Source: Halorussus limi
GTDB lineage: Archaea > Halobacteriota > Halobacteria > Halobacteriales > Haladaptataceae
Assembly: GCF_023238205.1 (NCBI RefSeq)
Contig: NZ_CP096659.1
Span: forward strand, 1,674,001 to 1,738,000
DNA length: 64,000 bases
Reading direction: 5' to 3'
The notes below the pieces were generated by a model. The model was not told the DNA's origin, searched no databases, and saw only the letters and a list, made by a program, of their open reading frames with translations. The position numbers and the translations under genes were made by a program. Shown here one piece after another: positions 1 to 64,000 of this stretch. Position 1 is the first letter of the stretch. Each line of letters begins with the position of its first letter.

Positions 1-1643
1 ACCGCCGCCTCCGCGACGCCGTCGACGCCGACGATGGCGCGCTCTATCTCGGCGGTGCTGAGTCGCCGGTCGGAGACCTTCAGCACGTCGTCGGCCCGGC
101 CGAGCAGGTGGAGGTAGCCGTCCTCGTCGCGGACCGCGTTGTCGCCGGTGGCGTACTGCCACTCGCCCTCGACCGTTCGGGTCCGGCGCGCGCCCCACCC
201 GCTCCCCTCGCAGAGCGACCGGGCCATCCCCGGCCACGGGCGCGTGACGACGAGTTGGCCCGCCTCTCCGGCGGCGACCCGGCGGCCCGTCTCGTCCACC
301 ACCGCGGTCTCGATACCGGGGAGGCTCTTGCCCACCGCGCCGGGGCGCATCCGGTCCACGCCGGGGAGCGTCGAGAGGACGATGCCGCCGGTCTCGGTCT
401 GCCACCACGTGTCCACGACCGGGCACTCGCCGTCGCCGACGTGGTCGCGGTACCAGTGCCACGCCGTCGCGTCGATGGGTTCGCCGACCGTGCCCAGCAG
501 GCGCAGCGACGAGAGGTCGTGACGCTCGGGATGCTCCTCGCCCCACTTCATGAACGCCCGGATGGAGGTGGGCGCGGTGTAGAACACGTCGACGCCGTTG
601 CGCTCGATTATCTCCCAGAGGCGGTCGGTCTCGGGGTGGTCCGGCGTCCCCTCGTACAGCACGGTCGTCGCCCCGAGCGCGAGCGGCCCGTACACCGCGT
701 AGGAGTGGCCGGTAATCCACCCCACGTCGGCCGAACACCAGTGGGTGTCGTCGGGACCCAAGTCGAGGACCGCGTGGCCGGTCCACGCGACGTGAGTGAG
801 GTAGCCGCCGGTGGTGTGGCGGACCAGCGTCGGTTCGCCGGTCGTTCCGGAGGTGTAGATGAGAAAGAGCAGGTCGTCGGCCTCGCGGGCGACCGGTTCG
901 ACCGTCGCGCCCTCGTGGTCGGCGACGAGGTCGGCGTAGACGTGGTGGTCGCCGGCCGCGCGCTCGTCGTCGAGGCGGTTGACCACGACCTGTTCGACCG
1001 CGTGGTCGACCGAGACGCAGGCGTTGTCGGCCCGCCGCTTCAGGTCGAGCGCGGCCCCGCGCCGGTAGTAGCCGTCGCACGTCACCAGAAACTGCGAGTC
1101 GGCCCCGGAGAGCCGAGTCGCCAGCGCGTCGGCCGAGAAGCCCGCGAACACGACCGAGTGGGGTGCGCCGATGCGAGCGCAGGCGAGCATCGCGACGGGC
1201 AACTCGGGAATCATCGGCAGGTAGAGCGTCACCACGTCGCCCGCTTCGACGCCCAACTCGCGCAGCGCCGCCGCGAAGGCGTTCACCTCGTCGGCGAGTT
1301 CGCCGTAGGTGTACGTCCGACTCTCGCCGAGTTTCCCCTCCCACGCGACCGCCGTCTCGTCGCCGCGCCCGGCCGCGACGTGCCGGTCCACGCAGTTGTG
1401 CGCCGCGTTGAGTCGCCCGCCGGGGAACCAGCGGGTCGGCCCCTCCTCGGAGTCGTCCAGCACCGCGTCGAATCCGCGGTCCCAGTCCAGCAGGTCCGCG
1501 GGCCGTCGCCAGCACTCGGGCCACCCCGCCTCCCGGAACGCGTCGCGGTCGGCCGCCGTCACGTTCGCGTTCGCGACGAACGACTCGGGCGGGTCCACCC
1601 ACTCGCGTTCGGGGGTCGTCTCGTCCGGACTGCCGTCTGCCAT
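1..1643 (-). CDS. acs: Acetyl-CoA synthetase (acetate-CoA ligase, AMP-forming), C-terminus cut by window edge
   Basis: Activates acetate to acetyl-CoA through acetyl-AMP in the cytoplasm. The reverse strand reads MADGSPDETTPEREWVDP from the ATG at 1643, then the adenylate-forming core. The P-loop-like motif YTSGTTGEPT lies near residues 264-273, TWWQTETGG follows, and a TGD motif (YATGDNA) lies near the window edge. The N-terminal region (WFPGGRLNAAHNCVDRH) matches the Acs N-terminal domain. The C-terminal domain with the catalytic lysine is outside the window, so it is partial only because of the edge. It lies 91 bp downstream of mutS in the same direction. A propionyl-CoA synthetase or other acyl-CoA synthetase of the same family remains possible. 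Confidence 0.9.
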   Translation of the reverse strand, partial: MADGSPDETTPEREWVDPPESFVANANVTAADRDAFREAGWPECWRRPADLLDWDRGFDAVLDDSEEGPTRWFPGGRLNAAHNCVDRHVAAGRGDETAVAWEGKLGESRTYTYGELADEVNAFAAALRELGVEAGDVVTLYLPMIPELPVAMLACARIGAPHSVVFAGFSADALATRLSGADSQFLVTCDGYYRRGAALDLKRRADNACVSVDHAVEQVVVNRLDDERAAGDHHVYADLVADHEGATVEPVAREADDLLFLIYTSGTTGEPTLVRHTTGGYLTHVAWTGHAVLDLGPDDTHWCSADVGWITGHSYAVYGPLALGATTVLYEGTPDHPETDRLWEIIERNGVDVFYTAPTSIRAFMKWGEEHPERHDLSSLRLLGTVGEPIDATAWHWYRDHVGDGECPVVDTWWQTETGGIVLSTLPGVDRMRPGAVGKSLPGIETAVVDETGRRVAAGEAGQLVVTRPWPGMARSLCEGSGWGARRTRTVEGEWQYATGDNAVRDEDGYLHLLGRADDVLKVSDRRLSTAEIERAIVGVDGVAEAA

Positions 1644-1734
1644 TCGATTCGAGTTTCGCGGAAACAGGGGAAAAATGGTTCGCCTCGCCAGACGCCGCAG
1701 GTCAATCCGGTGACGCTCGCGTCCGCCGCGGCGC

Positions 1735-4515
1735 TCACTCGCCGTCCAGTCGCTCCTGCCACTCCTGCGCTCGGTTCAGGAGTTCCACCGGCGCGGTGTC
1801 GCTGACCGAGAGGTCGGCGATTTCCGCCAACACGTCCTCGGCGTCCTCGCCGAACTTCTCGCGGACGGCGTCGGCGTTGGCCCCCGCCTCGGGACATCCG
1901 CCGGTTCCGCGCTGCTCGGACCCGAATCCGTCGCTTCCCCGTTCGCCGGTCTGGCGCTCGCCAGTTCCGCGCTCCTCGGGTCCTCCGGACTTCAACTCGC
2001 CGCTTCCAACGTCGAAGACGACCTGTTTCGTCCCGCCGGAACTCCCGCCCTTGGTCTCGATGGCCTCGTCGGCCCGGAGTTTCTCCAACACGCCCTGCGA
2101 GCGCTCGACCACCGGGTCGGGCACGCCCGCGAGGTCCGCGACGTGGATGCCGTACGAGCGGTCGGTCGGCCCGTCTTCGACGGTCCGGAGGAAGGTCACG
2201 TCGCCGTCCGACTCGTCCGCGGCGACGTGGACGTTCTCCACGCGGTCGAGGTGGTCCGCGAGCGTCGTGAGTTCGTGGTAGTGGGTGGCAAAGAGCGTCT
2301 TGGCGCGAATCTCGTTGTGGAGGTACTCCGTCGCGGCCCACGCGATGGAGATGCCGTCGTACGTCGCGGTTCCCCGGCCGACCTCGTCCAGAATCACCAG
2401 CGACTCGTCGGTCGCTGAGTGGAGGATGTTGCTCAACTCCTGCATCTCGACCATGAAGGTGGACCGGCCCTGCGCGAGTTCGTCCAGCGCGCCGACCCGG
2501 GTGTAGATACCGTCCACGACGCCGATTTCGGCGGCCGCCGCAGGGACGAAGCTTCCGATTTGGGCGAGCAGGGTTATCAGCGCGACCTGTCGCATGTAGG
2601 TCGACTTCCCCGACATGTTCGGCCCCGTGACGACCAAGAACTGCCTGTCCTCGCTCATCCGCAAATCGTTGGGGACGAACTCGGTCGTTCGCTCCACGAC
2701 GGGATGGCGCCCCGCCTCGATGTCGAGGTCCCCCGTCTCGCGCAGGGTCGGACGGACCCAGTCGTTCTCGACGGCGTGGACCGCCAGCGAGGCCAGCGCG
2801 TCGAGTTCCGCGAGAGCGCGACCGACCGACTGGAGGAGGTCGGCCGCTTCCGCGACTCGCCCGCGCAACTCGGCAAACAGTTCGTACTCCAACTCTCCCC
2901 GCCGCTCTTCGAGACGGAGAATCTGTCGCTCGCGCTCGTTCAATTCGTCGGTGGTGTAGCGCTCGGAGTTCTTCAGGCTCTTGAGTCGGTCGTAGCGGTC
3001 GGGCACCTTCCCGGTCTCGGAGTTGCCGACTTGGATGTAGTAGCCGTCGGTCTTGTTGCGGTCAACCTGCAGGTGGGTGATTCCGGTCTCGCGCTTCTCG
3101 CGGTCGTCGAGGGTCGCTATCCACTCCTCGGCCTCCTCGTGGCGCTCGATGAGGTCGTCCAACTCCTCGTCGTGGCCGCGCCGGAAGAGACCGCCCTCGG
3201 TGACGGTTCCCGGCGGGTCCTCCACGATCGCGTCTAACTCCTCGCAGAGGTCGGCGGCCGCCTCGCGATCGGGGCGAGACGCGACCTCCGCGAGCGGCGA
3301 GTCGGCCAGCGTCGGGTCGCTCGCCACGGCGTCGGCGACTTCGGGCAGGAGCGCCAGCGTCTCGCGCACCCGCAGGAGGTCGCGGGCGTCCGCGCTCCCG
3401 TGGGCCGCCTTGCTCGCCAGTCGTTCGAGGTCGTAGGCACCCTCCAGCGTCTCGCGCACCGTCTCGCGGGCGAGCGCCGAGTTCGCGAATGCGGCCACGC
3501 CGTCGGCGCGTTGACGGAGCGTCGGCACGTCCCGCCGGGGCCGCTGGAGCCACTCCTTCAGGAGTCGCTTGCCCGGACTCGTCGCGGTGTGGTCGATGGT
3601 CGCGAACAGCGACCCGTCCCGGTCGCCCTGCATCGTCTCGGTGAGTTCGAGGTTGCGCTGGGTCGTCGCGTCGAGCGAGACGTGGTCGTCGCCCTCGTAG
3701 CTCTGGAGTCGGGTCATCGAGGATTTCACGCCCGTGCCGGTCTCGGCGACGTACGAGAGGAGCGCGCCCGCCGCCTGAATCTGGGGTCTGTCGCCGCGAC
3801 CGCTCGCGCCCGTCCCGCCGTCGGCCAAGCCGATGCTCGCCAGCGTCTCGTCGCCGAACTGCTCTTTCGTCTCGTGGGTCGCCCGTCCGGGGGCGAAGGC
3901 GTCGGCGCGGTGGAGCGTGAGCGTCGCGTCGGTGCGCTCGCGCACCCGGTCGAGGAAGGCGTCGTCGTTGCGGACCTCCGGGCCGGGCAGGATTTCGACG
4001 GGGTCGAACCGGTAGAGTTCGGTGAACGCGCGGTCGCTCGCCGCGTCGGGGTCCGACTCCTCGACTGCCGTGACCGAGAACCGGCCCGTGGTCACGTCGG
4101 CGAACGCCAGTCCGTAGCGCTCGTCGTCCGCCCGGACGACCCCGGCGAGGTACTGGGCGTCGGCGTCGGTCGTCTCCAGCAGGGTGCCGGGGGTCACGAC
4201 GCGGGTGATTTCGCGAGCGTGACCGTCGGCGGTCTCGTGCTGGTCGGCCACCGCGACCCGGTAGCCCCGCTCGACCAACTGCTTGAGGTGGGGCGTGAGT
4301 TTGTCCACCGGGACGCCGGCCATCGGGTAGTTCGACCCGTGAGAGGACTTCTGGGAGACCTTCAGGTCGAGCAGGTCCGAGACCTCCTCGGCGTCGTCGC
4401 CGAAGAACTCGTAGAAGTCCCCGACCTGCATCACGAGATAGTCGGCGTCGGTCTCGTCCTTGAGCGAGAAGAACTCGCCGACGATGCCCCCGACCTCGCC
4501 GTCAGGTCGGGACAC
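1735..4515 (-). CDS. mutS: DNA mismatch repair protein MutS
   Basis: Recognises mismatches and starts mismatch repair. The N-terminal mismatch-reading motif GDFYEFF is at about residues 32-38, the Walker A motif GPNMSGKST near 630, and the Walker B/signature DEVGRGTATYDGIS near 706. A GTG lies at 4524, but it is inside a Shine-Dalgarno-like GGAGGTG (4522-4528). The GTG at 4515, six bases after that motif, is the better start and gives 926 residues. Before the last 60 residues there is a low-complexity Gly/Glu/Arg-rich linker (KGGSSGGTKQ onward). It is the MutS1/MutS5 type common in haloarchaea; which paralogue it is cannot be decided here. Confidence 0.95.
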   Translation of the reverse strand: MSRPDGEVGGIVGEFFSLKDETDADYLVMQVGDFYEFFGDDAEEVSDLLDLKVSQKSSHGSNYPMAGVPVDKLTPHLKQLVERGYRVAVADQHETADGHAREITRVVTPGTLLETTDADAQYLAGVVRADDERYGLAFADVTTGRFSVTAVEESDPDAASDRAFTELYRFDPVEILPGPEVRNDDAFLDRVRERTDATLTLHRADAFAPGRATHETKEQFGDETLASIGLADGGTGASGRGDRPQIQAAGALLSYVAETGTGVKSSMTRLQSYEGDDHVSLDATTQRNLELTETMQGDRDGSLFATIDHTATSPGKRLLKEWLQRPRRDVPTLRQRADGVAAFANSALARETVRETLEGAYDLERLASKAAHGSADARDLLRVRETLALLPEVADAVASDPTLADSPLAEVASRPDREAAADLCEELDAIVEDPPGTVTEGGLFRRGHDEELDDLIERHEEAEEWIATLDDREKRETGITHLQVDRNKTDGYYIQVGNSETGKVPDRYDRLKSLKNSERYTTDELNERERQILRLEERRGELEYELFAELRGRVAEAADLLQSVGRALAELDALASLAVHAVENDWVRPTLRETGDLDIEAGRHPVVERTTEFVPNDLRMSEDRQFLVVTGPNMSGKSTYMRQVALITLLAQIGSFVPAAAAEIGVVDGIYTRVGALDELAQGRSTFMVEMQELSNILHSATDESLVILDEVGRGTATYDGISIAWAATEYLHNEIRAKTLFATHYHELTTLADHLDRVENVHVAADESDGDVTFLRTVEDGPTDRSYGIHVADLAGVPDPVVERSQGVLEKLRADEAIETKGGSSGGTKQVVFDVGSGELKSGGPEERGTGERQTGERGSDGFGSEQRGTGGCPEAGANADAVREKFGEDAEDVLAEIADLSVSDTAPVELLNRAQEWQERLDGE

Positions 4516-4521
4516 GGCGGC

Positions 4522-4528
4522 CACCTCC
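4522..4528 (-). promoter_or_regulatory. Shine-Dalgarno site that decides the mutS start
   Basis: On the reverse strand this reads GGAGGTG, complementary to the archaeal 16S 3' end. It sits 6 nt before the GTG at 4515 and contains the alternative GTG at 4524, so the downstream GTG is preferred. Confidence 0.6.
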
Positions 4529-4715
4529 CCGGAGGGTCCGTGCGGGTAGAGTCATAGTCGAGTTGGAGGGGCGTCGGCGACTAAAACGGTGCGGGTTCGG
4601 GCGGTCGACGAGCGGACCGCAGCCGTCGCTTCCGAAGCGTCGCGTCGGCGAACAAAAACTAGTCGTCGGTCGCACCTACGGTTGGGTCGCGGAAGGTCGA
4701 AATCGGCGCCGAATC

Positions 4716-4913
4716 TCAGACCTTCGCCGTGTAGCCCGCGTCCTCGACGGCCGCCGCGAGGTCCTCGTCCGACGCCTCGCCCTCGACGGTGACGCTGTCG
4801 GACTCGTTGTCCGCCTCGGCGTCTTCGACGCCCGGTACGTCGCGGAGCGCGTTCTCGACGGTCTCCTCGCAGCCGCCACAGCTCATGCCTTCGACGGTTA
4901 TCTGTTTCGTCAT
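4716..4913 (-). CDS. Heavy-metal-associated (HMA) domain copper chaperone
   Basis: A 65-residue single-domain protein starting MTKQITVEGMSCGGCEETV. It has the metal-binding GMxCxxC motif (M10, C12, C15 approximately), and the ferredoxin-like fold of HMA proteins fits the length exactly. Such proteins carry Cu(I) to P-type ATPases or sensors. The reading frame is open further upstream, but the added sequence is not protein-like and the ATG at 4913 gives the family start. It is divergent from the DUF4396 gene and close to the Cys-rich Csp-like gene, which suggests a shared role in copper handling. A general heavy-metal role (Hg, Zn) cannot be excluded. Confidence 0.88.
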   Translation of the reverse strand: MTKQITVEGMSCGGCEETVENALRDVPGVEDAEADNESDSVTVEGEASDEDLAAAVEDAGYTAKV

Positions 4914-5097
4914 AGTCTCCTCTAGCGGGTCGTCCCTTTTCGGACTTTCCCCTTCGATTGTGGATTCGTTTCGGCATCGAGTTTCGAAACCAAGACCGAT
5001 GAGTGGGTGAACCTCGGAAATCGATGGCCCACCGACGCCGCGACGGAATTGCGTTTTAGCCACAATCCCGTAAAGCCTGAAGCCCGTCCCTTCGGAC

Positions 5098-5775
5098 ATG
5101 GGAATCCAACAGGCGCTACAGAACGTGCTGACGAACCCGACGTATCTCACGGCGTGGGGCGCGCTGGTCGCGGTTTCGTTGGGCGTCCTCGTCTGGGACC
5201 TCTGGAAGAACAACTCGGAACTCAAGAGCCTCATGAAGTTCGTCTGGGGCTTCACGGTGCTGTACTCCGGACCGCTCGGTCTCGTGGGCTACTGGTACTC
5301 GGGCCGGACCCAAATCGACCACGACTCGTTCTGGCGCAAGGGGTTCCGGTCGGTCAGTCACTGCTACTCGGGGTGTGGCACCGGCGAGGTGCTGGGCGTC
5401 TCCGTGGCCGTCGGTCTCTTGGCGTTCAAGACGACCGGGACCGTCGTCCTCACCTTCGCGCTGGCGTACCTCTTCGGCTACCTGCTGACGGTCGGGCCGC
5501 TGATGCAGGAGGGCATCGGTCTGCGCGAGGCGCTCTGGGACGCTTTCTACTCGGAGACCGCGAGCATCACCGTGATGGAAATCGTCGCCATCAGCACCGA
5601 CATCTGGCTCGCGGGCGAGGCCGGACTCGGCGACGTGCTGTTCTGGACCAGTCTGGTCTTCTCGCTCACGATGGGGCTGCTCGCGGCCTACCCCGTCAAC
5701 CTCCTCCTCATCCACTTCGGCGTCAAGGAGGGGATGATGAACCCCGCGGAGATGGGGTCCGAGATGGGAGCGTGA
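5098..5775 (+). CDS. DUF4396 family multi-pass membrane protein
   Basis: A 225-residue protein with about five hydrophobic segments (residues about 18-33, 45-65, 95-130, 155-180 and 185-205). Between segments it has a conserved-looking FRSVSHCYSGCGTGE stretch that carries His and two Cys. This resembles DUF4396, a membrane family often found near copper genes. The His/Cys stretch could bind metal; this is inferred from residues, not known. It is followed 88 bp later by the Csp-like gene in the same direction and is divergent from the HMA chaperone. Biochemical function unknown. Confidence 0.75.
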   Translation: MGIQQALQNVLTNPTYLTAWGALVAVSLGVLVWDLWKNNSELKSLMKFVWGFTVLYSGPLGLVGYWYSGRTQIDHDSFWRKGFRSVSHCYSGCGTGEVLGVSVAVGLLAFKTTGTVVLTFALAYLFGYLLTVGPLMQEGIGLREALWDAFYSETASITVMEIVAISTDIWLAGEAGLGDVLFWTSLVFSLTMGLLAAYPVNLLLIHFGVKEGMMNPAEMGSEMGA

Positions 5776-5863
5776 GCGCCGACCCGGTGCGAGACCAGCG
5801 AACGCAGCCTCAGATTTTTAGCCACCGAGCGTAAGGCGGTCGCTACCGTGTCGTTTCGATGCG

Positions 5864-6214
5864 ATGGCACTAGCAGAACTCAACCTGAGCGACGCCGAAG
5901 AAGAGTGCATGGACAACTGCCTCGAAGCGATGCAGGCCTGCGAGTGGTGCGCCGACGAGTGTCTCGACGAGGACATGGACATGGCCAAGTGCATCCGACT
6001 CTGTCGGGACGTGGCCGACCTCGCCAGCGAACACGCGCGGTTCATGGCGCGCAACTCCAACTACAGCGACGAACTCGCGGAGGCCTGCGCCGGGGCCTGC
6101 GAGGAGTGCGCCGAGGAGTGTCGCCGCCACGACCACGACCACTGTCAGGTCTGCGCCGACGTGCTGGACGACTGCGCCGAGTCCTGCCGCCAGATGATGC
6201 AGCAGGCGGCCTAG
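5864..6214 (+). CDS. Cys-rich four-helix-bundle copper-binding protein (Csp/DUF326-like)
   Basis: A 116-residue protein with 15 cysteines spaced along predicted helices (CMDNCLEAMQACEWCADEC, CIRLC, CAGACEECAEEC, CQVCADVLDDCAESC). This is the pattern of Csp copper-storage proteins, where Cys pairs line the core of a four-helix bundle and hold many Cu(I) ions. There is no signal peptide, so it is probably the cytosolic Csp type. It lies directly after the DUF4396 gene. The stop codon overlaps the end of the convergent gene by 4 nt. Ferredoxin-like annotations sometimes given to this family are unlikely. Confidence 0.82.
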   Translation: MALAELNLSDAEEECMDNCLEAMQACEWCADECLDEDMDMAKCIRLCRDVADLASEHARFMARNSNYSDELAEACAGACEECAEECRRHDHDHCQVCADVLDDCAESCRQMMQQAA

Positions 6215-6504
6215 AGTCGCGACTCGATTTCTTCGACCAGTTCGCGGGCCGCCGCGACTCGCTCGTCGGCGGCCTCGCTTCCCGTTCGCTCGACGTTCGA
6301 GAGGAGCATCCCGACCTGCTCGACGCGCTTCTCGACGACCGCCTCCGGAACGTCCGGTCCCACGGCGTCCTCGCAGACCGCCTCGGCCTCGCCGAGCCAC
6401 TGGCTCGCTCGCGTCTCGACGGGCAACTCCGCGGTCGCTTCGAGGTGGACGTGCAGGTCGGCGACGAGCGACCGGAGTTCCGAGTCCGCGTCAGCGTCGG
6501 TCAC
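6211..6504 (-). CDS. Small acidic helical haloarchaeal protein, unknown function
   Basis: Ninety-seven residues starting VTDADADSELRSLVADLHVHLEAT from a GTG. It is acidic throughout and predicted all-helical with heptad-like Leu/Val spacing, ending VEEIESRL. I recognise no enzymatic or DNA-binding motif. It follows thiDN in the same direction after 56 bp, so the two may be co-transcribed. The GTG start was chosen because the sequence upstream of it is Arg-rich and not haloarchaeal-protein-like. The composition fits a genuine cytosolic haloarchaeal protein. Confidence 0.65.
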   Translation of the reverse strand: MTDADADSELRSLVADLHVHLEATAELPVETRASQWLGEAEAVCEDAVGPDVPEAVVEKRVEQVGMLLSNVERTGSEAADERVAAARELVEEIESRL

Positions 6505-6560
6505 GTTCGGAGTTGGGCGTCCGTTCCTAACAGTGATGCGGTCGGTGCGACCCCCGACGC

Positions 6561-7994
6561 TCAGAGCGCCTCCGACAGCGCCAGCACTCGCTCGGCCAGT
6601 TCCTCGCCGTCCCGCGCGACGACCTTGGTCATCGCCTCCTTCCCGACCTCGCCTCGGTCCACGACCGCGACGGGGGTTCCGTCGCCCGACGACTCGCCGT
6701 CCGCCGACCTCGCCGCCTCGAACGCCCGCCGCGCGCCCCACTGCATCGTGGACCCCTCCCGCTCTTTCACGCCCTCCGGTTCCGACCCCCGGTCGTACTC
6801 CGCGACCGGCCAGTTCAGACGCTCCAGCGCGGCCGCCACGTCTGAATCGAACCGGCAGTTCGCGGCGAATCGCAGGTCGGGGTCGAACTCCCGGCAGGCG
6901 AGCAGGAAGCGCGCGACGTGGCTCGACGCGCCGAAGCGCACGTCGCGGTTGGGTTTCACGCCGGAGAACGTTCGGGTGATTCGGCCCTCCACGGCCGCCG
7001 TCTCGCCGACCGACTCGGCGTAGGGCGTCGCGCCGACGACGTTCGTTCCGACCTCGGGGACGAGCGCCGACACGTCGGCCTCCACGAACTCCCGGACGAC
7101 CCCGCGGACCGCCTCGGCGGTCGCCTCCCGCGCGGCGCGGTTTCGCACCTCGACAGCGTGGTGCACCGCGCCCGGCCCCTCGCCCACGTCGAGGTGGTAC
7201 CGGACTGCGCGCGCCGCGAACGCCGCGCTCGCTTCGACCGCCTCCGGAACCGACTCGCCGCGCGCCAGTCGGGCCGCAATCGCGGCCGAGAGCGCGCACC
7301 CCGACCCGTGGGTCGCGTCGGTGTCGATTCGGGGGCGCTCGAAGGTCCGGGTCCCGTCGGGCGTCACCAGCATGTCCCGGACCGTCTCACCTGGCCCTTC
7401 GGAGGGGTCGGGGACGTGCCCGCCCGTCACGAGCGCGGCATCCGCACCTGTCGCGAGCAGGCGCTCGCCCACCTCGACGGCGCATTCTCGGCCACCGACT
7501 TCCACGCCGGTCAGCACGGCGGCCTCGTCGGCGTTGGGCGTCACGAGCGTGGCCTCGCTCACGAGGTCCGCGTAGGCGTCCTCGGCCGCGGCGTCGAGCA
7601 GTCGGTCGCCGGACGTGGCGACCATCACGGGGTCCACGACGACCGGGAAGTCGGCCGCGGCCGCGCGGTCGGCGACGAGTTCCACTATTTCCGCGGTGGC
7701 GAGCATCCCGGTCTTTGCGGCCCGCACGTCGAAGTCGTCGGTCACGGCGTCGAGTTGGGCCGCGACTTCCGCGGCGGGCAGGACGTGGGTGGACTCGACG
7801 CCGCGCGTGTGCTGGGCCGTGACCGCAGTGACGGCGCTCGTTCCGAAGGCGTCGTGGGCCTCGATGGTCTTCAGGTCGGCCTGTACGCCGGCGCCGCCGC
7901 CCGAATCGCTCCCCGCGACGGTCAGCGCGACCGGTTTCTCGACCGGGGCCGGAGTTCGAGTGTCGGTCCGAGTAGAGTCTTCTCCGCCATTCAT
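6561..7994 (-). CDS. thiD: ThiD-ThiN fusion: HMP/HMP-P kinase and thiamine-phosphate synthase
   Basis: A bifunctional thiamine-synthesis enzyme. The N-terminal ThiD half has AGSDSGGGAGVQADLKT (about residues 26-42), DPVMVATSG and the anion-hole motif THGSGCALSAA (about 230-240). The C-terminal ThiN half has GTNVVGATPYAES and RDVRFGASSHVARF. ThiD phosphorylates hydroxymethylpyrimidine; ThiN, an archaeal replacement for ThiE, joins it to the thiazole phosphate. The ATG at 7994 is preferred over a TTG six codons earlier. The frame is complete at 477 residues, the expected size for the archaeal fusion. A small inverted repeat overlaps the leader. Confidence 0.93.
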   Translation of the reverse strand: MNGGEDSTRTDTRTPAPVEKPVALTVAGSDSGGGAGVQADLKTIEAHDAFGTSAVTAVTAQHTRGVESTHVLPAAEVAAQLDAVTDDFDVRAAKTGMLATAEIVELVADRAAAADFPVVVDPVMVATSGDRLLDAAAEDAYADLVSEATLVTPNADEAAVLTGVEVGGRECAVEVGERLLATGADAALVTGGHVPDPSEGPGETVRDMLVTPDGTRTFERPRIDTDATHGSGCALSAAIAARLARGESVPEAVEASAAFAARAVRYHLDVGEGPGAVHHAVEVRNRAAREATAEAVRGVVREFVEADVSALVPEVGTNVVGATPYAESVGETAAVEGRITRTFSGVKPNRDVRFGASSHVARFLLACREFDPDLRFAANCRFDSDVAAALERLNWPVAEYDRGSEPEGVKEREGSTMQWGARRAFEAARSADGESSGDGTPVAVVDRGEVGKEAMTKVVARDGEELAERVLALSEAL

Positions 7995-8001
7995 TATCGA
8001 G

Positions 8002-8012
8002 TTGTAAAACAA
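8002..8012. repeat. Short inverted repeat at the thiDN leader
   Basis: Reads ttgt-aaa-acaa on the plus strand, with 4-bp arms and a 3-nt spacer, 8 nt upstream of the thiDN ATG. It is AT-rich in a GC-rich setting and could be part of the core promoter or an operator for a thiamine regulator such as ThiR. The evidence is weak because the arms are short. Confidence 0.3.
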
Positions 8013-8155
8013 GATGGTACTTCAACGTGGGTGGTCGAACGGAGAGTGCTCACCGCATTCCACTGCCGGACAGCGGTGGGAGTACGTCTCGCTCGTTCTG
8101 TCGCGCGGCCGGAACGCCGGATTTCGGTAGTTCGCACACGCTCGTATGGACGCCC

Positions 8156-8161
8156 TTTTAA
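8156..8161 (+). promoter_or_regulatory. TATA-like box of the NOG1 gene
   Basis: TTTTAA centred 28 nt before the ATG at 8186, the spacing expected for a leaderless haloarchaeal transcript. Confidence 0.55.
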
Positions 8162-8185
8162 GCCCACGAGACCCTATCTATCTCT

Positions 8186-9151
8186 ATGATTTTCGAGAGC
8201 CTACCGACGACACCCACGTCGGAGGAACTCATCGACAAGGCGTTTTCGCGGGCCGCGCGGGCCGGACGGGCCAAGAGCGGCGCGGAGGCCCAGCAGTCGA
8301 TGCTCCAGACCGCCTCCAACATCCTGAGCGACAACCTCCAGAACGTCGCCGCGGAGTGGCCCGACTTCGACGAGGTCCACCCGTTCTACTACGAACTCGC
8401 CGACGCCATCGTGGACGTGGACGAACTGCGCCAGAGCCTGTCGGAAATCCAGTGGGCCAGTCGCAAGACCCACAACATCGGCCGGGAGTATCAGGGCAAA
8501 CTCACGGGCGACGCCGACGCCGACCGCAAGATTCGCAAGCAGGGGTTCGCCCGCCTCGCGGACATCGTCGAGGAGGTCGAGGACGACCTCCTCCGGGTCG
8601 GACAGGCCCACCAGGACCTCCGGCGACTCCCCGAAATCGACCCCGACGAACCGACCATCGTGGTCGCGGGCTACCCCAACGTCGGCAAGTCGTCGTTCGT
8701 CAACTCGGTCACGAACGCCCGGAACGAAATCGCGGAGTACCCCTTCACGACCAAGGGCGTCCGCGTCGGTCACTTCGAGAAGGACCACATCCGGTACCAA
8801 ATCGTGGACACGCCGGGCCTGCTTGACCGCCCGGAGGACGAGCGCAACGACATCGAGAATCAGGCGGTCTCCGCGCTGACTCACCTCGCGGACGCCATCG
8901 TCTTCGTCGTCGACGCGAGCGGTTACTGCGGCTACCCCCTCGACGCGCAACTCGAACTCCGGGACGCCCTCGCCGAGCGATTCGGCGACGTGGACGTGCT
9001 GACGGTCTGCAACAAGTCGGACCTCTCGACCGACGTGGAGGCCGACGCGTACATGAGCGTCGAGAGCGGTGAGAACGTCGACGAGGTGTTGGATGCCGCG
9101 GTCGACGCGACCGGCTACGAACCGGAACTCCCCTTCGAGGACGGCGAGTAG
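8186..9151 (+). CDS. NOG1-family GTP-binding protein
   Basis: A 321-residue GTPase of the NOG1/Obg-HflX superfamily that in eukaryotes and archaea acts in large ribosomal subunit assembly. About 150 N-terminal residues form the helical domain typical of NOG1. The G domain follows: G1 GYPNVGKSSF (about 160-169), G3 DTPGLLDRPEDE and G4 NKSD (about 275). The length matches archaeal NOG1, which lacks the long eukaryotic C-terminus. Its 3' end overlaps the convergent DUF389 gene by 37 nt. Confidence 0.9.
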   Translation: MIFESLPTTPTSEELIDKAFSRAARAGRAKSGAEAQQSMLQTASNILSDNLQNVAAEWPDFDEVHPFYYELADAIVDVDELRQSLSEIQWASRKTHNIGREYQGKLTGDADADRKIRKQGFARLADIVEEVEDDLLRVGQAHQDLRRLPEIDPDEPTIVVAGYPNVGKSSFVNSVTNARNEIAEYPFTTKGVRVGHFEKDHIRYQIVDTPGLLDRPEDERNDIENQAVSALTHLADAIVFVVDASGYCGYPLDAQLELRDALAERFGDVDVLTVCNKSDLSTDVEADAYMSVESGENVDEVLDAAVDATGYEPELPFEDGE

Positions 9152-10521
9152 GACGCACCGAGTCCTCCGATAGAACGTCTGAGCGTCGAGTCTCGGGACG
9201 GTAGCGTCTCCGAACGCGGCCCCGAAAGCGACGCCTGCGACGAGTTGGCGACCTCGTAGTCCACGAAGTGGACCCGGACCGAGGGGTTCTGAGCGGTCGC
9301 GGCGTCGATGCGCCGCTGAAGCCGGGTCGCCAGTTGCGGGTACTCGCGGTCGGACGTGCGACTGACCGTGACCGTCACGGACTCGGTCTCCAACTGCCCG
9401 GCGGTGAACGCGTACTCGGTGTTGGTCGAGACGTAGGTGAGGTTGTTGTACGCCGAGTTGTCGAGGACCGAACTCACCTCCTGATTGATGGTCCGCTGGT
9501 AGGTAATCTGCTGGTAGGTGCCGTAACTCGCCCCGACGACGACGAGGAGAATCGCCAGCACCGAGACCGCGAGAATCGCGGCCTCCCTGCGACTCTCGGC
9601 CGCCCAGAGCTTCCGGTCGAAGCCGTTCGGCCGGTAGCCCAGATACCAGAGCGTGGCGAACGCGGCGACGTTGATGCCGACCAGCGAGACGAGCAGCAGG
9701 ACCAGCGACCCGGCCGCGACGACCGGGAACCCCCAGATGACGGCGACGCCGGTCGTCGCGGCCGCGGGAATCAGCGCCGCGGCTATCATCACGCCGATGA
9801 GCGAGGTCGGTCCCTTCGTCGTCACGCCGAACGCCGAGGCGCTCCCCGCGGCGAGGCCGACCGCGACCGTGAGCAGACTCGGCGCGACGCGCGAACTGAT
9901 TTGAGCGAGCGCCGTAATCTGCAACTGCGGCACGAACGAGAAGGACTTGAGGAGGTAGCCGAACGCCAGCGAACTGACGGTGGCGACGACCAACCCGAGC
10001 GCCTGCATCTTGATGCTGTCCACGAGCATGCGCCGGTCGCCCGTGACCGCTCCCGTGCTCGCGGTCAGGACCGGTCCGACCATCGGCGCGATGACCATCG
10101 ACCCCACGACGATGGCCGGGGAGTCGAGCAGTAGCCCCGCGGTGGCGATGATGGCGCTCAGGAATATCATCCAGACGAACGAGTTCCGGTCGTGGGCCAT
10201 GTCTCGCACCTTCGACCGGAGTTCCTTCCGGGTCAGCGGGTCGAAGTCGTCGGCGTATCGGTTCTGCAACCGCTCCATGTTCGGCGTCGAGGCGGTCTCG
10301 GCCGTGGCCATGACGGTGTACTCGTCCTCTTCGAGTCCCGCGTCTTCGAGCGCGTCCATCACGTCGCCGACGCCGTCGCTCGGGAGCGGAAACTCGACCA
10401 TCACCTCCTCGCTCGTCCGGTCGTCGGTTTCGAGGACGGCGTAGTCTATCTCCTTCGAGTCGAGCGCGCCCAGAATCGGGCCCCGCCGCTCGGCCGGAAT
10501 CAGAACGTGGATGAGGCGCAC
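9115..10521 (-). CDS. DUF389 (TIGR00341-type) membrane protein, paralogue 1
   Basis: A 468-residue protein. A soluble ferredoxin-like N-terminus (MRLIHVLIPAERRGPILGAL, residues 1-80) is followed by about seven to eight TM segments between residues 125 and 340, including DSPAIVVGSMVIAPMVGPV, the hallmark of the family. The C-terminal domain after the last TM is extracellular-like and Ser/Thr-rich. The function of DUF389 proteins is unknown; transport has been suggested. It lies 64 bp downstream of the SIMPL lipoprotein gene in the same direction, with a second paralogue beyond that. Its last 37 nt overlap the NOG1 gene on the other strand. Confidence 0.88.
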   Translation of the reverse strand: MRLIHVLIPAERRGPILGALDSKEIDYAVLETDDRTSEEVMVEFPLPSDGVGDVMDALEDAGLEEDEYTVMATAETASTPNMERLQNRYADDFDPLTRKELRSKVRDMAHDRNSFVWMIFLSAIIATAGLLLDSPAIVVGSMVIAPMVGPVLTASTGAVTGDRRMLVDSIKMQALGLVVATVSSLAFGYLLKSFSFVPQLQITALAQISSRVAPSLLTVAVGLAAGSASAFGVTTKGPTSLIGVMIAAALIPAAATTGVAVIWGFPVVAAGSLVLLLVSLVGINVAAFATLWYLGYRPNGFDRKLWAAESRREAAILAVSVLAILLVVVGASYGTYQQITYQRTINQEVSSVLDNSAYNNLTYVSTNTEYAFTAGQLETESVTVTVSRTSDREYPQLATRLQRRIDAATAQNPSVRVHFVDYEVANSSQASLSGPRSETLPSRDSTLRRSIGGLGASYSPSSKGSSGS

Positions 10522-10585
10522 AGAGAAGCCACGGTATTCCGGAGGAAAAGGATTCAGGCCGCGACGCGCGACAGAGCGAACCGGG

Positions 10586-11338
10586 CTACCCGGTCGCGTT
10601 GTACGTCACCGACACCTGCGCGGTGACGGTGACGGGACCGGACTCGATCTGCGTTCCGGCGTCCGCCGACTGGGCGGTCAGCGCTTCGGCCCTGACGGGA
10701 CTGAAGCCGACGTCGCCGGTCGAGACGGTGTGGACGCCCGTGACGGTCAGGTTCGCGCTCTCGGCGAGGACGCCGGCGTCGGCGCGAGCGTTCTCCATCG
10801 CGTTCCGGAGCGCGTCGGCCCGGACCTCTCGGCGGCGCTCCTCCGAGAGCGTGAGTTGGACGCTGTCGACTCGGTCGGCCCCGTTCGACACCGCCGCGTC
10901 GATGACGGGCCCGGCGCGACTCACGTTCGAGAGGGTAATCTCGAAGGCGTGGACGCCTTGGAATCCGACGGGTCGCCGTTCACCGTCTTCCTCGCGGTAC
11001 TGCTGGTCGATGCCGTACTGCACCGTCCGAATCTGGTCCTCGGCGACGCCGGCGTTCCGGAGCGCTCGCTGCATCCGCGTCGCGTTCTGGGCGAGTCGCT
11101 CCCGGACCGCGTTCGCGTCGTCGCCGCTGGCGAGGACCGCGACCTGTAGCACCGCTTGGTCGGGTTCGGCCTCGGCCTGTCCGGACGCCGAGACGGCGAT
11201 GGTCTCGCCGCTGCTGTCGGTCTGGTTGGTCTGGTCCGTCTGTGCGTTCGCGCTCGCCGCCGGGTCGAGACTGCCGGCGCATCCGGCCGTCACCAGCAGG
11301 AGCGCGACCCCCACCGTTGCGAGTAGTTTCCGCGACAT
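10586..11338 (-). CDS. SIMPL-domain (DUF541) lipoprotein
   Basis: A 250-residue secreted protein. The signal peptide MSRKLLATVGVALLLVTAGC ends in a lipobox (TAGC, Cys about residue 20), followed by a Gln/Asn/Thr-rich spacer and then the SIMPL domain (ETIAVSASGQAEAEPDQAVL near its start, ADAGVLAESANLTVTGV later). SIMPL proteins (Omp28/BP26-like) are envelope proteins of poorly defined function. It sits between two DUF389 genes in the same direction. A GTG two codons upstream is an alternative start. Confidence 0.88.
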   Translation of the reverse strand: MSRKLLATVGVALLLVTAGCAGSLDPAASANAQTDQTNQTDSSGETIAVSASGQAEAEPDQAVLQVAVLASGDDANAVRERLAQNATRMQRALRNAGVAEDQIRTVQYGIDQQYREEDGERRPVGFQGVHAFEITLSNVSRAGPVIDAAVSNGADRVDSVQLTLSEERRREVRADALRNAMENARADAGVLAESANLTVTGVHTVSTGDVGFSPVRAEALTAQSADAGTQIESGPVTVTAQVSVTYNATG

Positions 11339-11398
11339 CGACACTCGGTACGCCGCCGGTCGGCAAAAAGCTCTGTATGAGTGAAACGACGGTTTGAC

Positions 11399-12736
11399 CT
11401 ATCCCTCGGGCGCTCGTTCCCCAGACCGCGTGTCGGGGTCGTCGTCGTCGTACTCGACGTACCGAACTTGCACGTCTATCTCGTGACCGGTGTTGCGGTT
11501 GATGCGCTCGCTCAACAGTTCCGCGAGGCCGGGATACCGTTCGCCCGGCGGTTTGCCGACGGTGACGACCACCCGGCGCGACCGGTCGAACGGGAGGCTA
11601 CTGCCCGCCTTGAACTCCGTGCCGAAGAGTCGGGCGTCCTCGTAGGGCGACCCCGTCTCGCCGATGACGCTCTCTACCTCTTCTTGGGCCTGATTCTGGA
11701 AGGTGGCGTTCTGGATGCTGGTGAAGGTGACGCCGCCGAGGAACAGCGACAGCAGGCCGATGAGGAGGACGAGGACGCCGATGCGCTTGAACAGCGCCGT
11801 CCGGGTCTCGTTCCGAGTGAACCAGTTTTTCGGCCGGTAGCCCAGATACCAGAGGACGACCAGTCCGGCGAGGTTGATGGAGAGGATGTTGACGAGGACG
11901 AGGACCAGCGAACTGACCGCCGCGAGCGGCTGTTGCCACGCGATGGCGATGCCGACCGCGGCGGCGGGCGGGACGAGCGCCGCGGCGATCATCACGCCGA
12001 CGATGGCGACCGAGACGCCGGAGGCGAGGCTCAGGACGCCCGCCGCGCCCGCGCCGATGGCGACCGCGAGCGAGAGGAAGTCGGGCGTGAGTCGCCCGCT
12101 TACCTGCGAGATGTCGAGAACGTCTGTTCCCGGCGGAATCAACAGGCCGTAGCGCACGATAACCGCGAAGACGGCCGCGGCCGCGATGGCCGCGAAACCG
12201 CCGATGAACTGGTACTTGACCCCTCGGCGGAACAGTTGGCGGTCGCCGAGGACGGTGCCGACGCTCGCGCCCATCGCCGGGCCGATGAGCGGCGCGATGA
12301 CCATCGACCCGACGACGACCGCCGGGGAGTCGAGCAGCATCCCCGCGGTGGCGACTACCGAACTGATGACGGTCATCGCCACGAACGTCGGGAACTCCGG
12401 GGTCATCTCGCGGGCCTCGGTCCGAATCTCCTCGCGGGCGATGGTCGAGGGGTTGTCGTTCTCCTCGGCGAATCGCTGTTCGAGTTCCTGATACTGGCGG
12501 GAGGTGTCGGTCTCGGCGTCGATGATGACCGCGTGAGGGTCCTCGCCGAGTCCGGCGTCCTGCAACTTGTCGAGAATCGGCTGGACGGCGCTGGTCGGCA
12601 GCGGGAAGTACGCGATGGCGGTGTACTCCCGGCCGCTGGTCTCGTCGGTCAGCATGTAGTCGACGCCCTCCTCTTCGAGGACGTTCGAGACCAACTCTCG
12701 CTTGCCCGCCGGAATCGAAACCTGCACGAGCCGCAT
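11399..12736 (-). CDS. DUF389 (TIGR00341-type) membrane protein, paralogue 2
   Basis: A 445-residue paralogue of the protein encoded at 9115-10521. It shares the N-terminal start MRLVQVSIPAGKREL, the TM motif DSPAVVVGSMVIAPLIGPAMG and the LWYLGYRP motif after the TM block. The ATG at 12736 was chosen over an upstream in-frame start because it aligns with the paralogue and lies 29 nt after a TATA-like TTATTTA, so the transcript is probably leaderless. It is first in a probable three-gene unit with the SIMPL lipoprotein and paralogue 1. Confidence 0.88.
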   Translation of the reverse strand: MRLVQVSIPAGKRELVSNVLEEEGVDYMLTDETSGREYTAIAYFPLPTSAVQPILDKLQDAGLGEDPHAVIIDAETDTSRQYQELEQRFAEENDNPSTIAREEIRTEAREMTPEFPTFVAMTVISSVVATAGMLLDSPAVVVGSMVIAPLIGPAMGASVGTVLGDRQLFRRGVKYQFIGGFAAIAAAAVFAVIVRYGLLIPPGTDVLDISQVSGRLTPDFLSLAVAIGAGAAGVLSLASGVSVAIVGVMIAAALVPPAAAVGIAIAWQQPLAAVSSLVLVLVNILSINLAGLVVLWYLGYRPKNWFTRNETRTALFKRIGVLVLLIGLLSLFLGGVTFTSIQNATFQNQAQEEVESVIGETGSPYEDARLFGTEFKAGSSLPFDRSRRVVVTVGKPPGERYPGLAELLSERINRNTGHEIDVQVRYVEYDDDDPDTRSGERAPEG

Positions 12737-12761
12737 GTGTTCGGAGATGGTACGGTGAGTG

Positions 12762-12768
12762 TAAATAA
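12762..12768 (-). promoter_or_regulatory. TATA-like box of the DUF389-SIMPL-DUF389 unit
   Basis: Reverse strand TTATTTA centred 29 nt before the ATG at 12736, consistent with leaderless transcription and with the shorter start. Confidence 0.55.
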
Positions 12769-12875
12769 GCCGCGGCACACGGACGGAGACCGGGTTTCGC
12801 GCGTCGGCCGCGGGTCGCCGGACTCGGGGCCGCGGGAACCACGCCCGTTAAACCCCGTGACCGGCAACAAAACCT

Positions 12876-13496
12876 ATGTTCGAGAGTCGCCCGGGCCGCG
12901 ACGCCGAAGTCGTCTTCGTCGGCCGGTCGAACGTCGGCAAGTCCACGCTGATGCGCGAGATTACCGGCCACACCTTCGACACGGGGAGCAAACCCGGCGT
13001 CACGCGGTCGCCCAACCACTACGACTGGACCAGCGAGGACTTCGTGCTGACCGACCTGCCGGGGTTCGGCTTCATGTCCGGCGTGCCCGAGGAACAGCGC
13101 GAGCAGATAAAGACGAACATCGTGCGCTACATCGAGGAGAACGCCGACAAGATTCTGGTCGGGGTCCTCGTCGTGGACGGCAAGAGCGCGGTGGACATCA
13201 TCGACCGTCACTCGGGCGAGGACGAGGTGCCCTACGACGTGGAGATGTTCTACTTCCTCCGGGACGTGGGCATCCCGACCGTCGTCGCGGTCAACAAGAT
13301 GGACAAGGTCGACGACCAGGACGAGCGCCTGGACGAACTCTGCGACCGGTTGGGACTGCACCCGCCGTGGAAGCAGTGGCAGGACACCATCGCGCCGATT
13401 AGCGCGAAGCGCGGGAACGTGGACGCGCTCAACGAGGCGGTCAAGGACCACCTCCACGAGGCCAAGCGCGACGACCTGCTGAAGTTCTTCTCGTAG
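12876..13496 (+). CDS. engB: EngB/YihA-type GTP-binding protein
   Basis: A 206-residue TRAFAC GTPase. G1 is GRSNVGKST (residues about 16-24), followed by [11 protein letters not shown] around the G2 threonine, G3 [11 protein letters not shown]4 NKMDKVDD and G5 SAKRGN. In bacteria EngB is a large-subunit assembly factor; archaea carry close homologues. It is a single-gene unit, divergent from the DUF389 unit. The frame is complete with the family's usual length and ends [10 protein letters not shown]. Confidence 0.92.
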
Positions 13497-13525
13497 ACCC
13501 GAGGCCGTTCCCGCACGCGCCGGTT

Positions 13526-13579
13526 CGGAGGCGTCGCCGGCGTGTGCTGGGTCGGATGCGTCGCTGGCGCGTGCCGGGC
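13526..13579. repeat. Two tandem 27-bp imperfect repeats
   Basis: CGGAGGCGTCGCCGGCGTGT and CGGATGCGTCGCTGGCGCGT begin two adjacent 27-bp units after the engB-like gene. They differ at a handful of positions. There is no obvious gene here; the repeat could be a terminator-region duplication. Confidence 0.45.
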
Positions 13580-13631
13580 CGGTCGTCGAAGCGAGCGCCC
13601 GCCTCGGGAAAGAAATATCTGTCCGAGACAC

Positions 13632-13637
13632 ATATAT
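13632..13637 (+). promoter_or_regulatory. TATA box of the flavoprotein gene
   Basis: ATATAT within CATATATAGG, centred about 27 nt before the GTG at 13661. This supports transcription starting at that GTG rather than at the downstream ATG. Confidence 0.55.
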
Positions 13638-13660
13638 AGGGGCCTTAAAGAAACATTTTC

Positions 13661-14896
13661 GTGTCCGACGACGACCTGATAGCCGACCCGCAGAGTTCGG
13701 CCGCCGAGACTGGCGGACCGCCGCGCGGCGCGGCCCCAAGTCGGAACACGCCCACGCCCGTACTGCGGACAATGACTCAGACTCCGGCCTACGAGGTGGT
13801 CGTCGTCGGCGGCGGGCCGGCGGGACTCACCACCGCGCTCTACGCGACCCGACTGGGCCACCGGACCGCGATGGTCGACCGCGAGGGCGGCCGCTACGAG
13901 TCGGTCGCGTCGGTCCACAACCTGCTGGGCGTCTCCGAGGACGCGTCGGGCGGCGAGATTACGGAACTCGCCATCGACCAACTCGAGGAGTACGGCGCGG
14001 ACTACTACCGGGACGACGTGCGCGACGTGGCGCGAGCCGAGGGCGACGACGCCGAAACCGACTTCGAGAACGAGAGCGACGACACCCGGTTCCGCGTGAC
14101 CGGCGAGAGCGTGGCGCTCCGGGCCGACCGCGTCGTGTTCGCCACCGGGTTCACCGACACGCCCCCCAACGTCCGAGGTCTGCGGGAGTTCACCGGCAGG
14201 GGCCTCCACTACTGTCTGCACTGCGACGCCTACACGCTCGGCGACGAACCCGTGTTCGTCCTCGGTCACGACGACCACGCGGCCGGGATGGCGATGATGC
14301 TCCTGAACTTCACCGACGACGTGGACCTCCTGCTGAACGACGCCGACCCGACGTGGGGAGACGACGCGGCCGCGCAGGTCGAGGCCCACCCCGTCGAAGT
14401 GGTCGAAGACCGCGTGGACCACGCGTTCGCCGAGGAGAACCCCGACCGCGGGAGCGGCGACGAACGACGAGGGAGCGACGACGACCCGTGGCTCGGCGGA
14501 CTGGAGTTCGCCGACGGCCACACCCGCGAGTACGGCGGCGGGTTCGCGGTCTACGGCAAGGAGTACAACAACGAACTCGCCGCCGACCTCGGGTGTGACC
14601 TCCGGGAGGACGGGGCCATCGCGGTGGACGACGACCGCGAGACCAGCGTCGCGGGGGTCTACGCGGTCGGCGACGTGACCCACGGCCAGAACCAGACGCC
14701 CGTCTCGCTCGGCGACGGCGCGTACGCCGGTATCGCGCTCCACAAGGACCTCAGGCAGTTCCCGGTCCCGGCCGACGAACTCGACCGCGTCCCCGACCTC
14801 GACGTGCCCGCGATGCCCGACGACCTCCGGGCGCGGATGTGGCGCGTCCGGGAAGCCGACGACCACGCCGGGATGGCGCCCGAGAAGGAGAGATAG
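13661..14896 (+). CDS. Thioredoxin-reductase-like FAD flavoprotein
   Basis: FAD-binding VVVVGGGPAGLTTA begins about residue 46, and the redox motif CLHCD is at about 185-189, as in low-molecular-weight thioredoxin reductases (CxxCD). The C-terminal GVYAVGDVTHGQNQTP is the second FAD motif. The expected NADPH-binding Rossmann motif GGGxSA is replaced by LGHDDHAAGMA, so NADPH use is doubtful. The TATA spacing supports the GTG at 13661, giving 411 residues with a 37-residue disordered N-terminus; the ATG at 13772 is the conventional alternative. Substrate unknown; thioredoxin, another disulfide protein or a ferredoxin-linked electron donor are possible. Confidence 0.82.
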   Translation: MSDDDLIADPQSSAAETGGPPRGAAPSRNTPTPVLRTMTQTPAYEVVVVGGGPAGLTTALYATRLGHRTAMVDREGGRYESVASVHNLLGVSEDASGGEITELAIDQLEEYGADYYRDDVRDVARAEGDDAETDFENESDDTRFRVTGESVALRADRVVFATGFTDTPPNVRGLREFTGRGLHYCLHCDAYTLGDEPVFVLGHDDHAAGMAMMLLNFTDDVDLLLNDADPTWGDDAAAQVEAHPVEVVEDRVDHAFAEENPDRGSGDERRGSDDDPWLGGLEFADGHTREYGGGFAVYGKEYNNELAADLGCDLREDGAIAVDDDRETSVAGVYAVGDVTHGQNQTPVSLGDGAYAGIALHKDLRQFPVPADELDRVPDLDVPAMPDDLRARMWRVREADDHAGMAPEKER

Positions 14897-14910
14897 CGGG
14901 GACGGAAGGC

Positions 14911-14916
14911 ATATTA
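14911..14916 (+). promoter_or_regulatory. TATA-like box of the Tat lipoprotein gene
   Basis: ATATTA centred 29 nt before the GTG at 14943. This favours that start over the GTG at 14931. Confidence 0.45.
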
Positions 14917-14942
14917 CGGCCCGGCCGCACGTGTCGGATATC

Positions 14943-15431
14943 GTGAGTGATGCGTCTCGTCGTGAACTCCTCCGCGTCGGGGTGGCAGGTCTCGCTACCG
15001 CGTTTACCGGCTGTACCACGGGAGTACAGTCCCCGATACCGTCGGAGTCGTCACCGTCGTCTCCGTCCTCCGAGTGTCGCGGAACCGAGAGGACGACTAT
15101 CGACTTCGAACCCGTAACACTCTCCGAGAACCGAGCCTCGCACCTGTATCCGCTCGTCTACAGCGACCTCGACGCGCCCCACCAGCGAATCGTCGACCGG
15201 GTGCGCGACTCCGGCCGGTACGCGGTCTGTGACCCCGTCCCCGAGACGACGGACTCGTTCGTCACGCTCGCGCGAAACCGCGTACGCCGGCAAATGGACG
15301 AGTACCACGCCCGACACACGACGCGACCACCGGGCTATCTCGCGACGGCGTATCTCCAGCGAGCGAGGTCGTACTTCGCGTTCGACATCGACGCCGGCGA
15401 CGTGAGTATCTCGGACAGCGACGTCGAGTAG
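14943..15431 (+). CDS. Tat-type lipoprotein, unknown function
   Basis: A 162-residue protein starting MSDASRRELLRVGVAG. A twin-arginine stretch is followed by a hydrophobic segment and a lipobox-like FTGC, so it is probably exported folded and lipid-anchored. A Ser/Pro-rich spacer follows (SPIPSESSPSSPSSEC). The mature domain has no motif I can name; it contains YPLVYSDLDAPHQRIV and VRRQMDEYHARHT. The GTG at 14943 fits the promoter better than the GTG four codons upstream. It follows the flavoprotein by 46 bp but probably has its own promoter. Confidence 0.7.
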   Translation: MSDASRRELLRVGVAGLATAFTGCTTGVQSPIPSESSPSSPSSECRGTERTTIDFEPVTLSENRASHLYPLVYSDLDAPHQRIVDRVRDSGRYAVCDPVPETTDSFVTLARNRVRRQMDEYHARHTTRPPGYLATAYLQRARSYFAFDIDAGDVSISDSDVE

Positions 15432-15506
15432 CCACGTTACTCGGCTCTGATTCGGACGACGCGAGCAGTACTGTCCGCTTCGAACTGAGAGACAGAATCA
15501 GACGAC

Positions 15507-16556
15507 TCAGACCGCGTCCAACACGGCGTCGAGGAGTCGCTCCGGACCGCCCTCGTCGTAGACGTTCCCGGCGGGAAGCCCCCACGCGGCCGACTGTTCG
15601 TCGGCGTCGCCCCACGTCGAGAGCGCCGCGACCTCGGTCTCGCCGTCCGCCAGCGCTTCGACGGCGGCCGCCTCGCGCTCGACGCCCGCGACCGAGAACC
15701 GCTCGAAGTCGGCCCGGCCCTCGCGTTGGGGGTCGTCCACCAGCACGACGGCGTCGGGGTTCGCGCCGTGGAGGAGCGAGAGCGTGACGCCCGAGTAGGC
15801 GCGGTGGGTCAGCGCGGCCTGCCCCTCGACGAACACGACGTCGTAGTCCTCGGCGACCGAACAGACCAAATCCTCGACAACGCCCGCTGTGAAGTCGGCG
15901 GGCACGCGGTCGACGACGACGCCGCGGTGGGCGCCGACCATGATGCCGGTCTGGCCCGTCGCGACCCATCCCGCGTCGAGTCCGGCCGCTTTGGCCGCCC
16001 GGTAGAGTTCGAAGGTGGTCGTGCGCTTGCCGACCGCGCAGTCGGTGCCCACCGTCAGCACGACCGTCGCGTCGAGGTCGTCCACCCGGCCGTCGCCGAC
16101 TCGCAACTCGTCCTCGGCGGGCGGTTTCCGCACGTCGAACAGGCGGACCCCGAACTCGTCGGCGATGTCGCGCCACTGGCAGTCCTCCGAGAGGAAGGTG
16201 TGGAGACCCGAGACCACGTCGCATCCCGCCCGCATCGCTCGTTTGATGTCCGCGACCCACTCGTCGGGGAGTTCGCCGCCCGCGGGCGCGACGCCGATTA
16301 CCAGCGCCTCGGCGTCGGGGGCCGCGTCGAGGGCTTCCTCGGTCGAGGCGACGACGGGAACGTCCGGGACGCCTTCGCGGCCGAGCACCTCGGCGGCGGT
16401 CCGCCCGGCCCGCGTCGAATCCACGACCGCCTTCGCCTCGAACAGTTCGCCGTGCATCACTACGCCGTTCGCGGTCTTGCCCTCGGTGGTTCCGAACTCG
16501 CCCTCCGCGAGGACGACCGCGGGAACCGGCGCGTCGAAGGCGTCGTAGAGGTCCAT
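15507..16556 (-). CDS. DUF1611 / DgcN-family P-loop protein
   Basis: A 349-residue protein starting MDLYDAFDAPVPAVVLAEGEF. The N-terminal half is Rossmann-like. The C-terminal half is P-loop-like, with GTDCAVGKRTTTFELYRAA (about residues 175-193) and VFVEGQAALTH. This is the layout of DUF1611, which includes DgcN, a partner of the N-acetyl-D-glutamate racemase DgcA; here no DgcA-like epimerase is adjacent. An in-frame ATG 12 codons upstream is less likely. The substrate remains unknown. Confidence 0.8.
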   Translation of the reverse strand: MDLYDAFDAPVPAVVLAEGEFGTTEGKTANGVVMHGELFEAKAVVDSTRAGRTAAEVLGREGVPDVPVVASTEEALDAAPDAEALVIGVAPAGGELPDEWVADIKRAMRAGCDVVSGLHTFLSEDCQWRDIADEFGVRLFDVRKPPAEDELRVGDGRVDDLDATVVLTVGTDCAVGKRTTTFELYRAAKAAGLDAGWVATGQTGIMVGAHRGVVVDRVPADFTAGVVEDLVCSVAEDYDVVFVEGQAALTHRAYSGVTLSLLHGANPDAVVLVDDPQREGRADFERFSVAGVEREAAAVEALADGETEVAALSTWGDADEQSAAWGLPAGNVYDEGGPERLLDAVLDAV

Positions 16557-16657
16557 GACGGTTTGGCACGGACGACTCGCCCAAAGGCTCACCCCCGTCT
16601 ATGAGAGGGGCTGAAAGACAGCTATTTACGCGGGGATTTCGTCCGCTCCACTGAGGG

Positions 16658-17353
16658 ATGGTACAGGATAACACGGGTGGACTGCGACTCACGCTCGACA
16701 TCTGGCACCCCGACTGCTGGACGCTGGAGGTGACCGACCGGGCCGCGGGCGGTCTACTCGGCCACGGCGTCCACCGCATCGACGGGAAGGCCAACGGGCG
16801 ATTCACGGCCTACGGCGACTCGACCGACGAGGTGGACGAGTTGCTCGCCGAGATACGGGCCTCTGAGTTGACCGACTCGGTCTGGGAGACCGCCGACCCC
16901 CACGCCGACGCCGACACGCAGGTACCCGGCACGGCGAGTCGGGGCATCGTGGTCCGGTACGACATGGACAACAGCATCAACGACGCGCTGGTCTCGCGGG
17001 GGTTCATTCCGGACGAACCGGTCCGGATGTACGACGGCCGGGAGTACTGGACCGTCATCGTGGACGGGAGTCGGAACGCGGTCCACGAGCGCATCGACGC
17101 GGTCCGCGAGGAGATGGACGCCGACGTGGCGGTCGAACTCATCACCGCTCCCCGCTCCGGGAGCGGGATGTTCCGGACCGACGCGCTCTCGGCCCGCCAG
17201 CGCGAAGTCTTCGAACTCGCCCGCCAGCGGGGCTACTACACGTGGCCCCGCGAAGTCTCGGCGACCGAACTCGCCGCCGACCTCGACATCTCGAAGGCGA
17301 CCCTGCTCGAACACCTCCGGAAGGCCGAAGTGAAACTCCTCGGCGAGGACTGA
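16658..17353 (+). CDS. HTH_10 (bacterio-opsin activator-type) regulator
   Basis: A 231-residue regulator. The C-terminal HTH_10 domain reads LSARQREVFELARQRGYYTWPREVSATELAADLDISKATLLEHLRKAE (residues about 180-227), typical of Bat-like haloarchaeal regulators. The N-terminal 150 residues form a putative sensing domain with no motif I can name. It is divergent from the DUF1611 gene with 100 bp between starts, and about 180 bp before the amino-acid permease gene, which it could regulate. That link is only positional. Confidence 0.85.
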   Translation: MVQDNTGGLRLTLDIWHPDCWTLEVTDRAAGGLLGHGVHRIDGKANGRFTAYGDSTDEVDELLAEIRASELTDSVWETADPHADADTQVPGTASRGIVVRYDMDNSINDALVSRGFIPDEPVRMYDGREYWTVIVDGSRNAVHERIDAVREEMDADVAVELITAPRSGSGMFRTDALSARQREVFELARQRGYYTWPREVSATELAADLDISKATLLEHLRKAEVKLLGED

Positions 17354-17534
17354 CGGCCCCGTTCTCTCCGATTTCTCCCGACTCGCACTCGGTGACGCGG
17401 ACCGCGAGCGGGCGAGGTTCTAAACGACCGTACTCCCGTCTCTGACTCCGAAATGTCAGCGCTATCGGCTCTTCTCCGGGACCCTTCCATTCTAGGCACG
17501 GGGGCTTTCCCGGCCTATCGGACTATGATAGGGT

Positions 17535-19013
17535 ATGACATCACAATCGAGAGACGACAGGAGCCTCTCGCGCGACATGGGACCGCTGGCCGCGATGAGT
17601 ACCGTCGTGGCGGGCACCCTCGGCGCGGGACTGTTCGTCACGCTGGGCACCGCGAGCGCGACCACCGGACCGAGCGTCATCCTCGTGGTCGTCCTCTCGG
17701 GTCTGCTCGCCATGAGCATCGCCATCAACTACAGTTGGATGGCCACCATCTTCCCGGCGGCCGCGGGGTCGTACGCCTACGTCTCCCGGACGTTCGGAAG
17801 TCGGCTTCCGGGCTTCCTCGTGACGTGGTCGAAGTGGCTCGGCTACATGGCCGCCGACGCCGTCCTCGCTATCGGATTCGGGAGCTACCTGCAGGTGTTC
17901 TACCCCTCGGTGGACCCCGCGCTCGCCGGGTTCGCCCTGCTGACCGTCCTCTTCCTCGTGAACCTCGTCGGGACGAAGGGGTACAGCGTCTCGCAGAACG
18001 TCATCTTCGGCGTGCTGATGCTGTCGATTCTGGTGCTGGTGATTCCGGGGACGGCGAACGTCGATATGGCGAACTACCAGCCGTTCTTCACCGGCGGCTT
18101 CGACGGGTTCGTCGCCGCCGCCGTCCCGCTGTTCTACGCCTACATCGGCATCGCCGTCGCCGGGCAGATGGGCGCGGAGGTCAAGAACCCCTCGCGGAAC
18201 CTCCCGCTGGCGATGGCGGGCGGGACGCTCGTGCTCATCGTGCTGTACGTCTGGACCGCGGCGGTCATCTACGGCGTCGTCGGCGACTACACGACGCTCG
18301 CGAACTCTGCGCGTCCGCTGGCTACCGCCGCCGAGGCGTTCCTCGGCGACGCGGGCACCGCCGTCGTCGCCTTCGGCGGCCTGCTCGCCACCGCCTCGTC
18401 GGTCCACGCGGTGATGGCCGCGGGCATCAAGATGCCCTACTCGTGGTCGTGGGACGAGGTGTTCCCCGCGAAGTTCTCGGCGGTCAGCGACCGATTCGGC
18501 ACGCCCCACTGGTCGCTGCTGACGCTGTACGTCGTCGCGGCGAGTCTGACCTTCTGGAGCGCGGGCCTGAATCAGGCGCTCGCCATCGCGACGTTCAGCT
18601 ACCTCATCGCGTACGCCTCCGTCGCCGTCGCCGCGGGCTATCTCTACGCGACCGACCCCGAGAAGGCCGCGACGGCCGGTTTCAATCCCGGCAAGTGGCT
18701 CTACCTCCCGGTCGCCGTCGGGGGACTGGGTTCCGTCGGCCTGCTGACGCAGGCGGCCAACTGGAGCGCGCTCGTCGCGCTCGACTTCGCGGCGCTCTCG
18801 ACGCTCGCGGTCTACCTGCCGTGGCTGGCGGTCGGAATCGTCATCTTCAGCGTCTACTGGTACCGCGGCGAGCGCAAGGGAACCGACGTGCAGGCCATCC
18901 TCGACACCCTGCCGGGCGTCGCCTCGGACGAGTACGACCCGAACGTCGGGCGCGCCGCCGACGAGAGCGTCGGCGTGGGCGACGAGAACGTCGGAGGTGC
19001 GAGCGATGACTGA
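17535..19013 (+). CDS. APC-family amino-acid permease
   Basis: A 492-residue membrane transporter with about 12 TM segments. The start MTSQSRDDRSLSRDMGPLAAM is followed by TM1 with GTLGAGLFVTLGTASATTGPS, the glycine-rich unwound helix of APC transporters. A later segment reads FYAYIGIAVAGQMGAEVKNPSRNLP, also typical. The last 30 residues are an acidic cytoplasmic tail. It overlaps the downstream M20 peptidase gene by 8 nt, so the two are translationally coupled. This suggests uptake of an amino acid or derivative that the peptidase then processes. Substrate not predictable. Confidence 0.9.
   Translation: MTSQSRDDRSLSRDMGPLAAMSTVVAGTLGAGLFVTLGTASATTGPSVILVVVLSGLLAMSIAINYSWMATIFPAAAGSYAYVSRTFGSRLPGFLVTWSKWLGYMAADAVLAIGFGSYLQVFYPSVDPALAGFALLTVLFLVNLVGTKGYSVSQNVIFGVLMLSILVLVIPGTANVDMANYQPFFTGGFDGFVAAAVPLFYAYIGIAVAGQMGAEVKNPSRNLPLAMAGGTLVLIVLYVWTAAVIYGVVGDYTTLANSARPLATAAEAFLGDAGTAVVAFGGLLATASSVHAVMAAGIKMPYSWSWDEVFPAKFSAVSDRFGTPHWSLLTLYVVAASLTFWSAGLNQALAIATFSYLIAYASVAVAAGYLYATDPEKAATAGFNPGKWLYLPVAVGGLGSVGLLTQAANWSALVALDFAALSTLAVYLPWLAVGIVIFSVYWYRGERKGTDVQAILDTLPGVASDEYDPNVGRAADESVGVGDENVGGASDD
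18992..18998 (+). promoter_or_regulatory. Shine-Dalgarno site of the M20 peptidase gene
   Basis: GGAGGTG inside the permease 3' end, 7 nt before the ATG at 19006. It rules out the GTG contained in the motif as the start and supports coupled translation. Confidence 0.65.
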
Positions 19014-20256
19014 GACCGGAACGAGCGCCGACGCCGACGCGAAAGCCGGCCCCGAACTCGCGGTGGACCCCGACGAGACCGTCGACCTGCTCCAGCAGAT
19101 GGTCCGGATTCCGAGTCCCTACTTCGAGGAACACGACCTCGCGGAGTTCGTCTACGAGTGGCTGGACGACCGGGACCTCGACCCCGAGTACCACCGCGTC
19201 AGCGAACCCGAGATTACGGAGTACGAGGGCGACAACGTAATCGCGCGGCTCGAAGGCTCCGACCCCGACGCGCCGACGCTCCTGCTGAACGCCCACATGG
19301 ACACCGTGAAACTGGTCGAGGACTGGGAGGAGGACCCCTGCTCGGGCCGCATCGAGGACGGCAAACTCTACGGGCAGGGCGCCTGCGACATGAAGGGCGG
19401 TCTCGCGGCGGTGATGAAAGCCTTCGAGGCGCTCGCGGAAGTCGAGGCGAACGGCGAGTTGCGCGGCGATGTCCTCCTCACTGCGGTCGTGGACGAGGAA
19501 GGGCCCTACGGCCTCGGCACCGACCGACTCATCCGGGACGGCATCACCGACGAATGCGACGCCGCCATCGTGACCGAACCGGGTCCCATCCTCGCCCAAG
19601 AGGACCTCGACAACCCCGCGCTCCTGCTCGGGGCGCGCGGGCGCTACCTCTACGACATCACGGTCAAGGGGAAGGCGGCCCACGGTTCGCAACCCCACAA
19701 GGGCGTCAGCGCGCTGGTGGACGCCGGCCGACTCGCCGAGCGCCTGACCGAAATCGAGGTCGGGAGCCACGAGAAGTTGGGCGAGGGGTCGGTCTGCCCG
19801 CTCATGCTGAACTCCGGGAGCCAGACCCTCTCGGTGCCCGAGCGCGCCCACCTGATGGTGGACCGCCACGTCGTCATCGGCGAGAGCGAGGCGGACGTGC
19901 GCGCCGACGCCGAACGGGCGGTCGCGGACTTGGACCTCGAAAGCGAGGTCGAAATCAGTTTCCGCGAGGCCCCGGACCCCGGCATCAAGTACGGTCCTTA
20001 CGTCACCGACGAGAACCACGAACTCGTCGGGGCCTTACAGGGCGCGACCCGGAGCGTCACCGGCGCGGACCCCGCACTCGGCTACTTCGCCAGCGTCGGC
20101 GACTTCAACTATCTGGGCGACCGGGCGGGTCTGCCGACGGTCATCGTCGGCCCGGACGGCGAGAACATCCACGGCGCGGGCGAATTCGTCTACACCGACG
20201 AGGTGGTCGAGGTGGCCGACATCGTGACGCAGGCGGCGGTCGAGTTCTGCGGGTGA
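19006..20256 (+). CDS. M20/M25/M40-family metallopeptidase or deacylase (ArgE/DapE-like)
   Basis: A 416-residue enzyme with the zinc ligands of the M20 family: His in NAHMDT (about residue 91), Asp in GACDMKGGLAA (about 126), Glu-Glu in VDEEGPYG, an acidic ligand in TEPGP and a late His in NIHGAGEF. The dimerisation domain in the middle contains GKAAHGSQPHKGVSA. Members cleave small peptides or N-acyl amino acids (acetylornithine deacetylase, succinyl-diaminopimelate desuccinylase). The start overlaps the permease stop, and the context fits breakdown of an imported compound. Exact substrate unknown. Confidence 0.88.
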   Translation: MTETGTSADADAKAGPELAVDPDETVDLLQQMVRIPSPYFEEHDLAEFVYEWLDDRDLDPEYHRVSEPEITEYEGDNVIARLEGSDPDAPTLLLNAHMDTVKLVEDWEEDPCSGRIEDGKLYGQGACDMKGGLAAVMKAFEALAEVEANGELRGDVLLTAVVDEEGPYGLGTDRLIRDGITDECDAAIVTEPGPILAQEDLDNPALLLGARGRYLYDITVKGKAAHGSQPHKGVSALVDAGRLAERLTEIEVGSHEKLGEGSVCPLMLNSGSQTLSVPERAHLMVDRHVVIGESEADVRADAERAVADLDLESEVEISFREAPDPGIKYGPYVTDENHELVGALQGATRSVTGADPALGYFASVGDFNYLGDRAGLPTVIVGPDGENIHGAGEFVYTDEVVEVADIVTQAAVEFCG

Positions 20257-20302
20257 ACTCGGCCGGGACCCCTCGTCTCGACTTCCGTTCGGATTCCGCG
20301 TC

Positions 20303-21235
<933 letters not shown>

Positions 21236-21435
21236 TCACTGTCGGTCGCCTCAGCCGTTGAATCTTCGGGTCGCAGAAGGCGGCTCGGATGAAAGGCCTC
21301 GTCACAAGGGGCTCAGTGGGGGTAACCCTCGTCACTGCCGCCGAGCGAGAGTAGACGGGGCGGCGTAAAAAGGCTCACGCAGTGGGCATCGAACCGTCGT
21401 CGCGCCGCGGATTCGGTCGGACGACGACGGACGCC

Positions 21436-22725
21436 TCACTCGCCGTCGCGCCACGCCGAAAGCTCCCGGAGTTCGGTCGCGACGGCCGAGACTCCCTGCT
21501 CGTCCAACGCGCCGCGCTCCGTGATGACCTCCGAAACCGCGCTCGCGGGCGTCACGTCGAAGGTCGGGTTCAGCGCCTCGATTCCGGCGTCGCCGTCGTA
21601 GACCGCTTCGGGGTCGCCGTCCTCCAGATGCACCGCGTCGTCGGTCCGGACCTTGTCGCTCGCGGCCACGGCGTAGACCGGAACGCCCTCTCGATTCGCC
21701 GCGAGCGCCGCGCCCCGCGTCCCGGTCTTGTTCACCACGCGCCCGTCAGGCAGTACCGCGTCCGCACCGACGACGAGGGCGTCCACGTCCTCGGTCGCCA
21801 GCACGTGCGAAATCGCGGCGTCGGTGTGGAGCGTCACGCGGGGACCGGAGCCCTCGGAGTTCCCGCCGTTCGCGGCCAGTTCTTCGGCGACGCCGACGCC
21901 CTCACGTGCCGGACGCGACTCGGCGACGAACACCCGCCGGGCAGCGGGCAGGGCGTCCAGCACGGTGCCGGACCGCGAGAGCGTCAGGACGCGGTCGCCT
22001 CGAATTTCGTCGGCGGCGTTCTCGGCGGCCCCTTCGTCCGCGCGATAGGCGCGCTCGATTCCCTCGCGGGCCGCCCGTTCGACGGCCGCCGCGCTCCGGT
22101 CGCCCTCCGCCTCGGCCATCGCGCGGTTCACCCGGTTGCCGACCGCGGCCATGCTCGGTCGGACGTCGAGCAAGCGCTCGGCGACGGCCGCGAGTCGGGG
22201 CCAGTCGTCGCTCGCGCCGCGTCGCGACGCGCGCTCTGCGAACGACCTCGCCCGGTCGCGGAGGACTTCGAGCGCCCGGACCGAGAGATACGCCGACCCG
22301 TGGTCCGCGTCGTCGGCGACCTGTTGGACGGTCGGGGCGACCCGCGAGTAGGACGCCCAGAGGTTCGGGACGGTGTCGCGCCGGCGGATTTCGGTCGGGT
22401 GGACCCACTCCGACTCGGCGCTCTCCCAGTCGGTCTCGGCGTCTCGGCGGTCGCAGTCGAAGAGGTAGGGGTGGACGACCCACCGCGTCCCGAGGGCTTC
22501 GTCCTCGAACTCGAAGGTGACGCCCTCCCGAGCGAGCGCGCAGGCGTCGAGCAGGCCGGTCTCCTCCGCGATTTCCGCGCGCGCCGCGGCGTCCGGGTCG
22601 CCCTCGGCGTGGCCCGCGACGCCGGCCCACTTCCCGGGGTAGGAGCCGACTTCCTCGGAGCGACGCAGGAGCAGCACCTCGCCTCGATTCCGGAGGAAGC
22701 AGGTCACGACGTGCGTCTCGTCCAT
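21436..22725 (-). CDS. Nudix domain fused to an eIF2B-alpha-like (ISOCOT) domain
   Basis: A 429-residue two-domain protein. Residues 1-140 form a Nudix hydrolase fold with the box region GHAEGDPDAAARAEIAEETGL; the usual Arg before Glu is Ala and the spacing is one residue short, so catalysis may be altered. Residues 150-425 resemble eIF2B alpha/beta/delta, 5-methylthioribose-1-phosphate isomerase and ribose-1,5-bisphosphate isomerase, with RVTLHTDAAISHVL, VVGADAVLPDGRVVNKTGT and NPTFDVTPASAVSEVITERG. The isomerase-like half suggests a sugar-phosphate substrate whose precursor the Nudix half might release. That is inference; the fusion is seen directly. Confidence 0.82.
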   Translation of the reverse strand: MDETHVVTCFLRNRGEVLLLRRSEEVGSYPGKWAGVAGHAEGDPDAAARAEIAEETGLLDACALAREGVTFEFEDEALGTRWVVHPYLFDCDRRDAETDWESAESEWVHPTEIRRRDTVPNLWASYSRVAPTVQQVADDADHGSAYLSVRALEVLRDRARSFAERASRRGASDDWPRLAAVAERLLDVRPSMAAVGNRVNRAMAEAEGDRSAAAVERAAREGIERAYRADEGAAENAADEIRGDRVLTLSRSGTVLDALPAARRVFVAESRPAREGVGVAEELAANGGNSEGSGPRVTLHTDAAISHVLATEDVDALVVGADAVLPDGRVVNKTGTRGAALAANREGVPVYAVAASDKVRTDDAVHLEDGDPEAVYDGDAGIEALNPTFDVTPASAVSEVITERGALDEQGVSAVATELRELSAWRDGE

Positions 22726-22770
22726 ACCGGCGCGTCGGTCCCGAGCGCCAAAAAAGAGGGCGGCGGCGAG

Positions 22771-24351
22771 TCAGGCCTCGGTCGTCGTCGCGTTCGCGTC
22801 GCCGGATTCCGTCGTCGCGTTCGTCACCGTGACCGGTCCGACCTCGGGCCGGACCTCCGAGAGTCCCTCGACGGTCGGCGCGTTCACGATTGTCACGTTC
22901 CGGCCGTCGGTGTCCACGTAGAACGCGTCGGCGAACTTCCCGTCGGCGATGCGCCACGTGTTCGGGCCGACCTGCCGGGCGCCCCAGTACTTCAGCACCC
23001 GTTCGTAGCCTTCCACGAACTGCTGGGCGTTCTGGGGCGAGTCCCACGCGAGTTTCCAGACGTAGCCGAACGACCCGTTCCGGTTCTCGTAGACGTGGAG
23101 TCGGTCCCCGTCCCACCCGGTCGAGTAGTTCGACTCGTAGTTCAGCGGGTCGAACGTGCTGACGTTGCCCGACTGGTTGTAGTCGAACCACTCGTTCGCC
23201 GGGATGATCTGAGTCTGGCCCTGACTGTGGTAGTAGGGGTAGACGAACGTCATCATCACCGCGGCCTCGCCGAGTCGGGCGTAACCGGGCCGGTCGGGCG
23301 CTCGCACGCGCGACCAGTTTCCGGTCGCGGTGTCGTTCAGCGTCACGTTCGTCGGCGGGTCGCTCCGGTACCGGAGCGGGTGGATGACCTGCTCGGTACT
23401 CGCCGGCAAGTCCTCGTACAGCGCGTTGACGGCGTCCCAACCGCCGACGTTCCGGACCATGCGGACGAACGCGGGACCGTCGCTGTACGGTTGGAACTTC
23501 AGGAGGTAGACTCCGATGTTGGCGAGTTGGCCGCCCGCCCCTCGCTCGGGCGCGTCGAGACACTGCCAGTTCGCGCCGCACTGGCGCTCGTAGAGCGTCT
23601 CGGTGTAACTCGCGTCGCCCTCGACCACACCGCTTATCGCGTTGACCTCGTCGCGAAAGTCGCCCTGCAACTCGTCGCCCGAGAGGTTGAACTGCTCGTC
23701 CTGCCACGCGTGCATCAATTCGTGTGCGAGAGTCAACTCGTCGATGCGCAGGTCCTCCGCGCTTTCGGCGATGACCACGATTTCGTCGCGCTGCGGACTG
23801 TAGTACCCGAGGACGCCGGTCCCGCGGTTCTCGCTCTGGACCGCGAGGGAGTCCTCGTCCTCGCCGACGAGGAACAGCGCCTCGAACTTCCCGTTGTCGA
23901 ACTTCCGGAGTCCCTCGGAGGCGTTCCGGTTCGCCTCTCGGTTGCGGAACTCCTCTCGACTGATGACCGAGACTGGCACGCTCTGGTTGAACTCGATGCA
24001 CCGCACCGCCTCGACGCGGGCCATCGTCCGCGAGACGATTCGCTCGCGCTCGCCCTGCTGGACCCCGTCGCCCTGATTCACGTCGATGGACTCGTCGTAC
24101 CAGATGCCGTTCTCCCAGCCTTTGACGTCGGAGTCGGGGTCCGACCCGTTCTCCGGCGGGGTCGCTCCGCAACTCGTCTCGACCTGCTCGCCGCCGCTTC
24201 CGTCCTGTGCGCTCGCGCTCGGCGTCGTCGCCGCCGCGGTCGGCGGTTTCGCGTCGGCGGGCGACCCGCCGAGCGTCGCGCCGGCGACTCCCGACCCGAG
24301 CATCGCGATTACCAGTAGTACCGCTGTCAGCTTGCTCCCCTGTGATAACAT
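22771..24351 (-). CDS. Secreted surface protein with HExxH motif (Hvo_1808-like)
   Basis: A 526-residue exported protein. The signal peptide is MLSQGSKLTAVLLVIAMLGSG, followed by an Ala/Thr/Ser-rich linker and a globular domain. At about residue 210 it reads LTLAHELMHAWQDEQF, an HExxH zinc-peptidase motif with a downstream DEVNAISGVVEGDASY that could give a third ligand (Glu). Later DWNQSGNVSTF-like Asn/Ser-rich segments suggest glycosylation. The sequence resembles the haloarchaeal Hvo_1808 surface family. Peptidase activity is suggested only by the motif. It is followed 45 bp later by the Nudix/eIF2B gene. Confidence 0.75.
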   Translation of the reverse strand: MLSQGSKLTAVLLVIAMLGSGVAGATLGGSPADAKPPTAAATTPSASAQDGSGGEQVETSCGATPPENGSDPDSDVKGWENGIWYDESIDVNQGDGVQQGERERIVSRTMARVEAVRCIEFNQSVPVSVISREEFRNREANRNASEGLRKFDNGKFEALFLVGEDEDSLAVQSENRGTGVLGYYSPQRDEIVVIAESAEDLRIDELTLAHELMHAWQDEQFNLSGDELQGDFRDEVNAISGVVEGDASYTETLYERQCGANWQCLDAPERGAGGQLANIGVYLLKFQPYSDGPAFVRMVRNVGGWDAVNALYEDLPASTEQVIHPLRYRSDPPTNVTLNDTATGNWSRVRAPDRPGYARLGEAAVMMTFVYPYYHSQGQTQIIPANEWFDYNQSGNVSTFDPLNYESNYSTGWDGDRLHVYENRNGSFGYVWKLAWDSPQNAQQFVEGYERVLKYWGARQVGPNTWRIADGKFADAFYVDTDGRNVTIVNAPTVEGLSEVRPEVGPVTVTNATTESGDANATTTEA

Positions 24352-24504
24352 TACCCACTTTTCCCCCGTGGGCAGTCACGGCCGCGCCGGGGATAAAGGT
24401 CGGCGTCGGCGCGAGCGAGTCGGACGCCCCGATGCGCGGTCGAGCGTGCGATGCGGTCCCGAACCGCCTCCACGCTTTTCCCCGCCGGGGTTCAACAGGT
24501 CCGC

Positions 24505-25044
24505 ATGGTCGAAATCGCCATCGTCAGTGACACCCACGTCCCGTCGCGCGCGGACCGAATTCCCGAGTGGGTCGCCGACCGGATTCGGGAGGCCGACCAC
24601 ACCATCCACGCGGGCGACTTCGACAGTCCCGAGGCCTACGAGACCGTCGCGGACCTCGCGGGGGAGAACTTCACCGCTGTCGCGGGGAACATGGACCCCC
24701 GTTCGCTCGACCTGCCGGCGGTCGCCACGGTCGAGGTTTCGGGCACGACCTTCGTCGTGACCCACGGCACCGCCGCCACGGAGGAGGAGTACGAGGAGAC
24801 CATCGCCGAGGCGGTCAGCGAGGAACTGACCGGGCCGGGCATCGCGGTGGCGGGCCACACCCACGCGGTCGTGGACGACGACATCGAGGGCATCCGGTTC
24901 CTGAACCCGGGGAGCGCGACCGGCGCCGACCCCGCCAACGTGGCGACGATGCTGACCGTCGAGATTCTGGAGGGCGAGGTGAACGTCCGTGCGTACGTGG
25001 AGGACGAGCGAGTCGCGGACCCCGACGAGTATCCCGAGCGATAG
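24505..25044 (+). CDS. YfcE/MJ0936-type metallophosphoesterase
   Basis: A 179-residue calcineurin-like phosphoesterase. Metal ligands are visible in order: Asp-x-His in VSDTHVPSRA (residues about 8-10), Asp in HAGDFDS (about 38), Asn in AGNMDPRS, His in VTHGTAATEEEY and His-x-His in VAGHTHAVVDDD. The family hydrolyses phosphodiesters. The ATG at 24505 was chosen because the sequence before it is not protein-like. It is divergent from the surface-protein gene and followed 84 bp later by cofE. Confidence 0.9.
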   Translation: MVEIAIVSDTHVPSRADRIPEWVADRIREADHTIHAGDFDSPEAYETVADLAGENFTAVAGNMDPRSLDLPAVATVEVSGTTFVVTHGTAATEEEYEETIAEAVSEELTGPGIAVAGHTHAVVDDDIEGIRFLNPGSATGADPANVATMLTVEILEGEVNVRAYVEDERVADPDEYPER

Positions 25045-25098
25045 GTCGGGGTCGATACCCTCGCTCGTTCGTCGTCTCGTTTGCCCGTTTCGGACGGG

Positions 25099-25104
25099 TT
25101 TTTA
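25099..25104 (+). promoter_or_regulatory. TATA-like box of cofE-mer
   Basis: TTTTTA centred about 27 nt before the ATG at 25129, fitting a leaderless transcript. Confidence 0.5.
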
Positions 25105-25128
25105 CCGACAACGCGCCAACTCCACCGC

Positions 25129-25896
25129 ATGAACGTGTTCGCGGTGCCGGGACTCCCCGAGGTCCGGCCGGGCGACGACCTCGCGGCCCTCGTAGAGGCG
25201 CGGGCCGACCTCCGAGACGACGACGTACTGCTGGTCGCCAGCACCGTCGTCTCGAAGGCCGAGGGCCGCCGCGCCGACCTGGAGGAGTTCCCGGCGGGAC
25301 CGAGAGCGAAGGAACTCGCCGAGCGCCTCGAAGCGATTTCGGGCGAGCAGAAGGACCCGCGGTTCGCGCAGGCCGTGCTGGAGGAGAGCACCGAGATAAT
25401 CATGGAGGCACCGTTCCTGCTGACCGCCACGAAGTTCGGCCACGTCGGGGTCAACGCGGGCATCGACCGGTCGAACGTGGGCGATGGCGGCGCGGATTTA
25501 CTGTTGCTCCCCGAACGTCCGAGCGAGAGCGCCGACCGGATTCGGGAGAACCTCGAATCCGACCCCGCGGTCGTCGTGACCGACACCTCCGGGCGACCCT
25601 TCCGCCACGGCCAGCGCGGAGTCGCCATCGGGTGGTCGGGCATCCCGGCGTCGCGCGACTGGCGGGGCGAGACCGACCGCGACGGCCACGAACTCGAAGT
25701 CACTGTCGAGGCGGTGGTGGACGAACTCGCCGCGGCCGCGAACCTCGTGACCGGCGAGGGCGACGACGGCCTGCCGGTCGCGGTCGTGCGCGACTGGGAG
25801 TTCGGAAACCACGAGGGGAGCGACAACCTCTACCGCGACGTGGACGGCGACTTCGTCCGGCAGGCGCTCAGGGGGTGGGAGTTTGCGCGGGATTGA
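25129..25896 (+). CDS. cofE: Coenzyme F420-0:L-glutamate ligase
   Basis: Adds glutamate to F420-0 in the last steps of F420 synthesis. The 255-residue protein starts MNVFAVPGLPEVRPGDDLAAL. It has LLVASTVVSKAEGR, the conserved GVNAGIDRSNVG (about residues 106-117), VVVTDTSGRPFRHGQRGVAIG and the late EFGNHEGSDNLYRDVDGDF. This is the archaeal single-domain form, without the bacterial FbiB C-terminal extension. It overlaps mer by 14 nt, so the pair is co-translated. Confidence 0.93.
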   Translation: MNVFAVPGLPEVRPGDDLAALVEARADLRDDDVLLVASTVVSKAEGRRADLEEFPAGPRAKELAERLEAISGEQKDPRFAQAVLEESTEIIMEAPFLLTATKFGHVGVNAGIDRSNVGDGGADLLLLPERPSESADRIRENLESDPAVVVTDTSGRPFRHGQRGVAIGWSGIPASRDWRGETDRDGHELEVTVEAVVDELAAAANLVTGEGDDGLPVAVVRDWEFGNHEGSDNLYRDVDGDFVRQALRGWEFARD

Positions 25897-26872
25897 ACTC
25901 ACGCCCGAACACCCGATTCCGGACCTCGTGGAAACCGGCCAGCGGGCCGAGGAGTCGGGGTTCGACACCCTGTTCGCGAGTTGCCACTACAACAACCGCG
26001 ACCCCTTCGTCGTCCTCGACAGGGTCGCGGCCGCGACCGACGACCTCCGACTCGGACCGGGCGTCGCCAACCCCTACGAGACGCACCCGGTCTCGCTGGC
26101 CTCGCGCGTCGCCACGCTCGACGAAGTCAGCGACGGCCGGGCGGTCTGCGGTCTCGGGGCGGGCGACCGCTCGACGCTCCGGAATCTCGGCTTCGAGCGC
26201 GACAGGCCGCTCCGGCGCGTGCTGGAGGCGATGAAGGTCTCTCAGAAGCTCTGGGCGGGCGAGCGCGTGGACCACGACGGCACCTTTCGGGCGACCGACG
26301 CGGGTCTCAACTACCCGGAGGCCGTGAGCGACGTTCCGGTCTACGTCGGCGCGCAGGGTCCTCACATGATTCGGATGGCGGCGAAGCACGCCGACGGCGT
26401 GCTGGTCAACGCCTCCCACCCCGACGACTTCGCGTGGGCCGACGAGCGGGTCGAGGAAGGAGTGGACGAGCGACCCGCCTCGCGGGGCGGTCGAGACGAC
26501 TTCGACTTCGCGGCCTACGCCAGCGTCAGCGTGGCCGAGGACGCCGACGCGGCCCGCGAGGCCGCGCGCCCGCCGGTCGCGTTCATCGCGGCCGGGGCGG
26601 CCCCGCCGGTCCTCGACAGGCACGGCATCGACCGCGAACGCGCGGAGGAAATCGGCGAGGCCATCGAGTCCGGCGACTTCTCGGCGGCCTTCGAGCGAGT
26701 GACGCCCGCGATGGTGGACGCCTTCTGCATCGCCGGGACGCCCGAGTCGGCCGCGGAGAAGATTTCCGGCGTGCTGGAGTACGCCGATAGCTTCGTCGCC
26801 GGGTCGCCGCTCGGCCCGGACCCGACGGCGGCGGTCGGTCTCGTCGCGACGGCGCTGGACGAGGCCGAGTAG
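25883..26872 (+). CDS. mer: 5,10-methylenetetrahydromethanopterin reductase (F420-dependent, luciferase-like)
   Basis: A 329-residue TIM-barrel flavin/F420 oxidoreductase. It starts MRGIELTPEHPIPDLVETGQRAEESGFDTLF from a TTG inside the cofE end, and has FASCHYNNRDPFVVL, GPGVANPYETHPV and GLGAGDRSTLRNLGF, matching Mer. The later DVPVYVGAQGPHMIRMA segment is typical of the luciferase-like F420 family. In haloarchaea without methanogenesis the role is C1/folate-like metabolism; methyl-branch or amino-acid synthesis has been suggested. The upstream neighbour cofE makes its cofactor. The TTG start is unusual but no better start is in frame. Confidence 0.88.
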   Translation: MRGIELTPEHPIPDLVETGQRAEESGFDTLFASCHYNNRDPFVVLDRVAAATDDLRLGPGVANPYETHPVSLASRVATLDEVSDGRAVCGLGAGDRSTLRNLGFERDRPLRRVLEAMKVSQKLWAGERVDHDGTFRATDAGLNYPEAVSDVPVYVGAQGPHMIRMAAKHADGVLVNASHPDDFAWADERVEEGVDERPASRGGRDDFDFAAYASVSVAEDADAAREAARPPVAFIAAGAAPPVLDRHGIDRERAEEIGEAIESGDFSAAFERVTPAMVDAFCIAGTPESAAEKISGVLEYADSFVAGSPLGPDPTAAVGLVATALDEAE

Positions 26873-26882
26873 AACGAGAGCG

Positions 26883-27089
26883 TTACTGGCGCTGTGCGGG
26901 CGGCTTCCCGGCGGAGTCGGGCACGATGAATTCGATGGCCGCGCCTGCTGCGAGGTACGCCAGCACGAGCGACGACCCCGCGACGAAGACGAACCCGACC
27001 GCCAGCAGGATGATGGAGGTGGGGAACGCCAGCGCGGCGTCGGTGAAGTAGCCGATCATGTCCACGACGTTTTGGATGATGCTCGCCAT
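26883..27089 (-). CDS. Small single- or double-TM membrane protein, unknown function
   Basis: Sixty-eight residues beginning MASIIQNVVDMIGYF. Residues 20-55 form one long or two short hydrophobic helices (PTSIILLAVGFVFVAGSSLVLAYLAAGAAIEF), followed by a short polar tail PDSAGKPPAQRQ. I know no function. The stop is 10 nt from the convergent mer stop. The composition (few Arg, strong hydrophobic core) and a clean ATG support it as a real gene. Confidence 0.65.
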   Translation of the reverse strand: MASIIQNVVDMIGYFTDAALAFPTSIILLAVGFVFVAGSSLVLAYLAAGAAIEFIVPDSAGKPPAQRQ

Positions 27090-27210
27090 GTCTACACGTC
27101 TGGAGTCGGGATACTTGTTTGCTCCGTATGCGCGTCGGAAGCGACAGGGGCGACGACGACCCCGCCGACGCTCCGCTACCCTTACGACGGGGGCCTCCGT
27201 AGTCGAGGGC

Positions 27211-27612
27211 GTGCCAGAGGACGCTTCGCTCGACGCCTTCGCTTCGACCGACGAGGACGCCGCGCAACCGGCCGCCGTCGAGTCCGAGGCCGCCGAATCC
27301 GAAACTGCCGACTCTGAAAACGCTAACTCCGATTCTGACGGCCTCGAAACCACCGACTCCGATACCGCTGACTCCGGGACCGATGGGTCCGAGACAGGCG
27401 ATTCGGAAGCCCCGTCCGACGATTCGGCGGTTGCGGAATCGTCGGACGACTCTCCTCCGACCGTCGAGGACGCCGACCCCGCCGTCTCGACCTACCGGTG
27501 GTCGCCGGAGGACGGCGAGTGCGCCGACTGCGGTGAGGCGACCGAGCGCCGCTGGCGGGCCGACGGCGAACGCGGCGGCGCGCTGGTCTGTGCCGACTGC
27601 AAGGACTGGTGA
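27211..27612 (+). CDS. Acidic linker protein with C-terminal zinc-ribbon, haloarchaeal DUF7573-like
   Basis: A 133-residue protein from a GTG, starting VPEDASLDAFASTDED. A long Asp/Glu/Ser/Thr-rich disordered region (residues 15-95) is followed by a C-terminal zinc-ribbon: YRWSPEDGECADCGEATERRWRADGE...VCADCKDW, with CxxC twice. The N-terminal PEDASLDAF and the terminal CADCKDW recall a family widespread in haloarchaea. The frame is open further upstream, but that part is Arg-rich and unlike coding sequence. Function unknown. Confidence 0.72.
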   Translation: MPEDASLDAFASTDEDAAQPAAVESEAAESETADSENANSDSDGLETTDSDTADSGTDGSETGDSEAPSDDSAVAESSDDSPPTVEDADPAVSTYRWSPEDGECADCGEATERRWRADGERGGALVCADCKDW

Positions 27613-27642
27613 GTCTCTGCGGGGCGGTCGGCCTACTCGTCG

Positions 27643-28251
27643 CTACTCCTCTTTTAGCAGGCGCCCCTCGATGTACGTGTCCAGTTCGTCGAGGACGGCG
27701 CGCGCGGCGTCCGGGCGGTCGGTCGCCACGTACTCGCCCATCGCGCCGTTGGCGACGGTCAGCAGGAACGAGGCGGTCCGGTCGGGGTCCACCTCTCGGA
27801 AGGTGCCTTCCTCGATGCCGTCCCTGACGATGTCGGCGATGTAGTCGCGGAAGAACCGATTGCTCCGAGTGAAGTGGTCCCGGTAGTCGGGGTCGTTGAC
27901 CGCCTGCGCGCGGAGTTCCACGACGATGCCCGCGAACTCCTCGCTCTCTGGGTCTTCCGGGACGGCGAGCGCGCCGACGAACGACCGGAGTCGCTCGTCG
28001 GCGCGGGTTCCCTCGCACAGCGTCATTCCCTCCTCGAGGTGGTCGAGGATGAATTCGAGGAAATCGACCAACAGGTCGTCCTTCCCGTCGTGGTGGTGAT
28101 AGAGCAGCGACTTGCTCTTGCCGAACTCGTCGGCGATGCGCTGAATCGTCAGGTCGGCGTAACCGTACTCCACCAGCGCCTGATAGGTGGCTTCCATGAT
28201 TGCCGTGCGAGTGTCGTCGGCCGAGTCGTCGAAGAGACCGTCGGGCGGCAT
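27643..28251 (-). CDS. TetR/AcrR-family transcriptional regulator
   Basis: A 202-residue regulator. The N-terminal HTH reads RTAIMEATYQALVEYGYADLTIQRIADEFGKSKSLLYHHHDGKDDLL (residues about 15-61), the TetR signature. The C-terminal ligand domain contains FTRSNRFFRDYIADIVRDGIEEG and LLTVANGAMGEYV. It faces the moxR operon divergently across a 362-bp gap containing a 26-bp palindrome that could be its operator. Target genes unknown; TetR proteins often regulate themselves and adjacent genes. Confidence 0.92.
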   Translation of the reverse strand: MPPDGLFDDSADDTRTAIMEATYQALVEYGYADLTIQRIADEFGKSKSLLYHHHDGKDDLLVDFLEFILDHLEEGMTLCEGTRADERLRSFVGALAVPEDPESEEFAGIVVELRAQAVNDPDYRDHFTRSNRFFRDYIADIVRDGIEEGTFREVDPDRTASFLLTVANGAMGEYVATDRPDAARAVLDELDTYIEGRLLKEE

Positions 28252-28613
28252 GTGGTTGAGTGAATACGTAGGCGGAGGGAACCTTTAACCCTCGGGCCTC
28301 GCTTAGGATAATCTACTACTCGGACGTTAAAAATCAGGACAAATATCGAGCGAAACGCCTCGTCCGAGGCGTTTCGAGTGAGGCGTTCGCTGCCGACCCG
28401 GAACGACCGCCCGCATCGAGTGTCCCCGAATTCGTCCCTTAGACTCTCTCAACCGTCCGTCGTCGCGTCGCGCCGTTCACAGTTTCCGAACACGTTCTCG
28501 GCGGGACAAAAGTTTCAAAGGTGGACCCGAAACGTACGGGTAGTATCCGCACGCTCTCGCGGCCGACGGTCCGGTCGCGAACCTCCGCCCTCTGCGTGCA
28601 GACCCACTCATCC
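28252..28613. other. Intergenic region between tetR and moxR
   Basis: 362 bp without a supported gene. Near the tetR start there is a reverse-strand TTAAAG, probably its TATA element. The palindrome lies in the middle, preceded by an AT-rich AAAAATC and AAATATC. No clear box is seen at the correct distance from the moxR ATG at 28614. Confidence 0.5.
28351..28376. repeat. Perfect 12-bp inverted repeat with 2-nt centre in the tetR/moxR intergenic region
   Basis: CGAAACGCCTCG-tc-CGAGGCGTTTCG, 100 bp from the tetR start and about 240 bp from the moxR start. The size and near-zero spacing resemble a TetR-type operator. It could equally form a hairpin in RNA. A single further copy of the GAGGCGTT half follows at 28380-28387. 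Confidence 0.7.
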
Positions 28614-29588
28614 ATGACGGAAGCCAATCCCCCTCAGCGCCGAACCGACGCGTCACCCGACCCGCTGCCGGTAGACGAGGCGGCCGACATCGCCGAGCGA
28701 GTGGTCGAGAACGTCGAGCGTGTCATCGTGGGCCACCACGACGTGACCGAACACATCGTCACCGCCATCCTCGCGCGGGGCCACCTCCTGCTGGACGACG
28801 TGCCCGGCGTCGGCAAGACGATGCTCGCCCGGTCGCTCGCCCGCTCCATCGACTGCGACTTCTCGCGGGTCCAGTTCACGCCCGACCTGATGCCGACCGA
28901 CGTGACCGGCGTGAACGTCTTCGACGAGCGGACCCGGGAGTTCGAGTTCCGGCCCGGTCCCGTCTTCGGCAACGTGGTCCTCGCCGACGAGATAAATCGC
29001 GCCCCGCCCAAGACCCAGTCCGCCCTGCTGGAGGCGATGGAGGAGGCGCAGGTCACCGTGGACGGCCAGACCTACGACCTCGACCAACCGTTCACCGTCA
29101 TCGCCACCCAGAACGACGTGGAGGCCGACCGCACCTACGAACTCCCCATCGCCGAGGTCGACCGGTTCACCAAGCGCCTGACGCTGGGCTATCCCTCTCC
29201 GGAGGACGAGTCCGAGGTCCTCCGGCGCGTGACCGGCGGCCACCCAATCGACGAACTCGAACCCGTGGCGACCGCCGAGGACGTGCTGGCCGCCCGCGAG
29301 ACGGTCGAGAGCGTCACCGCCGAGGAGGCCGTTCGGGCGTACGTCACCCGACTGGCCAACTACACCCGCGACCACGCCGACCTCGGGGTGAGTCCGCGCG
29401 GGTCCATCGCGCTCCTCCGGTCGGCGCAGGCCCGCGCCGTCTTGGAGGGCCGCGACTACGTGATTCCCGACGACGTGCAGTCCGAGGCCGAGAGCGTCCT
29501 CGCCCATCGAGTCCGGACCGGCGCGCCGGGCGGCACGTCGGGTCGAGAGCTGATAGCCGACGCCGTCGATTCGGTCCCGGTGGAGTGA
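28614..29588 (+). CDS. MoxR-family AAA+ ATPase
   Basis: A 324-residue AAA+ protein. Walker A is DDVPGVGKTMLAR (about residues 61-73), Walker B is VLADEINRAPPKTQSALLEAMEE, then sensor-1 ATQNDVEADRTYELPIAEVDRF. MoxR proteins act as chaperones that activate partner complexes, often DUF58/vWA proteins. The ATG at 28614 is used because upstream sequence lacks protein character. The stop is 1 nt from the DUF58 start, and a GGTGGAG-like ribosome site lies at the junction. It is first in the MoxR-DUF58-transglutaminase operon. Confidence 0.93.
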   Translation: MTEANPPQRRTDASPDPLPVDEAADIAERVVENVERVIVGHHDVTEHIVTAILARGHLLLDDVPGVGKTMLARSLARSIDCDFSRVQFTPDLMPTDVTGVNVFDERTREFEFRPGPVFGNVVLADEINRAPPKTQSALLEAMEEAQVTVDGQTYDLDQPFTVIATQNDVEADRTYELPIAEVDRFTKRLTLGYPSPEDESEVLRRVTGGHPIDELEPVATAEDVLAARETVESVTAEEAVRAYVTRLANYTRDHADLGVSPRGSIALLRSAQARAVLEGRDYVIPDDVQSEAESVLAHRVRTGAPGGTSGRELIADAVDSVPVE

Positions 29589-29589
29589 G

Positions 29590-30702
29590 ATGCTGACGCG
29601 ACGCGGATGGGCGCTCGCGGCCGTCGCGGTCGCTGGCTTCGTGCTGGCCGCGTGGTTCAGCGCCCGCTCGTTGAACGCGGTGGTCGGTCCCCTCGCCGTC
29701 GCCCTCGCAGCGGGGTACGTGCAGGTCCAGCGCGTCGGCCAACCCGAACTCCGGACCGAGACGCCCGAGTACGGCTTCGCCGGAGAGACTGTCTCGGTCT
29801 CGCTCGACTTCGAGACCGCGACGCCGATGGCCGCGACGGTCCGCCTCGACGCCGACGAGGGCCTCGCCGTGGACGACGCCGCGGTGGAGACGACCGTCGC
29901 CGACGAGTCGCTGTCGTTCGACGTGACGCTCCGGGACCGCGGGTTCCGGTCGGTCGGTCCGGTCGAGGTCGCGGTAGAGGACGTGCTGGGCGTCTGGTCC
30001 CGGACCTACACCTACCCCGTCAGCAGGGAGATAGTCGTGTTCCCCGAGATTCACCGCCTGCGCGACGCCGGGGACCTCGCGGCGCTGCACCGGCAGTTCG
30101 GACTCGGCGGCCGCGACCGGTTCGACCAGTTGCGGGAGTACGAGCGCGGCGACCCGCTCCGGGACGTCCACTGGAAGGCCAGCGCCAAGCGCCCGACGGA
30201 GGACCTCGTGGTGATGGAGTTCGAGGCCGAGGAGGAGCGCGAACAGGTCGAACTCCTCGCGGAGGCCGAGGGTGGCCGGATGGACGAGGTGGCCGAGGCG
30301 GCCGCCAGCGTCCTGACGTACCTGCTCGACGCCGGACTCGCGGTCGGCCTGACGGTCCCCGGCGACCGGGTCGAACCCGGAACCGGCCCCGACCACCGGA
30401 CCGACCTGCTGACCCTGCTGGCCCGGACGCACCCCGGCACGGTCGGCGACTCCCGGCGCGACCGGGCCGACGTGCTGGTTCGGTCGGAGGCCGAGGCGGA
30501 CGACGTTCGGGTCACGGTCGGCGACCGGACCGTCGCTTTCAGTCAGTTGTCGGGCGGGCGCGACGGAAGCGGGACCGCCGGCGCGAGCGCCGGATACGCC
30601 GGAGAGGACGGGTCCGGCGGTCGGTCGGCGGCGGCGGACGCCGCCGACCGGACCGCGTTCGCCGACGGCGGGTCAGGTTTCTCGGGAGGTGACTCCCGAT
30701 GA
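29590..30702 (+). CDS. DUF58 domain protein, membrane-anchored
   Basis: A 370-residue protein. The N-terminal two-helix membrane anchor reads GWALAAVAVAGFVLAAWF and VVGPLAVALAAGYVQV. A beta-rich segment follows, then the DUF58 core: DRFDQLREYERGDPLRDVHWKASAKRPTEDLVVMEFE (about residues 177-215), the family signature. The last 40 residues are Gly/Ser-rich. It partners with MoxR in many genomes, probably at the cytoplasmic membrane. Its last 4 nt overlap the transglutaminase start, and its end encodes the hairpin around that gene's ribosome-binding site. Confidence 0.9.
   Translation: MLTRRGWALAAVAVAGFVLAAWFSARSLNAVVGPLAVALAAGYVQVQRVGQPELRTETPEYGFAGETVSVSLDFETATPMAATVRLDADEGLAVDDAAVETTVADESLSFDVTLRDRGFRSVGPVEVAVEDVLGVWSRTYTYPVSREIVVFPEIHRLRDAGDLAALHRQFGLGGRDRFDQLREYERGDPLRDVHWKASAKRPTEDLVVMEFEAEEEREQVELLAEAEGGRMDEVAEAAASVLTYLLDAGLAVGLTVPGDRVEPGTGPDHRTDLLTLLARTHPGTVGDSRRDRADVLVRSEAEADDVRVTVGDRTVAFSQLSGGRDGSGTAGASAGYAGEDGSGGRSAAADAADRTAFADGGSGFSGGDSR
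30684..30697 (+). promoter_or_regulatory. Hairpin enclosing the Shine-Dalgarno site of the transglutaminase gene
   Basis: GGGAG-GTGA-CTCCC folds as a 5-bp stem with a GUGA (GNRA-type) tetraloop, ending 1 nt before the ATG at 30699. The SD sequence GGAGGTGA (30685-30692) lies in the stem and loop. Ribosomes finishing DUF58 would open it, so it may enforce translational coupling. Confidence 0.55.
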
Positions 30703-32969
30703 GCGCCGACGGCGCGGTCGGCCGCGCGCTCGAACTGGGCGACGCGAGGGTGTCGTATCACTGGCTCGCGGTCGGGTCGCTCGGCGTCACGATGGCGGCT
30801 TACCTGAGCGTCCTCTTTCACATCACCGACATCGTGGGCGGGGCCCCGACGCTGGCCGCGCTGGTCGCCGGAACCCTCCTCGCGGGGGCGGCGACCGCCC
30901 GGCGACTCCGACCGCTTCGGGCCGCCGCGCTGGCGGGCGTCCTGCTTGCGCTCGGCCTCGTCGGGTACTACCTCGCGGTGCCGAGCGCGTATCTGGTGGC
31001 GCTCTCGCTCGGGAAGGTCGCGGCCGACAACGTCGCGCTGCTGACCGGTCTCTCGGTCCTCCGGATGACCGAGGTCGGCGCGTGGGCGCTCGGCGTCGCC
31101 CCGGCGATGGTGTTCGCGCCGTGGTATCTCGTCCTCCGGCGGCGCTACGCGCTGGCGGTCGGCGCGGCCGGGACCGCGCTCGGGTTCTTCGTGCTGACCG
31201 GCGACCTCGGCAACTTCGCCACGCTCGTCGGCACGCTCGGCGCGATTGCCACGCTCGGGTTCGGCACCTTGGCGCGCCGGGGCGGCACGGCCGCGCAGGT
31301 CGACACGCTGGCGGTCGTGCTTGTGGCAATGGTGGTGCTGGCCTCGACGGTCAGCGTCGTGCCCGGCGGCGCGGCGAGTCCCATCCTGCCGGGCGGCGGA
31401 GCGAGCGCCCCGACCGTCGAGCAGGCGTTCGTCACCAACCAGGAGCGAGTGACCATCAAGGGGTCGATTCGGCTCTCGCCGAAGGTCCGGTTCTCGGTCG
31501 AATCGAACGAGAAGGCGTACTGGCGGGTCGCGGCCTACGACCGCTACGACGGCAACGGCTGGATTCGGACCGGCGACGGCACGGGGTATCGGTCTCAGCC
31601 CGCGCCGCCCGGCCCGACCCGGACCGTCGAACAGACCGTCACGGTCGAGGCCGAGCGCGTGGCCGCGATGCCCGCGGCGTGGAAGCCGACCCGACTGACC
31701 TCGGGCGACCGCGACAACACCCGCGTCAGTTCGCTCGGGGCGTTCGACCCCGTGGGGTCGCTCCGGCAGGGCGAGTCCTACACGGTCGTCAGCCGCGTCC
31801 CCGACCCGACGACCCGGCAGCTCCGGTCGGCTGGCACCGATTACCCCGAACACATCGAGAGCCGCTACCTCCAACTTCCGGGGAGTTCGGCCGACCGCAT
31901 CCGCCAGCGGACCGACCGGATAACCGAGGCGGCGAACGCGACGACGCCCTACGAGAAGGCCGAGGCCGTCGAGCGGTGGCTGGAGGCGAACAAGGCCTAC
32001 TCGAAGGATGTCTCCCGCCCCGACGGTAACGTCGCCGAGAGCTTCATCTTCGACATGGAGCGGGGCTACTGCACCTACTACGCCACCGCGATGACTGCGA
32101 TGCTTCGGTCGCAGGACATTCCGGCCCGGTTCGTCGTGGGCTACACCTCGGGCCAGCGCGTCGCCGAGGACGAGTGGGTCGTCCGCGGCCTCGACTCCCA
32201 CGCGTGGGTCGAGGTCTACTTCCCCCGAATCGGATGGGTGAAGTACGACCCCACGCCCGGCGGTCCGCGCCAGCAGGTCGAGGACTCCCGCGTCGAGCGC
32301 GCCCGTCAGAGCAACGTCTCGGGCGTGGACACCAACGAGAGCAAGGCGGGAACGTGGACGCCGACCGAGACCACGACCGTCTCCGGCGGGTCCGAGACCA
32401 CCGTCGCCGTCGGAAACGCGACGAGCAGCCCCGTCACGACGGGGTCCGGCCTGCCCGACCGGCAACCCATCGACCCCGGAAGCGGACTCAACGGCACAGA
32501 CGGCGAGTTTACGACCACCGGCGCGAGCGGGGTGGACGGCGGAGGCGGCGACGGTGGCGGCGGAATCCCGATTTCGATGCCCTCGCGCGAGCAGGCGGCG
32601 CTGGGCGCGCTCGTGGTCGCGGGCCTGCTCGCGGCAGCGCGCCGGACCGGCCTGCTCGGCCGCCTTCGGCGTGCGGTCTGGCTCCGCTGGCAACCCCGCC
32701 GGGACCCCGAGACCGACGTGAGCAGGGCGTTCGACCGACTGGAACACCTGCTCGCTCGGGAGTACCGCGCTCGGGAGTCGGGCGAGACGCCCCGCCAGTA
32801 CCTCGCGGCGCTGGAGGCCCGCTACGACGTGGACGACCGGGCCGAACGCGTCGGGGCCATCTACGAGCGAGTCCGCTACGCCGGGGCGGTCGAGGACGGT
32901 CTGGCCGAGGAGGCGGTCTCGCTGGTCGACGAACTGGTCCGCGACCGCCGGAGTCTCCTCGGGCGGTGA
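30699..32969 (+). CDS. TgpA-like transglutaminase membrane protein with DUF4129 tail
   Basis: A 756-residue protein. Residues 15-235 contain about six TM segments (TgpA N-terminal region). The transglutaminase core has the catalytic Cys in RGYCTYYATAMTAML (about 450), His in LDSHAWVEVYFPR (about 500) and Asp in VKYDPTPG (about 515). After a Thr/Ser/Gly-rich linker comes another TM segment (QAALGALVVAGLLAAA, about 630) and a DUF4129-like C-terminal region with REYRARESGETPRQYLAAL. The core faces outside. It forms an operon with MoxR and DUF58. In bacteria this trio is linked to the envelope; in archaea the target is unknown. Confidence 0.9.
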   Translation: MSADGAVGRALELGDARVSYHWLAVGSLGVTMAAYLSVLFHITDIVGGAPTLAALVAGTLLAGAATARRLRPLRAAALAGVLLALGLVGYYLAVPSAYLVALSLGKVAADNVALLTGLSVLRMTEVGAWALGVAPAMVFAPWYLVLRRRYALAVGAAGTALGFFVLTGDLGNFATLVGTLGAIATLGFGTLARRGGTAAQVDTLAVVLVAMVVLASTVSVVPGGAASPILPGGGASAPTVEQAFVTNQERVTIKGSIRLSPKVRFSVESNEKAYWRVAAYDRYDGNGWIRTGDGTGYRSQPAPPGPTRTVEQTVTVEAERVAAMPAAWKPTRLTSGDRDNTRVSSLGAFDPVGSLRQGESYTVVSRVPDPTTRQLRSAGTDYPEHIESRYLQLPGSSADRIRQRTDRITEAANATTPYEKAEAVERWLEANKAYSKDVSRPDGNVAESFIFDMERGYCTYYATAMTAMLRSQDIPARFVVGYTSGQRVAEDEWVVRGLDSHAWVEVYFPRIGWVKYDPTPGGPRQQVEDSRVERARQSNVSGVDTNESKAGTWTPTETTTVSGGSETTVAVGNATSSPVTTGSGLPDRQPIDPGSGLNGTDGEFTTTGASGVDGGGGDGGGGIPISMPSREQAALGALVVAGLLAAARRTGLLGRLRRAVWLRWQPRRDPETDVSRAFDRLEHLLAREYRARESGETPRQYLAALEARYDVDDRAERVGAIYERVRYAGAVEDGLAEEAVSLVDELVRDRRSLLGR

Positions 32970-33083
32970 GACCGGGCGGGAATCGCCCGGACGCCAGCGG
33001 GACCGCCGGAGTGGTCCGGCGGCCCCGCTCAGGCGGAGCGCAGGCGCCCTCGTTCCGTTTTTCTCGGGGCTCTGCTCGGGTAA

Positions 33084-33422
<339 letters not shown>

Positions 33423-33650
33423 CCTCGCGTCGGTTTTGCGCTGTGTTACAGGGTCAACGAGTAACTACTGCGTTTCGAGTCGGGCGGTCGCGGCGCTCCG
33501 CCTCCGGGCGTCGCCCCCGCTCGGCACTCTCTCCGTTCTTCACGTGCGATAGCGACGTCAGTCCCCGACCTGCGGGTCCGGAGTCGAATCGAGGGGCGAA
33601 GGCGAACCGAGGACGAAACCGAGTAGTCCCCGGCCTTCGAACGCCCGGCC

Positions 33651-34061
33651 ATGGAAACGCACGGCTTTCTCTCGCCCGCGACCGAGTCCGAGGCCCGCGA
33701 CCGCTACGAGGCGGTCGGCCCGGCGGCCCAGACGGTCGTCAAGGAGACCGCGAAGGCGATGGAGTTCGCCCCCGACGAGTACGACGAGCGCGTGACCGGC
33801 GAGGTCGTCGAGACCGCCCGCGACGCGCTGTTCGCGTCGCTGTTGGCGGTTCGAACCGGCACGCGCGAGGAGTACGAGGAGTGGTTGGCCGACCGCGACC
33901 GCGACGCGGTCGAGCGAGGGTCGGAGAACGTGGACAACGTCGCGTGGCACGACGCCCTCGGCGAGACCGTGGTGGCCGCGACCTACCAGAGCGAGGAGCG
34001 GGCGGCGGTGGCGACGCTACGGCGGCAGGCGTTCGGGCGCGTCTATCGAGACCTGCTGTAG
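33651..34061 (+). CDS. DUF5809-like haloarchaeal protein, unknown function
   Basis: A 136-residue acidic protein starting METHGFLSPATESEARDRYEAVGPAAQTVVKETAKAM, predicted all-helical. FASLLAVRTGTREEYEEWLADR and VAWHDALGETVVAATYQSEERAAVATLRRQAFGRVYRDLL are visible conserved-looking stretches. It resembles a DUF family (DUF5809) found throughout haloarchaea. There are no catalytic motifs. Convergent with the DtxR-type gene, with 8 bp between stops. Confidence 0.7.
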   Translation: METHGFLSPATESEARDRYEAVGPAAQTVVKETAKAMEFAPDEYDERVTGEVVETARDALFASLLAVRTGTREEYEEWLADRDRDAVERGSENVDNVAWHDALGETVVAATYQSEERAAVATLRRQAFGRVYRDLL

Positions 34062-34069
34062 TCGCTCGG

Positions 34070-34555
34070 TTACGGGTCCGACTCGACGCGTTCGGCGGTC
34101 GTCCGAACCTCGTCGCTACACTCGCTGTACTCGTCGTGGGGTGCGCGACACGCCCCGTCGCAGGGGTGGTCCACGATGTCCTTGAGGCGGTGGACCGCCT
34201 CCTCGGAGAGGACCTGCCCGAGCGCACGGGGGTCGTCCGCGCCGTCGCGGTCGGCGTCGCGGAGCGCCGCCACGTCCACGCCGAGGTCGTCTTCGAGGAA
34301 GTTCTCGGCCACGCACCGGCGCCACGCGAACTCGCGGGCGGCCGACTCGCCCGCGTCGGTCAGCGTCACGCCCTCGTACTTCCGGTGGTCGGCGAGTCCC
34401 CGGTCGGCCAGCGTCTCGACCATGTTGGTGACGCTCGCGTCGCTCACGTCCAGCACCGCGGCGAGTTCGCCGGTCTTCGCCCGCCGGTCGGTCTCGGCGG
34501 TGAGCAGGTGGACGGCCCTGAGGTAGCGCCCGACGCTCTCCGAAACCTCGGTCAT
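34070..34555 (-). CDS. DtxR/MntR-type metal-dependent transcriptional regulator
   Basis: A 161-residue regulator. The N-terminal winged helix reads ESVGRYLRAVHLLTAETDRRAKTGELAAVLDVSDASVTNMVETLADRGLADHRKYEGVTLTDAGE. The dimerisation/metal domain has RRCVAENFLEDDLGV and a His/Cys-rich VHRLKDIVDHPCDGACRAPHDEYSEC end. The family binds Fe(II) or Mn(II) and represses metal uptake. The ATG at 34555 lies 28 nt after a TATA-like box. No SH3-like third domain, so it is the short MntR/SirR type. Confidence 0.88.
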   Translation of the reverse strand: MTEVSESVGRYLRAVHLLTAETDRRAKTGELAAVLDVSDASVTNMVETLADRGLADHRKYEGVTLTDAGESAAREFAWRRCVAENFLEDDLGVDVAALRDADRDGADDPRALGQVLSEEAVHRLKDIVDHPCDGACRAPHDEYSECSDEVRTTAERVESDP

Positions 34556-34580
34556 GCTACGTAGCGTGGTCTCCCACGAG

Positions 34581-34588
34581 TATAGTTT
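34581..34588 (-). promoter_or_regulatory. TATA-like box of the DtxR-type regulator gene
   Basis: Reverse strand AAACTATA within CAAAACTATACTC, about 28 nt before the ATG at 34555; a leaderless transcript is expected. Confidence 0.5.
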
Positions 34589-34739
34589 TGTTCCCGGACA
34601 CCTGCGGGGACTCTCGACCCGGCGTCTCGGTCTCGCAGACGCCGGCACGCGCCGACCGCAGCGCGGAGCGTCGTCGGGCGGGACGGGTTTCGAACGCCGA
34701 GGGGTCACGCTTTAGCCCTCGGGCACCGACCCGGTTTCC

Positions 34740-35270
34740 ATGAGCGACGACTGGCGCGTCATCGAGTCGGTCGAGGAGTACGAAACCGGGTGGTACACCG
34801 GCGGCTACGACCTCGTGGAGCAACCCGACGGGTCGACCAAGAAGTACTACTGGGCCGAACTCCCGCCCGCGGTGGTCGTCTTGGCCGTGACCGACGGGCA
34901 GGTCGTCTTCGTCGAACAGTACCGCCCAGTCATCGGCGAGGAGTGTCTCGAATGCCCCGCGGGCATCGTGGAGGACGGCGAGTCCTACACCCGGGCCGGG
35001 GCGCGCGAACTCCGCGAGGAGACCGGCTTCGACCCCGCGGGCGTCAGCCTACTGGAGGACTTCTACTGCTCGACCGGCGTCCTGCGCCACGAGCGCGGCA
35101 TCGTCTTCGCCGAGGGACTCACGCCGGTCGAGCGAGACCTGGACGCAAACGAGTTCCTCTCGGTCCGCACGCTACCCGTCGAGGACGCGCTCGACGCCGC
35201 CCGAGAGGACCCGGCCAACGACGCCACCATCGAGGCGCTCCTGCTGGCCGAGCGGGAGGGACTGCTCTGA
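34740..35270 (+). CDS. Nudix hydrolase, ADP-ribose pyrophosphatase-like
   Basis: A 176-residue enzyme with a perfect Nudix box GIVEDGESYTRAGARELREETGF (about residues 75-97). The preceding VVFVEQYRPVIGEECLECPAG is typical of ADP-sugar pyrophosphatases, and LLEDFYCSTGVLRHERGIVFAEGL follows. It probably cleaves ADP-ribose or a related nucleotide sugar. Monocistronic, with an ATG at the expected place for the family. Confidence 0.9.
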   Translation: MSDDWRVIESVEEYETGWYTGGYDLVEQPDGSTKKYYWAELPPAVVVLAVTDGQVVFVEQYRPVIGEECLECPAGIVEDGESYTRAGARELREETGFDPAGVSLLEDFYCSTGVLRHERGIVFAEGLTPVERDLDANEFLSVRTLPVEDALDAAREDPANDATIEALLLAEREGLL

Positions 35271-35309
35271 GTCGCGCCTCGGCGTTCGGTCGGGGGCCGC
35301 GTCGCCGAG

Positions 35310-35957
35310 TCAGGTCTCCGTGACCAGCGTTCGGGCGATGAGTTTCGACTCGGCCCGGCGCATCCGGCCGGACACCGCGGTCGGCGACAGGCCGAGTTCG
35401 TCGGCGAGTTCTTCGAGCGTGATGTCCCGCGGTTCCTCGAAGTAGCCGCGTTCGAGCGCGGTCAACAGCGTCTCGCGCTGTTCGGTCGTCAGGTCGTAGC
35501 TCCCCTCGGTGTCCACCTCGGTCAGCGAGTGGAGTCGCCGGAGTTCGAGCGAGATGTCGTGGTCGACGCACTCGGACTGAAACGACCGGACGCCGTCTTG
35601 GTCCGTGAACCGGAGTTCGAACCGCCACGTGTCGTCCTGTCCGCTGGCCTCCAGCACGGTGGCCTCGGCGTTCCGGAGGATGCTCCCGAGGTCGGTCATC
35701 ACGTCGGACCACGCCACCCGGTAGAGAATCTGGTCCTCCACGCCGTCTACCCGGTCCAGCGACTCCACCACCGGTTGCTCGCGGACCGTCTCGGCGAACG
35801 CCTCCAAGTCCCGTCCCCACGCCCAGAAGAACGGCAGTATCTCCTTGCGGGTCGGCACGACCTTCTCCAGTTCGACGCGCACGTCGGGGTGGGACGCGAG
35901 CGCGTCGCCCAGCGCGAACTCCTCGGCTGGCGTCGTGAACTCCGCGATGATGCTCAT
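35310..35957 (-). CDS. HTH_10 (bacterio-opsin activator-type) regulator
   Basis: A 215-residue regulator. The C-terminal HTH_10 domain reads LTTEQRETLLTALERGYFEEPRDITLEELADELGLSPTAVSGRMRRAESKLI (residues about 155-206). The N-terminal part starts MSIIAEFTTPAEEFALGDALASHPDVRVELEKVVPT and resembles the effector half of Bat-like proteins, without PAS or GAF motifs. It is convergent with the Nudix gene. Targets unknown. Confidence 0.9.
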   Translation of the reverse strand: MSIIAEFTTPAEEFALGDALASHPDVRVELEKVVPTRKEILPFFWAWGRDLEAFAETVREQPVVESLDRVDGVEDQILYRVAWSDVMTDLGSILRNAEATVLEASGQDDTWRFELRFTDQDGVRSFQSECVDHDISLELRRLHSLTEVDTEGSYDLTTEQRETLLTALERGYFEEPRDITLEELADELGLSPTAVSGRMRRAESKLIARTLVTET

Positions 35958-36017
35958 CCTCTCGTACGTCGGTACGCACCACTAAAATAGAAGTGGCAAC
36001 GGGTACCACGAAAGCGA

Positions 36018-36752
36018 CTACTCCTCCCGTCGGTCCCGCACGACTGCGGCGATTTCGGCGACGTACTCCTCGCGCGAGCGACCGATGCGGGGCAACCAGA
36101 CGTTCTGGTACGAGGGGTGCAACAGCGGCAGGACGGTCGTCCCGAACTCGGTCGATTCGACCGGGTCGAGGACGGCGTCGAGGAATCCGTCCGGTAACGT
36201 CTCGGACTCGCGGCTTCGCCGCTCGCCTTCCCGAGACTCCGGTCGAGTCTCGCACTCCAGCACCGACAGCGTGGCGTGCTTGCCGGTGGTCGCCACCACC
36301 GCGGGGTCCACCGACTCGATTTCGGTCCGGAGGTGCCCCCGGCAGTTCGCGCGCTCGTCGGCGGTGGGTTCGCGGTTCGAGTCCCCGGTCGAGTCCGCCG
36401 GGAAGCACTTCACCGCGTTCGTGAAGTAGAGGTCCTCGGGCGCGAGTTCGGCGTCGGCGAACAGGTCTCGAATCGCTCGGCCCGAGTGCCGGGAGGTGTA
36501 GGCCATTCCGGTCCGATTGCCGCCCCGCCAGCGGTCGGCGCCCGGGTCGCCGACTCGTGGCTCGTCGCCGCTCCTCGTTTCCGTCGAACGTGGTTCGACG
36601 CCGAGCGCGGGCGCTTCCCCGACGACCACCACGTCGGTGTCGAGCGACCCGTTGCCCCACGAGATGCGCTCGCGGGACTCGACCAGCGCGGGACACCGCG
36701 CACACCCCGGTTCGAGGACGTTCCGCGAGTCGGGGTCGGGGTACTCGGTCAC
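36018..36752 (-). CDS. Uracil-DNA glycosylase superfamily protein (family 4/5-like)
   Basis: A 244-residue protein from a GTG. The N-terminal Fe-S type CARCPALV (residues about 17-24), VVVVGEAPALGVEP in place of the usual GEAPG motif, TNAVKCFPAD, NCRGHL and LLHPSYQNVW (motif B) are visible. Compared with family 4 UDGs there is an extra charged insertion after GEAP (EPRSTETRSGDEPRVGDPGADRWRGGNRTG). It should remove uracil from DNA. Upstream in-frame sequence lacks protein character, so the GTG at 36752 is used. It is divergent from the GNAT gene. Confidence 0.82.
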   Translation of the reverse strand: MTEYPDPDSRNVLEPGCARCPALVESRERISWGNGSLDTDVVVVGEAPALGVEPRSTETRSGDEPRVGDPGADRWRGGNRTGMAYTSRHSGRAIRDLFADAELAPEDLYFTNAVKCFPADSTGDSNREPTADERANCRGHLRTEIESVDPAVVATTGKHATLSVLECETRPESREGERRSRESETLPDGFLDAVLDPVESTEFGTTVLPLLHPSYQNVWLPRIGRSREEYVAEIAAVVRDRREE

Positions 36753-36800
36753 GAAGTGGAGTTGGCGGCCCGCGGTACTGAATCCCTCGCTCGCGGAAGC

Positions 36801-36806
36801 TATTTG
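36801..36806 (+). promoter_or_regulatory. TATA-like box of the GNAT gene
   Basis: TATTTG centred 28 nt before the ATG at 36831. Confidence 0.35.
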
Positions 36807-36830
36807 TCGCCGGTCGCACACCCAACCCAC

Positions 36831-37367
36831 ATGGACGCGAACGTTCGCCCGGCGACGGCGAGCGACGTGGCGGACGTGCGCCGCGTCGCCCGCGAGTCGT
36901 GGCACGCGACCTACGACGACCTGCTCGGGGCCGAGGCCGTCGAGTCGGTCGTCGACGAGTGGTACGACCTCTACCGCCTGCGCCAGTCCGTCGAGCGCGA
37001 GGACGGCGTCTTTCTGGTCGCGGAGCGGGAGGCGGACGCCAAAGACGACGGGAACGCGACGGAGCTAATCGGCTTCGGGCAGGGTCTCGTCGGCGACGGG
37101 GAAAGCCGGAACGACGACGCGGCCGAACTGCCCCGCCTCTACGTCCACCCCGACTACTGGGGCGAAGGGGTCGGTTCCGCCCTCGCCGAGCGCATCGAGT
37201 CCTGGGCCGCCGACCGCGGGGCCGAGCGACTCCGCCTCGTCGTGCTTGCCGACAACGAAATCGGCAACGCCTTCTACGAGTCGCGGGGCTACCGGACGGT
37301 CGGTTCCCGCGAGTCGGAGTTCGAGGGGGAGACCGTCACCGACTACGTCCGAGAGAAGGAGTTGTAG
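36831..37367 (+). CDS. GNAT-family N-acetyltransferase
   Basis: A 178-residue acetyltransferase. It starts MDANVRPATASDVADVRRVARESW; the acetyl-CoA binding region has LPRLYVHPDYWGEGVGSALAERIESWAAD, with the pyrophosphate-binding EGVGSAL (motif A), then NEIGNAFYESRGYRTVG (motif B). An Asp/Glu/Asn-rich insertion (residues about 68-78 and 89-100) is typical of haloarchaeal loops. Substrate unknown. Its stop abuts the stop of the convergent RNB gene with no gap. Confidence 0.88.
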   Translation: MDANVRPATASDVADVRRVARESWHATYDDLLGAEAVESVVDEWYDLYRLRQSVEREDGVFLVAEREADAKDDGNATELIGFGQGLVGDGESRNDDAAELPRLYVHPDYWGEGVGSALAERIESWAADRGAERLRLVVLADNEIGNAFYESRGYRTVGSRESEFEGETVTDYVREKEL

Positions 37368-38675
37368 TTACTCTTCGACGACTTCGATGCCGCGGTTGTT
37401 GACCGCCGCGGCGTCGAGTCCGACCTCTTCGAGGAACTTCTTGTACTCGCGCTCGCAGGCCTCGGCGTCGGCCTGCTTGTCGCTGGCGCGGTCACAGAGC
37501 GCGACGAGGTCCTCGGGCACGTCGTTGGTGTAGACTATCCAGTGGTTGATGAGGTCCGAGAGGCGTCGGATGGGACTCGTGAAGTGGCCGTAAATCTCGA
37601 AGTTCAGGGCGTGGTGGCCGCCGAACGGGTCGTTCATGTACCGCGCTCGGGGCATGACCTTCATCACGGCCCACTGAATCTTGTCGAGTTGGCGCTCGGG
37701 GGCGTCCTCCAGCGTGGCGTTGACCGCCTGCCGGGGGTCGTCCCACTTCGACCCCGGAATCGAAACGCCGTCCAAGTCCTGAATCTCTTGGAGGGCCTCG
37801 CTCCACTCGTCGGGACTCGGTTGGGGATGGACCCGGTACATCGCCTCGACGCCGCGGTCCCACATGAGCGTGTGCGTGACTGCCTTGTTGGCCTTCAGCA
37901 TGCACTCCTCGATGATGGTGTGGGCGCGGTCCCGGCGCGGGTTGAGGACGAGACTCCCCTCCTCCTTGCGCTGTTGGTGCATCTTGTCGGCCAGTTCCCA
38001 GACCAGTTCGGTCTTCTCCGCGAGGTCCACCTCCGGGTCCTCGAGGAGGTCGTCGGCGGTCTCGGGGTCGTCGAGCAGACGCTCGGCCTCGGTGTAGGTC
38101 AGGCGGGCGTCGCTGTTGATGACCGACTTGTAGATGTCGATGGTCTCGAAGCCCAGATTCTCCTTGTCGAGGTGCATCTCGACGGTGTGAGCCAGTCGGT
38201 CCTCGTTGGGCACCAGCGAGCAAACCGTCTCGGCCAGCACCGGCGGGAGCATGTGCATCGTGTAGGCGGGCAGGTAGACCGTGTTGGCGCGCTCGACGGC
38301 CTCCTCCCACATGTTGGTCTCGGGGTTGACGTAGTGGGTCACGTCGGCGATGTGGACCCAGAGGACGTACTCGTCGTCTCGCTCCTCGATGGAGAGGGCG
38401 TCGTCGAAGTCCTGAGCGTCCACCGGGTCGGTGGTCCACGTCGTCATGTCCCGGAGGTCCTCGCGCTCGTCGACCTCGTCTTGAATCTCCTGTTGGATGT
38501 CCTCGGTGCGCTTCTCCGCCTCGGTCAGCACTTCCGGGGGGAACTCGTCGCGGATTTCGAACTTCTCGAAGAGGTCCTCGCGCTTCTCCTCGAGTTTGTC
38601 GGCGAGTTCCGGCGAAATCTCGACCGGGCCTTGTCCCTCCGGGGTTCCGGCCTCGGCCTGCGTGTCACTCGTCAT
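37368..38675 (-). CDS. RNB-domain ribonuclease (RNase II/R family), minimal form
   Basis: A 435-residue 3'-5' exoribonuclease-like protein. The RNB catalytic motif DPVDAQDFDDALSIEERDDEYVLWVHIADVTHYV has the metal-binding aspartates (about residues 83-91). Later come ECMLKANKAV, NFEIYGHFTSPIRRLSDLINHW and a C-terminal helical end. Compared with bacterial RNase R it lacks recognisable N-terminal cold-shock and C-terminal S1 domains, leaving the RNB core. It probably acts in RNA turnover. It starts MTSDTQAEAGTPEGQ. Confidence 0.9.
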   Translation of the reverse strand: MTSDTQAEAGTPEGQGPVEISPELADKLEEKREDLFEKFEIRDEFPPEVLTEAEKRTEDIQQEIQDEVDEREDLRDMTTWTTDPVDAQDFDDALSIEERDDEYVLWVHIADVTHYVNPETNMWEEAVERANTVYLPAYTMHMLPPVLAETVCSLVPNEDRLAHTVEMHLDKENLGFETIDIYKSVINSDARLTYTEAERLLDDPETADDLLEDPEVDLAEKTELVWELADKMHQQRKEEGSLVLNPRRDRAHTIIEECMLKANKAVTHTLMWDRGVEAMYRVHPQPSPDEWSEALQEIQDLDGVSIPGSKWDDPRQAVNATLEDAPERQLDKIQWAVMKVMPRARYMNDPFGGHHALNFEIYGHFTSPIRRLSDLINHWIVYTNDVPEDLVALCDRASDKQADAEACEREYKKFLEEVGLDAAAVNNRGIEVVEE

Positions 38676-38803
38676 ACAGAGGAATAACGGAGTCGAGTAG
38701 TTAGTCGTGTCGGAGCGGTACGGACGACCACGCCGGGCGGTCCCGCGGCGCCACCGGCGGACGGCCCGCTACGGGACGAGGACGCCGTCCGGTTAGCGGG
38801 CGC

Positions 38804-39103
38804 TTACCGCTCGTGGTCGAGCGGACCGTACCGCTCCTCGACGGCCTCGCAGTACCGGTCCAGAAACTCCACTTCGGTCAGTCCCCCGGCGTCGATGTCC
38901 ACCAGCAGGCCTTCGAGTTCGTCCCGTGGCTGGTGACAGAGGTCGGTGTGACACCCTTTGCAGAGGTACTCGAACTGCTTTCCCTTCCGGTCCCAGCGGT
39001 CGCCCTCCTTGTCGTACTCGCGGGCGTCCGAGCGGCGGATGGTCTCACCGCAGGCGATGCAATCGACCGAGTCGTTTCCCCGGTTACTCCGGGAACCCCA
39101 CAT
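38804..39103 (-). CDS. Zinc-ribbon/HNH-like small haloarchaeal protein
   Basis: Ninety-nine residues starting MWGSRSNRGNDSVDCIACGETIRRSDAREYDKEG. The paired CIAC and CKGC motifs (residues about 15-18 and 49-52), then CHTDLCHQPRDELEGLL, are a treble-clef or HNH-like zinc site. The C-terminal half is helical (LTEVEFLDRYCEAVEERYG). A GTG four codons upstream is possible, but the ATG at 39103 is 25 nt from a TATA-like stretch. Function unknown; I do not assign a nuclease role. Confidence 0.72.
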   Translation of the reverse strand: MWGSRSNRGNDSVDCIACGETIRRSDAREYDKEGDRWDRKGKQFEYLCKGCHTDLCHQPRDELEGLLVDIDAGGLTEVEFLDRYCEAVEERYGPLDHER

Positions 39104-39317
39104 ACTCGTATCCACGGGTCGGGCTTACTTGCGGTTTTTGGTCAGAGACCCGGTAGATACGCCCGGATTCGGTGCGCAAGTAATCACGGCTTACCGCCCG
39201 TTTCGGACCGACCCCGGACGGAATCTATCGAGACGCGGTGCGCCGGTTCGACCCGCGTCGAGGCTACCGACCGGACTACCGCGGGGCTTATTCGCCCGGA
39301 CCGCCAACGTCGAGTCG

Positions 39318-39707
39318 ATGGACGCCGAAATCGCCCCCGACGAGGTTCGGGAACTCCTCGACGCCGACGACGAGATTCGAATCGTGGACATCCGGTCAGC
39401 GGCGGAGTTCGAGCGCGGGCACATACCCGGCAGCGAGAACGTCCCGTTCCACGCGCTCGCCGACGAAATCGAGCGACTCGACGGCGCGGAACGGGTCGTC
39501 ACCGTCTGCCCGCACGGCAAAGCCAGCGTGCAGGCCGCGCGACTCGTCGCCTCCTACGAGGGCGTGGCCGACGACGCCCGAGTCGAGAGCATGGAGGGCG
39601 GTCTCTCGGAGTGGGAGTACGAACTGGAGACCGGCGACGACACCGGCGAGTCTTCGGGCGACGACTCGGAGGCGCGGGCCGACGAGGGGCCGGACGCGCC
39701 GTTCTGA
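39318..39707 (+). CDS. Rhodanese-like domain protein
   Basis: A 129-residue single rhodanese domain: VDIRSAAEFERGHIPGSENVPFHALADEI, then the catalytic loop VCPHGKAS with Cys (about residue 63), and VESMEGGLSEWEYELETG. The tail is Asp/Glu/Ser-rich. Sulfurtransferases of this type shuttle sulfane sulfur. The ATG at 39318 matches the family start. It is convergent with the DUF5810 gene. Confidence 0.9.
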   Translation: MDAEIAPDEVRELLDADDEIRIVDIRSAAEFERGHIPGSENVPFHALADEIERLDGAERVVTVCPHGKASVQAARLVASYEGVADDARVESMEGGLSEWEYELETGDDTGESSGDDSEARADEGPDAPF

Positions 39708-39723
39708 CCGCCGCGACGCGCCG

Positions 39724-40227
39724 TTATTCTTCGGAGTCTTCGTCGTTAGCGCGTTCGCCGCCGTCCGGACCGGGTTCGCCGTCGGTACTCTCCTCGCCGT
39801 CGTCCTCGTCCAGCATCTGCTCGGTCATCTCTTGGGCCTCCTGTAGAATCGATTGGGCCTCGCCGTCGAGCGACCCCGCGCCCGCGGCACTCGCGCCCGC
39901 GCCGGCCCCGCCGCCGGCCATCGACCCGCGGCCCTGCGAGTTGGCGCGCTCTAACTCGTCTTCGAACAGGTCGCCGCCGCGGGGTTCGTCGCCGGAGTGG
40001 TCGTGGCCCGTGGTGTCCTCGAACACCTGCGGGAAGCCGACCTCCTTGGCGTACTCCTCGACGCGCGCCGCCAGTTCGTCCTCGCCGTCCTCGTTCCACC
40101 CCGGCGCGTGGTCGTCCAGCCACGCCTCGTGGTCGTCGTCGCCGAGCATCGCCGTGAACGCGAGGTGGTTGGCGAGGTGTTCGGCGTCGGACTGGGGCGT
40201 CTCGCAGACCGGACAGGCGTATCCCAT
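39724..40227 (-). CDS. DUF5810-like zinc-finger protein
   Basis: A 167-residue protein starting MGYACPVCETPQSDAEHLANHLAFTAM. The CPxC with HLANHL gives a C2H2-like zinc finger (residues about 5-22). A helical middle has HEAWLDDHAPGWNEDGEDELAARVEEYA, and the C-terminal half is Gly/Ala- and Asp/Glu-rich. It resembles DUF5810, conserved in haloarchaea. The ATG at 40227 is used; upstream sequence is Arg-rich and non-coding-like. Function unknown. It follows rimI by 110 bp in the same direction. Confidence 0.78.
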   Translation of the reverse strand: MGYACPVCETPQSDAEHLANHLAFTAMLGDDDHEAWLDDHAPGWNEDGEDELAARVEEYAKEVGFPQVFEDTTGHDHSGDEPRGGDLFEDELERANSQGRGSMAGGGAGAGASAAGAGSLDGEAQSILQEAQEMTEQMLDEDDGEESTDGEPGPDGGERANDEDSEE

Positions 40228-40337
40228 GTGCCGGGGTAGGTCGCCCGCGCCGAAAAGCGCCACGCTCGACGCCGCGAGGGACGACCACCGACGGAGGGAG
40301 TGCGGAGGTCGGGGAGGACGGAAACCGACCCGAACCC

Positions 40338-40850
40338 CTATTCGTCCAAGTCCACGACCAGAATCAGCGCGTCCTCGCCGTCGTCGTAGTACCGCGGAAT
40401 GGTCCGGAGGTACTCGAAGTCGAAGTCCCGATACAGCGACACCGCGCGGTCGTTGCTCGCTCGGACCTCCAACTTCACGCTCTGGGCGCCGCGGGTTCCG
40501 AGGACGGTGAGCGCGCGGTCGAGCAGTCCCGCGCCGATGCCCTCGCCGCGGTAGTCCGGGTGGACCGCGATGTCCTTGACGTGGCCGAACGCGCGGCCGT
40601 GGTTCGGCACGAGGTTGGCGACGACGTATCCGACGACGCTCTCGTCGCCGTCGCCGTCGAAGTAGCCCGCGGACTCCTCGTTCGTCACCGCGACCAGAAA
40701 GCCGGGGTCGCCCAGATACCGCTCGAACGCGGAGAAGGGCCACGGCTGGTCGAACGAGGCCCGCTCGATGCGTAGCACGGCCAGCAGATCGGCCTGCACC
40801 GCCCGCCGAATCCGCACGTCGTCGCCGTCCTCCGCGGGAGCCGTTGTCAC
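40338..40850 (-). CDS. rimI: Ribosomal-protein-alanine acetyltransferase RimI-like GNAT
   Basis: A 170-residue N-acetyltransferase from a GTG. VRIRRAVQADLLAVLRIERASFDQPWPFSAFERYL is the RimI/Naa10-like N-terminus. HVKDIAVHPDYRGEGIGAGLLDRAL (about residues 87-111) binds acetyl-CoA, and LEVRASNDRAVSLYRDFDFEY follows. Archaeal members acetylate protein N-termini. It lies on the edge of the AT-rich islet. The GTG start is close to the family start; no ATG fits. Confidence 0.9.
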   Translation of the reverse strand: MTTAPAEDGDDVRIRRAVQADLLAVLRIERASFDQPWPFSAFERYLGDPGFLVAVTNEESAGYFDGDGDESVVGYVVANLVPNHGRAFGHVKDIAVHPDYRGEGIGAGLLDRALTVLGTRGAQSVKLEVRASNDRAVSLYRDFDFEYLRTIPRYYDDGEDALILVVDLDE

Positions 40851-41133
40851 TGACCGCGGTTTCTCGCCCGACGCTTAAGAGTGTCATGCCCGATACTCGG
40901 CCCGTAATTCTTTAGTAGTATTACCCATAAGAACGAAACGCACTCTCCGGCCGGAGGTGCAAGCTCCCGAAATCTCCCCCACCCACCCCCACCTTTTGGA
41001 TATAGTTCCCACGAAATTTGGGTGCGACTACACATATATTGGCTAGGCCTGCGAATCCGGGTAATTTTGTGATTAAATTATATAATATGTGTTCAGAAAT
41101 TTTTTTTTATTCTAACTATTTCATCCATGTAGT

Positions 41134-41148
41134 AGGGGAAAATCCCCT
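41134..41148. repeat. Hairpin 6-bp arms with 3-nt loop before the secreted-protein gene
   Basis: AGGGGA-aaa-TCCCCT, ending 10 nt before the ATG at 41159. It could form a stem in the mRNA leader or be an operator. Confidence 0.45.
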
Positions 41149-41158
41149 GTTGGAAAAA

Positions 41159-42162
41159 ATGAATAGAAGGAATATATTGAAGAAGATGGCTGCTACAGGC
41201 GGATTAGCAATCACTGGCCCTTCGATAGTGGCAAGTGGTAATGTGGAGGCAATGGATAGCAACTGTGGTCGGACAACTAACTTTGATTGTCAACACTATA
41301 CAGGCACTGATTGCCCCCAGACGCAATGGAAGTGTTCTGACAAGTGGAGTCAATTTGACACAAGTGACGGTGCAATTTCTCAGGGGTCTTCCCTTGCATG
41401 GTATCATGGCGAATGGTACCCCTCAAGGGGATGGCTACATGACATGGCGCTCTCGACAAACATCGCTGCCCGATGGCGCTATACAGATGGAAGCCTTCAG
41501 CCTAGCAACAATATTGGGGGCAGTATTATGACATGACTCTTGGCCGCCCTGATAGTGATTGGACAATCACCACCCATGACAACCGAGATTACTTTGGTGT
41601 ATATCCCAATAATATTAACAATGATAATACTCCACCGGACAAGGTTGAAATTCCAATTGATGTCGGTTTAGGCGCTCTTCATCCAGGGATTGCCTTCGCA
41701 TTAGCACTTGACGACTTCGCTGCCGCTTTGGAAGACAATAACGGTGTCAACCAGACCTCGGATGGATGGGAACTGACTCACCATCCTGCTTCATGGGAAG
41801 ACCGTTGGTCGGACGCCTCTCATTTCCAGCGATTTTTCGTTGCAGGTCCTGAAGGTATGATCGCTGGTGCAGAACATCTAAACATCAAAACAGGCTGTAG
41901 CCAAGGTAGTTTGGGGAATACTGCAACTGAAGTTGAGTATTCAGTCAGCTTCTTCGAAGATGATGAACCGTCCGTTCAGTCAACATCTACCCAAAACGGG
42001 GAAAAAGTTGATCTTCACCCTGAACGTATGAGTAAATCAGCAAAAGAAAAGTATGGGATAAAAGAGGTAACTGAAAACACTGAAATAAGTACTCACGATG
42101 TTTCAGGTGAACAACCAAAATACATAGCAACTAATCTCCCTATTTCCGTTTCCCTGAAGTGA
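41159..42162 (+). pseudogene. Secreted Cys-containing protein, broken by a frameshift
   Basis: A gene in two frames. The first part starts MNRRNILKKMAATGGLAITG, a twin-arginine-like export signal, and runs to a TGA at 41536. The second part continues from about 41506 (QYYDMTLGRPDSDWTITTHDN) to 42162. One extra G in the GGGGG run at 41516-41520 would join them: NNIGGQYYDMTLGRPD. The mature N-terminus has regularly spaced Cys (C-x7-C-x7-C-x6-C, CGRTTNFDC to KC). I recognise no domain. The reconstructed protein has about 335 residues. Either a real inactivating deletion, a programmed shift or a sequencing error; the last two should be tested. Confidence 0.7.
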
Positions 42163-42217
42163 AACTAGCGAAATAAAGGAGAAGAGGCAAAAGAAAAACT
42201 TCCCTTTGTTGATTTAG

Positions 42218-42430
42218 ATGCAGCTTGAGCCGATCGTCATTGGTCTAATCATCATTCTTGTAGGGAGTCCCTGGATATTGTTCCCTAATAAAGTATTTCA
42301 AATCAGGAATACTCCGGGGATGGCAGACCAGAGGGAGATAACTGAAACGGGCGTCTTGTTCTATCGAATCTTTGGCATCCTTATTATAATTATGGGATAT
42401 ATCGGAATACTCTTCGAATATTACATCTGA
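42218..42430 (+). CDS. Small two-TM membrane protein in AT-rich islet
   Basis: Seventy residues: TM1 VIGLIIILVGSPWILFP, a polar loop NKVFQIRNTPGMADQREITETG, TM2 VLFYRIFGILIIIMGYIGILFEYY. The layout (two TMs around a short loop) resembles small DUF6199-type proteins. It lies 55 bp after the broken secreted-protein gene in the same direction and with the same AT-rich codon use. A secreted protein paired with a tiny membrane protein is reminiscent of a toxin-immunity arrangement, but nothing in the sequence proves this. Confidence 0.6.
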   Translation: MQLEPIVIGLIIILVGSPWILFPNKVFQIRNTPGMADQREITETGVLFYRIFGILIIIMGYIGILFEYYI

Positions 42431-42479
42431 GGCTACAAGTAGATTAATCGCTACTAATAAAAAGCAATAGTTCTGCCCT

Positions 42480-44456
42480 TTAGTCGTCCGCGGGGGTCGC
42501 GCCGGAGCTACCGCCTTCGGCCTGCTTCTTCGTGTGCGAGAGCTTGCCACCGTCGGCGAGAATCTGGCGCTCGCGGTCGGAGGCGTCGAGGTGGGCCGTC
42601 GCCTCCCAGTTGTCGTTGACCCGAACCGTGAACTCTTCCTTCCCGGAGCGGACCGCTTCGGCCACGTCGTCCACGATTTCGATGTCGTCGCCCTGGTCGA
42701 TCTTCTCGTAGGTCTCCTCGTCGATGGTCAGCGGGATGAGACCGAAGTTGAAGAGGTTCGCCTTGTGGATGCGGGCGAAGCTCTGGGCGAGGACGCCCTC
42801 GACGCCGAGGTACATCGGGCAGAGCGCCGCGTGTTCGCGCGAGCTACCCTGACCGTAGTTCTCACCGGCCACGAGGAAGCCGCCGTCGGACTGCTTGGCG
42901 CGGTCGGCGAACTGGTCGTCCACGCGCGAGAGGGTGAACTCCGAGAGCTTCGGGATGTTCGACCGGAACTTCAGGATGTCGCTGGTCGCCGGAATGATGT
43001 GGTCGGTCGTGATGTTGTCCTCCATCTTCAGGAGGTTCGGTCCCTGCAGGTCCGAGCCCATCTCGTCTTTCAGCGGCACGTCGCCGATGTTCGGCCCCTT
43101 GATGAGTTCGTCGTCTGGCGCCTCGTCGGGCGCGATGAGGTCGGCCTTGCTGCCCGTGTACTTCTCGGGCATCTCGAAGCCGGGGTCCTCGAGGTCGCCG
43201 AGTTCGTCGGCGAGGTCGCGCGGGTCGATGATTTCGCCCTTGATGGCCGCCGCGGTGGCGACTTCGGGCGAACAGAGGTAGACGTTGTCGTCCTCGATGC
43301 CCGAGCGACCCTCGAAGTTGCGGTTGAACGTCCGGAGCGAGACGGAGTCGCTGGCCGGGACGTGACCGATGCCGATACAGGCACCGCAGGTCGCCTCGGA
43401 GAAGTTGACCCCCGCGGCCATCATCTCGGAGACCCAGCCCTCCTTCGCGAGCATCTCGGAGGCCTGCTTGGAACCGGGCGCGACGATCATCTCGGTCGTC
43501 TTGTTCGTCTCGCGGCCCTCGAGCATCTTGGCGGCCGGGAGGATGTCCTCGTAGGCGCCGTTGGTGCAGGACCCAATCATGACCTGGTCGACTTCCGTGC
43601 CCTCGACTTCGCGGACGGGCACGACGTTGTCGGGCATCGACGGCTTGGCGATGAGCGGTTCGAGGTCGCCGAGGTCGATGGTGATCTGGTCGGCGTAGTC
43701 GGCGTCCTCGTCGGGACCGATCTCGACGTACTCGTCGCCGCGGCCGAGGCGTTCGAGGTAGTCCTTCGTGTTCTCGTCGGTCGGGAAGATCGAGGAGGTC
43801 GCGCCGAGTTCGGTACCCATGTTGGTGATGGTCGTCCGCTCGGGGACCGAGAGGCTCTCGACGCCCGGACCGGTGTACTCGAAGATTTTGCCGACGCCGC
43901 CCTTCACGCTGAGGCGTCGGAGCATCTCGAGGATGACGTCCTTCGCGGTGGCCCACTCGGGGAGTTCGCCTTCGAGTCGCACGTTCACGACTTCCGGCAT
44001 CTCGATGTAGTACGCGCCGCCGCCCATGGCGACCGTCACGTCGAGACCGCCGGAACCGATGGCGAGTTCGCCCAGTCCGCCGGGGGTCGGCGTGTGGGAG
44101 TCCGAACCCAGCATCGTCTTGCCGGGCGCGGCGAAGTTCTCCTTGTGAACGTTGTGACAGATACCGTTCCCGGGTCGGGAGAAGTGCGCGCCGTAGGTGC
44201 CCGCGGCCGACCGGAGGAAGCGGTGGTCGTCGGTGTTCTTGAAGTCGAACTGGTAGGTCTGGTGGTCGCAGTACTGCGCGGCCAGTTCCGTCTGCACTTC
44301 GTCGAGTCCCAGCGCCTCGAACTGAAGCCAGACGAGCGTCCCTGTCGTGTCCTGTGTCAGGACCTGATCGATCTCGATGCCGATCTCCTCACCGGTTTCG
44401 AGGTCGCCCTCGACGAGGTGGTCCTCCAGAATTTTTTCCGTTAACGTCTGTCCCAT
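42480..44456 (-). CDS. acnA: Aconitate hydratase
   Basis: A TCA-cycle enzyme that interconverts citrate and isocitrate. The 658-residue protein starts MGQTLTEKILEDHLVEGDL. [4Fe-4S] cysteines lie in GSCTNGAYEDI (about 325) and CGACIGIGH (about 388), and substrate motifs include SDSHTPTPGG and ENYGQGSSREHAAL near residue 550. The size and order match the archaeal/mitochondrial-type aconitase. The ATG at 44456 is used; a TATA box lies 31 nt upstream. The last residues are Gly/Ser-rich. Confidence 0.94.
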   Translation of the reverse strand: MGQTLTEKILEDHLVEGDLETGEEIGIEIDQVLTQDTTGTLVWLQFEALGLDEVQTELAAQYCDHQTYQFDFKNTDDHRFLRSAAGTYGAHFSRPGNGICHNVHKENFAAPGKTMLGSDSHTPTPGGLGELAIGSGGLDVTVAMGGGAYYIEMPEVVNVRLEGELPEWATAKDVILEMLRRLSVKGGVGKIFEYTGPGVESLSVPERTTITNMGTELGATSSIFPTDENTKDYLERLGRGDEYVEIGPDEDADYADQITIDLGDLEPLIAKPSMPDNVVPVREVEGTEVDQVMIGSCTNGAYEDILPAAKMLEGRETNKTTEMIVAPGSKQASEMLAKEGWVSEMMAAGVNFSEATCGACIGIGHVPASDSVSLRTFNRNFEGRSGIEDDNVYLCSPEVATAAAIKGEIIDPRDLADELGDLEDPGFEMPEKYTGSKADLIAPDEAPDDELIKGPNIGDVPLKDEMGSDLQGPNLLKMEDNITTDHIIPATSDILKFRSNIPKLSEFTLSRVDDQFADRAKQSDGGFLVAGENYGQGSSREHAALCPMYLGVEGVLAQSFARIHKANLFNFGLIPLTIDEETYEKIDQGDDIEIVDDVAEAVRSGKEEFTVRVNDNWEATAHLDASDRERQILADGGKLSHTKKQAEGGSSGATPADD

Positions 44457-44483
44457 ATCGACCGAATATCGACCCTCCAAGCG

Positions 44484-44489
44484 TATAAA
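44484..44489 (-). promoter_or_regulatory. TATA box of acnA
   Basis: Reverse strand TTTATA (in ATTTATACGC) centred 31 nt upstream of the ATG at 44456. Confidence 0.55.
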
Positions 44490-44623
44490 TCCCGCGTGTT
44501 TCCGTTCCTGACGGCGGTTGTAAATCCCGACGCCGTGCGGCAAAAATTGTACGAACCGGTCGCTGGTCCCACGACCGATTCGGTTCCGTCAACGCTATGG
44601 TTCCCCGGTGGAACCGAACGCAC

Positions 44624-45118
44624 ATGTTCGAAAGCGGTCGCTTCGTCGCCGAACACGTTTCCGACGCCGCCGCCGACCAGATTCAGCCCAACGGCGTGGA
44701 CCTCACGCTGGAGGCGGTGTACGAACAGCGCGAACCCGGACGCATCGGTCGAGACGGGAAGGAAGTCGGGGAGCGCCGAGAACTCGAAACCGAGCAGGTG
44801 GCCGACGACGCGCCCGAGGCGTACTATCTCACCTCCGGCGGCTACGTCGTCCAGTACGCCGAGACGGTCGAGATTCCCGAGAACCACGTCGGCTACATCT
44901 ATCCCCGGTCGTCGCTCCTGCGCAACTCTTGCATGCTGAACACCGCGGTCTGGGACGCCGGTTACGAGGGCAAGGGCGAGGGCCTGCTCGAAGTTCACCA
45001 CGACATCGAAATCGAGCGCGGCGCGCGCATCGCCCAACTCGTCCTCGCGGAGGCCGACCACGACGGCACCTACGACGGGTCGTATCAGGGCGAGAACGTC
45101 GGCCTCGACGAGTTCTGA
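44624..45118 (+). CDS. dUTPase / dCTP-deaminase family protein
   Basis: A 164-residue trimeric dUTPase-fold protein. YIYPRSSLLRNSCML (about residues 90-104) is the phosphate-binding motif, and NTAVWDAGYEGKGEGLLEVHHD the uracil/catalytic region. The C-terminal YDGSYQGENVGLDEF may close the site. Haloarchaeal members of this size are usually annotated deoxyuridine triphosphate nucleotidohydrolase; dCTP deaminase or a bifunctional enzyme is possible. It keeps dUTP low. The ATG at 44624 matches the family start MFESGRFVAEHV. Confidence 0.85.
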   Translation: MFESGRFVAEHVSDAAADQIQPNGVDLTLEAVYEQREPGRIGRDGKEVGERRELETEQVADDAPEAYYLTSGGYVVQYAETVEIPENHVGYIYPRSSLLRNSCMLNTAVWDAGYEGKGEGLLEVHHDIEIERGARIAQLVLAEADHDGTYDGSYQGENVGLDEF

Positions 45119-45232
45119 GCCTCGAACGCGACTCCGGTACTCCTCGAATCGTTTCCTAATTTCAGCCTCCTAATCGTTTCACTTTTTAAGTTTACATCGA
45201 ATTCGTTTCGGCCCGGTGAAACGGAAATAACG

Positions 45233-45238
45233 TTTTAA
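45233..45238 (+). promoter_or_regulatory. TATA-like box of the halolysin gene
   Basis: TTTTAA in the AT-rich stretch CGTTTTAATTACC, centred about 30 nt before the ATG at 45266. Confidence 0.5.
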
Positions 45239-45265
45239 TTACCGAGTCAGGGAAGCCAAATTCGC

Positions 45266-47062
45266 ATGTCCGACAGAGCGAAGTTTGACCGTAGAACGTT
45301 CGTGAAGACGACCGGTGCCGCGGGGGTCTCCGCCGCGCTCCCGTTCAGCGGTACCGGTAGCGCCGCGAGCACCGACGACGCCATCGACGACTCCTTCGAC
45401 CTCTCGACGACCGGCCTCAAGGAGGCCCTCGTCGTCTTCGAGTCGAACGAGCAGGTGGACCGCCTGCGCCATCTCGACCTCGAAAGCGGCTATCACCGGT
45501 TCGAGGTGCTCCCCATCGGCTACACCGAACTGACGACCGACCAGATTCGGACCGTGGCCGACTGGGCCGAAGTCCGCTACGTTCAGAAGAACGTCGAACT
45601 GGAGTACCACAACGACGACGCGCGCTCGACCACGGACGCCGACGCGGTCCACGCCGATCTCGGTTACACCGGGTCGGGCGCCCACTCGGTCGTCATCGAC
45701 TCGGGCGTCGACGGCGACCACCCCGACCTGAAGGACGACCTCGTGGGCAACTGGCGCTACGTCAACCCCCTCTCCAGCACCGAGGACACGATGTGGGAGG
45801 AGGTCGGGTCGCTGGACACCGACGACAACGGCCACGGCACCCACTGCTCCGGTTCGATTACCGGGTCCGGCGAGAAGAGCGACGGGCAGTACAAGGGACT
45901 GGCACCCGACGCCGACCTCACCGTCTACTCGGCGGGCCTGACCCTGCTCATCGTCAAACCCGTCGCGGCGTACGACCACCTGCTCTCGCGCGTCCGCGCC
46001 GGCGAAATCGACGTACAGGTCGTCTCCAACTCCTACGGCGCGTCGGGCGGCCCCGACTTCAATCCCGACGACGCGATGAACGTGGCGACGTGGCACGCGT
46101 TCAACGAGGGCATCCTGCCGCTGTTCTCGGCGGGCAACTCCGGGCCGGGCACGAACACGCTCAACCCCTACGCCACAGCGCCCCACGTCCTCGGCGTGGC
46201 CGCCACCGACGACCAGAAGAAGGTCACCGACTTCTCCTCGCGCGGCCGGTCGCCGAGTTACGACGGGCCGACCAACTACAAGCGCAAGAAGGCTCTCGAC
46301 AATCTCTACGAGTACCACGCCGCGGACAAGACCGAGACGCAGGTCGATTCCGGGAGCTACTCCGGTACCGTGGACGCGACGGCGAGCGCGTACCACGAGT
46401 GGGACGCCCCGAGCAAGGCCGGTTACGTCGAGGCCACGCTGTCGTGGACGCCCAGCGCCGAAGACATCGACTTCTACCTCCACGAAGGGAGCAGAGACGG
46501 ACCGGTCGTCGCCAGCAGCGCGTCGCTGAACAACCCCGAGGAACTCGCCGGACAGATAGAGGGCGGGAAGACCTACTACTTCGAGGTCCGGCCCTTCGCC
46601 AGCGTGGCCGCCGACTACGCCGTCGAGTTCACCGCCTACGAGGGCATCACCCGCGACGTGACGCCGCTGGGCGTCTACCGCAACGGCGTCGGCGCGACGG
46701 GCAAGCTGGTGATGAGCACGCTCGCGCCCAGCGACCCGCTCCAGAGCTACGCCGCGACCGACGGTGACGCCGACGACGTGGACACCGAGGACTACTACGG
46801 CCGCATCAGCGGGACCAGCATGTCGTGTCCCGTCACCGCGGGTGCCGCCACCCTCCTCGTGGACGCCTACTACCAGAACCACGAGGAGTACCCCGACCCC
46901 ATCGACGTGCTGAACACCGTCGAGGCGACGGCGAAGGACTACCACGACAGCTACACCGTCGAGAGCATGGGCGCTGGCTTCGTGGACGCCTACGACGCGG
47001 TCCGGCGGGCCGAGTCCGGCGACTGGGCCTCCTTCGGTGAGGTGAAACTCGTAGACGACTAG
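45266..47062 (+). CDS. S8 subtilisin-like secreted serine protease (halolysin-type)
   Basis: A 598-residue exported protease with a Tat signal DRRTFVKTTGAAGVSAALPF. The prodomain (about 40-125) has LVVFESNEQVDRLRHL. The catalytic triad is Asp in VVIDSGVDGDHPDL (about 150), His in DNGHGTHCSGSITG (about 194) and Ser in SGTSMSCPVTAGAATLL (about 520); the oxyanion Asn is in SAGNSGPGTN. Between Asn and Ser lies an extra beta-rich stretch of about 105 residues (from TETQVDSGSYSGTVD to YAVEFTAYEG) that resembles a PPC-type domain inserted in the catalytic domain. It acts outside the cell on proteins. Confidence 0.92.
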   Translation: MSDRAKFDRRTFVKTTGAAGVSAALPFSGTGSAASTDDAIDDSFDLSTTGLKEALVVFESNEQVDRLRHLDLESGYHRFEVLPIGYTELTTDQIRTVADWAEVRYVQKNVELEYHNDDARSTTDADAVHADLGYTGSGAHSVVIDSGVDGDHPDLKDDLVGNWRYVNPLSSTEDTMWEEVGSLDTDDNGHGTHCSGSITGSGEKSDGQYKGLAPDADLTVYSAGLTLLIVKPVAAYDHLLSRVRAGEIDVQVVSNSYGASGGPDFNPDDAMNVATWHAFNEGILPLFSAGNSGPGTNTLNPYATAPHVLGVAATDDQKKVTDFSSRGRSPSYDGPTNYKRKKALDNLYEYHAADKTETQVDSGSYSGTVDATASAYHEWDAPSKAGYVEATLSWTPSAEDIDFYLHEGSRDGPVVASSASLNNPEELAGQIEGGKTYYFEVRPFASVAADYAVEFTAYEGITRDVTPLGVYRNGVGATGKLVMSTLAPSDPLQSYAATDGDADDVDTEDYYGRISGTSMSCPVTAGAATLLVDAYYQNHEEYPDPIDVLNTVEATAKDYHDSYTVESMGAGFVDAYDAVRRAESGDWASFGEVKLVDD

Positions 47063-47218
47063 CGAGTCGCCAGTAATCACCCGACTTCTCGAATTTTTCC
47101 GGAGGGGCTCGTCACGAACCGGAACAGACCCCGGGCTGAATCCGACAACCGTGCGAGAGTCGAGTTCCGGTGATGGCGAACTAATGGCGACGACTCCGCT
47201 CTATCCCACTCGACTCCG

Positions 47219-48391
<1,173 letters not shown>

Positions 48392-48410
48392 GCACCATCG
48401 TTGCGCGTCG

Positions 48411-48420
48411 GTGTATATAA
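48411..48420 (-). promoter_or_regulatory. TATA box of trpB
   Basis: Reverse strand TTATATACAC centred 25 nt before the ATG at 48391. Confidence 0.6.
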
Positions 48421-48486
48421 ATGTGCGATTCCGCACAGGAGGACGAACGGAAAAGACGGATTACGGACGCGAGAGAAACCGACCGC

Positions 48487-48879
48487 ATGGTTCCCGACCG
48501 ACTCTCGCCGCTGGCCCTCGCGCTCCTGCTCGTCACTGCCGGATGCGCGGAAACGCTCCGGAGTTCGTCTCCCACCGGTCAAGGACAGTTCCACGCGGTC
48601 GCAGTCACCGAACCCCCGGCGAACGCGACCGTCGTGGCGTACGCCGACGAGCGCGTGGCGCGAAACCAGTATCTCCGGCGGGCGGTGCGACGCGCCGCCG
48701 CGAACGACTCCGAGTCGGTCGTCAGGGTCCCCGAGGCGGACGTTGCGCGAACGAAAGACGACGTGGCCGCGTTGCCGGGATACGGGCTGAACGCGTCCAG
48801 TTCGTCCGAACACCGATGGGGAATCTACGTCCGCCGCGGAGACACCGTCGTCAACGTCCAGTTCGTCGTCCTGCAGTGA
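48487..48879 (+). CDS. Small lipoprotein, unknown function
   Basis: A 130-residue protein. It starts MVPDRLSPLALALLLVTAGC, a signal peptide ending in a lipobox (Cys about residue 20). The mature part has YADERVARNQYLRRAVRRAA and a C-terminal WGIYVRRGDTVVNVQFVVLQ, probably beta-rich. I know no family. The ATG at 48487 places the signal peptide correctly. It converges on the FAD oxidoreductase gene with 7 bp between stops. Confidence 0.75.
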   Translation: MVPDRLSPLALALLLVTAGCAETLRSSSPTGQGQFHAVAVTEPPANATVVAYADERVARNQYLRRAVRRAAANDSESVVRVPEADVARTKDDVAALPGYGLNASSSSEHRWGIYVRRGDTVVNVQFVVLQ

Positions 48880-48886
48880 CTCGCGG

Positions 48887-50104
48887 TCACGCCACGTTCC
48901 GCTCTTCGAGCAACGCTCCGCGCTCGAACCGGTCGCTCCCCAGCGCCGAGATATCGACCAGCGAGGCCTCGCCGTCGAAGACGAGTTCCGCCACGAGTTT
49001 CCCGGTGGCGGGCGCGTGCTGGAAGCCGTGGCCCGAGAAGCCGACCGCCTGCACGAACCCCGGCACGCTCTCCTCCACGACGGGGTGGTGGTCGGGGGTC
49101 ACGGCGTAGAGTCCGGCCCACCCCCGGCGAATCTCGGAGTCCGGCCCGAAGTAGGTCGCGCAGTCGCCGGCGCGCTCGACGGCCTCGGCCGCCCAGTCGA
49201 GGTCCATCTTCCGGTCGAAGCCGTCGGGGTCGCAGTCGGGGTCCGCGTCGGAGGTGCCGCCGCTCGCGATTTCGTCGCTCGCGCTCTCCGAGGAACGCCG
49301 CTCCTCGCCCCGAAAGTGCCCGCCGACGAGCGCCTTCCCCTCGCGCTCTGGCCGGAAGTGTGACCCGGTGTCGAGGTCGACGGTGAGCGGCACGTCCTCG
49401 GGGACGGGCGTCTCGGGGTCCGCGACGAGTATCTGTCTGCGCTTGGGCGCGACCGGAATCTCGACGCCCGCCGTCGCGGCGACCCGCCGCGCCCACGGTC
49501 CCGCGGCGTTGACCACGAAGTCGGCGTCGCGGCGTTCGGTCGTCTTCCCCGCGGCGGTCAGGCCGGTCACGCCCTCGCCGTCGCGGTGAATCTCGGTGAC
49601 GGCGGTCCGAGTCCGAATCTCCGCGCCCGACTCGCGGGCCGCCTCGGCGAACCCCTGCAGCGCGAGGTGCGGGTCGGCGAACCCGTCGGTCGGCGAGTAG
49701 GTCGCCGCGACGAACTCCTCGGCGCGCAGTCCGGGGCAGTGTTCGGTCGCCTCCTCGGGGTCGAGAAGAACGCTCGGCACGCCGCGGTCGTTCTGCAGGG
49801 CGACCTGCTCTTCGAACGCACGAGCGGTCGCCTCCTCGCGGGCCGCGAAGAGGTAGCCCGGCCGCCGGTACGCGATGTCGGTGCCGAACTCGGCCTCGAA
49901 CTCCTCCCAGACCGCCATGCTCGCCACCGACAGTTCGACGTTGACGGGCGTCGAGAACTGCGCGCGGATGCCGCCGACCGACCGCTCGGTGCTCCCGTTC
50001 CCGAGCGACCCCTTCTCGTAGACGGTCACGTCGGCACCCCGCTCGGCGAGGTAGTGGGCGCTGGCGAGGCCCACGATACCGCCCCCCACGATAGCGACGT
50101 TCAT
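48887..50104 (-). CDS. FAD-dependent oxidoreductase (DAO / sarcosine-oxidase-like)
   Basis: A 405-residue flavoprotein. It starts MNVAIVGGGIVGLASAHYLAERGADVTVYEKGSLGNGSTERSVGGIRAQF; GxGxxG and the DAO-family GNGSTERSVGGIR are typical. The C-terminal GLYAVTPDHHPVVEE and GFVQAVGFSGHGFQHAPATG is the second FAD contact. Members oxidise amino acids or N-methyl amino acids. Substrate unknown. Monocistronic; a haloarchaeal Ser/Glu-rich insertion (GEERRSSESASDEI) lies near residues 275-290. Confidence 0.9.
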   Translation of the reverse strand: MNVAIVGGGIVGLASAHYLAERGADVTVYEKGSLGNGSTERSVGGIRAQFSTPVNVELSVASMAVWEEFEAEFGTDIAYRRPGYLFAAREEATARAFEEQVALQNDRGVPSVLLDPEEATEHCPGLRAEEFVAATYSPTDGFADPHLALQGFAEAARESGAEIRTRTAVTEIHRDGEGVTGLTAAGKTTERRDADFVVNAAGPWARRVAATAGVEIPVAPKRRQILVADPETPVPEDVPLTVDLDTGSHFRPEREGKALVGGHFRGEERRSSESASDEIASGGTSDADPDCDPDGFDRKMDLDWAAEAVERAGDCATYFGPDSEIRRGWAGLYAVTPDHHPVVEESVPGFVQAVGFSGHGFQHAPATGKLVAELVFDGEASLVDISALGSDRFERGALLEERNVA

Positions 50105-50431
50105 ATCTCCTCGTCGGTGGCGCGGCGGTTAATCGTTGCCCCGCGCGACGGAGGCGACGAGACAGTCGCAGGCGCGGCGGTCTACCCGCCGTGGCTAAAT
50201 CGTCGGTCCCGACACTCTCTCCCGACTCGGCGCGTGCGAACGCGCCCGCCGGTGGCTTCGGATGCGGTGCTATGCGGTAGACACGACCGACCGCGGCGTC
50301 GCTCGAACCCGAAACGAACTCCCAGACCTAACTCTACCGTTCCTTAAACGATATAGAATCACTTCAAGACCTTGTAGGCACGTCTTAAAATGGCCACTGA
50401 ACCTTTCCCCGCGAGTCCCGAATCAACGACG
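50105..50431. other. Intergenic region between FAD oxidoreductase and DUF5789-like gene
   Basis: 327 bp without a supported gene. It becomes AT-richer towards its end (CCTTAAACGATATAGAATC, CGTCTTAAAATGG), which probably contains the DUF5789-gene promoter. Nothing else recognised. Confidence 0.4.
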
Positions 50432-50731
50432 ATGACAGATTCACACCGCGAACTGGGCGTCGAGTTCGGCGACCTCGCCGCGCACCTCGACGGCCACGAG
50501 TATCCGGCGACGATGCGGGAACTGACCGACGCGTACGGGGACTACGTCGTCGAGTACTCCGGCGGTTCCGAGAGCCTCCGGACCATGCTCGCGCCGTTCG
50601 ACGACACCTACGAGTCGGCCAGCGAGGTCCGGCAGGCCGTCCTGAACGCGGTCGGACAGGGCGCGGTCGGCCGGAAGGGGTACACCGACCGCGGCGGGTT
50701 CGCTCCGGCGACGGACGACGTGTCGTTCTGA
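50432..50731 (+). CDS. DUF5789/DUF2795-like small haloarchaeal protein
   Basis: Ninety-nine residues starting MTDSHRELGVEFGDLAAHLDGHEYPATMRELTDAYGDYVVEY. The HEYPATMRELTDAYGD and ASEVRQAVLNAVGQGAVGRKGYTDRGG stretches match a small two-helix family common in haloarchaea (DUF5789, related to DUF2795). No enzymatic motif. The ATG at 50432 is chosen on similarity to that start. Confidence 0.72.
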   Translation: MTDSHRELGVEFGDLAAHLDGHEYPATMRELTDAYGDYVVEYSGGSESLRTMLAPFDDTYESASEVRQAVLNAVGQGAVGRKGYTDRGGFAPATDDVSF

Positions 50732-51106
50732 GCGCGAGCATCGCTTTCGGACGACGGTTTCGAACCGGCGATTCGGTGGTGAGGGGGCAGGTCGCGCCCG
50801 ACGCGAGTCGCGGGGCGACTCGGCGCGGCGACCACTCGCGGACTCCTCGGAGACGCGACGGAACGGACGAAATCCCCCGTCGCTGGCCCGCTCGGCCGCG
50901 GTAATCCCGGATTAACCGGTCGTAACCCTGACCTGAACCGCCTTCCCGCTCGTTTCCGACCGCCGAACGCTCGTGAACGAACCTGAACGGACGACTACAT
51001 TATCCCGACGTATCGGCAATCGTCTCACAGAAGACTCACCGAGGGCGGACGGTCGGGCCGTCGGACGACGGCCGGTCCGCCGGGAGACGGGAGAGATACG
51101 CTCAGG
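50732..51106. other. Intergenic region upstream of otsA
   Basis: 375 bp, GC-rich, no supported gene. A slightly AT-rich ACTACATTATCCC around 50995-51007 might be a core promoter with a leader of about 80 nt before otsA. Nothing else seen. Confidence 0.35.
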
Positions 51107-52651
<1,545 letters not shown>

Positions 52652-52690
52652 CGCCAGACCGGACTGGCGACCGACGACCACCGACACATC

Positions 52691-53626
52691 ATGGTTCACC
52701 CTACCGAATCGGAACCGGACGACGACGCCGGTGACGACGACTCCGACGCCAGCACCGACGCCGAAACCACCCCGGACGCCACCGACCCGGCCCACGAGAT
52801 TCCCGCTCTGCTCCGCGAGAACCTCTACGTCGTGGTCGAGGAACTGGTGGACCACGACGGTCTGCTGGTGGCGCTCGACTTCGACGGCACCTTGGCCGCC
52901 ATCGAACACCGCCCCGAGGAGGCCGCGATTCCCGACCGGACCCGCGAGGCGGTCGCGGCGCTGGCCGACCATCCGAACGTCGAAGTCGCGGTCGTCAGCG
53001 GCCGGGAACTCGCCGACGTGCGCGAGCGAGTCGGCCTGCCCGACATCTCCTACGCCGGGAACCACGGCCTCGAAATCCACGCCGGAGAGTACGAGGTCCA
53101 CCCGACCGCCCGCGACGCCGAGGAGGACATCGCCAGCCTCTGCGAGTTGCTGACCGACGAACTCGCCGAGATAGACGGCGTCATCGTCGAGAACAAGGGC
53201 GTGACCGCGACGGTTCACCACCGACTCGTGGACGACGAGGAGGTCCCCGTGGTCGAGAACGCGGTCGAGTCGCTCGTGGCCACCCGCGACGACGTGCGCC
53301 TGACCACCGGCAAGGACGTGCTGGAACTCCGGCCCGCGGTCGAGTGGGACAAGGGCGAGGCGGTCCGGGAACTCTACGACCAACTCGTCCCCGACGACGA
53401 GGAGTGGCTCCCCGTCTACGTCGGCGACGACACCACCGACGAGGCGGCGTTCAGCCTGCTCGGCGACCGCGGCCTCGGCGTCAAGGTCGGCGACGACCCC
53501 GGTACCGAGGCCCCGTACCGCGTGGCCGACCCCGACGCGGTCCGGGCGATACTCGCGTGGTTGAGCGACTACGGCGTCGAGTTCCTCGGGACCGACCACC
53601 ACGGCGTTCCGGTCGGCACCGCGTGA
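52691..53626 (+). CDS. otsB: Trehalose-phosphatase (HAD family)
   Basis: Removes phosphate from trehalose-6-phosphate to give trehalose, a compatible solute. The 311-residue protein has an acidic 50-residue N-terminus. HAD motif I is LLVALDFDGTLAAIEHRP (nucleophile Asp about 60), motif II is in VAVVSGRELADV, motif III the Lys in WDKGEAVRELYD and motif IV YVGDDTTDEAAFS. Standard OtsB layout; co-transcribed with otsA. Confidence 0.93.
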   Translation: MVHPTESEPDDDAGDDDSDASTDAETTPDATDPAHEIPALLRENLYVVVEELVDHDGLLVALDFDGTLAAIEHRPEEAAIPDRTREAVAALADHPNVEVAVVSGRELADVRERVGLPDISYAGNHGLEIHAGEYEVHPTARDAEEDIASLCELLTDELAEIDGVIVENKGVTATVHHRLVDDEEVPVVENAVESLVATRDDVRLTTGKDVLELRPAVEWDKGEAVRELYDQLVPDDEEWLPVYVGDDTTDEAAFSLLGDRGLGVKVGDDPGTEAPYRVADPDAVRAILAWLSDYGVEFLGTDHHGVPVGTA

Positions 53627-53776
53627 GGACGCCGCCGTTCCCGATTCGAGCGCGTTCGGGCCCGTAGTCGCCTCGTCTTCTCCGTAACGTGCCGTTGAAT
53701 CCGACGGTGCGCGCCGCGAACGATGTGAACGGTCGGCCCCGTTTATTCGCCGAATCGGTCAACTCTCGCACGACTC

Positions 53777-54508
53777 ATGGCAACCGACGACGGCGACACC
53801 GACGAGGACCACCGCGAGAATCGCGTCGGACCGGACGAGGACCGCACGAGGTCGAACGAGAATCACGCGGGACCGGACGAGAATCGCGCCGGACCGGAGG
53901 ACCGACCGGGCGCGCCAGACCCGACCGGGACCGACGACACCTACGCCAACGGGGGACGGGAGCCGAGCGCCCGGAACTCCGAGCGAACGGGGACCGACGA
54001 CGCCCGACCGCCGGAGAACCGTCGGTACGGTTCGCAGGGGAAGGACGCGCCCGGAGACCGTCGATACGGCGCTCGACCGCCGAGCGGACGAGCGCCAGCG
54101 CGAGGCGGTGGGCAACCGGGGAAAGACGCTCGACCGCAGGCCGACTCGTCCGCCGAACGACCGAATCGCGGTCAAGCCGGGTCGAACCGGGAGTCCGAGA
54201 CGCCGACTCGTCCTCCGGGCGAGACGCCGCCGAAGCGAACGCAACCGCTTCGGGAGCCCTCGGAGCGACCGGCGGCGGGCGACGAGCGCACTGCACCCGA
54301 CCGCGCCGAGGGCGACACCGAAACCGACGAGGGCGGGGTGCCCAAGTACGGCGGTCTCTGGGACCGGAGTTGGGGACGCGAGCGTAGCGGTCGAGAACCG
54401 GAACGCGAGCAGACCCGGCGCGAGTACGAGCGGCAGTTCGACCGCCAGCAAGACCGTCAACGCGACTTCCAGCGTGACAAGAGCGGCGGGAAATACCGGC
54501 GTCGATAG
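53777..54508 (+). CDS. Low-complexity charged protein, unknown function
   Basis: A 243-residue protein rich in Arg, Glu, Asp, Gly and Pro, predicted almost entirely disordered (RENRVGPDEDRTRSNENH, PDENRAGPEDRPG repeats). Only YGGLWDRSWGRERSG (about residues 198-212) looks ordered. The C-terminus is strongly basic: DRQRDFQRDKSGGKYRRR. A 16-bp direct repeat encodes the GKYRR tail again 55 bp downstream in another frame. The start is an ATG 32 nt after TTTATT. Because of low complexity it is only moderately certain as a gene. Confidence 0.55.
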   Translation: MATDDGDTDEDHRENRVGPDEDRTRSNENHAGPDENRAGPEDRPGAPDPTGTDDTYANGGREPSARNSERTGTDDARPPENRRYGSQGKDAPGDRRYGARPPSGRAPARGGGQPGKDARPQADSSAERPNRGQAGSNRESETPTRPPGETPPKRTQPLREPSERPAAGDERTAPDRAEGDTETDEGGVPKYGGLWDRSWGRERSGREPEREQTRREYERQFDRQQDRQRDFQRDKSGGKYRRR

Positions 54509-54556
54509 ACGCCGGGGAAACCGCCGTGGAAAGACGAGCAGCGGGAAATACCGGCG
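54486..54556. repeat. 16-bp direct repeat at the 3' end of the low-complexity gene
   Basis: GCGGGAAATACCGGCG occurs at 54486-54501 and 54541-54556. The first encodes the stop-proximal GKYRRR; the second encodes SGKYRRK-stop in the +1 frame. It looks like a tandem duplication of the tail. Confidence 0.6.
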
Positions 54557-54610
54557 AAAATAGCGCGACCATGGTCGGTCGCGGCGGCCGTCGAGTCGGA
54601 CTCGTCCGAA

Positions 54611-56581
54611 TCAGTCGTCGGCGTCGGTCTCGACGCTGGCGGTCCGGCGGGCCGCGCGCTCGATGAACTCCTCGGGGAGTTCGTCTATCTCTCCGGCCTG
54701 CACGCCCCAGAGGTGGGCGTAGAGTCCGTCCTCGTCGAGGAGTTCCGCGTGGCTCCCGCGCTCCACGATTTTGCCGTCTTCGAGGACGACGATTTTGTCG
54801 GCGTCCTTGATGGTCGAGAGTCGGTGAGCGATGGCGAACGTGGTCCGGTCCTCGGTGAGGTCGTCCAGACTCCGCTGGATGAGCATCTCGGTCTCGGTGT
54901 CCACGTCGCTGGTCGCCTCGTCCAGCACGAGGATTTCGGGGTCTTTCAGGACCGCGCGGGCGATGGAGATGCGCTGGCGCTGGCCGCCCGAGAGTTTCAC
55001 GCCGCGCTCGCCGACCTCGGTGTCGTAGCCCTCGGGCAGGTTCTGGATGAACTCGTGGGCCTCGGCGGCCTTCGCGGCCTCCACGATGTCCTCGTCGTCC
55101 ACGTCGAAGGTGCCGTAGGCGATGTTCTCCTTGACCGTGCCGTAGAACATGAACGTGTCCTGGCTGACGTAGCCGATGGCCTGCCGGAGACTCGGTAGAC
55201 TCACGTCCCGGAGGTCGGTGCCGTCGATGCGGATGGCGCCCTCGTCCACGTCGTACATCCGGAGCAGGAGTTTCAGGACCGTGGACTTGCCCGCGCCGGT
55301 CGGCCCGACGAGCGCGAGCGTGTCGCCGCCCGCCACGTCGAAACTCACGTCGTCGACGATGGTCTCGTCGTCGTCGTAGCCGAAGGTCACGTCCTCGTAG
55401 ACGACTTCGCCGTCCTCGACGACGAGGTCGTCGGCGTCGGGTTCCTCCCGAATCCGACTCGGTTCGTCCATCAGCCCGAAGATTCGGGAACTCGACGCGT
55501 ACGCGCGTTGGTACATATTAATGATGGAGCCGAACTGCGCCATCGGCCAGATGAACCGCTGGGTGAACAGGATGAACGTGACGAACTCGCCGGGTCTGAG
55601 CGTTCCGGTGAAGAACCACGGCCCCTCGCCGTTGAACACCCAGAGACCGCCGACGATGAAGGTGAGTGCGAATCCGAGTCCGGAGAGAATCTGGAGCGAG
55701 GGGAAGAACTTGATACGGGTGACGATGGCGCCCCAGTTCGAGTCGAAGTAGTCGTTCGACACGTCCTCTACCCGGTCGGACTCGTAGCTCTCGGTGTTGC
55801 TCGTCTTGATGACCTGAATCCCGCCGAGGTTGTTCTCCAGTCGGGAGTTGACGTTGCCGACCGCCGACCGAACGTCGGCGTACTTCGGCTGAATAATCTG
55901 GATGAACTTGTAGGTGAAGATAGCAATGAGCGGCACCGGCACCATCGCCACGAGTGCCAGTTGCCAGTTGATAGCGAAGAGGAAGGCCGCGATGGCGAGT
56001 ACCATCACGCCGAGTCGGAACGCCGAGTTCATTCCGTCGTTGAGGAACCGTTCGAGTCGGTTCACGTCGTTCGACAGGATAGACATCATCTCGCCGGTCT
56101 GCTTGTCGGCGAAGAAGTCCATGTTCAGCCGCTGCATCTTGTCGTACGTGTCGGTCCGGATGTTGTGCTGGATGTTCTGGGCGAAGGAGTTCCAGCCCCA
56201 GTTTCGCGCCCAGTGGAACGCCGCGCCGACGCCGAACGCGGCCGCGACGACGCCGACCGAGAACCAGAACTGGCCGGTCCGTCCCGGTGGCGTGATAGAT
56301 GCTATCAACCCGCTCGATACGAACGGCAACTGACCCGCCAGCGCGTCCGCGTACGGTATCTGGTTCGACTGTTCGCCGAACAACGAGTCGATGGCGACGC
56401 CGAGGATTACCGGCGGGAGCAGGTTCAGCACCCGCGCGAAGATGCTCGCCACGACGCCCGTGACGAACGCGAACGCGTTGTCGGACCCGTATTCGAGGAA
56501 CAGCCGTTTCATCGGATTCTCGGCCTGCTCCCGTTGTTCCTCGAACGGGTCGTCTTCTTCGTCTGTGAGACTCATTATCAT
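54611..56581 (-). CDS. ABC exporter half-transporter (MsbA/MDR-like)
   Basis: A 656-residue fused permease-ATPase. Six TM segments lie between residues about 30 and 345. The nucleotide-binding domain has Walker A GPTGAGKST (about 434), signature LSGGQRQR (about 535), Walker B VLDEATSDVD and switch His in AIAHRLS. It likely forms a homodimer exporting a lipid, peptide or drug; substrate unknown. The ATG at 56581 (or 56575) is used; the start MIMSLTDEEDDPFEEQREQAENP is acidic. It is a single-gene unit. Confidence 0.93.
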   Translation of the reverse strand: MIMSLTDEEDDPFEEQREQAENPMKRLFLEYGSDNAFAFVTGVVASIFARVLNLLPPVILGVAIDSLFGEQSNQIPYADALAGQLPFVSSGLIASITPPGRTGQFWFSVGVVAAAFGVGAAFHWARNWGWNSFAQNIQHNIRTDTYDKMQRLNMDFFADKQTGEMMSILSNDVNRLERFLNDGMNSAFRLGVMVLAIAAFLFAINWQLALVAMVPVPLIAIFTYKFIQIIQPKYADVRSAVGNVNSRLENNLGGIQVIKTSNTESYESDRVEDVSNDYFDSNWGAIVTRIKFFPSLQILSGLGFALTFIVGGLWVFNGEGPWFFTGTLRPGEFVTFILFTQRFIWPMAQFGSIINMYQRAYASSSRIFGLMDEPSRIREEPDADDLVVEDGEVVYEDVTFGYDDDETIVDDVSFDVAGGDTLALVGPTGAGKSTVLKLLLRMYDVDEGAIRIDGTDLRDVSLPSLRQAIGYVSQDTFMFYGTVKENIAYGTFDVDDEDIVEAAKAAEAHEFIQNLPEGYDTEVGERGVKLSGGQRQRISIARAVLKDPEILVLDEATSDVDTETEMLIQRSLDDLTEDRTTFAIAHRLSTIKDADKIVVLEDGKIVERGSHAELLDEDGLYAHLWGVQAGEIDELPEEFIERAARRTASVETDADD

Positions 56582-56780
56582 CGGGAAAAGGTTCGCGCGT
56601 TGAAAAACTTTCCTTCGAATCGAAACACCGGCGTCGTTGCGCAGAACTTCTTCATCGGACTTCGAAGTGATGCAGAGGCTGAACTTAGGAATATCGATAG
56701 TGTGTGAACGAGTGGCGAAGACGGGGTTTCCGGAGCGGAGGTGGACAGAGCGGAGGGAGACGGAGCGGATGGCTAACGTC

Positions 56781-57050
56781 CTACAGCGACTGGGACTCGA
56801 CTTCGGGGTCCACGCCCGCCTCGGCCAAGTCCTGCCGGATGCGCTCTCGCAGGGGGTCGGGGACGGTACTGCGACCGACCGGCACCGCCGTCTCGCCGTC
56901 GCCCTTCACCTTCCAGTAGAGGACGCACTCGCTCGGTGCGTAGAACTCGATGCTGTAGTAGTCGCTCCCGCCTTGATAGTGGACACGGGCCGCGAACCCC
57001 TCGGCCTGCCAGCCGTCTCGCTCGGCGAGCGCCTCGACTCGTTCGTCCAT
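56781..57050 (-). CDS. Small haloarchaeal protein, unknown function
   Basis: Eighty-nine residues starting MDERVEALAERDGWQAEGFAARVHYQGGSDYYSIEFYAPSECVLYWKVKGDGETAVPVGRSTVPDPLRERIRQDL. It is probably an alpha-beta fold. It has no motif I recognise but has the look of a conserved haloarchaeal DUF. The ATG at 57050 is clean. It lies 93 bp from tRNA-Val on the other strand. Confidence 0.65.
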   Translation of the reverse strand: MDERVEALAERDGWQAEGFAARVHYQGGSDYYSIEFYAPSECVLYWKVKGDGETAVPVGRSTVPDPLRERIRQDLAEAGVDPEVESQSL

Positions 57051-57142
57051 ACTCGGAGGTAGTCGGGCGGCTTGGTAGTGGTTACGAAAGCCGACCGAGA
57101 AGGTAACAGTTATTTCCGGCGAGCGAGTTGCTTCCGATACCG

Positions 57143-57216
57143 GGGTCCGTGGTCTAGTTGGTTATGACGCGGCCTTTACAAGGCTGAGGCCGGTGGTTCG
57201 AATCCGCCCGGACCCA
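57143..57216 (+). tRNA. tRNA-Val (anticodon TAC)
   Basis: A 74-nt cloverleaf: acceptor GGGTCCG pairs with CGGACCC, anticodon stem CGGCC/GGCTG around the loop TTTACAA (anticodon TAC reads Val), T stem GGTGG/CCGCC with loop TTCGAAT, discriminator A. No intron is seen. The CCA end is not encoded. Its 3' 23 nt are repeated 89 bp downstream. Confidence 0.93.
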
Positions 57217-57305
57217 TCGATTCTAGCTGCGAACGAAGTGAGCAGTCGAATCTATCACAGAAGGGCGATTCGAGCCCTGAAAGTCGAGCGGAGCGAGTCT
57301 TTCTC

Positions 57306-57328
57306 TGGTTCGAATCCGCCCGGACCCA
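57306..57328 (+). repeat. Second copy of the tRNA-Val 3' end (attachment-site-like)
   Basis: TGGTTCGAATCCGCCCGGAC and the following CCA match the tRNA 3' end (57194-57216) over 23 bp. This is the structure left by integrases that target tRNA genes. Only 89 bp separate the copies, and no integrase is visible between them, so it is probably a relic or the scar of a deletion. Confidence 0.65.
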
Positions 57329-57411
57329 CTCGAAACGAACGCGGAATCGGTTTTTCTCGTTCTCCATTTCGCACTCGGTTCCGCCGGACGACTCGACGAG
57401 TCGAGAATCGG

Positions 57412-58683
57412 TCACTCGCTGGACTCCAAGACGGTCAGCGTCGCCCCCGTCTCCCCGCTGCTCCCATACACCGGGAGGTAGAGTGCGTCGCCCACGGCCG
57501 CCGCGGGGAGCCCCACGTTACCCGGCAACCGGTGCGTCCAGCGGGGGTCGCCTGTCGCCGAGTCGAGCGCGTAGGTCGTCGCGTCTGTCGACGGTCGCTG
57601 CGGGTGTTCGGTCGTCACCACGACCGCACCGTCGACGACGACCGGCGTCGTTCGCAGATACCCGTCTTCGATTTCGAACTGCCACCGTTCGCTCCCGTCC
57701 GCCCACGAGAGCGCGCGGAGTTTCCGTCCGTCGGCGACGAACACCGTCTCGTCGCTCACGGCGAGTTCGCCGAGCCCGAAGTCCTCCATCGCGTGTCGCC
57801 ACTGCTGGGTCCCCGTCGCGGCCTCGACGGCGTAGACAGCGCGCGTATCGCAGGCGAACAGGGTGTCGCCGTCCACCGCGAGACTGTGGAAGTTCTCGCC
57901 CTGCCGGTCGGCCCACAGTTCGTCGCCCGTTCCGACGTCGATTGCCGCGAGCAGCGACGACGCGTCGTCCTCGCTTTCGGGTCGGTCCCCCTCGTCGTAG
58001 ACGGACCCGACGTACGCGGTTCCGTCGGCGACGGCCGGTTCCGCGAGGAAGACGTGGCCGTCCTTCGAGTAGCGCCAGCGCTCCTCGCCCCGCAGGTCGG
58101 CGGCGACGACGGCCTCCTGTTGGACGAAACAGACCCGGTCGCCCGCCGCCGCGACTGCCTCGTTCACCGACCCGTCGAGGTCGAGGTGCCACCGCTTCTC
58201 CCCGGTCCGAGCGTCGAGCGCGTGGAAGTGGTGTCTCCCGGCGTCTCCGACGTAAATCGAACCGCGGTGTACCGTCGGCGGGCAACCGGCGAACCCGCCG
58301 CCGAGCGCGGGCAGTCTCGTCTTCCACCGTCGGTCGCCCGTCTGGCGGTCGAACGCGTACACGCCCCCGGCGGCGTACTCCTCGTTGTGCTCGTCGAAGA
58401 TACCGCCGCCGACGAACACCGTCTCGCCGACGACGGCGGGAGCCGTCACGCCGGCGGGGAGCGTCGCCTGCCAGCGCACCTGCGGGGCGTCGATGCTGAC
58501 GCCGGCGTTCCGGCCGGTGTGGGCGGCGGTCCGCCCGAACTGCGCCCACGCTTCGGCGTCTTCGCCGGAGAGGGGTTCGGTCGGAGACGAGTCGGTCTTC
58601 GAGGGGCGGAGGGAGGGGAGACTGGAAGCACAGCCGGCGAGGCACGCGCTTCCGAGGGTAGCGAGGACCTGTCTGCGATTCAT
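57412..58683 (-). CDS. PQQ-like beta-propeller repeat lipoprotein
   Basis: A 423-residue secreted protein. It starts MNRRQVLATLGSACLAGCASS, a twin-arginine-type signal with lipobox (Cys about residue 18). WAQFGRTAAHTGRNAGVS follows, then seven or more propeller repeats of the type GAVYAFDRQTGDRRW, VYVGDAGRHHFHALDARTGEKRW and AVYAVEAATGTQQW. Such proteins bind no PQQ unless paired with a dehydrogenase; in haloarchaea their role is not known. The start at 58683 is preferred over upstream in-frame sequence, which contains repeats of the origin region. Confidence 0.88.
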   Translation of the reverse strand: MNRRQVLATLGSACLAGCASSLPSLRPSKTDSSPTEPLSGEDAEAWAQFGRTAAHTGRNAGVSIDAPQVRWQATLPAGVTAPAVVGETVFVGGGIFDEHNEEYAAGGVYAFDRQTGDRRWKTRLPALGGGFAGCPPTVHRGSIYVGDAGRHHFHALDARTGEKRWHLDLDGSVNEAVAAAGDRVCFVQQEAVVAADLRGEERWRYSKDGHVFLAEPAVADGTAYVGSVYDEGDRPESEDDASSLLAAIDVGTGDELWADRQGENFHSLAVDGDTLFACDTRAVYAVEAATGTQQWRHAMEDFGLGELAVSDETVFVADGRKLRALSWADGSERWQFEIEDGYLRTTPVVVDGAVVVTTEHPQRPSTDATTYALDSATGDPRWTHRLPGNVGLPAAAVGDALYLPVYGSSGETGATLTVLESSE

Positions 58684-58793
58684 ACGCTCTCGTGTCATCC
58701 GACTCGGATAAACGTTCCCCGAGTACGGTTCCCACGTCGAAATTGCCAGCAGTCGGAGTCGCCCGTGGTCAGATTCTCGAACGAATCGGACGG

Positions 58794-59470
58794 GAGAGTG
58801 GCTTTCGTCTGTTATCGCTGCCGAGCGTGTCTCCCGGGTTCGTCGGAACGGGGGAGTGAGAGTAGATTTCGTCTGTTCCGGGTCTCCCCGCGCCGACTCG
58901 TTCGGCGGTCGGAGAGTACGTTTCGTCTGTTCTTGGTACTCGTTCACGTGTCAGAGGAGCGTCCGGGGGAGCGATTGGAGAATCTCTGGGAGTGTCGAGG
59001 GAAGTGGTCCGAGAGTAGTTGGAGAGTGTCTCGGAGGACGTGATTCGGAGGTAATCGAGCCACAGAGTGAGAGTACGTTTCGTCTGTTCTCGCAAGCGGG
59101 GTCGGCCGCGGGGACGCCGGGGCGTGAGTGGATTTCGTCTGCTTTATTGGGGGACCGGCGAATGCTGAACTGTCGATGAACGCCGAGAGGTGTCGGCGGA
59201 ACACGTGAGCCAAATGCTGAAGGGAGCGATGTCCACGGGGCAGACGGAAGACAGGAACGAGTCCAGAACAGACGGAGAGTACGTTTCGTCTGTTCTCGCG
59301 TGCGGAACTATCTGTCCGATTCGGGTACTCCTGAGGACTCGACCAAAACTGATAGTTTATATCTTCGTGTAGCGGCAAACCCGAACTCGGGCGCTCTCCC
59401 GTCCTTTCTCTCCCGTATTTCTCACGAAACGTACTCTCCCTCACGGACTTAAAGAGCGAGAAACAAACGA
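58794..59470. other. Candidate replication origin with ORB-like repeats
   Basis: Six direct copies of an element near GAGAGTACGTTTCGTCTGTT (plus CTCG in the best copies) start at 58794, 58858, 58912, 59069, 59124 and 59275. Two inverted copies lie at 59424-59438 (ACGAAACGTACTCTC) and about 59457-59475 (diverged, GAAACAAACGAAAC). Between the two sets is an AT-rich stretch with a 7-bp inverted repeat (AACTATC 59306-59312, GATAGTT 59351-59357) and TTTATATC. The orc1/cdc6 gene follows. Inverted ORBs around an unwinding element next to the initiator gene is the archaeal origin layout. No gene was found here. Confidence 0.78.
59265..59296. repeat. 10-bp inverted repeat formed with one ORB-like copy
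   Basis: AGAACAGACG (59265-59274) and CGTCTGTTCT (59287-59296) are perfect arms around 12 nt. The half CGTCTGTTC belongs to the sixth direct copy of the origin repeat, so this copy has a partner in opposite orientation. Confidence 0.65.
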
Positions 59471-59487
59471 AACAGGAGAACGGTGGC

Positions 59488-59496
59488 TTTATATAT
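59488..59496 (+). promoter_or_regulatory. TATA box of orc1/cdc6
   Basis: TTTATATAT centred about 32 nt before the ATG at 59524. A GGAGGT at 59505-59510 lies in between, probably upstream of the transcription start. Confidence 0.55.
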
Positions 59497-59523
59497 TTTC
59501 TCTCGGAGGTTCGACCGAGAACA

Positions 59524-60723
59524 ATGGGCGGGCTGTTCAGCGACGTCACGGACACCATCTTCCTCGACAAGGAAGTCCTCGAAGAGGAGTATCAGCCGGA
59601 CGAAATCCTCGAACGCGAGGAGGAGATAGACGAGTACAAGGCCGCGTTCAAGGACGTCCTGTTCGGCAGGAACCCGTCGAACGTCATGCTCTACGGGAAG
59701 GCCGGCGTGGGGAAGACCGCGGTCACGCGCTACGTGCTGGAGGAACTCCAGACCGAGACCGACCAGCGCGAGGCGGCCGACGACCTCTACGTCCACCGCC
59801 ACAACTGCAACGGCGACACGATGTTCAGTGCCGTCCGGACGCTCGTGAACGGACTCCTCCCGTCCGGGAGCGCGTCGTTCCCGAAGAAGGGGCTCTCGAC
59901 GGCGGACGCGCTCGAGGAGTTCTACAGCCAACTCGACCGCCTCGGCGGGACCCACTTGGTGGTCTTGGACGAAATCGACCACCTGCAGGACGCCAACGAA
60001 CTGCTCTACGAACTCCCTCGGGCCCGCGCGAACGACTACATCGCCGAGGCGAGAATCGGCGTCATCGGCATCAGCAACAACTACACCTTCAGACAGCGCC
60101 TCTCGGCGAAGGTCCAAGACGCGCTGAAGGAGGAGGAAATCTCGTTCAGCACGTACGACGCCAACGAACTCCGCGCGATTCTCCACGACCGCGCGGAGAA
60201 GGCGCTCTCGGACGACAGCTACTCCGACAGCGCCATCGCCAAGGCCGCCGCGGTCGCGGGACGCGACACGGGGAGCGCCCGGCAGGCCATCGACCTCCTC
60301 CGAAAGGGTGCGGAAATCGCCGAGCAGAACGACGAACCGATGGTCGAGGACGACCACATCGGACTCGCCCGCGAGGCCGTCAAGCGCGGCCGCCTACAGG
60401 ACAAAATCGAGGACCAGTCGCTCCACGCCCGCCTCGTCCTCGAAGCGGTCGCCCGACTCGACCACGTCGGCGAGACGCCCGCCCGCTCGAAGGAGATAAT
60501 GAAGATGTACCGCCGCGTGGCCGCCAAGCGCGCCGAGGAGCCGCTGACGACCCTGAAGAGCATCCAGAACCACCTCAGCGACCTCTACATGCTCGGGTTC
60601 CTGCTCCGCCGCGAGGAGAACGAGGGCCGGAAAGGCGGGTCGTACCACGAGTACGACCTCGACATGGACCCCGACGTCGTCTTCGAGGTCTGCGACGAAC
60701 TGGACGAAGAAGAGGCGGTGTAG
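59524..60723 (+). CDS. Orc1/Cdc6 replication initiator
   Basis: A 399-residue AAA+ protein. Walker A is LYGKAGVGKTAVTRYVL (about residues 56-72), Walker B is LVVLDEIDHLQDANEL, sensor-1 GVIGISNNYTF (the Asn), and LRAILHDRAEKAL. The C-terminal winged helix contains TPARSKEIMKMYRRVAAKRAEEPLTTLKSIQNHLSDLYMLGFL. It binds origin repeats and loads MCM. It lies beside a repeat array that is probably its own binding site. Which Orc1 paralogue it is cannot be decided here. Confidence 0.93.
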   Translation: MGGLFSDVTDTIFLDKEVLEEEYQPDEILEREEEIDEYKAAFKDVLFGRNPSNVMLYGKAGVGKTAVTRYVLEELQTETDQREAADDLYVHRHNCNGDTMFSAVRTLVNGLLPSGSASFPKKGLSTADALEEFYSQLDRLGGTHLVVLDEIDHLQDANELLYELPRARANDYIAEARIGVIGISNNYTFRQRLSAKVQDALKEEEISFSTYDANELRAILHDRAEKALSDDSYSDSAIAKAAAVAGRDTGSARQAIDLLRKGAEIAEQNDEPMVEDDHIGLAREAVKRGRLQDKIEDQSLHARLVLEAVARLDHVGETPARSKEIMKMYRRVAAKRAEEPLTTLKSIQNHLSDLYMLGFLLRREENEGRKGGSYHEYDLDMDPDVVFEVCDELDEEEAV

Positions 60724-60790
60724 CGACCCCGTTCTTGCGACGGTCAAAGGGGCGCTCGGAACCGGGCGCGCCGGAAAACGGAACACGTTC

Positions 60791-60865
60791 GGAGGGCCGA
60801 AGAGGTCAGGCTGTCGGAGGGCCGAAGACCGTCAGCGAGTGGAAGGGCCGAAGACTGTCAACGCT
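60791..60865. repeat. Three iteron-like repeats downstream of orc1
   Basis: GGAGGGCCGAAG occurs at 60791-60802 and 60816-60827, and GGAAGGGCCGAAG at 60841-60853. Spacing is 25 bp, each unit followed by a GTCA-containing tail. The sequence differs from the origin repeat on the other side of orc1. It could be a second set of initiator sites or a terminator-type feature. Confidence 0.55.
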
Positions 60866-60883
60866 CCCCGACGAACTACGGAA

Positions 60884-61300
60884 TCAGTCGATGTCGGCGC
60901 GGGCGAACGAGAGGTAGCCGAGTGCGGGCGGGACGACCATCCACGCGAGCAGTACGACGACCACGGTGACGCCGCTGACCGACCCGCTCGTCTCGAACGC
61001 GCCGCCGGGGATGAGTCGGAGCGACCGAAAGTACGCCTCGGTGGGGCTCAGCGTGGTGAAGACCTGCCAGAGTCCGCCGGAGAACTGGACCCCGAGTAGC
61101 AGGTCCGCCGCACCGGCGATGACCTGGGGGACGGTGATGGGCGATATTCGCGACCAGAAGAGCGTGAACACGAAGTACATCACGACCGTGTTCGTCATCG
61201 CTCGGCTTCGACTGTCGCTCACGGCGGAGACGGCGACGCCGACGCCCACGTACGACCCCGCGAACAGGAGCGTCAGCCCACCGAACGCCGCAACCACGTC
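60884..61300 (-). pseudogene. C-terminal fragment of an ABC-2-type permease
   Basis: About 135 residues: VAAFGGLTLLFAGSYVGVGVAVSAVSDSRSRAMTNTVVMYFVFTLFW, then a periplasmic loop with FTTLSPTEAYFRSLRLIPGG and a last TM VSGVTVVVVLLAWMVVPPALGYLSF. SRSRAM and the loop are typical of the C-terminal half of ABC-2 (NosY-type) permeases. The N-terminal TMs and the partner ATPase are absent. The upstream sequence belongs to a different fragment, so a deletion joined them. It is probably non-functional. Confidence 0.7.
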
Positions 61301-61324
61301 GAGTCGCGGCCGGGTGGTCGGTCA

Positions 61325-61559
61325 CGTCGGAACTCAAGTCTCGAATCCCGCCCGTGTTCTCGATGCCGGCGTCGAGCGACCCGCGAATCGGGCGCAGGAA
61401 CTCGTCGTCGGGGACGTTCGGGTTTCCCTTGTCCCGGTACTCCTCGCCGATGCGGAACACGTCCTCCATGTCTCCGACGAGAGAAGCGAACGGTATAGCT
61501 TCCTCGAGTCGGCCGCGCCTGCGAAGAGTGACGACGACCCCGACGGACTGCGTCTCGCG
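61325..61559 (-). pseudogene. Fragment of an unidentified gene
   Basis: A reading frame with haloarchaeal protein character: LEEAIPFASLVGDMEDVFRIGEEYRDK, PDDEFLRPIRGSLDAGIENTGGIRDLSSDV. It has no start codon at its 5' end (a stop precedes) and changes into non-protein-like sequence at about 61325, where the permease fragment begins in another frame. I do not recognise the family. A real gene from the internal ATG at 61469 is unlikely because the frame loses sense. Confidence 0.45.
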
Positions 61560-61670
61560 CTATTGTCGAATCGCCTACGAGCCATCAAACCTATATCACC
61601 CTACTCGTAAGCCCACGCCGATGTACTGGCACGCCAGCCTTCGGGTTGGTCCCCGCGACGGGGTGGTCCG

Positions 61671-62219
61671 GTGAGTCGGCGCGCGCTGGTCGCAGTGGTC
61701 GCGCTGGTCGGCGTCCTCGGTGCCGGGGTCCTGTTCGCCGGGGGGACCGACCTCGGCGGCGAGCCCGACACCGGCGCGGGCGACGCGACGGCGACCGACG
61801 CGACAGCGAGTACGACGACACCTGTGGCCGACACCGCGGGTGAATCGGGCGACACAAATGGCGAGACAGCGACGACGAGCATGACGAGTTCCGAGTACGC
61901 GTTCACCATCGAGAACATCGAGAAGTGTGGAAGCACCTGCCGGGACGTGACGGCGCGACTGACCAACTCCGGCGGCGAGACGCGCGAGAACGTCCGTGTC
62001 ACGACTGCGATGCTCGCCGACGGCGAGGTGCTGTGGTCGGGCAACGAGTCGGTCGGCATCCTCGAACCCGGCGAGTCGCACGTCTCCACCGAGCGCGTAG
62101 ACGTGGGCTTCGCCGGCGGGATGCAGATCAGCGCCAACGACGGCTACGTGACCATCGTCACCGTGGTCCGCTCCGAGAGCGGCACGACGCGCTTCGCCGA
62201 GCGCCGGAAGGTCGCTTAG
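61671..62219 (+). CDS. Secreted or membrane-anchored protein with beta-sandwich-like domain
   Basis: A 182-residue protein from a GTG. The N-terminal TM/signal is RRALVAVVALVGVLGAGVLFAGG, followed by a Thr/Ala/Gly/Asp-rich linker (DATATDATASTTTPVADTAG) and a compact domain: YAFTIENIEKCGSTCRDVTARLTNSGGETRENVRVTTAMLADGE, WSGNESVGILEPGESHVSTERVDVGFAGG. The domain looks like a CARDB/FN3-type module (NSGGETRENV). Two Cys may form a disulfide. Its stop overlaps the stop of the opposite zinc-finger gene. Confidence 0.75.
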   Translation: MSRRALVAVVALVGVLGAGVLFAGGTDLGGEPDTGAGDATATDATASTTTPVADTAGESGDTNGETATTSMTSSEYAFTIENIEKCGSTCRDVTARLTNSGGETRENVRVTTAMLADGEVLWSGNESVGILEPGESHVSTERVDVGFAGGMQISANDGYVTIVTVVRSESGTTRFAERRKVA

Positions 62220-62323
62220 CGCTCTTCGAGCGCGGTCCCGCAGTCCGGGCACTCGTCGTCGGCGATAGTGACCTGTGCGTCGCACTCGGGGCAGAAGTCG
62301 AGGTAGCAGGCGGGGTCGCCCAT
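62216..62323 (-). CDS. 35-residue CPxCG-type zinc-finger microprotein
   Basis: Reads MGDPACYLDFCPECDAQV, then TIADDECPDCGTALEER. The pair FCPEC and ECPDCG (CPxC twice) is the zinc-ribbon signature of haloarchaeal small CPxCG-related proteins. Start ATG at 62323, stop TAA overlapping the end of the convergent gene by 3 nt. A regulatory-looking inverted repeat lies 25-43 nt upstream. Such proteins in Haloferax affect growth or biofilm; this one's role is unknown. Confidence 0.75.
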   Translation of the reverse strand: MGDPACYLDFCPECDAQVTIADDECPDCGTALEER

Positions 62324-62347
62324 GTCGTTCGTGCGATTCGATGCCGA

Positions 62348-62366
62348 GGGACAAAGAGTTTGTCCC
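62348..62366. repeat. 8-bp inverted repeat between zinc-finger gene and tRNA-Phe
   Basis: GGGACAAA-gag-TTTGTCCC, perfect arms with a 3-nt spacer, 25 nt before the zinc-finger start and 58 nt before tRNA-Phe. It could be an operator or a hairpin. Confidence 0.6.
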
Positions 62367-62423
62367 GCTGCCCTCGTGGTGTTTCGAAACGCTTTTCTCT
62401 TTCATGTGCCTCGTACCGAGTGC

Positions 62424-62497
62424 GCCGCCTTAGCTCAGACTGGGAGAGCACTCGACTGAAGATCGAGCTGTCCCCGGTTCAAATCCGGGAGGCGGCA
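62424..62497 (+). tRNA. tRNA-Phe (anticodon GAA)
   Basis: A 74-nt cloverleaf. Acceptor GCCGCCT pairs with AGGCGGC; the anticodon loop CTGAAGA has anticodon GAA; the T arm is CCCGG-TTCAAAT-CCGGG; discriminator A. No intron or encoded CCA is seen. Confidence 0.93.
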
Positions 62498-62740
62498 TCC
62501 GAAATTTACTCGTTCCTCGTTCGCCAGATAGCAACGCTTTCCGGCGATTATCTTTTGAAACCCGCCCTGAGCTGTGCAATTACTCATCCCTTGTACACGG
62601 CACCTGCAGACTTTGATACGCCAATATCCGTGGTTCTGAAAGCTCTAAAACTTCCAGACTGTCCCCAGATAAATCCCAAGGCGGCTGACGATCTACAAAC
62701 TAAATCCCCGAGTAGAAGGAAGAAGGACCGATAGGTCGCG
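62498..62740. other. Lower-GC segment after tRNA-Phe
   Basis: About 240 bp with visibly lower GC than the flanks (GATTATCTTTTGAAACCC, AAAGCTCTAAAACTTCCAG, GATCTACAAACTAAATCCCC). One forward reading frame is open (YSFLVRQIATLSGDYLLKPALS, then KALKLPDCPQINPKAADDL) without a start codon. This is probably a remnant of an element that once inserted at the tRNA. Confidence 0.5.
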
Positions 62741-62772
62741 TCGCTCAGGGCTCTTTTAGAGCGAATTCATCG

Positions 62773-63090
62773 TTACCGGGCCGGTTCCAGACAGGCCTCG
62801 TGGACGGTCTCACCGTTCTCGTTCGGCGTCCGACGCTGTCCCGGACGGATGGGTTCGCCACAGACCGCACAGCGGAGCGTCGCGTCCGCCTCGCTCTCGC
62901 CGAACGTCCCCGTCAACTCGCCGGACCCCGCGGTGGCGTCGTATCCGAGCGCGAGTGCGCCGATACCGGCGAGCGTTCCGCTCAACCGCTTTCCTTTTCG
63001 AAGCGAACTAATCGCGACGACGGTCAGTGCGAGGGCGAGTACCGCACGGCCGAGTCGGCTGCGGTCGCCGACGTTCTTAGGTAACTCCAT
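62773..63090 (-). CDS. DUF2892-like membrane protein with C-terminal zinc-ribbon
   Basis: A 105-residue protein starting MELPKNVGDRSRLGRAVLALALTVVAI. Two TM helices (residues about 15-30 and 38-52, GTLAGIGALALGYDATAG) resemble DUF2892, which often begins with NVGxxDRxxR. The C-terminal CAVCGEPIRPGQRRTPNENGETVHEACLEPAR is a treble-clef zinc site (CxxC and HxxC). The combination is seen directly; the function is unknown. Clean ATG. Confidence 0.75.
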   Translation of the reverse strand: MELPKNVGDRSRLGRAVLALALTVVAISSLRKGKRLSGTLAGIGALALGYDATAGSGELTGTFGESEADATLRCAVCGEPIRPGQRRTPNENGETVHEACLEPAR

Positions 63091-63155
63091 ACGTAGCCAT
63101 CGGGCTCTGCGCCCTTGTAGTTCATCGCCGACGCTGGCCCCGGACCGGTTCGGAG

Positions 63156-63345
63156 CTACGTGTGGACGACGACCGTGCTGCCGGCGAGGCCCCGAGGCGC
63201 TGGTTGTCGTCGCTCACGACCGACGTGACGATGCCGACGGGGTAGAAGATGGGAGCGCGTCCACGATTCGGAGGAGATTTCGGACGGCGGCCGCACCCCA
63301 CGTAATCTCGGGCCCGTCCGCTTCGAGCAGTGACAGAGTCTGACG
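63156..63345 (-). pseudogene. RDD-family membrane protein remnant
   Basis: Three frames joined give an RDD C-terminus: QTLSLLEADGPEITWGAAAVRNLLRIVDALP, then IFYPVGIVTSVVSDDNQRLG, then GLAGSTVVVHT-stop. Each junction is explained by one missing base (a C near CTCCCATC, a base at CTCGGGGCC). RDD proteins have WGAAxVRNLLRIVDALP and NQRLGDLxAGTVVV. No N-terminal half and no start remain. This is a decayed gene. Confidence 0.65.
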
Positions 63346-63381
63346 TGGGTCCCGATTACACGGCTCTGCACCGAGCCAAGG

Positions 63382-63387
63382 TTTATA
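63382..63387 (+). promoter_or_regulatory. TATA box of the J-domain-ferredoxin gene
   Basis: TTTATA in GTTTATACTT centred 28 nt before the ATG at 63413; a leaderless transcript is expected. Confidence 0.55.
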
Positions 63388-63412
63388 CTTCGGATTTCGC
63401 TAGGCAAACGTG

Positions 63413-64000
63413 ATGGAGTCCCCGTTCGACGTGTTACTCGTCGACGACGACGCCGACGACGAGGAGATAGAGCAGGCGTACAGGCGACGGGTGAAGGAGG
63501 CCCACCCGGACCAAGGCGGGTCGGTCGAGGAGTTCCAGGCGGTCCGGCGGGCCTACGAGCGGATTCAGGCGGGCTACGAGGCAAACGGAAGCGCGGCCGA
63601 GGCGAACGGGACCGCGGCGGGAGCGGACGTCGAGACGTCGGACTTCGGGGCGGCAGACGGCCGGAGCAATCCGGAGCCGGAACCCGAACGCGCGTACTCT
63701 GAGGTCGAGTATCTCAACTACGACGTGCTGAGCGACTTCGGGTGGGAACCGGGGGACGACGACCTCTTCGGGAAGGCGGCCGCCGCGGACTTGGACGAGG
63801 TGGACTACGGGGCGTTCGAAGTCCACCCCGGCGAGTCGCTGCTCGAAGCCGCCGAGGACCGCGGTTTCGCGTGGCCGTTCGCGTGCCGCGGCGGAGCCTG
63901 CGCCAACTGCGCGGTTCTGCTCCTCGACGGCGAACTGTCGATGCCGGCCAGCCACGTCCTCCCCGAGGAGTTGATGGAGCGAGGGTTTCGGCTCTCCTGC
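63413..64000 (+). CDS. J-domain fused to a [2Fe-2S] ferredoxin (partial)
   Basis: The frame runs off the window end after 196 residues. The N-terminus is a J-domain-like segment (residues about 1-55) starting MESPFDVLLVDDDADDEEIEQAYRRRVKEAHPDQGG, with the HPD motif that would stimulate an Hsp70 ATPase. A linker with poly-Ala/Gly/Asp follows. The C-terminal domain is a haloarchaeal plant-type ferredoxin: EVEYLNYDVLSDFGWEPGDDDLFG, FACRGGACANCAVLLLDGEL (Cx4Cx2C) and the last Cys at the window end (FRLSC). It may carry electrons; the J-domain could deliver it to a chaperone or to Fe-S assembly. Confidence 0.85.
   Translation, partial: MESPFDVLLVDDDADDEEIEQAYRRRVKEAHPDQGGSVEEFQAVRRAYERIQAGYEANGSAAEANGTAAGADVETSDFGAADGRSNPEPEPERAYSEVEYLNYDVLSDFGWEPGDDDLFGKAAAADLDEVDYGAFEVHPGESLLEAAEDRGFAWPFACRGGACANCAVLLLDGELSMPASHVLPEELMERGFRLSC

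Follow-up and report, generated by a model that had tools for sequence, protein, structure and literature searches.

The orc1/cdc6 locus and its intergenic repeats

The stretch of DNA analyzed here (the window) covers 64 kb, from 1,674,001 to 1,738,000, of the 3.58-Mb chromosome of Halorussus limi; the whole genome amounts to 4.62 Mb, and its four other contigs are probably plasmids or minichromosomes. An 840-bp intergenic gap (58684-59523) separates a PQQ beta-propeller gene from an orc1/cdc6 gene, which is a genuine member of its family (388.8 bits for TIGR02928, with a cut-off of 181.3). It is one of 15 orc1/cdc6 genes in the genome, many of which have box sets of their own. This gene is not the conserved oriC1 Orc (orc7/HVO_0001 type) and belongs to a different family; the oriC1-type Orc of the genome lies at C1:1284908-1286167, in the split form seen in Halobacterium (L161/L166). 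The gap contains six direct boxes, one inverted box and one core-only half-site. The features are listed below, with box mismatches counted against GAGAGTACGTTTCGTCTGTT.

58683, - strand: start of the PQQ beta-propeller gene, a clear lipoprotein-type start
58794-58813, + strand: direct box 1, GAGAGTGGCTTTCGTCTGTT, 3 mismatches
58858-58877, + strand: direct box 2, GAGAGTAGATTTCGTCTGTT, 2 mismatches
58912-58931, + strand: direct box 3, perfect (0 mismatches)
59069-59088, + strand: direct box 4, perfect (0 mismatches)
59124-59143, + strand: direct box 5, degenerate, GTGAGTGGATTTCGTCTGCT, 5 mismatches
59275-59294, + strand: direct box 6, perfect, the last before the AT-rich stretch
59341-59371, no strand: AT-rich stretch between the opposed boxes, candidate unwinding element
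59419-59438, - strand: inverted box, GAGAGTACGTTTCGTGAGAA, 4 mismatches, all in the core half; GAGAGTAC half perfect
59462-59473, + strand: core-only half-site AACAAACGAAAC, in the orientation of the inverted box
59486-59500, + strand: TATA-like element TTTATATATTT of the putative orc1/cdc6 promoter, from sequence reading
59524-60723, + strand: orc1/cdc6, 399 aa, with AAA+ ATPase, lid and winged helix; initiator-specific motif (ISM) at about residues 113-137
59887-59889, + strand: codon of K122 in the ISM

The first-pass annotation had described six direct and two inverted copies of a repeat, surrounding an AT-rich stretch with an inverted repeat and ending 50 bp before orc1. All six direct copies were found again beside the gene (58794, 58858, 58912, 59069, 59124 and 59275), and 50 bp indeed separate the end of the half-site from the ATG at 59524. 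As for the inverted copies, the one at 59419-59438 is a full box and the second is only the core-only half-site. Between box 59275 (+) and the opposing box 59419 (-, with its altered core half), the DNA is AT-rich to a modest degree, 72% AT over 25 bp in a region of about 67% GC, and its palindrome is short and imperfect. Of the Halorussus orthologs, four have a perfect counterpart of direct box 6 at nearly the same position (-238 to -242), and a fifth has a degenerate counterpart at -235; one ortholog has the identical altered inverted box at -105.

We then considered whether the repeats are specific to this site. Seven sites with at most 5 mismatches were found in the gap, against 2 in the rest of the 64 kb, and TTTCGTCTGTT at no more than 1 mismatch occurred nine times in the window, for an expectation of 0.41 and a maximum of 2 across 100 shuffles. 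The whole-genome search proposed in the first-pass annotation returned eight matches to the 18-mer at up to 3 mismatches, five at the locus and three scattered singles, while the reversed 18-mer gave none; no second cluster of the box family was present anywhere in the 4.62-Mb genome. A repeat common across the genome is ruled out by these counts. Decayed protein-coding sequence is ruled out as well, since the boxes lie ahead of the lipoprotein-type start (58683) and are also present, differently spaced, upstream of the orthologs. A viral origin was also considered and rejected, with a single weak match in IMG/VR and a single 33% partial match in phages. Taken together, the repeats are real, locus-specific and not decayed coding sequence.

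Several observations concern the surroundings. A unit of about 25 bp that holds G(A/G)AGGGCCGAAGA occurs in three tandem copies at 60788-60860, directly behind the stop codon of orc1. These copies are followed at 60884-61297 by an ABC-2 type membrane protein that is in frame only over its C-terminal half (Pfam model positions 154-283 of 283); its reading frame seems broken near 61300, and relatives stand in the matching position at L055, L057 and L300. About 45 kb downstream of the putative origin, outside the window, lies a 30-kb low-GC island (G000:C1:1778001-1808000; L248, L249) with 46-58% GC vs about 67%. The PQQ beta-propeller gene is not a conserved partner: it was found upstream in L056 only and, by annotation, near the Haloferax mediterranei homolog.

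Box anatomy and the G-string position

Read on the opposite strand, the box is AACAGACGAAACG-TACTCTC and stays in register with the usual origin-recognition boxes (ORBs) of haloarchaea, ACAGCGGAAACG-GTGGGGT. In the same genome, the Orc1 at C2:302955 adjoins boxes ACAGCGGAAACGnTGGGGT, with which the - strand box ACAGACGAAACGTACTCTC aligns gap-free; ACAGnnGAAACG is common to both, and GTGGGGT (the "G-string") in the C2:302955-type box corresponds to TACTCTC in the window box. The core TTTCGTCTGTTC had been suggested as possibly a little-described variant, a view that does not hold: this core is the one usual in haloarchaea, and its reverse complement ACAGACGAAA aligns with ACAGCGGAAA. Judged from this alignment, the unusual half of the box is GAGAGTAC, which occupies the G-string position. 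A third form, GAACACTCGAAAT-GACCCCTC, with a C-run instead of a G-run, was observed on Haloferax mediterranei pHME132 (L168) and in Halarchaeum rubridurum (L116).

Other box types were also recorded. Five TACTCTC-type loci (L090, L094, L096, L180 and L233) have, at similar positions, a recurrent minority box GACAGACGAAA(C/T)GAGGTGTG with a partial G-string. Own repeated box types lie near the orc genes C1:263668, C1:2275592, C1:2796960, C2:147846 and C2:302955 of the H. limi genome, and also near C3:42693, C4:115852, C4:139165 and C5:2655.

Haloarchaeal origin predictions accept only G-string repeats (PMC4595724 and PMC3528665), and mutation of the G-string abolished the function of Haloarcula hispanica oriC1 (PMC3936714). 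Because the published predictions demand a G-string, TACTCTC-type boxes would be passed over, and the window locus, with TACTCTC at that position, is left out of the G-string ORB class of Wu et al. In the other respects compared, the origins of that class (Wu et al., 2012, PMC3528665; oriC1, oriCa, oriCb and others) are alike: they have repeats in the intergenic region next to orc/cdc6, boxes that face each other across an AT-rich stretch, a box type linked to the Orc type, and the core ACAGnnGAAACG, likewise in register. A haloarchaeal ORB lacking the G-string was described nowhere in the open papers searched, which included neither Coker et al. (2009) nor the supplementary files of PMC3528665; it may have been listed earlier without remark. 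Matches to the literal box sequences in open papers were all unrelated among the 30 of 89 that were listed. The orc1/cdc6-linked origin is presented here as a known kind, and the G-string-less box as apparently new.

Distribution of the Orc family and residue 122 of the ISM

Among 391 Halobacteria genomes of 86 genera, we found members of the Orc family, mostly 55-98% identical, in 81 genomes and 31 genera; orthologs at 90% identity or more were present in 7 of 18 Halorussus genomes. Nearly all family loci have such boxes, which vary in number, spacing and flanks, the usual layout being one direction upstream and the opposite direction either immediately ahead of the gene or downstream of it. 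The search of related genomes thus placed the same boxes beside 68 relatives of the adjacent Orc1, in keeping with the earlier proposal of an orc1-linked module with its own ORB type. These 68 TACTCTC loci contain 303 TACTCTC-type boxes vs 7 of G-type (purity about 97%), and the 21 sister-clade G-string loci contain 100 AGGGGTG vs 5 TACTCTC boxes (about 95%). Loci were labeled by the majority of their boxes, a few by eye where counts were low, so that the information lies in how pure the loci are and in how they cluster on the protein tree. On this tree, the box module changes twice between the TACTCTC and G-string types; changes per group numbered 3-5, compared with 20-28 in shuffles, and none of 500 shuffles was as low. 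Since the relatives of the Orc carry the same boxes, these are putative binding sites, and very probably the ORBs of the adjacent Orc1 family.

The G-string sister clades (L088, L091, L095, L217b and others, in Halorubrum, Halobellus and Haloquadratum) have an Orc1 55-60% identical and share boxes in both flanks with the identical core, AACAGACGAAACG in the 19-member clade. By contrast, their right half is AGGGGTG and residue 122 of their ISM is T. The nearest outgroup Orc, orc8 of Halobacterium NRC-1 (L156; 45-48% identity), likewise has boxes in both flanks; these boxes, AACACTCGAAATnCGGGGTG, differ in retaining the G-string. As this outgroup and most other box types examined here have a G-string, it is probably the ancestral form. 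The Halobacterium member of the family (L106/L155) is, as far as can be told, none of NRC-1 orc6, 7, 8 or 10; published NRC-1 primers mapped orc8 on L156, orc7 on L161/L166 and orc6 on L165, and the orc10 primers had no match among the orc loci of DSM 3754. TACTCTC and G-string members coexist in three genomes (G109, where they are 8 kb apart, G229 and Halospeciosus flavus), which fits an avoidance of cross-talk.

In the Orc1-DNA structure of Aeropyrum pernix (2V1U), the AAA+ domain contacts the G-track through its ISM (PMC9738581). The best group-separating column of the whole alignment was residue 122, which immediately precedes GL in the ISM (FPKKGLS): it is K or R in 67 of 68 TACTCTC members (S in the remaining one) and T in all 21 G-string members, as well as in 2v1u and 2qby_A. 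It is also K in the CCCC-type members, L168 and L116 included. Residues 128 (D vs H/V/I/Y) and 132 (mostly E vs T/S) came next. The swap of the box half was apparently accompanied by a matching change in the DNA-reading loop of the initiator. Since the module switched only two or three times, the residue link amounts to just one or two independent contrasts. ISM columns also discriminate two clades that share the TACTCTC module, so that enrichment in the ISM alone is no evidence and the specific residue pattern is. We therefore regard the link between residue 122 and the module as a specific hypothesis, short of demonstration. A general link between this residue and the G-string in other Orc families was weak, with two K/R cases only and noisy motif calls: L006 and L008 (both of the H. 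limi genome) have K/R at this position and no GGGG run in their boxes. In the clade column comparison, winged-helix residues showed no consistent enrichment as determinants of core type.

A probable accessory origin and the alternative readings

Opposed boxes around an AT-rich stretch beside an orc gene are the defining layout of archaeal origins (PMC4010727). The window locus has this layout: the boxes (58794-59473) adjoin orc1/cdc6 in an intergenic region, those at 59275 and 59419 enclose the AT-rich stretch at 59341-59371, and, as far as the sequences tell, the box type follows the Orc tree. We thus propose, with a probability of roughly 70%, that an accessory Orc1/Cdc6 replicator-initiator pair has its replicator half in this region, a proposal that includes the module swap and the reading by the ISM. 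The Orc1 encoded at 59524 would bind the boxes; the conserved core ACAGACGAAAC would be recognized by its winged helix, and the adjoining GTACTCTC by the ISM loop in its AAA+ domain. In this subfamily, GTACTCTC has taken the place of the G-string, and ISM position 122 is K/R instead of the T of G-string readers. Boxes 59275 and 59419 would bracket the AT-rich stretch to be unwound for MCM loading, and the extra direct boxes may set affinity or titrate Orc1. Firing would probably be weak, or occur only on failure of other origins. The modest AT-rich stretch and the single full inverted box, with its altered core half, speak against this explanation, as do the missing GC-skew switch at the locus and the small number of independent contrasts behind the residue link.

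The half-site at 59462 lies directly upstream of the TATA-like element, and in 36 of 87 members, of both module types, a half-site lacking the right module precedes the start codon by 40-80 bp. Its simplest reading is a likely autoregulation, in which Orc1 would control its own gene through the core half-site beside the promoter. This conserved promoter-proximal half-site would also suit boxes that regulate or titrate Orc1, or regulate other genes, without any replication start, the Orc1 then controlling transcription in the manner of Orc1-2 from Saccharolobus islandicus, a non-initiator (PMC9738581); in Haloarcula hispanica, an ORB-rich region without origin activity titrates Cdc6E (PMC3936714). 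We consider this unlikely, given that the full boxes stand in opposite orientation on the two sides of an AT-rich stretch, as they do in proven origins (PMC4010727), that family members occur on plasmids as well as chromosomes, and that the genome has no other box cluster to regulate.

The module lies between the same neighbours in five Halorussus genomes; four others (G016, G004, G007 and G014) have the flanking genes at the site without orc or boxes, and in G013 and G017 the module is located elsewhere. Cousins at 69-72% identity are on smaller replicons listed as plasmids. The suggestion of a chromosomal or integrated origin is consistent with this patchiness and these empty sites, which indicate a module that is probably accessory or acquired. 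On this chromosome, the oriC1 gene (1.285 Mb) and the orc locus at 2.80 Mb each coincide with a change of sign in the GC skew, and no switch was detected at the window locus; the skew gives no support for this locus as a dominant origin. Patchy presence, plasmid cousins and the missing skew switch would equally suit the relic of an integrated-plasmid origin unable to fire, with boxes kept by chance or by recent arrival. However, seven species have an intact Orc1 with 90-98% conservation, and all of them keep perfect boxes though the spacing changes, which suggests selection and makes a relic decidedly improbable. A main chromosomal origin fully active in every cell cycle, despite the full anatomy and the site conserved in five Halorussus chromosomes, is very hard to reconcile with the absent skew switch, when two other origins of the chromosome do switch, and with a close ortholog (at least 90%) in only 7 of 18 Halorussus genomes.

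The accessory origin that we favor resembles oriC4-cdc6H of Haloferax mediterranei, a dormant, recently acquired origin that fires when the main origins are deleted (PMC4595724). Both are accessory chromosomal loci whose context varies, each is confined to a minority of the species of its genus, and neither shows a sign of a main-origin role; oriC4-cdc6H was chosen by the G-string rule and its firing was demonstrated, whereas the window locus has no G-string and is known from sequence. On this likeness, we call the locus an accessory origin, probably weak or dormant.

A broader proposal, to which we give even odds, is that the box read by haloarchaeal initiators has two parts, a slowly changing core recognized by the winged helix and a replaceable module (AGGGGTG, TACTCTC, or ACCCCTC as on Haloferax mediterranei pHME132) recognized by the ISM, and that this defines an overlooked class of origins. 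Lineages could then gain orthogonal origins by swapping the module and a few ISM residues, 122 foremost. The G-string has so far been taken as the hallmark of haloarchaeal ORBs, and it is essential at the single origin where it was mutated. Related origins without a G-string, next to same-core sisters with one, constitute a natural experiment that asks which part of Orc1/Cdc6 reads which half of the site and how initiators avoid cross-talk, and specificity becomes testable by the exchange of one or a few ISM residues. Overall, these results imply that current predictions miss origins; if the two-part reading is true, an origin class whose Orc family is present in about a fifth of Halobacteria genomes would have been largely overlooked because predictors demand the G-string.
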